From a virus, in the IMG/VR virus record IMGVR_UViG_3300005664_000046, positions 1 to 29,108 of that record: a stretch of 29,108 nucleotides of DNA; one strand, 5' to 3'. Positions 1-29,108 of the stretch are shown here, one piece after another. The notes beneath the pieces are model-generated. The model ran no database searches and had not been told where the DNA came from. It saw nothing but the letters and a program-made list of their open reading frames with translations. The position numbers and the translations under genes were made by a program. Numbering within the stretch: position 1 is the stretch's first letter; the number at the start of each line of letters is the position of its first letter.

Positions 1-35
1 GTCAGTAGCACGAAGATCGCTAAAAGCTTTTTCAT
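1..35 (-). CDS. 5' end of a leftward gene, probable signal peptide (partial)
   Basis: Only the first eleven codons are inside the window; the rest lies to the left. The reading starts at the ATG complementary to 33-35, and a strong ribosome binding site (AAGGAGGGACA) sits just upstream at about 36-46. The visible residues are MKKLLAIFVLL: two lysines followed by a hydrophobic run, the usual look of a Sec signal peptide or membrane anchor. The product cannot be identified. It diverges from the gene at 113, and the palindrome at 66-82 lies between them. Confidence 0.6.
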   Translation of the reverse strand, partial: MKKLLAIFVLL

Positions 36-65
36 TGTCCCTCCTTGGGTGTTAAAACGATGCGT

Positions 66-82
66 TTGGTATATAATACCAA
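66..82. promoter_or_regulatory. Divergent promoter with palindromic operator candidate
   Basis: TTGGTAT (66-72) and ATACCAA (76-82) form a perfect 7-base inverted repeat around ATA. The plus-strand reading contains TATAAT at 72-77, a perfect -10 box; no good -35 box is seen upstream (GTGTTA lies at the 17-base spacing). The element lies between two genes that start outward at 35 and 113. A palindrome over a -10 box in a divergent gap is typical of a repressor operator, but no regulator is known here. Confidence 0.45.
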
Positions 83-112
83 CATTAGACAATTTAAGGA
101 TATAGTTTTGTT

Positions 113-322
113 ATGGACGACAAATTGATAAAAGAACTTAGGGAATTTGAAAGATTGCTGGATAGGCGATTTGCTGAGATAAGTGATAAAATCCACGAGG
201 TATCTGAAAGGCTATCGGTTGAGATAGCTACCCTTAAGACTAAAGCTGCATTTGCTGGATTTGTCGCTGGGGTCCTGCCTGGTATTGTGGCCTTTATATT
301 TGATATAGCTAAACATAAGTGA
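113..322 (+). CDS. Small coiled-coil protein with C-terminal membrane anchor
   Basis: A 69-residue protein not assigned to a family. Residues about 4-43 form a charged amphipathic helix with heptad-like spacing, probably a coiled coil. Residues about 46-64 are a hydrophobic Gly/Ala/Ile/Phe segment fit for one membrane span, and the protein ends in a short basic tail. The layout is that of a tail-anchored protein with its helix in the cytoplasm, but orientation is inferred. The AAGGA at 96-100 is about 12 bases from the ATG, so translation initiation looks weak. It lies just downstream of the TATAAT box at 72-77. Its stop codon overlaps the ribosome binding site of the next gene. Similar small proteins occur in many phages without known function. 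Confidence 0.7.
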   Translation: MDDKLIKELREFERLLDRRFAEISDKIHEVSERLSVEIATLKTKAAFAGFVAGVLPGIVAFIFDIAKHK

Positions 323-329
323 GGTTTTT

Positions 330-632
330 ATTTTTACTCAAAACGACGCATCAGACTTTGTGCACGTAACTAAACAAGATGATGCTTTCATTATCTTACA
401 GAAAAATATGCTAGCCGAAATGGATCGCCATGACTGGGTAGTCGTAAAAGAATGTTGGGATATGTGTGAGGAACTAACCGAACTTAAAACTGCTAGGGCT
501 TTTTGTTACGCCGTACTTGACGCCCTAGGGGTACAAACAAGATATAAGCATTTAGGCCTTAGCCTTGAGATAGATGTAGTCAATGAAAACGATAGTTTAA
601 AAGAAGAAATAGACGGCGAGATAAAGAACTAA
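330..632 (+). CDS. Small phage protein of unknown function, possible ATT start
   Basis: A roughly 100-residue soluble protein of unknown family, mostly helical and acidic at the C-terminus (DSLKEEIDGEIKN). The first conventional start in the frame is GTG at 360, but no ribosome binding site precedes it. The frame stays open back to a TAG at 306-308 with no ATG, GTG, TTG or CTG before 360. An ATT at 330 lies 5 bases after GAGG (321-324), which overlaps the stop of the preceding gene, and would give MFTQNDASDF at the N-terminus. I therefore list 330 as the likely start, with GTG 360 (90 residues) as the alternative. Its last codons overlap those of the convergent gene at 629-913. Confidence 0.55.
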   Translation: MFTQNDASDFVHVTKQDDAFIILQKNMLAEMDRHDWVVVKECWDMCEELTELKTARAFCYAVLDALGVQTRYKHLGLSLEIDVVNENDSLKEEIDGEIKN

Positions 633-913
633 CCTTTGACTTTAGCTAGTGCGTCTTCAAAGATGTAAGTCTCTAATTCCTTTTTATTTTCAACGTCGTC
701 AGGCATAAGAAATCTATCGTTTTCTCCCATGTCGATGACTATTTCTTCTAACTCATAAGATTCTAAGGAAAGACGTTCTTCTCCTCTATTGCCATCGGCG
801 TCAGCGCCGTAGATATAGCTATCCACATAGGCGTGACCTGCAATGGTACCGTCATAGGAATCACCCTGGTACTTGATGGGAACTTTAATTTCAAAATAGA
901 CGTCGTGAAACAT
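629..913 (-). CDS. Acidic protein of unknown function, 94 aa
   Basis: The product is not recognised. It is acidic and rich in Tyr, Asp and Glu, with no membrane segment, no cysteine and a predicted mixture of strands and helix. The ATG complementary to 911-913 follows a good ribosome binding site (TAGGAG, about 7 bases away). It is the last of three small leftward genes (1133-1285, 923-1123, 629-913) spaced by about 10 bases and very likely co-transcribed. Its 3' end meets the 3' end of the rightward gene at 330-632, with a 4-base overlap. Confidence 0.7.
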   Translation of the reverse strand: MFHDVYFEIKVPIKYQGDSYDGTIAGHAYVDSYIYGADADGNRGEERLSLESYELEEIVIDMGENDRFLMPDDVENKKELETYIFEDALAKVKG

Positions 914-922
914 TTTAATCTC

Positions 923-1123
923 CTAATGGATACGATCCAAAACAAGGGCGTGAAAGTCGCTGTCTTCAGTGAGTTGATTTAGTTCTTCCTCAGTGAGTGG
1001 AAGGCCTGTATCGCCCCATTCAGCTGATTTAGCATAGGCGTCTACAAAGTCTGGAAAATCTTTCGTGTCGATACCGTCTATTTCTATGTCGACAACTTCT
1101 CTTTCATTTAAATACATTTTCAT
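923..1123 (-). CDS. Small acidic protein of unknown function, 66 aa
   Basis: A strongly acidic 66-residue protein with many Asp and Glu and one Trp. The pattern PLTEEELNQLTEDSDFHALV near the C-terminus resembles short helical acidic phage proteins. No family is recognised. The ATG start has only a weak AGG upstream and lies 9 bases after the stop of the 50-residue gene at 1133-1285, so translation is probably coupled. It is the middle gene of a three-gene leftward mini-operon. Confidence 0.65.
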   Translation of the reverse strand: MKMYLNEREVVDIEIDGIDTKDFPDFVDAYAKSAEWGDTGLPLTEEELNQLTEDSDFHALVLDRIH

Positions 1124-1132
1124 TTTATTCGC

Positions 1133-1285
1133 CTATTGTTCTAGTGCTGCGAAATATTGATCATTTGTCTCATCTCTTCCAGTCATTTCCATTGCCATCA
1201 CAATACTTTGTGCGTCTGAAGTGGTTTCGCCTTCTTCTTCTAGAATTTTAACTAAGATATCGAATTCTTTTTCTGTAAATTTCAT
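1133..1285 (-). CDS. Small acidic protein, 50 aa, first gene of leftward mini-operon
   Basis: A short gene read from the ATG complementary to 1283-1285, preceded by a strong ribosome binding site (AAAGGAGAAAG). The product begins MKFTEKEFDILVKILEEEGE and ends with YFAALEQ; it is helical and acidic. The clear ribosome binding site, the tight spacing to the next gene and the absence of a competing frame support it as real. Function is unknown. Three copies of GCCTTAT lie just upstream at 1302-1337 and may control this operon. Confidence 0.6.
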   Translation of the reverse strand: MKFTEKEFDILVKILEEEGETTSDAQSIVMAMEMTGRDETNDQYFAALEQ

Positions 1286-1301
1286 TTCTTTCTCCTTTGT
1301 T

Positions 1302-1337
1302 ATAAGGCCTTCATCCCCTGCCTTATATATGCCTTAT
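1302..1337. promoter_or_regulatory. Three GCCTTAT heptamers in a divergent intergenic region
   Basis: The heptamer appears inverted (ATAAGGC, 1302-1308) and then twice direct (1320-1326 and 1331-1337). The direct copies are 11 bases apart, about one helical turn. They lie between the leftward operon starting at 1285 and the rightward HNH gene at 1413. The arrangement suggests an operator, but a 7-base word in AT-rich DNA is weak evidence. No clear -35/-10 pair was found in this gap on either strand. Confidence 0.3.
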
Positions 1338-1412
1338 CGGCTTGCTATACCTATAACTTTAATTTAATTTAGTCTATGGTTATTTATTTTCTAATATCAA
1401 GGGGTTATATAA

Positions 1413-1877
1413 GTGAAAATGATTGAATTTTACGAGGTTGAGCCAGGGATTTTCGTAAGCAAGTGCGGTCGGGTTTCTAAAGAGGCTAAGTACACCGAGC
1501 GCGGTAACACAAAAGTGAGATATCGAGCTGTACAGCTAAAAGGCAAAAGAGTCGATGTACACAGGCTTGTAGCGGAGCACTTTATACCAAACCCTGAGTG
1601 TAAGCCTTGGGTATTACACTACGATGATAATCAACAAAACAATCACGTCAGCAACCTGAGGTGGGGCACGCCTAAGGACAACCAGAAAGATGCTTTTAGA
1701 AACGGAAAGTTTAAAGGTCGCCTTCTAAAATTAAAAGCTCATAGAAGTAGGATTCATAAATGGATTCTGGAAGAAATGAAACAAGGCGTAAGAAATAAAG
1801 ATATAGCAAAAAAATATGGCATAAGTCCGGGACGTGTTTCTCAAATAATGAAAATCCTTGCTAAGGAGATGCCTTAG
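1413..1877 (+). CDS. HNH homing-type endonuclease with C-terminal helix-turn-helix
   Basis: A 154-residue HNH nuclease of the kind that cuts phage DNA at specific sites and spreads by repair. Residues about 5-45 look like the NUMOD4-type N-terminal module. The HNH core runs from H50 (HRLVAEHFIPNP) through H69, D71, N77 and N81 (VLHYDDNQQNNHVSNLRW). Residues about 127-147 (NKDIAKKYGISPGRVSQIMK) read as a helix-turn-helix that would add DNA specificity. The GTG at 1413 is preferred because AAGGGG lies 8 bases upstream; the in-frame ATG at 1419 would be too far away. It stands alone on its strand between leftward genes, as expected of a mobile gene. It need not be active. Confidence 0.85.
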   Translation: MKMIEFYEVEPGIFVSKCGRVSKEAKYTERGNTKVRYRAVQLKGKRVDVHRLVAEHFIPNPECKPWVLHYDDNQQNNHVSNLRWGTPKDNQKDAFRNGKFKGRLLKLKAHRSRIHKWILEEMKQGVRNKDIAKKYGISPGRVSQIMKILAKEMP

Positions 1878-2139
1878 TGTTTTTCAACTTATCTTCGTTT
1901 TTTAAATTCGCGGTGTAATAGCTTAACGGGCGCATATATCCGAAGAGGTGACCACAGACAAAGCCGGTAGCAAATACAAAAGCTGGGCGATTAAACCCAA
2001 CGTTAACAAGGAACTGAGACACCGATAGACTTGTATCAGGACTGATTACTACTACCACCAAGTCATAAATACCCAGCGTGATGATCAGTGTCGTCGTAAC
2101 AAGCGCAGTAGTGCGCATGGTTAAGTTTAAAAATGTCAT
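1861..2139 (-). CDS. Two-span membrane protein, holin-like, 92 aa
   Basis: A small integral membrane protein with two hydrophobic segments, residues about 11-32 and 53-69. The second contains the phage-typical GF.CGHLFG pattern with His and Cys inside the membrane region. The C-terminal tail is basic and polar. Small two-span proteins with the GHxFG pattern are common in tailed phages and are often guessed to be holins, but I cannot confirm this. A good ribosome binding site (AAAAGGAAC) precedes the ATG. The start overlaps the stop of the 44-residue gene upstream by ATGA, and the 3' end overlaps the convergent HNH gene by 17 bases. Confidence 0.7.
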   Translation of the reverse strand: MTFLNLTMRTTALVTTTLIITLGIYDLVVVVISPDTSLSVSQFLVNVGFNRPAFVFATGFVCGHLFGYMRPLSYYTANLKNEDKLKNTKASP

Positions 2140-2270
2140 GCTTGTTCCTTTTCAAAAACATAGAACACAAACTTACCAAACCAAGGGAAAAGCCTTCTTG
2201 AGCAAGTCACCCCCCAGAATGACCCGTCTAAGGCCAGATAGTCCAAACTCTCTACCTCAGACTCGTCCAT
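2136..2270 (-). CDS. Very small protein, 44 aa, coupled to membrane protein gene
   Basis: The start is the ATG complementary to 2268-2270, preceded by a near-perfect ribosome binding site (AGGAGG, about 5 bases away). The product begins MDESEVESLDYLALDGSFWG and has an aromatic middle (FPWFGKFVFYVF). The stop codon overlaps the start of the next gene as ATGA, so the two are translationally coupled. Its function is unknown. The aromatic stretch may touch the membrane, but it is too short and charged to call a membrane span. The strong initiation site makes this more than a chance frame. Confidence 0.6.
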   Translation of the reverse strand: MDESEVESLDYLALDGSFWGVTCSRRLFPWFGKFVFYVFEKEQA

Positions 2271-2343
2271 AAGTCCTCCTAGTACATCACTCCGCTACGA
2301 CCAGTTTACCACGATTATGTTAAGATCACTAAAAGGGGGACAC

Positions 2344-2838
2344 ATGAAATATATTTTAATCTTTTTATTAAGTTTTAACATTTCGGCTGAGGTCGCGGTA
2401 CGTGAGTTTAAAGCCTTTCACTGCGGTCCCTGTAAGACCTTAAAGAAGAACGTGATCGATCCTGTCGTAGAGCACTACCGCTGGACGGGCAAGGTCAAAT
2501 GGGAAGTGACCTTAGGCCAAATCAATTCCCTTGATAGGCCAACAAGCGAACGCTATCACTGTCTAGTTAAAGAGGGTGCTGTGGAAGAATTGGCACTTAG
2601 ATTCTTGTTTGAAAATCCAGAAGACACGACTGAACACTTAAGCCCAATACTGAGCGTTCAAAAAAACCTTGTTGATAAATGTATTACAGACGGCGGTGGT
2701 AAGTCTTTTTTTGACTCTGAGCTAGAAAAAGTAAAATCCGCTGGCATTAGATCCTTTCCTACCTTGTGGATCAATGGAAAAGCCGTTGCCACTCCAAGCA
2801 CGCCGAGTCAGCTTATTAATTTAATAGAGGGCAGTTGA
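2344..2838 (+). CDS. Exported thioredoxin-like (Dsb-type) protein
   Basis: A 164-residue protein that probably works on disulfide bonds outside the cytoplasm. Residues 1-15 form a Sec signal peptide (MKYILIFLLSFNISA, cleavage before E16). The mature part starts a thioredoxin fold with the active-site pair C27-G-P-C30. The cis-proline loop is near the C-terminus (SFPTLWING), followed by a final helix. Between them lies a long helical insertion with two further cysteines, which suggests a DsbA/DsbC-like rather than a plain thioredoxin arrangement. CGPC is the thioredoxin-type dipeptide, so reduction or isomerisation is more likely than oxidation; this is inference. The ATG at 2344 is chosen because GGGGG precedes it and the signal peptide starts there; an in-frame ATG at 2317 lacks such a site. 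It stands alone and diverges from 2136-2270. Confidence 0.8.
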   Translation: MKYILIFLLSFNISAEVAVREFKAFHCGPCKTLKKNVIDPVVEHYRWTGKVKWEVTLGQINSLDRPTSERYHCLVKEGAVEELALRFLFENPEDTTEHLSPILSVQKNLVDKCITDGGGKSFFDSELEKVKSAGIRSFPTLWINGKAVATPSTPSQLINLIEGS

Positions 2839-2991
2839 AGCTTAAGGCTAAAGAGTTGTTAAAGTACCGCCCTCGAGGGGCTGACTAATCTAGGCTCAAA
2901 TAAAAATCAAGATAAAAGACGACTCTCAATCTTCGGTTTTTGTTTTAGGAGACCCCTTGAAACGAAAGCCGTCTATTTAGGTTAACACATT

Positions 2992-3009
2992 GGTTCTCAC
3001 CTTAGAACC
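2992..3009. repeat. Perfect 6-base hairpin in the non-coding region
   Basis: GGTTCT (2992-2997) and AGAACC (3004-3009) enclose a six-base loop. The next bases (CCCCA around 3008-3012) could instead pair with TGGGG at 3043-3047, closing a larger structure that contains the GGCCTTCGGCC hairpin at about 3014-3024. The two pairings share bases and so exclude each other. Confidence 0.45.
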
Positions 3010-3085
3010 CCAAGGCCTTCGGCCCTACCGCGCTTCGCTTGCTGGGGGGCTTCGCTAACGCTATTGTTTTTCGGGCTCATAGTAA

Positions 3086-3117
3086 GAAGCCTCTTGAACT
3101 TTCGCTCAAAAGGCTTC
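3086..3117. repeat. Imperfect 12-base hairpin
   Basis: GAAGCCTCTTGA (3086-3097) pairs with TCAAAAGGCTTC (3106-3117) with a single C/A mismatch and an eight-base loop. No T-run follows on either strand, so it is not an ordinary intrinsic terminator. Confidence 0.55.
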
Positions 3118-3137
3118 AAACTAATTTTGCTAATAAA

Positions 3138-3183
3138 TTAATTGTCTTGATTATAGCCTTAAACAAATAAATCAAACAATTAA
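3138..3183. repeat. AT-rich 14-base inverted repeat
   Basis: TTAATTGT and TTGATT (3138-3152, with one extra C at 3146) match AATCAAACAATTAA (3170-3183) over all 14 positions, leaving a 17-base loop. It sits in the most AT-rich part of the gene-free region, just before the structured block. It could be a protein-binding palindrome, an origin element or part of a larger RNA. Confidence 0.55.
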
Positions 3184-3285
3184 AATATGTAGAATCTTAC
3201 GAGAAAATAAAGAATCGTGAGGCACTTCTATCGTTTTGACTGCCTTTTAGACACTAAACAATAAGGCTAAATGGTTACGGCACTG

Positions 3286-3506
3286 CCCTAGCTCCGGATC
3301 GACAGGACTAGAAATAGCGGACTCCTCCGTTTGTTAGGGTACGGTTGGCGCGCAGTAGTTGGTGTCTCGGGAGTGGTGTCCCAGACTTTACTCGGTTCCT
3401 TACTGAGTGCTGAAAATACAGCATTGAGTAAAGGACCGATTGACAGCGAACCGTCGACCCGCTTGACTTCCTTGCTGAAACTTTCGGCACACATAAGTAA
3501 GGGAAG
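3286..3506 (+). ncRNA. Candidate multi-domain structured RNA upstream of HNH gene
   Basis: A long-range stem pairs GGGTACGGTT (3337-3346) with AACCGTCGACCC (3449-3460), with a CG bulge. Inside it are two hairpins. The first is GTCTCGGGA (3364-3372) with TCCCAGAC (3379-3386). The second is a 20-position stem, 3393-3412 with 3419-3438 around a six-base loop, with 16 Watson-Crick pairs, 2 wobble pairs and 2 mismatches. This makes a three-way junction. A third hairpin follows (3467-3473 with 3499-3506, containing GCTGA/TCGGC). CCCTA at 3286-3290 can pair with TAGGG at 3335-3339, competing with the long-range stem. The strand is assumed from the gene that follows at 3539. I do not recognise the RNA class; group I and group II intron core motifs were not found. 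Confidence 0.5.
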
Positions 3507-3538
3507 GACACCCACTTTTGCCTAAAATCGGAGGATGA

Positions 3539-4054
3539 ATGGACAGCTTTTACGAAGAACCGATATCAGAACTTGAGCCCGCAAGGGGTGGTTACCTACG
3601 TCATAAGAAAACTAAAAGACTGTGGCACCGGATAGTGTGCGAGAAATATCACGGAGGATTCCCAAGTATTTGGGTAGTCCACCATTTGGACGGAGTCAAA
3701 AGCAACAACCATCCAGATAACTTAATTGCTCTGCCTAAGGCTGTGCACGATAACTTACACCGTATGCACGAGCTTAATTACCTACCACCAAGGTCAGTTG
3801 TTGAAAGTTATCTTGATTGCTATTTAAAAAACTTAAAAAGAAAGGACAGAGAAAAGCTTCGTAAGCTTCGAGAAAAGGCCGATATTATAGTTAAAAAGAA
3901 AAAAGCAGCAAAACCAACCTTAAAAAAAGAAGAAAGGAAAAGGCTTTTGAAAGAAAGAGGGATTTCTCGTAAGAATTTTAAAAATAACTATCCGCACGAC
4001 GCGAGTAATGAGTTCTTAAAAAATAACCTTGCAAACGAAAACAAAATCTATTAG
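3539..4054 (+). CDS. HNH endonuclease with long basic tail
   Basis: A 171-residue HNH nuclease. The core is H48-H49, D51-G52, N57, N61-L62 and H70/H74 (WVVHHLDG ... NHPDNLIAL ... HDNLH). After about residue 95 the protein is a long Lys/Arg-rich helical tail that likely binds DNA or RNA without strict specificity. The ATG at 3539 follows CGGAGGA closely (about 4 bases), a slightly tight but strong site. It lies immediately after the candidate structured RNA and is followed by an intrinsic terminator at 4085-4121, so RNA and gene may form one transcript. It is either a free-standing mobile nuclease or a nuclease tied to the RNA element; the second idea is inference. Confidence 0.82.
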   Translation: MDSFYEEPISELEPARGGYLRHKKTKRLWHRIVCEKYHGGFPSIWVVHHLDGVKSNNHPDNLIALPKAVHDNLHRMHELNYLPPRSVVESYLDCYLKNLKRKDREKLRKLREKADIIVKKKKAAKPTLKKEERKRLLKERGISRKNFKNNYPHDASNEFLKNNLANENKIY

Positions 4055-4084
4055 ATCTTAATTGTTACTTAGCGGTAATAAATT

Positions 4085-4121
4085 AAAACCCTTTGAGAAA
4101 TCTTAGGGTTTTTGTTTTTTT
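4085..4121 (+). terminator. Rho-independent terminator after HNH gene
   Basis: AAAACCCT (4085-4092) and AGGGTTTT (4105-4112) form a perfect 8-base stem around a 12-base loop, and a T-rich run continues to 4121. It ends transcripts from the HNH gene and separates them from the recombination cluster. Confidence 0.85.
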
Positions 4122-4160
4122 CTTGCATTCATCAAACAAACATACTAAACATTGTCATCC

Positions 4161-4199
4161 TTGACTTTAGGTCCTCTCAAGGCTCTAGCCTTAAGTCAA
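4161..4199. promoter_or_regulatory. Nested inverted repeats in the leader of the ERF gene
   Basis: TTGACTT (4161-4167) is the exact inverse of AAGTCAA (4193-4199). Directly inside is AAGGCT-CT-AGCCTT (4179-4192). Together they form a 13-base stem interrupted by an 11-base bulge on the left side. It lies 55-93 bases before the GTG start of the ERF gene. TTGACT could also serve as a -35 box, but no good -10 box follows at 17 bases. Confidence 0.4.
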
Positions 4200-4253
4200 A
4201 CGTGTATTCATACAACACTAAAGAGCCTTCAATTTACCGCTAAGGAGAAGACC

Positions 4254-4907
4254 GTGACCGCTACCCTGCCACTAATCTATCAACGCATCCCAAAAATAAT
4301 GAATGAACTTAAGGCTGTCAAAAAAGAAAAGACTGCCATGGGCTATAAGTTTCGCGGTGTAGACGACGTCTATCTCGCCTGTCAGAAGGTCTTAGCTGAT
4401 AACGGGGTGTTTACAGTCCCGGAAGTTCTAGAAGAAAGGTCAGAAGAAAGAACAAGTAAAGGCGGAGCGGTTCTCGTATACAGAATATTAAAAATGCGCT
4501 TTAAGTTTTTTGCTGAAGACGGAAGCTATGTCGAGGCAACCGTTATAGGTGAGGGAATGGACTCAGGTGACAAAGCCTCAAACAAGGCGATGTCCGTCGC
4601 TCACAAATATGCAATCCTGCAAGTCTTTATGATTCCCACAGACGAGCCAAAAGACCCTGAGATAGACTCTCATGAGGTAGCGCCTAAGAAAATCGATTCT
4701 AGACCCCTCAGCGCCTCTTTAAACCAACCTAAAGTCGATCCTTGGGAAACGATTTTAGCAACGGGTCAAAAGAACGGGTGGGATGCGCTATCCTTAACTG
4801 AATACATCAAGGATATTTTTGGTAAAGTAGCCTTTTCGGAACTCACCCGCGAAGAACAAATACAACTCTATAAGGCCGTAAGTGCCTATGGTCCCACACA
4901 TCCTTGA
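4254..4907 (+). CDS. erf: ERF-family single-strand annealing recombinase
   Basis: This 217-residue protein matches the ERF family of phage annealing proteins, which coat single strands and pair homologous ends during phage recombination and circularisation. The N-terminal block IPKIMNELKAVKKEK followed by GYKFRGVDDVY is typical. So is the DSGDKASNKAMSVAHKYAIL block near residues 105-130, ending in the IPTDEP motif. The C-terminal part after a Pro/Ser-rich linker is a small helical domain (DPWETILATGQKNGW). The GTG at 4254 is chosen because AAGGAG lies 6 bases upstream; the frame runs back to a TTG at 4152 through the leader palindrome, but that part has no ERF similarity. It heads a plus-strand cluster that includes SSB. 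Confidence 0.88.
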   Translation: MTATLPLIYQRIPKIMNELKAVKKEKTAMGYKFRGVDDVYLACQKVLADNGVFTVPEVLEERSEERTSKGGAVLVYRILKMRFKFFAEDGSYVEATVIGEGMDSGDKASNKAMSVAHKYAILQVFMIPTDEPKDPEIDSHEVAPKKIDSRPLSASLNQPKVDPWETILATGQKNGWDALSLTEYIKDIFGKVAFSELTREEQIQLYKAVSAYGPTHP

Positions 4908-4965
4908 GGGTATTTAAGTTTCAACCATCGTTACCGACAGGCTTAATATCAACAAAGGAGGTCCT

Positions 4966-5253
4966 ATGGGACAGGTTAAAGAATTTTTCAGTGCAGAACA
5001 CGCTATCAATGAAATGGCTTTTGATTTAACTATGCAAATACTCGCTTCAGGTAAAGTCGATATTCTAAAAGAACTGAACGCTTTACGTGAAAAAGCAGAT
5101 GAATACGCTGAGGCCGTAGTAAGTGTTATGAATTTTAAATCCTTGTTAGAGCGGGAGATCTGCAAGGACTGTGCTAAAGCTGGATTTTTGATGTCAGTGG
5201 GCGAGTCTATTAAAATCTGTAATGAAATTTTAAGGCCTGATTATGTCGGATGA
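4966..5253 (+). CDS. Helical protein of unknown function, 95 aa
   Basis: The gene has an unusually complete ribosome binding site, AAAGGAGGT at 4954-4962, suggesting high expression. The product is almost entirely helical. A central stretch (ILKELNALREKADEYAEAVV) looks like a coiled coil, and the C-terminal part carries CKDCAKAG and CNEIL, three cysteines that may bind a metal or simply be structural. No family is recognised. Its end overlaps the start of the HNH-like gene at 5243 by 11 bases. Lying between ERF and SSB suggests a role linked to DNA metabolism, which is inference only. Confidence 0.7.
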   Translation: MGQVKEFFSAEHAINEMAFDLTMQILASGKVDILKELNALREKADEYAEAVVSVMNFKSLLEREICKDCAKAGFLMSVGESIKICNEILRPDYVG

Positions 5254-5569
5254 TATAAGAAAGACGGCCGAGTTCGACGACGTTTTTGTTGATAGGAGAG
5301 GTCGAGTCTTCCAGGAAAGAAACGGAATCTGTGAAGAACTCCCTCGCACTAGGGATGAGATGAATAATTGCCTAGTGGCCATCAAGGTTGGGGGTAGATA
5401 CAAAAAACGGTTTGTGAATAAGCTTGTGATCGAGGCTTTTGGGGAATCTATTGGCCTTGATCCTAGGATGTATCATGTTATGCATATTGATGGAAACAGG
5501 TTTAATTGTAAGCTGGATAATCTATCATTAGTCAAACGAGCGGAGGGTTATAGTGAAAGAAAAAAATAG
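5243..5569 (+). CDS. Small HNH-type endonuclease, 108 aa
   Basis: A compact HNH protein lacking the C-terminal DNA-binding module of the gene at 1413. Residues about 13-60 form the N-terminal strands (FVDRRGRVFQE ... KKRFVNKLVIEAFGE). The HNH core is HVMHIDGNRFNCKLDNLSLV with H81, D83, N85, N88 and N93. It could be a free-standing nicking or cutting enzyme, or a degraded homing nuclease. The start overlaps the preceding gene by 11 bases, and the next gene (GTG at 5553) starts inside its 3' end. Such interlocking is unusual for a recently inserted mobile gene and suggests it is settled in the operon. Confidence 0.75.
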   Translation: MSDDIRKTAEFDDVFVDRRGRVFQERNGICEELPRTRDEMNNCLVAIKVGGRYKKRFVNKLVIEAFGESIGLDPRMYHVMHIDGNRFNCKLDNLSLVKRAEGYSERKK

Positions 5570-5759
5570 AGAAATATTTATAGGCGCTGAAGCTATAACA
5601 GTGGGCTTTGCCTTAACTGAAGACTGCCCTGACACAAAGGCCGCAGCCGCGCTTATTTCAAGCGCAGTCAATTTTGGCTCAGATGGAGATATAGAAGCAA
5701 AGTGTATAAGGGCTTTTGCATTGGGCATGTCCTATGAACGTTTAGGAGGTGAGGAATGA
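5553..5759 (+). CDS. Small paralogous protein A, 68 aa
   Basis: The GTG at 5553 follows GGAGGG (5542-5547) by 5 bases. The product is soluble and helical, with a conserved end reading EAKCIRAFALGMSYE. The neighbouring gene at 5756 encodes a related protein with EKCERAFVLGMAYE at the matching place and a similar upstream block (AALISSAVNFGSD against SALVASATVWGDT). The two are therefore a tandem duplication that has diverged. Function is unknown; a single conserved cysteine lies in the shared motif. It overlaps the upstream HNH gene by 17 bases and the downstream paralogue by 4. Confidence 0.7.
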   Translation: MKEKNREIFIGAEAITVGFALTEDCPDTKAAAALISSAVNFGSDGDIEAKCIRAFALGMSYERLGGEE

Positions 5760-5977
5760 GCAAAATGGATGATACAGACGAGATCGCAACATCGTTTACT
5801 CGAATAGGCGGTGATCCTCTCTCTGAAGTAGCTAGCGCTTTGGTCGCTAGCGCGACTGTCTGGGGAGATACCGTGAATGAAAAGTGCGAAAGGGCTTTTG
5901 TACTTGGCATGGCCTATGAAGGCGGTATGTCTTATAAGGCATTTAAAGAAATCACAGAAGGAAAGAGAGGAATATAA
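5756..5977 (+). CDS. Small paralogous protein B, 73 aa
   Basis: This is the second copy of the tandem pair. The ATG overlaps the stop of copy A as ATGA and is preceded by GGAGGTGAGG. The shared core is KCxRAFxLGMxYE, here residues about 43-56. Copy B extends further, ending in SYKAFKEITEGKRGI, which copy A lacks. It has no membrane segment and no known domain. The retained frame, good ribosome binding site and protein-level similarity suggest both copies are under selection. Confidence 0.7.
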   Translation: MSKMDDTDEIATSFTRIGGDPLSEVASALVASATVWGDTVNEKCERAFVLGMAYEGGMSYKAFKEITEGKRGI

Positions 5978-6040
5978 ATGAGCGCGAGAGTAACGCTACT
6001 AGGTACAAAGGAGAAACAATGTACAGCAAAGCAATTTTAA
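5978..6040 (+). CDS. Possible 20-codon leader ORF overlapping the ssb start
   Basis: The ATG at 5978 directly follows the stop of paralogue B and has AGAGAGG upstream. It encodes MSARVTLLGTKEKQCTAKQF and ends at 6040, overlapping the first 22 bases of ssb in another frame. It may be a leader that carries ribosomes past the ssb start, or a chance frame. Confidence is low because of its length. Confidence 0.25.
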   Translation: MSARVTLLGTKEKQCTAKQF

Positions 6041-6384
6041 TAGGACGTCTTGGAAAGAAACCTGAAGCTCGAATAACCCAAACGGGAAAAGAATTGGTTA
6101 ATATGTCTTTAGCGGTTTCAGAAAGAAAAGATGAAACGACTTGGTTTAACTTGAGCGCATTTGGAAAGACGGGTGAATATGCGGTTACTCACTTGGATAA
6201 AGGTGATCTTGTCTGTGTTGAGACAAACATCGGTTCTTACGAGACGACAAACAAGGAAACTGGTAAAAAGGTTTCACAATACCAATTCACAGTGTCCTCA
6301 ATTCGGCGCTTACAGAAAAAGAATGGAGACGCTGAAGAGCGTCAATCGGCACCTGAAGTAGAACTGACGCACATACCCTTCTGA
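6019..6384 (+). CDS. ssb: Single-stranded DNA-binding protein
   Basis: A 121-residue SSB. The N-terminus MYSKAILIGRLGKKPEARIT is the classic start of the OB fold (usual form N.v.LiGrLg.dPE.r.t). It is followed by the strands around MSLAVSERK, TTWFNLSAFGKTGEYA, and the GDLVCVETNIGSYETTNKETGK turn. A short linker leads to an acidic end closing in THIPF, matching the DDxPF tip that recruits host and phage repair proteins. It would protect single strands during phage replication and assist the ERF protein encoded upstream. AAGGAGAAACA precedes the ATG. The HNH gene at 6388 follows after three bases. Confidence 0.92.
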   Translation: MYSKAILIGRLGKKPEARITQTGKELVNMSLAVSERKDETTWFNLSAFGKTGEYAVTHLDKGDLVCVETNIGSYETTNKETGKKVSQYQFTVSSIRRLQKKNGDAEERQSAPEVELTHIPF

Positions 6385-6387
6385 TAT

Positions 6388-7017
6388 ATGAGTGAATTAG
6401 ATTTTAAAATTTGTATAAAATGCGGAATCAGTCAGACAGCCGAAGAATTCCCTTTACAAAAAAACATGAAAAGCGGAAAAAGCAACACCTGTAAAAGTTG
6501 CAAAAAAGAATATCAAAAATCTTGGAGGACCGAAAACAAGGAACACCTAAGAGAATACGAAAGCCGCCGACCTTACGACACTACTAAAAGAATGGCTTAC
6601 AGAAAATCAGAGCAAGGGAAAAATACCAAAAAAGTGTATGAATCTCGCGAAGACGTTATTGAAAAACGACGACTAAGAGCAAAACGACCAGACGTATTAA
6701 AAAAAAGAAAAGAATACGGAAGCTCTGAGGAGGTTCGCCAGAGAACAAAACAATGGCAAAAAGACAACCCCGTAAAACACAAAGCACAATGGCTAGCGCG
6801 CAAGGCAATATATCGCGGAAATTTAGTTCGTACGCCATGCAGCGTCTGTGGCGACGAAAATTCAGAAGCGCACCACGAGGATTATAGTCGCCCACTAGAC
6901 GTAATTTTTTATTGCAAGATCCATCACAGAGCTAGACATAAAGAGCTTAGAGATGCCGGATTCGTATGGGACGAATTGGGCAGACCAGTTTTAAAGGATT
7001 TATATGAAGAAAATTAA
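6388..7017 (+). CDS. Zinc-finger HNH-type endonuclease, 209 aa
   Basis: A phage HNH-like protein with two cysteine-rich ends. The N-terminus has C9-x2-C12 and C35-x2-C38, a probable zinc ribbon. The long middle (about 40-145) is highly basic and helical. The C-terminal nuclease-like part has C151-x2-C154, H162-H163 with EDYSRPLDV, then C176-x2-HH and ARHKELR. The HHEDYS...YC..HH arrangement is common in phage HNH proteins that lack the standard DGN core. Only 3 bases separate it from ssb and no clear ribosome binding site is seen, so translation is likely coupled. A shorter, diverged copy of its C-terminal motif lies at 7277-7405. Confidence 0.75.
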   Translation: MSELDFKICIKCGISQTAEEFPLQKNMKSGKSNTCKSCKKEYQKSWRTENKEHLREYESRRPYDTTKRMAYRKSEQGKNTKKVYESREDVIEKRRLRAKRPDVLKKRKEYGSSEEVRQRTKQWQKDNPVKHKAQWLARKAIYRGNLVRTPCSVCGDENSEAHHEDYSRPLDVIFYCKIHHRARHKELRDAGFVWDELGRPVLKDLYEEN

Positions 7018-7276
7018 ATTTGAGGGACCGAAAGCAGCTGATCCAATGAAAATAGAATACACCATAATAAACGACATAAACGGTAAAGCTGTTTTCACAA
7101 AAAATGACCCGCTAGCGGGGTGTTTGAATTACTTCACACTTAAGAGGTTTGGCGATCAGCTTTGGTTTTCTGAAGATTTTATAATTGAGCTAGTAATCGC
7201 GTCTTTAGATTTATCAGAAAAAATGAAAAAAACTCTTATTGATCACATACACGACGAAGTAAAAAAAGAGGTCTAG
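7004..7276 (+). CDS. Small protein of unknown function, 90 aa
   Basis: The ATG at 7004 is inside the end of the HNH gene and follows AAAGGA. The product combines a basic N-terminus (MKKIKFEGPKA), a predicted beta region with aromatic residues (LNYFTLKRFGDQLWFSEDF), and a charged C-terminal helix (KKTLIDHIHDEVKKEV). No family is recognised. It lies between an HNH gene and a remnant resembling the end of that gene. It may therefore be an original phage gene flanked by mobile-gene sequence, or cargo that moved with it. Confidence 0.65.
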   Translation: MKKIKFEGPKAADPMKIEYTIINDINGKAVFTKNDPLAGCLNYFTLKRFGDQLWFSEDFIIELVIASLDLSEKMKKTLIDHIHDEVKKEV

Positions 7277-7405
7277 ATGTATTGCGCAAAACATCACATA
7301 GCTAGGCACAAAGAGTTAAGAAAAATGGGACTTACAGGGAATGTTACAACCGAGCCAGTCCTTGCGAAAAAGGACGGGTCTTATGCGGATAAAAGCACCT
7401 TGTGA
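7277..7405 (+). pseudogene. Remnant or micro-copy of HNH C-terminus, 42 codons
   Basis: An ATG at 7277, 5 bases after GAGG, opens a 42-residue frame beginning MYCAKHHIARHKELRKMG. This matches FYCKIHHRARHKELRDAG at the C-terminus of the HNH gene at 6388-7017. A gap-free hand alignment of 7280-7330 with 6910-6960 gives 36 identities in 51 bases. The rest of the frame does not resemble that gene. It is best read as the tail of a second, mostly deleted HNH gene or a partial duplication. The good ribosome binding site means it may still be translated. It overlaps the 3' end of the leftward peptidase gene. Confidence 0.6.
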
Positions 7406-7744
7406 TTGAGCGACTTCCAAGGTTGTAGTCTTAGAATCTCCTCCCGCCGCTTCAATAATCATTGAATCAGAGATACAGTAACCTACGTGTGTGGCTACTC
7501 CATTTCTACCGTAAAAAGAGAGTGCGTGAGTCTCTGGCTTAGGAACGCCGCCAGACATTGTTCTTTTAAATAAGGTGTCAGCAGTGGCGTCGTAATTAAA
7601 CGACACCATGCCTTGAGCTTTCAATAGTTCAATCGCGAAACCACTACAGTCCCACGCTGGACCAGCTCCTCCCCAACGATAAGGAGAGTTAATAAACCCT
7701 AACGCGTAGGTTAGGATAAGTTGACCATTTGGCACGTTAGCCAT
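7316..7744 (-). CDS. NlpC/P60-family peptidase, probable endolysin
   Basis: A 142-residue cysteine peptidase that should cut peptide bonds in peptidoglycan stem peptides. The signature PYRWGGAGPAWDCSGF carries the nucleophile C33. The second block, GVATHVGYCISDSMIIEAAG, carries the catalytic H86. No signal peptide is present, so export would need a holin or virion delivery. The gene sits at the end of the late region, overlapping a one-span membrane protein gene by 8 bases, which favours a lysis role. The same fold also serves as a tail-tip peptidase in other phages, so a structural role is possible. The C-terminal extension (DWLGCNIPCKSHFS) has two cysteines of unknown use. Confidence 0.82.
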   Translation of the reverse strand: MANVPNGQLILTYALGFINSPYRWGGAGPAWDCSGFAIELLKAQGMVSFNYDATADTLFKRTMSGGVPKPETHALSFYGRNGVATHVGYCISDSMIIEAAGGDSKTTTLEVAQSQGAFIRIRPVLFRKDWLGCNIPCKSHFS

Positions 7745-7982
7745 GTTTTAAATCCATCCGTTTCATCTTTTTCATTTTAACGGCATTGATAACTTTTTCT
7801 TTATCGCCATCTTTCTTGTAAGCTTTTAACTCTTCTTTACAGTCAAGTATTACAGCCTTGGCGTCTTTAGCGGAAAGATCTTTTAAAAGACCTCTCAGCT
7901 CAATTATAAGTTTCAATATGGTCGGACCATTTCCAATTAAAAAGAAGATGATCTGTATCCACGGTAAGATTGCAAAAATCAT
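7737..7982 (-). CDS. One-span membrane protein, possible holin or lysis accessory
   Basis: An 81-residue protein with one hydrophobic segment at the very N-terminus (residues about 2-17, MIFAILPWIQIIFFLIG). A second amphipathic helix (about 21-36) follows, and then a long Lys/Asp/Glu-rich cytoplasmic-type tail. It overlaps the peptidase gene by 8 bases and the upstream 57-residue gene by 4, so the three are coupled. Position and membrane anchor suggest a pinholin, anti-holin or inner spanin-like role, but one span and a charged tail do not decide between them. Confidence 0.6.
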   Translation of the reverse strand: MIFAILPWIQIIFFLIGNGPTILKLIIELRGLLKDLSAKDAKAVILDCKEELKAYKKDGDKEKVINAVKMKKMKRMDLKHG

Positions 7983-8152
7983 TTTAAAGCATCTTTCAAG
8001 ATCTCAACAATTTTATCATCTACGCTGTTATCAGATTTCAAAGCGAGCTCTTCTAATTGAGCTATAAGCATGTCTTTTGCTTTCTTTACGACTTCTTCAG
8101 TCAAAAACATTGCGATTGCTTGCTTGATTAGGCCCTCAAGTACGTCTTTCAT
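7979..8152 (-). CDS. Small amphipathic helical protein, 57 aa
   Basis: The ATG complementary to 8150-8152 follows GGAGG by about 6 bases and opens a 57-residue frame starting MKDVLEGLIKQAIAMFLTEE. The stop overlaps the next start as ATGA. The product is a run of amphipathic helices with no clear transmembrane segment. It is the first gene of the three-gene terminal cassette. A role as lysis regulator or membrane-surface helper is possible, with no direct evidence. Confidence 0.6.
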   Translation of the reverse strand: MKDVLEGLIKQAIAMFLTEEVVKKAKDMLIAQLEELALKSDNSVDDKIVEILKDALK

Positions 8153-8217
8153 GTTTGCCTCCGTGGCGTTATTTGGTTGTGAGAGTAGCTTTCGCTAGAA
8201 TACCACAGCAGCTATAT

Positions 8218-8556
8218 CTATGGCAACATACCGCGAGAGTATATTCTGGCACCGATAGCAATGTTGTTTGTGTTGGTTGATTCTACGACCATACGAATCC
8301 ACTTATAACCTACATAACCTACGTTCCACAGCTGATCACCGCCGCCTGCTATGGTGACTTGAGAACCGGTGATATCACTCCATGTATTTGACTCAGGGGA
8401 TACGGTAGCTTGAATCTTAACGTTTCCAGCGCCCGACGCTCCGATCCAAATAGCCTGGATCGCAAAACAGTACATGTCCTCAATACTAAAAGGATCACTA
8501 TAGTAAATTTCATTATTTACTGTTTTATCAAGTATGACTTTATCGTAGGTTCTCAT
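8218..8556 (-). CDS. Small beta-sandwich virion protein, 112 aa
   Basis: A beta-rich protein with the pattern VKIQATVSPESNTWSDI, then alternating polar strands and YKWIRMVVEST ... ARIYSRG near the end. The same layout (IQGSV.NTNW, a Gly-rich turn, YYRLAYA, TAVLKG) occurs in the 114-residue protein at 17847-18191, so the two probably share a fold and perhaps an origin. Such small sandwiches are frequent in phage late regions as decoration or tail-associated proteins. No ribosome binding site stronger than AAGGTGACGG is seen. It sits after the ejection genes and before the lysis cassette. Confidence 0.6.
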   Translation of the reverse strand: MRTYDKVILDKTVNNEIYYSDPFSIEDMYCFAIQAIWIGASGAGNVKIQATVSPESNTWSDITGSQVTIAGGGDQLWNVGYVGYKWIRMVVESTNTNNIAIGARIYSRGMLP

Positions 8557-8580
8557 CCGTCACCTTAGTTTCACGTGGAA

Positions 8581-10239
8581 CTATTGTTCTTCATCCATGC
8601 CGTTCATTTTCATTCGGTACTCAGGATCTTTTTGCTGTAACAAGTGATGAGTTACAGCCACTGAAGTACCGCCGCGCTGTATAGCCTTCTCAAGCACGGG
8701 CCTATACTTTCCAAGAAGCTCAGGACTTTCTCTTACAAACTTAGAAAGCTTATCAGCAGAGATTGCAGCTGTTTGGTTTCCATACTTCTCGGCTACCTTT
8801 TTTACTAAAACAGCGCCAGCCGACATTTTATCTAAATTGGATCCCATCACTGTGTCGGTCAGGCTGAAAAACTTATTTCCCTCTTCCCTAGCCTGTTTGT
8901 TCTTTAGAAGTTTTTCTGCGTCTTTTGCAACGCTAAATTTCTTATTCGCAGCTTCTACCGTCTGTCTAAGTCCTGGACCTGAAGGAGCTCCAACTTGACC
9001 GAGTCTAGTTGGTCCCGACTTATCAAGAATTTGACCGGCTTGCTCAGCCGAATTGTTGATCTCTTTTCTTACTACACCGTAGATGTCTTTAAGCATTTTC
9101 TGGGTGTCATTAGTTCTGGTTTTATCAAATTTTGCTTTTTCCCCTAAAGACGATACAAGATTTTGAGCCTCGGACATTGGGATGTTATCATTTCCTCGGC
9201 TTAGGATATTTTCTATTTCAGGTCTTAGTTTTTCTATAAGTTCTTGAGTATCTTTGTAGTTAGGGTTTAGTAACTTATCATCCCTATCACTCAATACTTT
9301 TTTCATTACATTTTTAGCAACTTCAGATGGGTTGAACTGACTAGCGCCTGCTTCGTCTATAATTTTATAAACAGCGTCGCGGTCAGCCATAGCGCCTGTT
9401 TTAATTGCTTCGTTTGCTTTAACTAATTTATCTGTACCACCCATAAAAGGAATTAGATTCTTGTACTCAAGCATTCCCTCATCTAGTGCTTGCCTGCCAA
9501 TATCTTTGGTTTGTTGTGTGGTTAATTTATTTCTAGTGCCGCGCTCAAGTCCTAAAGCTCTCGCGCCTTGCAATTCTGCAGTATCCTGCAAGCTGTTGGC
9601 GACTTTTCCTGAAACATCTTTGTATTTAGATAAGAGGTACTGACCTACCTGAGAATCAGCCAGTGAATCTGTAACTCCTCCAATCGCTTTACCAGCGCTG
9701 TAACCGAGACCGCCGCCGATAGCACCTAGTGTTCCCCCCATGGCGGTATCAGCAGCTAAACCCTTTACGTCGTCGGCACTAGAACCACCTAGGCCCATGA
9801 TTCCGCCTTGTAAAGCACCTTTACCCATGACGGTACCAATCTGAGCACCTTTAGCGGCGTTAAGAGCGCCGAGTCCTGGAACAAAAGCAGTGGCTATGCC
9901 TCCGCCTATTTCAGCTCCCATATACGTTTTAGGGTTAGCGGCTTTAGCTTGCTCGTAAGCTAATCTAGATTCATCTCGCTTTTGCTTATAGACGTCGCCG
10001 AAATCACTTAAGGATCGATCGCCTAAAAGTGTCTCGCCCAGGGCTTCTGCGCCACCGGTCAGCTCATCAGCAAAACCTAAAGACGCTCCTTGAGCTAAAC
10101 CCCTGAGACCACTCTCAAGTTGATCGATGTTGTCGACGGAGTTGCTATAAGGGTTATCGACCTGTTTATTTGCTCCGAGATAAGCATCTGGATCAAAAGC
10201 GGGCGCTGATTTTAAATAGGCATCTGGATCAAACGGCAT
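8581..10239 (-). CDS. Internal virion / DNA ejection protein, 552 aa
   Basis: A long virion protein likely injected with the genome. The N-terminus holds two copies of FDPDAYL (residues 3-9 and 15-21), seen at the start of many podovirus internal proteins. It is followed by GFADEL at 55-60 and the RDESRLAYEQAKAANPKTYMGAE block. Residues about 105-190 are Gly/Ala-rich with several hydrophobic stretches (glycine-zipper-like) that could insert into the host membrane during ejection. The remainder is helical and charged. Lack of enzyme motifs argues against a lytic transglycosylase. It is the last and longest of four consecutive internal proteins. Confidence 0.7.
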   Translation of the reverse strand: MPFDPDAYLKSAPAFDPDAYLGANKQVDNPYSNSVDNIDQLESGLRGLAQGASLGFADELTGGAEALGETLLGDRSLSDFGDVYKQKRDESRLAYEQAKAANPKTYMGAEIGGGIATAFVPGLGALNAAKGAQIGTVMGKGALQGGIMGLGGSSADDVKGLAADTAMGGTLGAIGGGLGYSAGKAIGGVTDSLADSQVGQYLLSKYKDVSGKVANSLQDTAELQGARALGLERGTRNKLTTQQTKDIGRQALDEGMLEYKNLIPFMGGTDKLVKANEAIKTGAMADRDAVYKIIDEAGASQFNPSEVAKNVMKKVLSDRDDKLLNPNYKDTQELIEKLRPEIENILSRGNDNIPMSEAQNLVSSLGEKAKFDKTRTNDTQKMLKDIYGVVRKEINNSAEQAGQILDKSGPTRLGQVGAPSGPGLRQTVEAANKKFSVAKDAEKLLKNKQAREEGNKFFSLTDTVMGSNLDKMSAGAVLVKKVAEKYGNQTAAISADKLSKFVRESPELLGKYRPVLEKAIQRGGTSVAVTHHLLQQKDPEYRMKMNGMDEEQ

Positions 10240-10241
10240 GG

Positions 10242-11360
10242 TTACATCCCCAGTCTTTTAATTATTTCAGCACTCCTTGGATCCTTAGGATTACTTTGAG
10301 CCCAATCTAGGGCTTGTTGATCTTCAGCGCTGAGAGTCTTGCCCTGTTTTGCTGGAACATCCAATCCACGAACTTCATAAGCCTTGTCAGATCTTCGGTC
10401 TACTTCTCCACGAAAGTTTTTAAGAATGTTAAGTGCAGTAGAGTTTCGTTGGCCTATACTTGGACTAACTAGGTTTTTCTTTACTGCGTCAACTTCTGAA
10501 GGTCTTGCTACCGACGTAGGGTCAGCGAGTTTTGCCATGTCAGTAGCGATCGCTTCTACTAGTCGGTCCATATCCTGGTTGTGCGAACCAGTCATCTCGT
10601 AAGTGCCTTTATCGGCAATCATTTTTTCTAGAATACCGATGTTATCATTAATATTTTGACGTCTTGTTTCTACCTCGACCACGGCGTCTTTTTTCTTTTT
10701 CTCTTCCGCGTCTAACTTTTCTTGTTTCTTTAAGTCTATGGCAGCCTGTTTGTCATCTCTTTTCAAATCGCGTTGCGCTTGCAGGTCCTGTCTCTTAATT
10801 CCAAGCTCCGACTGCCTAAGGGCTACATCTTCTTTACGTCTCGCGTCCTCCATTGCTTGTTTAGAGGTCGTTTCAAGCGTGTTCATCACATTGCCTAGTT
10901 GCTTAGCATTGTATTTAGAAAAGTCTTGGTTAGGCATTAAGCGAGAAGCTAGCGCCTGCATCATTTTTGATTTATCACTATTAGGATCAGACGACTCTAA
11001 TTCATCGGCCTGGTCTCTTTCGAACTTACCAATTTCTCTGTCTTGTTTTAATTCGTCAAACACACCTTTTCTCTTAGTGTCGAAAGCTTCTAATTCTTTT
11101 TGCTTATCGCGGGATTTTTGACGAAGAGAATCTACCGCTTGATCTTGGTTTTGACCAGCAAGACCAGCTCCCAAAGCCGCAAGGAACGTTAGTCCAGCTC
11201 CTGGCTTAGATTCAGCAACGCTTTTTTCCAACTCCATGCGCTTATCGTCGCCTAGGTTTTTCTTCTTATAAAGATCTGCTAGGTAAGATTGAAGCATAAG
11301 AGGGTTAGCCGTCTTCGTCATCGGGTCGAGTTTATTCTCTTCATTAGGATCGAACATCAT
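10242..11360 (-). CDS. Internal virion protein with long coiled coil, 372 aa
   Basis: An Asp/Lys/Gln/Glu-rich protein. A hydrophobic Ala/Gly/Leu patch (about residues 54-70, GAGLTFLAALGAGLAGQ) follows a helical N-terminus. Residues about 160-240 are a long heptad-like coiled coil rich in Arg, Lys, Asp and Gln, and the C-terminus holds a DNA- or protein-binding-like helical domain. This matches the look of podovirus ejection proteins, which form a trans-envelope tube. Two ATG codons stand together; the first has AAGGAG about 9 bases upstream. It ends 2 bases before the 552-residue gene. Confidence 0.65.
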   Translation of the reverse strand: MMFDPNEENKLDPMTKTANPLMLQSYLADLYKKKNLGDDKRMELEKSVAESKPGAGLTFLAALGAGLAGQNQDQAVDSLRQKSRDKQKELEAFDTKRKGVFDELKQDREIGKFERDQADELESSDPNSDKSKMMQALASRLMPNQDFSKYNAKQLGNVMNTLETTSKQAMEDARRKEDVALRQSELGIKRQDLQAQRDLKRDDKQAAIDLKKQEKLDAEEKKKKDAVVEVETRRQNINDNIGILEKMIADKGTYEMTGSHNQDMDRLVEAIATDMAKLADPTSVARPSEVDAVKKNLVSPSIGQRNSTALNILKNFRGEVDRRSDKAYEVRGLDVPAKQGKTLSAEDQQALDWAQSNPKDPRSAEIIKRLGM

Positions 11361-11376
11361 TTAGGTTACTCCTTAT

Positions 11377-12285
11377 TTATGATCCAGCGGCTTTTGCACC
11401 AGCGCCAAGTATTGTACCAAATAGACCAGTTTTTCTATCAGCCGCCGCATTAGCCGCAGCACTCGCAGCTTGATCGACACCAGCCTGGCCCGTAGCTTTT
11501 TGAAGTTGTTGAGTAAACTTATCTTTAACGTTTCCAGCATTATAGAGACGTTCTTGATTTTGAGTGTCTTGACCTCTATTGGCAACGTCTTGAGCCATGT
11601 TAACATTTCTAAGTTGAGCGGCGTTCCTAGCATCAACATTTGCCATGTTTACTGCTTGTTTGTTCTGAGTGTTAAATCTTGAGATGGCATCTCTAGCCTC
11701 GGCTAATTTAGATTGTTCGCCAAAATCTTGAGTTCTAATCTGTCCCCCTAAGTTACCAGACTGAAGCATGGCCTCTAGTGCTCTGGCCTGTGCTTGCTTA
11801 GCTACGTCAAACCCTTGTTGGCTTGCGCGGTTTGCGCCTTGTTGTTGAGCCATCATTTGAGAAGCCAACTCCATACCAGAACCCGCTACACCACGAGACT
11901 GAGCATTCTGAAGTATAGCATCACGCTGGCCTTTTTCAGCCGCAGCAGCCTCGCCTTGTATTCTTTGAAGATCGCCACGGTCACCTACTGTAAGACCGCT
12001 TTGAGCTACTCCTTCTAACTGAGAGAGAGCGTTCATTTGAGCTTGGCGAAGTCTTGGATCGGTCGACACTTGTTCTTGTGCTGATGCCTCCAAAAGATAA
12101 GTTTCGGCGTCCTCTGGAGTCATCTGACCGGCATTGACAGCTTGAGCTAAGTTTATTTTCATTTCTTCTAAAGATAGCGGATCAATGTTTTCAAACCGTT
12201 GGCCAGCGCGTGCCAAAGCTTGATCAGAGTCTTTTCTTGATCCCCCACTTATGAAATTGTCTAGTTGCCCAAATAAATCAGCCAT
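11377..12285 (-). CDS. Ala/Gln-rich internal virion protein, 302 aa
   Basis: The protein is rich in Ala, Gln, Asn and Gly, with a repetitive helical middle (QSRGVAGSGMELASQMMAQQQ and neighbours) and a C-terminal Gly/Ala hydrophobic segment (LFGTILGAGAKAAG) that might touch membranes. The RGVAGSGMELA motif is common in small podovirus internal proteins. The start is placed at the ATG complementary to 12283-12285, 6 bases after GGAG; a GTG immediately before it would be too close to that site. It is part of the four-gene ejection block between the nozzle and lysis genes. Confidence 0.65.
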   Translation of the reverse strand: MADLFGQLDNFISGGSRKDSDQALARAGQRFENIDPLSLEEMKINLAQAVNAGQMTPEDAETYLLEASAQEQVSTDPRLRQAQMNALSQLEGVAQSGLTVGDRGDLQRIQGEAAAAEKGQRDAILQNAQSRGVAGSGMELASQMMAQQQGANRASQQGFDVAKQAQARALEAMLQSGNLGGQIRTQDFGEQSKLAEARDAISRFNTQNKQAVNMANVDARNAAQLRNVNMAQDVANRGQDTQNQERLYNAGNVKDKFTQQLQKATGQAGVDQAASAAANAAADRKTGLFGTILGAGAKAAGS

Positions 12286-12296
12286 CACTTACTCCT

Positions 12297-13676
12297 TTAA
12301 GAAAACCAACTTTTTACTTCTTTTGCGCCTTTTTTTGCTCCGCTCGATATTCCGCGAGCTACTTTTTCCTGAATAGGCTCAGCTGGACTTTTTGCATTAG
12401 TTCCAAGAAATGCGGGCTTTTCTCCTCCGCCCTGTGGAACCGCTGCTTCAACCTCGGCAGGAGTTAGGTCAGCAAGTAGCTTTCCAATATCAAGATCGTT
12501 TACGTCCGTGTTGAATGCTTTAAACTGGTTTGGTACGCCGCCTAAGTTTAGACCTGCAAAACCACCCAGCTCTGCCAGTGCTTTTGATTTTGCTATATCA
12601 TCAGCCGTCACTACGTTCTCTCGACCAAGTTGATTTAAATCACCGGTAGAAGAAAGGTAAGGAGATATGTCCCATCCGCCTGATTTAGAAGATTCAAAAG
12701 CGCCCTCAGCAAACGGTTTGGCATTAGGGTTTTGACTAGCAAGTTTTTGCGCTCTGGCCCAATCCTCTTTCGATACACCGAGTCGCGCAAGTTCGGGTGT
12801 CGATAGAGCCTGAAAGGTTTTTACTTTTTGCATGAAGTTTTGGTTGTCCGCGACCGCCTGAGCTCTAGCCGCTGCCGCCCTTTGGTCAAGGCTTTGATTT
12901 AGAGAGCCAGATGTTTTTGTAAGAGCGTCACGAGCTGCGGTACTTGCGGCCTTTTGGTTCTCGGCGGCCTGAGCATCAACAGCCATTGCTCTTTCCTGAG
13001 CTGCTTTTAGCTTCGCATCTAATCCGGCGGCTTCAAAATCACCTTTGGCCTGAGCAATAGCGTCTTGACCTTGTTTAGAAGATTGAAGAAGAAGGTTATC
13101 GAATGATCTAAGTCCAGCTGTATTCGCACCAGCGGCTTTAGATAAAGACTGTTGATCGCTGATTAATTCTTTTCTTCCGCCAATGGTATCGACCTGACCT
13201 ACTTTGGTTTTAGCGGTCTCGATCGCCTTAGTTGCGCTATCAACTTCACCAGCGCCGCCAAAGGTAGACTTGGGTGCCGCAAATAAGTTTTGAAACTGAG
13301 CCTTATCCTGTTTAAGTGGATCAAAGGTTTTGGCGTCAAACTTATATTGGTTAGGGTTAACCTTCTCGGCGTAACCTTTATCGAGGTCCTGAGCTTGGGA
13401 AGAGGCTTGGTTGATGGTCTCTCCAACCTTAGATCTAATCTGACCGCCAAGTGCTTCTGCTTGCGGTTGGTTGGCTTTTACGTATTTACTTAGGTTAGTA
13501 AACCCACTACTTGATGCAGTACGGTTTTGAGGTGTAGCTTTACCACCAGAGGTTCCACCTGGAGCAGCTCCGGTTCCAAGGGCAGACGACTCACCAGCGG
13601 GAGGAGGTACGCCGGGCTGTTCTTGGCCCTGTCCTTGCTCGTCTTCTAGATTTGGATCCTTCGGTACAAAAGCCAT
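12297..13676 (-). CDS. Ala/Gln/Ser-rich internal virion protein, 459 aa
   Basis: The N-terminal 60 residues are disordered, rich in Gly, Pro, Gln and Ser (PGVPPPAGESSALGTG). Then SGFTNLSKYVKANQPQAEAL opens a long helical region of low complexity rich in Ala, Gln, Lys and Asp. The C-terminus (about 330-459) is less repetitive and may be a folded domain. I recognise the SGFTNLSKY block from uncharacterised proteins of tailed phages but know no function. Its place right after the tail nozzle genes, together with its composition, points to an internal or ejection protein. Confidence 0.6.
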   Translation of the reverse strand: MAFVPKDPNLEDEQGQGQEQPGVPPPAGESSALGTGAAPGGTSGGKATPQNRTASSSGFTNLSKYVKANQPQAEALGGQIRSKVGETINQASSQAQDLDKGYAEKVNPNQYKFDAKTFDPLKQDKAQFQNLFAAPKSTFGGAGEVDSATKAIETAKTKVGQVDTIGGRKELISDQQSLSKAAGANTAGLRSFDNLLLQSSKQGQDAIAQAKGDFEAAGLDAKLKAAQERAMAVDAQAAENQKAASTAARDALTKTSGSLNQSLDQRAAAARAQAVADNQNFMQKVKTFQALSTPELARLGVSKEDWARAQKLASQNPNAKPFAEGAFESSKSGGWDISPYLSSTGDLNQLGRENVVTADDIAKSKALAELGGFAGLNLGGVPNQFKAFNTDVNDLDIGKLLADLTPAEVEAAVPQGGGEKPAFLGTNAKSPAEPIQEKVARGISSGAKKGAKEVKSWFS

Positions 13677-13687
13677 AGTTTTCTTCC

Positions 13688-14095
13688 TTATACAATCATT
13701 ACGCGCATGTTGTAGGTTTTAGAAACCGCTAACCCCGCAACTAAGTCTATCCGAACTGCGCCCTCAACTGGACTCCACTGAAGTGACGTCGCCGTGGTGA
13801 TAAGAGTCATGTTCTCAGCTTTTTCAGAGATCTTTAAGATTACGACACCCTCTGCCACGGTGCGCAGTTTGCTTGGTATTGTAAGAGACGTGAAGACCGT
13901 AGGATAAGAGCTCGAAGTGTCAAACTGGACGTCTACAATGTTGCAAGCAATGTTTTCTCTAAGAGTAATGTTACGGTTTAATCCTACATAGATTTCTTCA
14001 AAAAATCCATTGATGGGACCTATGATTTTAAGGACCCAGTCGGGAGCTTCCGCGACATCCTGTCTAAGAATTTTTTGAATGTTCGGTAGTCTCAT
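13688..14095 (-). CDS. Tail-associated protein, 135 aa
   Basis: A beta-rich protein with a helical start (MRLPNIQKILRQDVAEAPDWV) followed by IIGPINGFFEEIYVGLNRNITLREN. It has repeated strands and ends in the block SLQWSPVEGAVRIDLVAGLAVSKTYNMRVMIV. This layout is common for a small protein found next to podovirus tail nozzle genes and is probably a tail or fibre-joint component. It overlaps the nozzle gene by ATGA, so their amounts are likely linked. The exact role is unknown. Confidence 0.6.
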   Translation of the reverse strand: MRLPNIQKILRQDVAEAPDWVLKIIGPINGFFEEIYVGLNRNITLRENIACNIVDVQFDTSSSYPTVFTSLTIPSKLRTVAEGVVILKISEKAENMTLITTATSLQWSPVEGAVRIDLVAGLAVSKTYNMRVMIV

Positions 14096-16575
14096 CTAAA
14101 CTTCTCCGACATCTCTTCAAGCATCATTGAGGTACCAAGTAAAGACACCGAACTAAAAGCTACACGGCTGTCTAGGCTCATGTTGATCCATATAGCTCTT
14201 TGCTTATCAAGAGGGATATATGTTCTAATCGCTTGAGCTCCGCCGAACCCTCCACCCCAAGGATCAAGTCCCCATGGAAATAGTCCCCAAGAACCGCGTG
14301 CTACCGGACTTAGTGTGACCGTTTCCGAGTTACTAGAAAAGTTACTTGTAAATGTCGCATCGATGGCCCTAAATGTCGCATCCCGAAAGAAGAAGCTTAC
14401 TTCTCTAAAGTGTTTTACCTGACCTACGTTGTCAGCGGCTATAGGAGCCCATTGTATGACGTTGTCAATAGCTCTATAGACTAAAGCCGCGCCATTGTTC
14501 CAAGATTGAAGCTGATCAAGCGTTAAGACGTTCCCGTCAACCGCTAGTATATTGGCGGTTACGATCCCTTGACCGAGTGCCATCCCCACTTCTACGCCAG
14601 TGGCACTTGCAAGCGTCACGGTAAGAGCAGTCGAATCACTTGAACTAATAGTGACCGCAAAACTTTCATCACTATAATCAAATTTGTCGTAGTTCTTACG
14701 TTCCTGAAACCACCAGCCAGAGAGTGTTCCGGTCTGAGCAAGGTAGAGCTTGTTGCCACTAGCCTCGACTATGCCCGTCGCACAGGTCATGATCCATTTA
14801 GTCCAAGCATTCGTGAAGGAGTTATACACAAAGGCTTGAGTAGGAACTGTGTCCTCGTCGTCTGTGAAGGTAAACATGATGTATTTACGCTCACTCTCGT
14901 AGGCCACGGCGAATGTTGCATCGCTGAAACCATCGTAGGTTGCGATTCTTAAGAGCTCTGACTCAATTTGCTTAGAGAGTACCGATACCCCTGCGTCAGA
15001 TACTGACACCACACCTTGATCGCTAAACATAAATACTTGGTTATTGAAAGACACGGCACTTTCAGGCGCTAGAATACGCGCTGTGTTATCAAGCAGGACT
15101 ACGTTAAAACTTTGTGGGTTTTCACCGAATAATCTGTAAATCCCATCGTCCTTAAAGATAAATACAGAGTCACGAAGGGCGATAATCCTTTTAATTGGAT
15201 AATCCTTCGATCCTGCCTCGAGGTATTGGAGTAATGGCACTGCTTCAGGCTGTAAATTTTTAGAATAATAAATTCTGTTAGGAGCTTCGTCGTTATCTGA
15301 ACCATTACTCGTGCCTGAAGATGAAAGACTAGGGTTAAAAGCCGTGCCCTTACTGGAAAGTGCGTAAAAGATTGATCCACCGACGTCTCTTTCCTCAATA
15401 AGCATCCTACCCGGCAATTCTTCGTAGCCCGATAGGTAGTAAGCATAGACCGTAGTGTTAGAAGTGTTCCCATTGATGCAAGTAATAAGGCTTTGGGCTG
15501 TGAGCGCTATGTTCTCCGCAGGCGTTCCAGCAGTAGTAAGCTTAAACTCCCTTGATGCTACTGTTTCAGCGGCTTTTGCTGTATAAACCTGACCTGCTAT
15601 GGTTACGGTGTCGTTAAGCGCTAAACCAAGTGAACCGCCGATGGATATAAGCGTAAGGTTAAGGCGCTGTTTTGATCTGGTGTTAGCAAAAAGAGTAAAG
15701 CCCTTGTAGGCTGCAATATCTTTTGCAAACGGGGGTTGATCATTGGCCTCAATAATACCGCCTTGCGTAGGGTTAGTATAAAGAGCAGCTCCTTTTAGGT
15801 CATCAGGTGTAGAATCTGTGACCGTGATGGAGCGAGCGGTAATTTCACCGCCGGTAGGGTTATCCTCATAGACTAACTGCATCTCGTCGTTAGGAACATC
15901 TGTTGAGCTGGCGCTTTCAGGCGATCTATAGATCTGATACAGCCAATTGGTAGTGATTGAAACCGGGACTTGAAAAGTTATGGAAACATCGCGGGTTCCA
16001 CCACTCGTGTTGACGACAATTATCCGTTGACTGGGTGCGCCCAAAATGAGATTGTTATTTAAATCCTTAAAACCCCATACGATTCTATAAGCAACCTGAG
16101 TGTTCGTAGCCATGAAGCCAGAACCACCAGTGGTCACGGCAGTTCCGTTAAGTGCTTTGGGTGCGCCGGCGTCAACAGGTGTAGCAGTAAGAGCGTCAAG
16201 CTTTTGAATACCTTCGGCTGTATTAAAGTAAAAGTTCCTGTTAGCCAGAACTGATCTCATCTTAAAACCAGTATCTGGGTCAGAATACGTACCTGAATAG
16301 TCAGTCCATGTACCACTGCCATCAGAGTCATAAGCAAGTTTTGAGTTGTAATGGGTAATGAGCCTATCTTTGTAGTTAAAGGCTTTTTTTATCACTACCG
16401 CAGGACCACCGGCACTAAGCTCAGTTCCGTAGTAGTTAAACCCACGACGTGATTCTGCTACTGAGTCTTTATCTATTGAAATATTGTCCGCCCTTACCAG
16501 AGCGCCAAGAGGCACTTCCGAGAAAGAGTTCGGATCAATATAGAGGCCTTTTATTTTTAGGTTTAACTTTTGCAA
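14092..16575 (-). CDS. Tail nozzle protein, T7 gp12-like (827 aa)
   Basis: A large beta-rich protein with the features of podovirus tail nozzle or tail tubular B proteins. The start block LNLKIKGLYIDPNSFSEVP with GALVRADNISIDKDSVAESRRGF is characteristic. Later blade-like repeats include RDSVFIFKDDGIYRLFGENP and ESERKYIMFTFTD followed by QAFVYNSFTNAWTKW. I place the start at the TTG complementary to 16573-16575, 5 bases after GGAG (16581-16584), which begins the family-like N-terminus just after the previous stop. A longer frame from TTG 16662 would overlap the adaptor gene by 86 bases and has no good ribosome binding site. Residues about 321-425 form an inserted module shared with the protein at 21303-21836. 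Confidence 0.75.
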   Translation of the reverse strand: MQKLNLKIKGLYIDPNSFSEVPLGALVRADNISIDKDSVAESRRGFNYYGTELSAGGPAVVIKKAFNYKDRLITHYNSKLAYDSDGSGTWTDYSGTYSDPDTGFKMRSVLANRNFYFNTAEGIQKLDALTATPVDAGAPKALNGTAVTTGGSGFMATNTQVAYRIVWGFKDLNNNLILGAPSQRIIVVNTSGGTRDVSITFQVPVSITTNWLYQIYRSPESASSTDVPNDEMQLVYEDNPTGGEITARSITVTDSTPDDLKGAALYTNPTQGGIIEANDQPPFAKDIAAYKGFTLFANTRSKQRLNLTLISIGGSLGLALNDTVTIAGQVYTAKAAETVASREFKLTTAGTPAENIALTAQSLITCINGNTSNTTVYAYYLSGYEELPGRMLIEERDVGGSIFYALSSKGTAFNPSLSSSGTSNGSDNDEAPNRIYYSKNLQPEAVPLLQYLEAGSKDYPIKRIIALRDSVFIFKDDGIYRLFGENPQSFNVVLLDNTARILAPESAVSFNNQVFMFSDQGVVSVSDAGVSVLSKQIESELLRIATYDGFSDATFAVAYESERKYIMFTFTDDEDTVPTQAFVYNSFTNAWTKWIMTCATGIVEASGNKLYLAQTGTLSGWWFQERKNYDKFDYSDESFAVTISSSDSTALTVTLASATGVEVGMALGQGIVTANILAVDGNVLTLDQLQSWNNGAALVYRAIDNVIQWAPIAADNVGQVKHFREVSFFFRDATFRAIDATFTSNFSSNSETVTLSPVARGSWGLFPWGLDPWGGGFGGAQAIRTYIPLDKQRAIWINMSLDSRVAFSSVSLLGTSMMLEEMSEKFR

Positions 16576-16576
16576 A

Positions 16577-17515
16577 TTAACTCCACCATCCTCGTCCGTA
16601 GTTTTGTCCGTAATCCATGATTCCACGGCCATTACTTGTACACTTCTTAGGACTTGAATCAACCCTAGGGGTTAGAGTATTGAACATCGCTTCTTGAAGC
16701 TGTTTAAGCTTACTTTCGGCAAGCTGCATACCATTAGAGTCTCCGAGAGCTTCCAAGCATTTTACTGTGACTGCTTGGGCTAACACTGGCTGTGCCTCAA
16801 CTGGAAGCATAACTATGGGCGTGTAACCTGTAAGGCTTACCCAGTCTCCAACTTCAAAATCTGTGACAGAGCTAAAGGTCAGTGTCGGGCTTGAGATAGC
16901 AACTAAACCTGTCGACTCAACCCTAACTTTGTATCCGGGCTTACTTGAGATCACAGTCACTTCAGTTCCAACAGCCCATGAGTTAGGAACATTGTTGACC
17001 ACGACTTCGTTTGTTCCTGTGTTTATACTGACAATCTGTCCTGCTTCAGCTTCCGGAACCAAGTAGTTCGCTCGTCTAAAGTAGTATTTTCTTAAAGTCC
17101 CTGTTTGTTCAGCTGATGGCCAAAGGATAAGATCATTACCTTGGACGTAGTAACCTGATCCTGCGATACATCCTACGTATGGACCAGTGCCGCTACTGAT
17201 TTCGTCTAGACTTAGTCTAGGCAGAGAGTAGTAAGAAGGCGTCGTCGTGTTTCCATTAGTCACGATCATCAGGTCTTTTAGTTTCTGGCCGATCGCTCTT
17301 TCTGGAATGGAGTACGCGTTAACGCTTGGATCAATGCTTTCATCCTCGTAAGTAAGGAAGAAGTCTTCACGACACGCCATGATTTGAGGCACGATGGTAG
17401 TCTGCATCTCATCTGTGGCGATAGCAGCAAACCGAGAGTCAGTAAACATTTGCTGACTCGTCGGAATGGTGCCGCGTATTTTAATATTAGTAATCAGGTC
17501 ATCGAGTGTATACAT
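16577..17515 (-). CDS. Head-tail adaptor protein, T7 gp11-like
   Basis: A 312-residue protein placed directly before the nozzle gene, the order seen in T7-like and related podoviruses where the adaptor joins portal and nozzle. The helical N-terminus (IPTSQQMFTDSRFAAIATDEMQ) and the block VPQIMACREDFFLTYED are typical of phage adaptors. The middle (about 160-235) is a beta insertion, and the C-terminal helices (VTVKCLEALGD ... LKQLQEAMFNTL) complete the bundle. The last residues are Gly/Tyr/Trp-rich (DYGQNYGRGWWS). The ATG follows AAAGGAT. Its stop overlaps the ribosome binding region of the nozzle gene. Confidence 0.7.
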   Translation of the reverse strand: MYTLDDLITNIKIRGTIPTSQQMFTDSRFAAIATDEMQTTIVPQIMACREDFFLTYEDESIDPSVNAYSIPERAIGQKLKDLMIVTNGNTTTPSYYSLPRLSLDEISSGTGPYVGCIAGSGYYVQGNDLILWPSAEQTGTLRKYYFRRANYLVPEAEAGQIVSINTGTNEVVVNNVPNSWAVGTEVTVISSKPGYKVRVESTGLVAISSPTLTFSSVTDFEVGDWVSLTGYTPIVMLPVEAQPVLAQAVTVKCLEALGDSNGMQLAESKLKQLQEAMFNTLTPRVDSSPKKCTSNGRGIMDYGQNYGRGWWS

Positions 17516-17518
17516 CGA

Positions 17519-17836
17519 TTATCCTTTCTTAAGCGCTTTTAACCTTTTCATCAGACTAGAACCTTCGTACTCATCGTCTTCTTCGTCTTCGTCTTCCATC
17601 GCCATTTCCATATCATCGTCTTCAGAGTCCTTTTTCATAGCTTCGGCAATCTTTTCTTTTAGCATGCCTGGAGCTTTTGACATTGGGACTTCGTCGACTT
17701 TTACTTCTTTTACTTTTACCATCTCGTCACCCTCTGGCATGATCAGGTCGTCTTTTGAAAACTTTTTCATAGACGTATCATCCATCTCTGCCATCAGTTG
17801 TTCGAGTAATTTCATCTTTAATTCTTTGTCCATCAT
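17519..17836 (-). CDS. Highly acidic small protein, 105 aa
   Basis: The protein has a Met/Lys-rich helical start. Its C-terminal third is dominated by Asp and Glu (around EDDDMEMAMEDEDEEDDEYE), closing in a basic tail (SSLMKRLKALKKG). Two ATG codons stand together, with AAGGAGATT upstream. No family is recognised. The charge pattern suggests a disordered assembly factor, a minor scaffold or a mimic of DNA. The position between virion genes supports an assembly role. The opposite strand is open over the same bases only because of the repetitive codons. Confidence 0.65.
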   Translation of the reverse strand: MMDKELKMKLLEQLMAEMDDTSMKKFSKDDLIMPEGDEMVKVKEVKVDEVPMSKAPGMLKEKIAEAMKKDSEDDDMEMAMEDEDEEDDEYEGSSLMKRLKALKKG

Positions 17837-17846
17837 AACAATCTCC

Positions 17847-18191
17847 TTAGAGTGGTGAGCCTTTTAGTACGGCTGTTGTTGTCGCAACGTATGACCCAGA
17901 TGATCTGGCATACGCAAGTCGGTAGTAAAGAAACGAGCACATGTCTCGGCTAAGGTAAGCTCCAAAGGCGCCGTTACCTGAAACGGTAACCGCGGTAGAA
18001 AGAGCGATCCAGTTTGTGTTATCAACCGATCCTTGGATGATCAGAGTCGTACCAACCGGAGACGATGATGCGGAAGCTACTACCGAGAAAGCAACGTAAG
18101 TGGCTTGAGGTGCGTAGATTCCTGTGCTGTTTAGTGCCGCGTTCACCGTTAGAGGTGCATCAGTTGCGTTAACAATAATTGCTAGTGACAT
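17847..18191 (-). CDS. Small beta-sandwich virion protein, 114 aa
   Basis: Polar beta strands run throughout. The key blocks are LIIQGSVDNTNWIALSTAV, a Gly/Asn turn, CSFLYYRLAYARSSGSY and TTTAVLKGSPL. The layout matches the protein at 8218-8556. Proteins of this kind decorate phage heads or tails. The gene lies between a 105-residue helical protein gene and the acidic protein gene. AAAGGAAAC precedes the start. Function is inferred from fold pattern and position only. Confidence 0.6.
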   Translation of the reverse strand: MSLAIIVNATDAPLTVNAALNSTGIYAPQATYVAFSVVASASSSPVGTTLIIQGSVDNTNWIALSTAVTVSGNGAFGAYLSRDMCSFLYYRLAYARSSGSYVATTTAVLKGSPL

Positions 18192-18213
18192 AAAGTTTCC
18201 TTTCTAAAATTAA

Positions 18214-18531
18214 TTAAACACTTTCACTTAGAGGCAAACCGCTGAACTCTTCTATCTCATTGATGTAAGATAAAATTCTCGCATCACTTATAAAAACACC
18301 GTCCTTAAGTTCAGCTGGTATGCTTCTAAGTTCGTCAATCGCATCAAAAAGAGCGCCAGTGTTAAGACAGTCGGTTACCTCTCTCATGGCCTGACGTACT
18401 ACTTTTGTTTTACCTGCCTCAGTGATGCCGAGCATGATATTTTCTTCTATAAATTTTCTAATTAACATTTGTCCTGTGGATATAGCTACATACACAGAGT
18501 AGCTTAATTGTTTTTCTTGATTTTCGTCCAT
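18214..18531 (-). CDS. Helical protein of unknown function, 105 aa
   Basis: The start is the ATG complementary to 18529-18531, 6 bases after AAGGAGG. This gives an N-terminus of MDENQEKQLSYSVYVAIST; a longer frame into the fibre gene exists but has no such site. The product is helical, acidic at both ends and without a membrane segment. The stretch GKTKVVRQAMREVTDCLNTG is amphipathic. It directly follows the tail fibre gene, a common place for fibre assembly chaperones, which is a weak hint only. Confidence 0.6.
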   Translation of the reverse strand: MDENQEKQLSYSVYVAISTGQMLIRKFIEENIMLGITEAGKTKVVRQAMREVTDCLNTGALFDAIDELRSIPAELKDGVFISDARILSYINEIEEFSGLPLSESV

Positions 18532-18548
18532 ATCTCGCCTCCTTACGA

Positions 18549-21290
18549 TCAATAGGCCCACGTTGGTTTGCTATCTAATGGAACATCACCCGAAATACTG
18601 CAAGATGTTATTGTTGCTGAAGCAAAATAAAGAATTGTAGTAGAAGCTCCGGCAATGCCTTCAGCGCCTCCAATAGCTGACGCTTGGTTGTTTAGTCCAG
18701 TCATTGCGTGCCTTGTTCCACTGTTTAAGTACGTTACTCCGTTAATTCCAAACTGAGCAGACGTTCTGGCGGCTGATGAAAGAGAAGCGGTAAAGTTTAA
18801 GCGCATTCTCCAGCTTCCGTCCTGCATCTGATAGGGGATAAAAGCTGAAAACGGTATACTTGAAAGAGTGCCCCCGCCGCCCGTTAGTGTAATGGTAGGA
18901 GCCGCTCCTCCGTTATATGTAGTTCCGTGTGCGTAAGCTTTAAGGCCTAGTCTAGTCGCAGCAGCATTATCAAGGCTAGAGTTGGTTGCTGGCATGAGCC
19001 CTGAAGCGTTCTCGCTTACAACTCCAAATCCTACCGCTTGACCTGACGATGTTTTCTTTACTCTATATCTTGTTCCTGATCCATTTGGTCCAGACCAAGC
19101 AGTACCAGCAGCTCCGTAAGTTGCTGCGTTGAAAGCTGATGCATATTGTCCAAAAACTATGTCTATGTCGGTAACTGAACCTGATACTCTCCTTAGGCCA
19201 GCTCCATACGAGGTTGTGTTCCTGTAATGAAGCGACTCAACGTCTGCGCCATTATTATTAGCGACCTCTATCCAATCTCCAGTACCTGCTTCATTCATCT
19301 CCAAAGATAGGTTATCGGTGATTTGTATTGGCGTTACACACCTAGCTCTCTTTGCCCTACTCGCTGTAAGCGTGTTAGGAACTAAATTACCATTCGGTCC
19401 ATAGCCGAAAGCGGTAGTATCAGAAGCATCGGTAGTTGTAGTGTTGTAAACATATTCAACCCCGTTAGATGCAAGGTTAACAGTTCCTGATCCAGCCCAT
19501 TCAGCGATTGGTATAACAACTTCACCGGCAAAAGACATAACCTCACCGGTAGCTGTAATTGATGAGCCGTTTCTAAATGTTTCTGGTGCCGCAGCGGTCG
19601 TGTAGTCGTCTTGGCCAAATCCAATGTATGCAAAACCCGCAGCAGTTAAAACCGTCCCTTGTTTAACCTGGGAACCAGTAGCTATTCTTCTTTCGTATTT
19701 TCCCACTACAACGTTTGTGGTGGTAGCGGCTGCGGTAAGGCCAGTTGGAAGCGTCATTTGAGCCTCGACTGCCGTTGTGGTTCCTGGAGTAAATCTACCT
19801 ATTAAATGAAGATTGCTTCCCACTCTTCTATACGCAATCGAAATACCAGTGACCGTTCCAAATCCAGTGAAAGTCGGAGTGTAAGACGAATATTCAGATA
19901 CTATCGAACCCTGCAAAATCTGATCATTTCCAATTGAAATATTGGTAGCATAAAGAGTGTTAGCAGATGTTCTAGTAGTCTGAGTGATTGAGAGTGTGTA
20001 AGTTGCTCCGCTATCAGCATCAAAAGAAGCAGAGAACTGGCCGGTAAAACCAGCTGGTAGTGTCGTAACACTTGATGAATCTGTTGAAAGAGCAACCCTT
20101 GTTCCGCCTGAGTTATAAACAGATACTCGCCATACACCGAGTGATGATGCTGGTACCGTGACATACATAGAAAGTTGAAGCTTGGTATTCCTTAAGGCCG
20201 TGGGATTGGCTAAGGAAGCTGCATACACGCCGCTTGTGCTTGATTCAGTAGAAGCGGTAGTAGTCGATATAGCAAAACAAGTATCGATAACACCAGCAAG
20301 CGGGCTATTGGATGTGTCACGTGAAACAGTGTAGTTAGTAGCCGCTGTCCAACCTGTGGTATTTGATATAGCCGATGGGTTATCTACTATATTAAGGCTA
20401 CCGCTTCCACTGCCGCCTGAACCCACTTGTACTTCAGCACCTGTATCATCCATCTTATAAAAGTTGCCGTCTGCCTTAGGATAAAGAAAAACCTTGTTTA
20501 ATCCCGGAGGAGAGCCTGGAGTCGAGATCTCAGTAAACTGAAACTCTCTATCACCAGAGACAACCTGGTTGCCAAAGGCTGGGCTGATCTTGCTTCCGGC
20601 TATAGCAGCTGAAGCGTTAATATCAGCGTTCACTATGCTTGTGGCTAAGTTTAGCTTTGAGTAAGCAATCGCGGCTGATCCGTTAATGTCAGCGTTAACA
20701 ATAGAAGTGGCAAGGTTGAGCTTTGAATAGGCAATTGCAGCCGAAGCATTTACGTCAGCGTTGACGATAACTCCAGTTCCGATAGCAGTTACACCAGCGT
20801 TGTCTATAGTGATATCACCACTCACTGCCACTGACGCCGCGACGTTTGAGACGTTACCAACTAAAATATTGCCGCTTGTAAGGGCTGCAAGCTTAGAGAA
20901 GGCTATAGCAGCTGACGCTGATATGTCGGCGTTGACAATTAGGCCGGAGATAAGGACGTTTACTCCGTTAAATTGAAGAGCATCACTTGATACCGATAGT
21001 AAGAGGTTTCCGCTGTTGGCGTTGTTTCTCCAACCGATCGAATCAGCTTGTGCTAAGCGAACCGATCCTGCGGTCGAGATGTTAGAGGACGTGCTTTTAT
21101 AGTAAGCAGAGACTATACCGAAAGTAGCGCCAAAGTTTACGTCAGCCAATAGAGTAAAAGTGCCGCCTGCTTTTTGCAGCATGCCGTTTGTAGCAGCAGT
21201 TGCCCAAAGGGTAGCACTCGTTCCCCAATCTGTATCTCCCACCTCGGGGTATGCGAAGGTTTGACCATTGATGGTTAAATTGACTGACAT
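18549..21290 (-). CDS. Tail fibre / receptor-binding protein, 913 aa
   Basis: A long beta-rich fibre. The N-terminus (MSVNLTINGQTFAYPEVGDT, then WGTSATLWATAATNGMLQK) resembles virion-attachment domains of phage fibres. Residues 118-137 and 175-236 hold four copies of an IVNADxxxSAAIAxSKL repeat, probably trimeric shaft. The middle has jelly-roll-like sections (GWTAATNYTVSRD ... VWRVSVYNSGG). The C-terminal third ends in a domain with YQMQDGSWRMRLNFTASLSSA and a Gly/Ala-rich tip, likely the host-binding part. The ATG has AAGGAAGAATATGTC-like spacing upstream. It sits between the probable head protein gene and small virion genes rather than after the nozzle as in T7. Confidence 0.8.
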   Translation of the reverse strand: MSVNLTINGQTFAYPEVGDTDWGTSATLWATAATNGMLQKAGGTFTLLADVNFGATFGIVSAYYKSTSSNISTAGSVRLAQADSIGWRNNANSGNLLLSVSSDALQFNGVNVLISGLIVNADISASAAIAFSKLAALTSGNILVGNVSNVAASVAVSGDITIDNAGVTAIGTGVIVNADVNASAAIAYSKLNLATSIVNADINGSAAIAYSKLNLATSIVNADINASAAIAGSKISPAFGNQVVSGDREFQFTEISTPGSPPGLNKVFLYPKADGNFYKMDDTGAEVQVGSGGSGSGSLNIVDNPSAISNTTGWTAATNYTVSRDTSNSPLAGVIDTCFAISTTTASTESSTSGVYAASLANPTALRNTKLQLSMYVTVPASSLGVWRVSVYNSGGTRVALSTDSSSVTTLPAGFTGQFSASFDADSGATYTLSITQTTRTSANTLYATNISIGNDQILQGSIVSEYSSYTPTFTGFGTVTGISIAYRRVGSNLHLIGRFTPGTTTAVEAQMTLPTGLTAAATTTNVVVGKYERRIATGSQVKQGTVLTAAGFAYIGFGQDDYTTAAAPETFRNGSSITATGEVMSFAGEVVIPIAEWAGSGTVNLASNGVEYVYNTTTTDASDTTAFGYGPNGNLVPNTLTASRAKRARCVTPIQITDNLSLEMNEAGTGDWIEVANNNGADVESLHYRNTTSYGAGLRRVSGSVTDIDIVFGQYASAFNAATYGAAGTAWSGPNGSGTRYRVKKTSSGQAVGFGVVSENASGLMPATNSSLDNAAATRLGLKAYAHGTTYNGGAAPTITLTGGGGTLSSIPFSAFIPYQMQDGSWRMRLNFTASLSSAARTSAQFGINGVTYLNSGTRHAMTGLNNQASAIGGAEGIAGASTTILYFASATITSCSISGDVPLDSKPTWAY
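20583..20768 (-). repeat. Tandem repeat coding for fibre shaft (three adjacent copies)
   Basis: Three adjacent units of about 66 bases encode IVNADVNASAAIAYSKLNLATS, its near-copy with DINGS, and a shorter one ending in GSKI. A fourth, older copy lies at about 20880-20939. The DNA is similar but not identical between units, so the repeat is old enough to have drifted in codon use. Confidence 0.75.
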
Positions 21291-21302
21291 ATTCTTTCCT
21301 TC

Positions 21303-21836
21303 TTATGCAAGGTCTAGTGAGTAAACAGTTCCGTTGGTTCCGCCTGAGAAGGCCACTGCGGCAACGTTAGTCATGGCCTCAGTTAAGATAAGGCCGTTTC
21401 CAAGAAGGCCTGGCACTGACGAGGTGATGGTTACTACTCCCAAGGCTGAAGTAGCAGAAACCACGCCGATAAGAGCCGCGACGCTGTTAATAGCCAAAGC
21501 TATTCCAGTCGCAACAACCGTTGCATCAGCGTTGATGTTGAACTCACCGTTAGCTGCTACTGCGCCACTTGTTTTTGCAGTAATGGTAGTTCCAGCGACA
21601 ACAGCAGTTTCATTGTTAAGAGGGCCCGACGAGGATACTGTCAATGTTCCAGTTGCTTGTGTAGCTCCGACTCTGCAACTCATTGAGCCAACGTGTACAC
21701 CGGCAGCCATAGAAGTAATAAAGTCAGCAAGCTGAAGAGTTCCTTCTTTCTTAGCGCCGAAGTTGATAACACTCTTAAGTGCGTCGGCTGACATATCGCC
21801 AGCTGTAAGCACTATTGTGGATAGAGATGAAGCCAT
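21303..21836 (-). CDS. Probable head decoration or structural protein, 177 aa
   Basis: A small beta-rich Ala/Val/Thr/Gly protein next to the capsid gene, the usual place for decoration or minor head proteins. The N-terminal helix (SADALKSVINFGAKKEGTL) is followed by a domain (residues about 75-170) with AGTTITAKTSG, GEFNI, ATGIALAINS and VVTITSSVPG. A recognisably similar domain is inserted in the nozzle protein (15301-15615). It is separated from the capsid gene by an intrinsic terminator, so it may be expressed less strongly. AAAGAAAGGAATTAT precedes the ATG. Confidence 0.65.
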   Translation of the reverse strand: MASSLSTIVLTAGDMSADALKSVINFGAKKEGTLQLADFITSMAAGVHVGSMSCRVGATQATGTLTVSSSGPLNNETAVVAGTTITAKTSGAVAANGEFNINADATVVATGIALAINSVAALIGVVSATSALGVVTITSSVPGLLGNGLILTEAMTNVAAVAFSGGTNGTVYSLDLA

Positions 21837-21851
21837 ATAATTCCTTTCTTT

Positions 21852-21889
21852 AAAAAAAGGGCACCCCTACCTTACAGTCTGAGTGCCCT
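21852..21889 (-). terminator. Strong intrinsic terminator after the capsid gene
   Basis: Read leftward, AGGGCAC (21883-21889) pairs perfectly with GTGCCCT (21858-21864), the loop is about 18 bases, and seven T residues follow (21852-21858). It lies 20 bases after the capsid stop codon and would limit read-through into the next virion genes. Confidence 0.85.
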
Positions 21890-21908
21890 ATTCAACTCTC
21901 AAAACCAA

Positions 21909-23225
21909 TTAAGAGTTAGTAAAACCTGAAACATAAACACAACGTGCAGGAGTTTCTACGAAGAGTGCGTTATCAACGTAGTTTCTCAGTTCAAAACCAG
22001 CGCTGTTTGGAAGTTGCAAGAAAATCTCGCCTTCTCGTCCAGGAGTTTTGAAAGAAAGATCTTGAGCGCCGATTCTTTTACAACGTTTAGGTGGGAAGAT
22101 ATACAACTCACCAGCTTTAACGATGTTGTAAGAAACGATTTCGATTTCTCCGTTTTGGCCGTAGTAACAAATAGACTCAGAGCCATTTTCAGCTTTGTTC
22201 TTTTTGTAACTTCCGTCAAACCGACGAAGTGCTGCAAGGTCTGAAGCAAGGTTAGCCCATGTGTCTGGGTTACAGTATACTACGACTTTTTCGTTTAGTC
22301 CGCGTTGTACTGCTTTACCAACAGCTGCCAACAACTTAGAAAAAGTCATTTGGCCTGAAGTTGAGTAAGTGTTACCAGCCCACAGTCCCCAAGTAGTAGC
22401 GTTGATGTTGAAAAGTGTTCCGGTGTTAGAAATAATCTTTCTCATTCCAGCCATTTCAGCGTATGCGAAAGAAGTTCCAGTACCAGTAACAGTTCCTTTG
22501 AAGTATACAGTCAAAGCTTTTGAAGCGGAAACATCGTTGATGTCTTCGATTGCAGCGGCTGAGCCTGATACTGAGATGGTGCGTGTGTCAGCGTTAACAG
22601 CTGTGATGATGAGGTTAACGTTTGAGTCCGCGTTAGCGTTAAGGTTAGTACCAGCTGAGATAGTTGCAGAAGTGTCGGAGTAAAATACGAGTTTCGCTCC
22701 TTCAAGACCGCACCAGATTCCAGTTGCCCAAGAGGCTGCTGTTACTACGAAAGTAGCAGTAGTAGCGCCGCCTGAAGTCTCGTCGAATCCGCCGATAGCA
22801 ATATCGCCGATTCCAAGTTGACCGTGGAGCATAGAGATCTCAAGACGCTTAGTAGCTGACTCCATCATGTTTTCAACAAGGAGTTCAGTTGCTTTTACGA
22901 AAGCTTTTTTGCTGTTAGAAGCTCTGGCAGCTGCGTCGTAAGCAAGAGATGATCTAAGCAACATTTGGTTGCCTTGAACTTGAGCATCTTGCATGTTCAT
23001 AGAAACAGCGTCTTCCAAAGTAAATGCACCTGCGTCAGCTGCGGCGTAAGTTACGCCTTGCTCAGCGGCTACAACTACTGGTTGATGATACTTGTTTCCA
23101 GTTTCTTTATCGCGTTGAACGAAAGGAATCAGCTTAGTAAGTTTAGCTGCTTCCGGGATAAGGTTCTCGATACTGTCGCCGTAGGCTTCTTTAAATAAGC
23201 CACTGAGTTCTGCTGGACTTGTCAT
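21909..23225 (-). CDS. Major capsid protein, 438 aa
   Basis: Identified by its place after portal and scaffold, its size (about 48 kDa) and its composition. The N-terminal arm (MTSPAELSGLFKEAYGDSIE) leads to LIPFVQRDKETGNKYHQPVVV and the helix KAFVKATELLVENMMESATKRLEISMLHG. The middle has a variable beta insertion (about residues 150-260), and the C-terminal domain contains EKVVVYCNPDTWANLASDL and a GQNGEIEIVSYNIVKAGELYI stretch. An HK97-type fold is expected for a tailed phage but cannot be proved here. TAGGAGAAATAT precedes the ATG. The gene has its own 216-base leader and terminator, fitting very high expression. Confidence 0.82.
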   Translation of the reverse strand: MTSPAELSGLFKEAYGDSIENLIPEAAKLTKLIPFVQRDKETGNKYHQPVVVAAEQGVTYAAADAGAFTLEDAVSMNMQDAQVQGNQMLLRSSLAYDAAARASNSKKAFVKATELLVENMMESATKRLEISMLHGQLGIGDIAIGGFDETSGGATTATFVVTAASWATGIWCGLEGAKLVFYSDTSATISAGTNLNANADSNVNLIITAVNADTRTISVSGSAAAIEDINDVSASKALTVYFKGTVTGTGTSFAYAEMAGMRKIISNTGTLFNINATTWGLWAGNTYSTSGQMTFSKLLAAVGKAVQRGLNEKVVVYCNPDTWANLASDLAALRRFDGSYKKNKAENGSESICYYGQNGEIEIVSYNIVKAGELYIFPPKRCKRIGAQDLSFKTPGREGEIFLQLPNSAGFELRNYVDNALFVETPARCVYVSGFTNS

Positions 23226-23265
23226 GTTATATTTCTCCTATGAAATATGAGTGTGTTTAATTTTG

Positions 23266-23292
23266 GGATACTGATTTTAGTGGTTGGATACT
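23266..23292. promoter_or_regulatory. Direct repeat GGATACT, 20 bases apart, in the capsid leader
   Basis: GGATACT occurs at 23266-23272 and 23286-23292, each preceded by TTG or TTGG. The 20-base step is about two helical turns. It lies in the leader of the capsid gene, downstream of the candidate promoter at 23326-23354, where a bound protein could act on transcription or the sequence could act in RNA. Confidence 0.35.
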
Positions 23293-23325
23293 TTAAAGCG
23301 GCCTTATCTCAGGTGAGGTAAAGGT

Positions 23326-23354
23326 GTTAAAGATCGCCTTCTGATATGACTCAA
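23326..23354 (-). promoter_or_regulatory. Candidate promoter for the capsid gene
   Basis: Read leftward, TTGAGT (23349-23354) and TTTAAC (23326-23331) match four of six bases each of the bacterial -35 and -10 boxes, at exactly 17 bases. The 216-base gap before a highly expressed gene makes a promoter expected. A phage-specific promoter of another type is equally possible. Confidence 0.35.
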
Positions 23355-23380
23355 GCGCGTAGAGGTTCTTTAAAAAAGAA

Positions 23381-23413
23381 TTGCCCTGCAATAGAATGTT
23401 AAGACACATTCTA
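23381..23413. repeat. Perfect 8-base palindrome plus small hairpin after the scaffold gene
   Basis: TAGAATGT (23392-23399) and ACATTCTA (23406-23413) form a perfect stem with a six-base loop. Directly to the left is TTGC-CCT-GCAA (23381-23391). Read leftward, this second hairpin is followed by TTCTTTTTT, so the pair may work as a weak terminator or attenuator for transcripts coming from the scaffold gene, or as a binding site. Confidence 0.5.
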
Positions 23414-23441
23414 AGGCAAGGCAAGTTTTGACGCTATACTT

Positions 23442-24326
23442 TTATTCAAGACCTGCTTTAATACGGTCCATTCTAGCTTTCCAGTCGTCTTTAGATATCT
23501 TATCTGACTTTTTCACAGCTCTTTCCGATACGTTTGGCTGATCCATCAGAGATATTTTATTTGGTTTCATCACCCTGGAAGTGTCAAACTTTCTAATCTT
23601 TTTTGCTAAATCATCACCGAGTAACTTAAGTAGGTTCTCCCCATCAAGACCTGAGAATAGACTTTTTTGCTCTTCGATGTATTCATCCTTTACAAGATGA
23701 ACCACGTCGTCTGGTTTTAAGTCCATGCCTCGTTTCATACCTTCATTCATGTAAAACGCTAAGCGCTTAACAGTATGGGGGGTTTTTGGAAGACCGCTCG
23801 CCTCAAGACATGACTGAAAAGATTTCTCGTACTCGGCCCGATAGTTCTCTGTGAGCGTAGCTATCTCAGCTTCTTCAGCTTGCTTTTTAGCTTCAGCCTC
23901 CATTTGTTCGCGGGTCATCTTTTCTTTTTTTAAGTCACGAAGCTCTCTGTCCTTCGGGTCCATCATCTCATCTTCCAGCTGAGCTAAAAGATAGGACTCT
24001 GCAACCTCTCTCATATTGACGCCGAGTTTAGGGTTAGTAAGAACTGATATTGGATCCTTCTTCAGTGCCTCAATGAACGCTACTGCCTCTTTACGGAGTG
24101 CTGCTGCTTCTTGGAACTTCTTATCAGCGGCCTTTCCCTTACCGTAGTCACTTATAACCTCGTCCTCGTCCACCTCGTGCATCTCGCCGTCAATCTTGAC
24201 TTTAAGTTTACGCTTAGCTTCAGCCTTAGCTTCGGCTTCACCTTGTGACTCACTGCCTCCTACATCTGCGTCAGTTGCCACGGGCTCACTCGCTACCGGG
24301 GCCGACACTGGTGCACTTACTTCCAT
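23442..24326 (-). CDS. Capsid scaffolding protein, 294 aa
   Basis: The usual scaffold profile: a disordered Ala/Val/Ser/Glu-rich start, then KVKIDGEMHEVDEDEVISDYGKG followed by ADKKFQEAAALRKEA, a pattern frequent in podovirus scaffolds. A long charged helix follows (around DRELRDLKKEKMTREQMEAEAK), and the C-terminus is basic (KSDKISKDDWKARMDRIKAG) and probably binds the coat protein. It lies between portal and capsid genes as expected. Its start overlaps the portal stop as TAATG, giving coupled translation. Confidence 0.82.
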   Translation of the reverse strand: MEVSAPVSAPVASEPVATDADVGGSESQGEAEAKAEAKRKLKVKIDGEMHEVDEDEVISDYGKGKAADKKFQEAAALRKEAVAFIEALKKDPISVLTNPKLGVNMREVAESYLLAQLEDEMMDPKDRELRDLKKEKMTREQMEAEAKKQAEEAEIATLTENYRAEYEKSFQSCLEASGLPKTPHTVKRLAFYMNEGMKRGMDLKPDDVVHLVKDEYIEEQKSLFSGLDGENLLKLLGDDLAKKIRKFDTSRVMKPNKISLMDQPNVSERAVKKSDKISKDDWKARMDRIKAGLE

Positions 24327-26317
24327 TACATTCCTCCTTCTAATATTGCATTTTGCTCGTCCATCGTACCTTGAGTCATTGGATCAGTTCCTGCCGGTGC
24401 TCCTGGTAAGTTAGGATCACCCGGCAAACCAGCTTGCATTGCACTTCCTGGGTCCATGCCTTGACCTACTTCAGGACTTGGAGGCGGCTGCATACTCTGC
24501 TCACCGAGTAAGGCTAGAAGCTGTGGATTGGTTGTGGATAACAGGTCAAAGTGTTCTTGGATGTGGGCTGTGACTGCCATAACAATATCAGGATTCTCAC
24601 GGGCTTCAGGCGAGGCTAACACTACTTTATGCTCCCTTACATGGAGTGCGTGGGAATCTGTAACCATTGCCTGAACCGGAAGTGAGTCCGCTAGTCTCTC
24701 ATTCTCAGCTCTCACCAGCATGAGTTCTGCTTGATCACTCTCAATGACCGGCTCTAAGCGTCCTGTAGTCATCACTTGGATATATTGCTCAGGTGTCTTT
24801 AGAAAACCTTTTTCCATTAGAGCATCAGCTAAGTTCACCTTACCGGCTACGGTTCTGGTGAGTGGGTTACCAATATCAACCATAACTCTCGAGATAAGGT
24901 TTAAATCATCGCCTGTAAACTCTTTCATGAACGGTCGGTTTGCCTTACCAGCGATCATTGCAACCCTAGGCACTGAGGCGAAGTCTTGCAGAGTCTGGAT
25001 GGTAGCAGTGGCAACATCCTCAAGAAGTCTAATCCAAGCACCTTCTAGGTCTTTAGAGAACTGAACTGCCATAGCTTGTACGAATGCTATTGCGGCACCT
25101 GACTTAAGTGAGGCTTCAGGTTGACCACGGGCGACTGAGTTAACAGCACTCAAGGTCTCGATCTTCTTCTCTAACATACCGATCAGATTATAAAGCTCAG
25201 GTGCACTTTGGGTAAGTTGAAGCGACTCAACCTTACCTCTCGACTGGTCATACTCGATATAGGCTAACCCTTCAGATAGAACGGTGTGGGTTAAGTTACC
25301 GCCTTTAGGACCTACAATACTCTGAACGCCAAACTGTTTATTGTTAGTCATGGCGATTGAGTAAAGACCGTCGATAGCTTCTTGGAGAGGAAGGATGTCA
25401 TACATAACCGTATAGCCGAAAGGAGTGGAATCCTGACGACTAGGCTCAAACTTAAAGACCGGCACCTTTCTATAAGGCAAAGGACCATCGATGAGTCCTA
25501 AGTCTGAAGATAAGAAATGAATCTCACGACCTTCGGGTAGGCTTGGAGTTCTTGGGTGATAGAACTTCCAGACTGGGACCATATCAGAGTCTTCATAGTC
25601 GCAAGGATTAATGATCGCGTCATCTAGGAGCTCATTGATGGACGGCAAGCCTTCGATGCGTTCTGCTAGCTCAGGATAGAGAGCCATGAGATCATAGCGG
25701 TTTCTATAAGAGCGGGTAATCTTCCAAGACTCAGGACCTTGAGCGTAATCACTGGTATCAACCACAACATCTATAGGTGAGAAAGCTTCATACTTTAAAT
25801 CGCCCTCTGGTACATCTATCCCTAACTCATTCTTGCCGTAGCTCTCTCCGTCGTTAGCATCCCAAGTACAAGACACGTAAGAGTGGTCGTAGATCAGACC
25901 GTACTCAAGAGCTTGGACTGTAAAACGCTCCATTCTCTTTTCACGGTTGTAATAATCAAGAAGGCCACTGGCTAAGATGGTTTGAGCCATGGACTTATAG
26001 TCGGTGTTAGTAGCACGAGGGTCAAAGGCTGGACGTTGCTGGGTGGTAAGTGACTTTAAATGCAGGGCTATGTTACGGTAGTCGTTTACATGCATACGAG
26101 TAAACTCGCCTTGCTCACCAGCGCGCTGCATCTTACCTAAGGTCTGAGACTGACGGTAGTAAGCAGAGTAAGACCTTCGCCATAAGTAGATGCGTCCTGT
26201 TTGCCTAAGGAAGTCATAGTAGTCATCTACCTTAGTAGTAAGCAGTGGCAACACTTCTTTAATTCCTTTAGCAGCCCAATACTTGGGGTCTAATTCCTGA
26301 CCTTCAGATGCTTCCAT
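24326..26317 (-). CDS. Portal protein, 663 aa
   Basis: A large portal, the dodecameric ring through which DNA enters and leaves the head. Helical blocks typical of podovirus portals are visible: DDYYDFLRQTGRIYLWRRSY, VNDYRNIALHLKSLTTQQRP, the FSPIDVVVDTSDYAQGPESW section, and PFGYTVMYDILPLQEAIDGL. The helix with ALKSGAAIAFVQAMAVQFSKDLE-like content (around residues 400-420) is probably the crown-to-stem helix. The end is Pro/Gly/Met-rich and likely flexible. A very strong AGGAGGAGG site precedes the ATG. The start overlaps the TerL end by 28 bases. Confidence 0.85.
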   Translation of the reverse strand: MEASEGQELDPKYWAAKGIKEVLPLLTTKVDDYYDFLRQTGRIYLWRRSYSAYYRQSQTLGKMQRAGEQGEFTRMHVNDYRNIALHLKSLTTQQRPAFDPRATNTDYKSMAQTILASGLLDYYNREKRMERFTVQALEYGLIYDHSYVSCTWDANDGESYGKNELGIDVPEGDLKYEAFSPIDVVVDTSDYAQGPESWKITRSYRNRYDLMALYPELAERIEGLPSINELLDDAIINPCDYEDSDMVPVWKFYHPRTPSLPEGREIHFLSSDLGLIDGPLPYRKVPVFKFEPSRQDSTPFGYTVMYDILPLQEAIDGLYSIAMTNNKQFGVQSIVGPKGGNLTHTVLSEGLAYIEYDQSRGKVESLQLTQSAPELYNLIGMLEKKIETLSAVNSVARGQPEASLKSGAAIAFVQAMAVQFSKDLEGAWIRLLEDVATATIQTLQDFASVPRVAMIAGKANRPFMKEFTGDDLNLISRVMVDIGNPLTRTVAGKVNLADALMEKGFLKTPEQYIQVMTTGRLEPVIESDQAELMLVRAENERLADSLPVQAMVTDSHALHVREHKVVLASPEARENPDIVMAVTAHIQEHFDLLSTTNPQLLALLGEQSMQPPPSPEVGQGMDPGSAMQAGLPGDPNLPGAPAGTDPMTQGTMDEQNAILEGGM

Positions 26318-27819
26318 GATTCCTCCTCCTTAAATAGATTTTTCAGAACACTGCCACTAGCCGAATCACTCTTCCTTAAAATCTCTGGCACATAGTGTGT
26401 GTAGTCAGAAAGATTATACATCGCAGGGACTGGGTTAGTTTGGCGATCGAGATTTCTTATAAGATACACGAGTGCTGCTAAGTGGTCAAAGTGTCCGTAG
26501 GCAGTAGTTCTTGCGAACTCTTTACGTTTAGAGTCAAACACTCCATACTTAAGACCGCCGATAAGCTTTTGGCATTTAGGATCAACTCTAAGTCTACCCT
26601 CACCTACCAGGATACGAACCTCATTCACCATGGCGTCAAGTGAGTCCTTGTTAGTGGCATAGAAGTGACAGCCGTGGAGTGAGCCTAGGTCTTGTAGTAG
26701 TAAAAGGTTGTTGTTATCTGAAACCCTAATGAAAGGTTGAATATTGCCATAGACTCTTTTCTCTGTATCTGTCACGAGAGCCGCAAGCTTAGGGGTTGTC
26801 ATCTGAGGGCCGTTCATCTCGGCCTCATCTTCTACGTATAAAATACCCCGCCTAAAGTCATAGGTAGCAAACAAGATGGCCGTCAGATCTTTCACCCCTA
26901 AGTCCATAGCCGTGTATCTATGCATAAAAGGAGAGAAGCCGTCTTTTACATACTCAGCCACAAACTCATCACGCCACTCAGGGACGATAGAAAGCGAGTC
27001 ATCGACTACAAACTGACAAAGATACTCGCGCTTGAAGGTAGAAGACTCATACCCCCCTGATTCCTTCGCATAGATATCGATCGTTTCTGGGTCTAAGCTT
27101 TTGTTTTGATAAACATCAAATTCAGAGTAAGCACCCTGAAGCTTACATTCTTGAGCTATGTAGAAAAAGTCGTGGGCAGGGGTTGGAGGAGGAGTAGACG
27201 CCAACAGTGTTTTTGCGCCGGTTGTTAGCGTCTGAGGAATGAGAATGGAGCGCATGATGTAGTCAAGCTCTGAGCAGAATGCAGCTTCATCTATAATATT
27301 AAGATCGGAAGCTGTACCTCGCAAGTTCTCGTAGTTCTGATTATCCGTACCTGCGAAGTGAATCTCTGAGTCATTTGGGAACCGGTAGTAAGAATCCATA
27401 ACCGAGTATCTAGGTAACTCAGTTGCTGGACAGTCATCAAGGATGATCTTCATAATAGGCAGGGTGATCTTTCTTAACGCCTTAGCCGTTGGAGCTGCAA
27501 ACCGAACCTGAGCTCCTGGTTTCCTTAAAGCTCTTTCTATTGCAATTAAACATAGAACAAATGACTTTCCATATCTTCTACTACAATTGACAGTATATTT
27601 AACAACATTTCTATCTTCTAATGCTTTTGTTAGGGCGGTATAAAGTGCGTCTTGATAGGGGTGTAGTTTGTATTGAAGTGTGCCCGTTTTCCATGCTAGA
27701 CGCTTAAGACTTGGGGCCGATCTCTCGAGCAGCTCTGAGTAGTTGAACAAGTTCTGATTGACTAATGGTTGTATGTTCTTCTTCCTCCCAAGTGCTTGAG
27801 TTATTACCTCTGTAGTCAT
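26290..27819 (-). CDS. terL: Terminase large subunit
   Basis: The packaging motor ATPase and nuclease, about 509 residues from the chosen start. Walker A is CSRRYGKS (residues 79-86), Walker B is LNIIDE (173-178), and the coupling motif is near TLLASTP. The C-terminal RNase H-like nuclease starts at AMDLGVKD (catalytic D306) and ends with HFDHLAALVYL near the C-terminus. The frame runs further to an ATG at 27873, but that part has no ribosome binding site. The ATG complementary to 27817-27819 is used here, though it too has a weak site, and coupling to TerS translation is likely. The gene overlaps TerS by about 116 bases. Confidence 0.9.
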   Translation of the reverse strand: MTTEVITQALGRKKNIQPLVNQNLFNYSELLERSAPSLKRLAWKTGTLQYKLHPYQDALYTALTKALEDRNVVKYTVNCSRRYGKSFVLCLIAIERALRKPGAQVRFAAPTAKALRKITLPIMKIILDDCPATELPRYSVMDSYYRFPNDSEIHFAGTDNQNYENLRGTASDLNIIDEAAFCSELDYIMRSILIPQTLTTGAKTLLASTPPPTPAHDFFYIAQECKLQGAYSEFDVYQNKSLDPETIDIYAKESGGYESSTFKREYLCQFVVDDSLSIVPEWRDEFVAEYVKDGFSPFMHRYTAMDLGVKDLTAILFATYDFRRGILYVEDEAEMNGPQMTTPKLAALVTDTEKRVYGNIQPFIRVSDNNNLLLLQDLGSLHGCHFYATNKDSLDAMVNEVRILVGEGRLRVDPKCQKLIGGLKYGVFDSKRKEFARTTAYGHFDHLAALVYLIRNLDRQTNPVPAMYNLSDYTHYVPEILRKSDSASGSVLKNLFKEEESWKHLKVRN

Positions 27820-28144
27820 CAACCTGTCCCAGTAGCTGCTTACCAAGAAAGATAAGCATAGCCGTGTTCCCATCCAGTGCCGCTGCTATCTGACTTCGTC
27901 TGAGAGAGGCTTGAGTTCTACTTGAAAGGTGAGCTCTTAAGTCTTCAAAGGTCTCTCCTTCGATTCCCTTTTCCTGTAACCACAGCTTAGACCTGTCTTC
28001 GATCGTCGTCGTGTTCACACCAAACCAGCTTGCTATCTCTCTCTTCGTACAAAATATCTCACAAAGCTTTTTGAATTGTTCAAAATCGATGTCGGCCGGA
28101 GGTCTACCTAGTTCCTTAGTTTTAGGGCGAGATTTATTCGTGAT
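27704..28144 (-). CDS. terS: Terminase small subunit, apparent ATC start
   Basis: This DNA-recognition subunit of the packaging motor is 146 residues when read from an ATC complementary to 28142-28144. From there it gives MTNKSRPKTKELGRPPADID, then a helix-turn-helix (CTKREIASWFGVNTTTIEDR), and later LRRSQIAAALDGNTAMLIFLGKQLLGQ. This GRPP, HTH and GNTAMLIxLGKQLLGQ order is characteristic of phage TerS. GGAGG (28152-28156) sits 7 bases before the ATC. The first ordinary start in the frame is GTG at 28018, which would remove the helix-turn-helix. The frame is closed upstream by a TAA, and no ATG, GTG or TTG lies between. Frameshifting from the overlapping upstream gene is an alternative. Confidence 0.82.
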   Translation of the reverse strand: MTNKSRPKTKELGRPPADIDFEQFKKLCEIFCTKREIASWFGVNTTTIEDRSKLWLQEKGIEGETFEDLRAHLSSRTQASLRRSQIAAALDGNTAMLIFLGKQLLGQVDDYRGNNSSTWEEEEHTTISQSELVQLLRAAREIGPKS

Positions 28145-28380
28145 ACTTCTGCCTCCAAACTTTTAAGGTTACTCTGAAGAATTAAAATTTCTTCTCTTTC
28201 GGCGTCCATTTTAGTTAACGTTCTCTGATAGAGATAATCCACAACTAAGGGAGAGCTACTAGCAAGGATAGCCATCACAACTTGAGCCGCGCCAAACGAG
28301 TCACCGAGTAAAATAGAAAGTAAAAAGGAAAATAGACTTAGCGCACTAGACGCTATCAGTAGCTTATAGGTCTCCGGCAT
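28108..28380 (-). CDS. Two-span membrane protein, probable holin
   Basis: A 90-residue protein with hydrophobic segments at about 6-26 and 31-50, followed by a charged coiled coil (about 55-85, DAEREEILILQSNLKSLEAEV). Small size, two spans and a charged tail fit a class II holin. The gene lies immediately before terS and after a tail-fibre-like gene end, as the T7 holin gene 17.5 lies between the fibre gene 17 and the small terminase gene 18. That synteny is the main reason for the call. The start overlaps the upstream gene by 17 bases and follows AAAGGTGAT. The end overlaps terS. Confidence 0.6.
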   Translation of the reverse strand: MPETYKLLIASSALSLFSFLLSILLGDSFGAAQVVMAILASSSPLVVDYLYQRTLTKMDAEREEILILQSNLKSLEAEVSRINLALKLRN

Positions 28381-28624
28381 CGATCACCTTTTTCATAACC
28401 GCTATCTTTAAAGAATCAATAGCTATAGCTCTCATGTTAGGTTCGTCTACTTCCAAAACCTCAGCCTTACTCCCCGTCACTTTTACAGTTACCTGAGAGT
28501 AGGTGTTATCCTTATAGCGGACGAGTCCAATAGCCAAAAAATCAGGAAGTTTATCGTCGCTTTGACTAACGACGGTTAGTTCCGGCTTTTTCCTGGGCGC
28601 TCTCTTCTTCTTGATAATCTCCAT
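28364..28624 (-). CDS. Small protein of unknown function, 86 aa
   Basis: The N-terminus is strongly basic (MEIIKKKRAPRKKPELTVV), followed by a compact mixed alpha/beta part (YSQVTVKVTGSKAEVLEVDE) and a helical end. No family is recognised. The basic tail could bind nucleic acid. It precedes the holin-like gene in the late region, with a 17-base overlap. AAGGAGAGTT precedes the ATG. Confidence 0.65.
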   Translation of the reverse strand: MEIIKKKRAPRKKPELTVVSQSDDKLPDFLAIGLVRYKDNTYSQVTVKVTGSKAEVLEVDEPNMRAIAIDSLKIAVMKKVIDAGDL

Positions 28625-28632
28625 AACTCTCC

Positions 28633-28962
28633 TTATAAAACCTGTGATAATAAAGCATCCGCTTGGCTTTTAGCCTCAAGACTAGCCTTCTTTAGTATGG
28701 CGCTTCTAAATACTGAGGTGACGTATGCCCTCACCTGAGTCTTACAGAATTCATAAAGAGACACTGGATTCGGAGCGACCGGGTTCATATCTTCATCGTG
28801 TAACATGGGTTCATAACCAAACTCAGCTCCGAAAGCTTGAAACCCACCAGCTTCTACGGCTGCTTTCTTAATATGTAAGGAAACGTTAAAGATAACCCGC
28901 GATTCATCATCTGGGTCGACTGACACAACGCCTGCCTCAAGTAATTCTGCTACGATACTCAT
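28633..28962 (-). CDS. Small protein of unknown function, 109 aa
   Basis: The product is helical and acidic. An N-terminal block (SIVAELLEAGVVSVDPDDES) is followed by a strand-rich part (RVIFNVSLHIKKAAVEAGGF) and a C-terminal helix of Ala, Lys and Ser residues. AAGGAAGAACTT precedes the ATG. It lies just downstream of the end of a tail-fibre-like gene and could be an assembly factor, but this is a guess. No membrane segment or catalytic motif is seen. Confidence 0.65.
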   Translation of the reverse strand: MSIVAELLEAGVVSVDPDDESRVIFNVSLHIKKAAVEAGGFQAFGAEFGYEPMLHDEDMNPVAPNPVSLYEFCKTQVRAYVTSVFRSAILKKASLEAKSQADALLSQVL

Positions 28963-28973
28963 AAGTTCTTCCT

Positions 28974-29108
28974 TTAAGCTGCCGCTATGGTTGTGACGGT
29001 TCCAGAGCTTCCTTTGTATTTAAGTGCGCCTGATTCTACGTAAAGATAACCTCCGCCCGTCGGTGTGCCTGGTGCCGATTGGTTGCCTATAAAAATGGTA
29101 CCACCATC
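28974..29108 (-). CDS. C-terminal end of a tail-fibre-like protein (partial)
   Basis: Only the last 44 codons are in the window. They read [20 protein letters not shown], then [24 protein letters not shown] and a stop. The GTIFIxN...P.GGGxLYVE.[16 protein letters not shown] pattern is a very common C-terminus of phage tail fibre or appendage proteins. This phage would thus carry a second fibre-type protein besides the one at 18549-21290. Confidence 0.7.

What the first reader, a model, noticed from the sequence alone, without database searches (positions are those of the whole stretch)
2839..3538. Large, hairpin-rich non-coding region with a probable multi-domain structured RNA next to an HNH gene
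Seen directly: at least eight inverted repeats in 700 gene-free bases. They end in a three-way-junction-like block (3337-3460) with a 20-position hairpin (16 Watson-Crick pairs, 2 wobbles) and a closing long-range stem, followed by a further hairpin at 3467-3506. CCCTA at 3286-3290 and the ACCC of the closing stem compete for the same GGG, which would allow two alternative folds. Known: phages carry large ornate RNAs, mobile introns with HNH genes and RNA-guided HNH systems. Inference: this is an RNA element, possibly working with the HNH gene that follows, of a class I do not recognise. A replication origin is the main alternative.
Basis: partly seen in the sequence, partly recalled or inferred. 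Interest (0 to 1): 0.75.

Follow-up and report, generated by a model that had tools for sequence, protein, structure and literature searches.

The report
Two divergent structured RNAs beside HNH gene
A 700-base gene-free stretch of an uncultured phage contains the two most strongly folded RNA-like blocks of the whole sequence, facing away from each other, and one of them probably forms the long folded leader of a DNA-cutting (HNH) gene; no related sequence was found to prove it.

Summary
In 626 strand-windows of 124 nt across the 29 kb, the two lowest folding z-scores both fall in this region. On the plus strand, 3337-3460 is a compact three-way-junction domain (z -5.6, 0 of 1000 shuffles fold as well). 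No Rfam family reaches its gathering cut-off and no ORF is supported. The CCCTA stem and the closing stem exclude each other and are nearly isoenergetic (-93.7 vs -93.5 kcal/mol).

Best reading (0.4): 3272-3538 is the structured 5' leader of the HNH gene (3539-4054) and tunes its translation, as RNA hairpins do for phage homing endonucleases. The Shine-Dalgarno pairing that would do this is only weakly supported (41 of 1000 shuffles match it; little occupied in the ensemble).

No homologue of RNA or HNH protein turned up in the phage, plasmid, viral or species collections searched, or in 1.1 Mb of relatives, so covariation could not be tested. A close relative (81% portal identity) lacks the cassette and has a replication-type gene and DnaA-box-like repeats there. 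An origin or non-functional palindromes remain possible.

The parts
2934..2971 (+). 16-pair hairpin followed by TCTATTT: terminator-like, probably ends the DsbA-like gene transcript (2317-2838)
   Evidence: terminator scan; such hits are also expected by chance; stretch 2925-2980 z -4.78 on plus, 0.15 on minus
2980..3143 (-). minus-strand structured block: GAAA-capped 3080-3123 hairpin, branched domain with GAA mini-hairpins, small hairpin, closing stem
   Evidence: MFE -58.1 equals the centroid, z -4.49, 0/200; 3070-3193 minus has the lowest z of 626 windows, -7.7
3150..3179 (-). promoter-like TTGTTT-18-TATAAT, would start the minus RNA near 3143
   Evidence: PWM score 9.15, the best minus-strand site of the region; consensus match only
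3130..3235 (.). AT-rich spacer between the two blocks (18% GC at 3139-3188)
3236..3265 (+). weak promoter-like TTGACT-18-AATAAG that would start the plus RNA near 3272
   Evidence: sequence; PWM rank 327 in the window, so weak
3284..3341 (+). P0: helix 3284-3292/3333-3341 (CCCTA core), excludes P1; its loop holds the anti-SD
3323..3329 (+). anti-Shine-Dalgarno TCCTCCG, complementary to 3529-3535
   Evidence: I24; 41/1000 shuffles have as long a Watson-Crick match
3337..3460 (+). three-way-junction domain: P1 closing stem 3337-3346/3449-3460, hairpin A 3364-3386, long hairpin B 3393-3438
   Evidence: z -5.58, 0/1000; most stable 124-nt window of the phage
3467..3506 (+). further hairpin of the leader
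   Evidence: stretch 3461-3510 z -2.29 on plus, 0.31 on minus
3529..3535 (+). CGGAGGA, Shine-Dalgarno of the HNH gene
   Evidence: sequence
3539..4054 (+). HNH_3 endonuclease gene, 171 aa
   Evidence: Pfam PF13392 5.4e-13; PHROG HNH endonuclease families
4087..4120 (+). AACCCT...AGGGTT stem followed by a T-run: probable intrinsic terminator after the HNH gene
   Evidence: I6

Best explanation
The plus-strand block (about 3272-3538) is the long structured 5' leader of the HNH gene's mRNA and limits or times translation of the nuclease. While being made, the leader first forms P0; once 3449-3460 exists, P1 can displace P0 and build the three-way-junction domain. Displacing P0 frees the anti-SD 3323-3329, which can then pair with the Shine-Dalgarno 3529-3535 (nested outside P1, impossible with P0). 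Shown: the folds exist, exceed chance and are mutually exclusive; the SD/anti-SD complementarity is compatible only with P1. Inferred: transcription on the plus strand, which fold is used, and any effect on translation. The minus-strand block is taken as a separate divergent transcript or leader, role unknown.
For: Strong plus-strand fold directly 5' of an HNH gene with a good SD. P0 and P1 states near-isoenergetic, -93.7 vs -93.5 kcal/mol. 3461-3510 folds on the plus strand only (z -2.29 vs 0.31), and 3337-3460 is more stable on plus (-56.1 vs -45.2). Probable plus-strand terminator after the HNH gene, so the HNH is its own unit. Precedent: RNA structures at the RBS repress I-TevI and Aeh1 mobE (an HNH gene) (PMC2988022, PMC3014915).
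Against: No homologue, hence no covariation. SD largely unpaired in the ensemble (0.6-0.7 over most of it for 3272-3545) and the SD-lock state 2.8 kcal/mol above MFE with P1. A match as long as the anti-SD occurs in 41/1000 shuffles (88% if G-U is allowed). The plus promoter is weak. The strand difference in stability is not rare (8% of windows as large). A 265-nt leader is far larger than a simple RBS hairpin.
Confidence: 0.4

Rival explanations
1. A divergent pair of stand-alone non-coding RNAs: a minus RNA of about 160 nt (3143 to 2980) and a plus RNA (3272 to about 3512) made from the AT-rich spacer and acting in trans or as structural RNAs; the HNH gene is merely downstream.
For: The minus block is the best-defined fold (MFE equals centroid), sits behind a perfect TATAAT, has no minus-strand gene to lead within 800 nt, and both blocks top the window-wide scan.
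Against: No clear intrinsic terminator after either block; promoters are consensus matches only; no homologues; the plus block runs straight into the HNH SD.
Confidence: 0.2
2. A DNA element: replication origin or another site used as DNA hairpins, with the AT-rich spacer as unwinding region.
For: In the relative G003 the same slot, between the conserved minus-strand membrane-type gene and the ERF gene, holds repeated TTATCCACA DnaA-box-like sites and a replication-type gene; the window slot is AT-rich and hairpin-rich.
Against: No DnaA box in 2839-3538 and no iterons, only two-copy short repeats; no cumulative GC-skew turn near 3.2 kb; the two blocks prefer opposite single strands.
Confidence: 0.15
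3. No RNA function: an assortment of terminator-like hairpins and imperfect palindromes left by mobile-gene insertion in a non-coding slot.
For: The slot differs wholly from that of a close relative; four HNH-like genes lie nearby; no conservation is known; many bacterial intergenic regions hold palindromes; hairpin B alone is stable on both strands (z -7.5/-6.1).
Against: Structure remains significant after removing hairpin B (z -4.4, 0/1000); the junction is organised, not just separate palindromes.
Confidence: 0.2

Closest known systems
RBS-sequestering RNA structures of phage homing endonucleases (I-TevI, I-TevII/III, T4 segB, Aeh1 mobE)
   Same: Folded mRNA immediately upstream of a phage endonuclease gene, including an HNH one; structure plausibly limits nuclease synthesis (PMC2988022, PMC3014915).
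   Different: Here the leader is about 265 nt with a three-way junction and two exclusive folds; SD sequestration is weak in silico; no late promoter that removes the structure is shown.
HEARO/omega RNAs of IscB (RNA-guided HNH systems)
   Same: Structured RNA just 5' of an HNH gene.
   Different: No Rfam match even at E<=10; the protein is a 171-aa HNH_3 protein with no RuvC-type or other domain hit.
Mobile group I introns with HNH genes
   Same: Structured RNA next to an HNH gene in a phage.
   Different: No intron model match (E<=10); the element lies between complete genes and splits no recognisable exon.
Large ornate phage RNAs (GOLLD, ROOL)
   Same: Large folded RNA-like region in a phage.
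   Different: Much smaller blocks, no Rfam match, no tRNA genes in the window.

Membership tests
RBS-sequestering leader of a homing endonuclease | stable structure in the mRNA upstream of the endonuclease start | tested here: met
RBS-sequestering leader of a homing endonuclease | Shine-Dalgarno paired in the structure | tested here: inconclusive
   7-bp complement exists but 41/1000 shuffles match it and the SD is mostly unpaired in the ensemble
RBS-sequestering leader of a homing endonuclease | measured change of translation when the structure is broken | not testable with these tools
   needs a reporter experiment
HEARO/omega RNA with IscB | match to the HEARO RNA family | tested here: not met
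HEARO/omega RNA with IscB | RuvC-like nuclease domain flanking the HNH | tested here: not met
   171 aa, only HNH_3 in Pfam
Group I or II intron | conserved catalytic core | tested here: not met
   no match at E<=10 in 2700-4200; a very divergent or split core is not strictly excluded
tmRNA | tRNA-like domain and tag reading frame | tested here: not met
   ARAGORN 0 genes; Rfam none at E<=10, despite the tmRNA-like string GGATCGACAGG at 3296-3306
Replication origin | DnaA boxes or initiator iterons | tested here: not met
Any structured RNA family | covariation of base pairs across homologues | not testable with these tools

The most novel reading that the evidence does not exclude
The phage makes two divergent structured RNAs of a so far undescribed class from one AT-rich promoter spacer, one of them a two-state switch that gates expression of a mobile HNH nuclease.
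Probability: 0.15. Interest if true: 0.6.

Novelty: new variant of a known kind. Interest (0 to 1): 0.38.

Why it matters
Homing endonucleases cut DNA and are known to be held down by small RNA hairpins in T4-like phages. A 265-nt two-state leader doing the same in an unrelated, uncultured phage would extend that to a riboswitch-like design. The minus-strand block would be a second orphan RNA. As it stands both are single-sequence candidates, worth keeping for the time when relatives are sequenced.

Tried and rejected
Known RNA families: none at gathering cut-offs; at E<=10 only MIR1219 (29.4 bits against a 79-bit cut-off; it fits hairpin B alone) and noise. tmRNA, because of the string GGATCGACAGG: no T-arm found by eye, no model match. 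phi29 pRNA, because of the three-way junction: no Rfam match. Protein coding: ORFs 3331-3525 (+), 3288-3515 (-) and 3308-3511 (-) have no PHROG hit, the plus frame has no tblastn hit in phages, and codon scores are -0.31 or lower on plus, -0.19 or lower on minus, against about 0.1 for most phage genes, with off-frames of real genes reaching -0.12; no SD seen. Homologue searches: RNA region by blastn in phages and plasmids; 17-22-mers in viral contigs, whose only hits (3 contigs with one 17-mer) do not fit the model; covariance models R1 and R2 over 1.1 Mb of relatives, only self and antisense matches; HNH protein in viral contigs, species genomes, phages and relatives, only distant HNH hits; ERF protein in viral contigs and portal alignment in species genomes, no relative; conserved neighbour gene, only G003 and L006.

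Full report
Setting. The window is a 29,108-base IMG/VR virus record. Its portal protein matches a phage of Silvanigrella aquatica at 29% identity, and three IMG/VR contigs encode a portal about 80% identical. Around the finding: a DsbA/thioredoxin-like gene 2317-2838, the 700-base stretch, an HNH_3 gene 3539-4054, and an ERF recombinase gene whose frame is listed as 4152-4907, probably starting at 4251.

The observation. The stretch has 23 helices of 8 or more consecutive pairs against 10.6 +/- 3.4 in shuffles, and the 700 nt as a whole has z -4.99. Domain 3337-3460 has z -5.58 with 0 of 1000 shuffles, and -4.4 with 0 of 1000 after removal of its long hairpin. No other 124-nt window of the phage reaches its stability. 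In a scan of 626 strand-windows the two lowest z-scores are 3070-3193 on the minus strand (-7.7) and 3337-3460 on the plus strand (-6.1) (25 shuffles each, so rough).

Two blocks, not one. Block 2985-3130 folds better on the minus strand (z -4.75 against -1.85); 2980-3143 minus has an MFE structure identical to its centroid. On that strand its main hairpin is capped by GAAA and smaller ones by GAA. A TTGTTT-18-TATAAT lies just upstream on the minus strand. Between the blocks lies an AT-rich spacer. The 2934-2971 hairpin is terminator-like on plus and its stretch is significant only there (z -4.78 against 0.15). So the left part is best read as the end of the DsbA-like transcript plus a possible divergent minus RNA.

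The plus block. P0 (3284-3292/3333-3341) and P1 (3337-3346/3449-3460) share 3337-3341 and cannot coexist. Forced to either, the 3272-3545 RNA has nearly the same energy, -93.7 and -93.5 kcal/mol. CGGAGGA 3529-3535 (the HNH Shine-Dalgarno) is complementary to TCCTCCG 3323-3329, inside the P0 loop; pairing the two is nested with P1 but not with P0. This gives a possible switch logic. The support is modest: 41 of 1000 shuffled leaders have as long a Watson-Crick match, 883 of 1000 if G-U is counted; the lock costs 2.8 kcal/mol with P1; and the SD is largely unpaired in the ensemble.

What it is not. No Rfam family reaches threshold, and group I/II introns, tmRNA and HEARO do not appear even at E<=10. 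There are no tRNAs. No ORF in the stretch has family or tblastn support or an SD, and codon scores are those of off-frames. The HNH protein matches HNH_3 and PHROG HNH endonucleases, with no other domain; a weak PADLOC hit to a homing-endonuclease model (E 9e-6) fits a homing nuclease.

Relatives. G003 (36 kb, portal 81% identical) was compared gene by gene. It keeps the minus-strand gene equivalent to 1861-2139 and downstream genes equivalent to 4966, 5243 and 6388, but between that minus gene and ERF it has three other genes, the first of replication type, preceded by repeated TTATCCACA sites (read), and no DsbA-like gene, RNA or P0001. The cassette is therefore lineage-specific; whether it was inserted or lost cannot be told from two genomes. 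No homologue of either RNA block was found by blastn, exact words or covariance models built on the single sequence. Such single-sequence models and exact words reach only fairly close relatives, and the tools may withhold near records, so absence here is weak evidence.

Mechanism. The best-supported reading is a cis-acting leader that limits HNH nuclease synthesis. Folded leader RNAs with this role are established for I-TevI and for the HNH gene mobE of Aeh1 (PMC2988022, PMC3014915). Fold, position and exclusivity are shown; transcription, switching and regulation are inferred. An origin is supported only by synteny with G003; DnaA boxes, iterons and a GC-skew turn are absent here. Non-functional palindromes cannot be excluded without homologues.

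Verdict. A genuine, well-folded but orphan element; interesting as a candidate, unproven as a new RNA class.

Noticed in passing
L002 963-3384: In a relative (IMGVR_UViG_3300015360_000493) the large-terminase gene is interrupted by what looks like an intein with an HNH region inside; the frame is split into two overlapping ORFs at 1747-1769 (split intein or frameshift). The window's terminase has none.
   Followed up: no
window 4068-4078 and 4234-4244: Perfect 11-bp inverted repeat (CTTAGCGGTAA/TTACCGCTAAG) flanking the HNH terminator and the ERF leader; the second arm abuts the ERF Shine-Dalgarno.
   Followed up: no
window 2317-2838: DsbA/thioredoxin-like gene (Pfam Thioredoxin_4, 7.6e-12) in a phage early region, with no tblastn match in 50,697 phage records.
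   Followed up: partly
L087 9880-9930 and 10080-11012: Relative G003: repeated TTATCCACA DnaA-box-like sites before a replication-type gene that carries an in-frame GAGACTAGAGAT tandem repeat.
   Followed up: no
L087 15656-16438: Relative G003: small ORFs rich in Ser-Trp-Ser-Arg repeats.
   Followed up: no
window 3440-3468: TTGACA-17-TTGACT promoter-like site inside the plus block (best-scoring plus-strand site of the region); if real it would give an HNH transcript lacking most of the structure, as late promoters do for I-TevI.
   Followed up: partly
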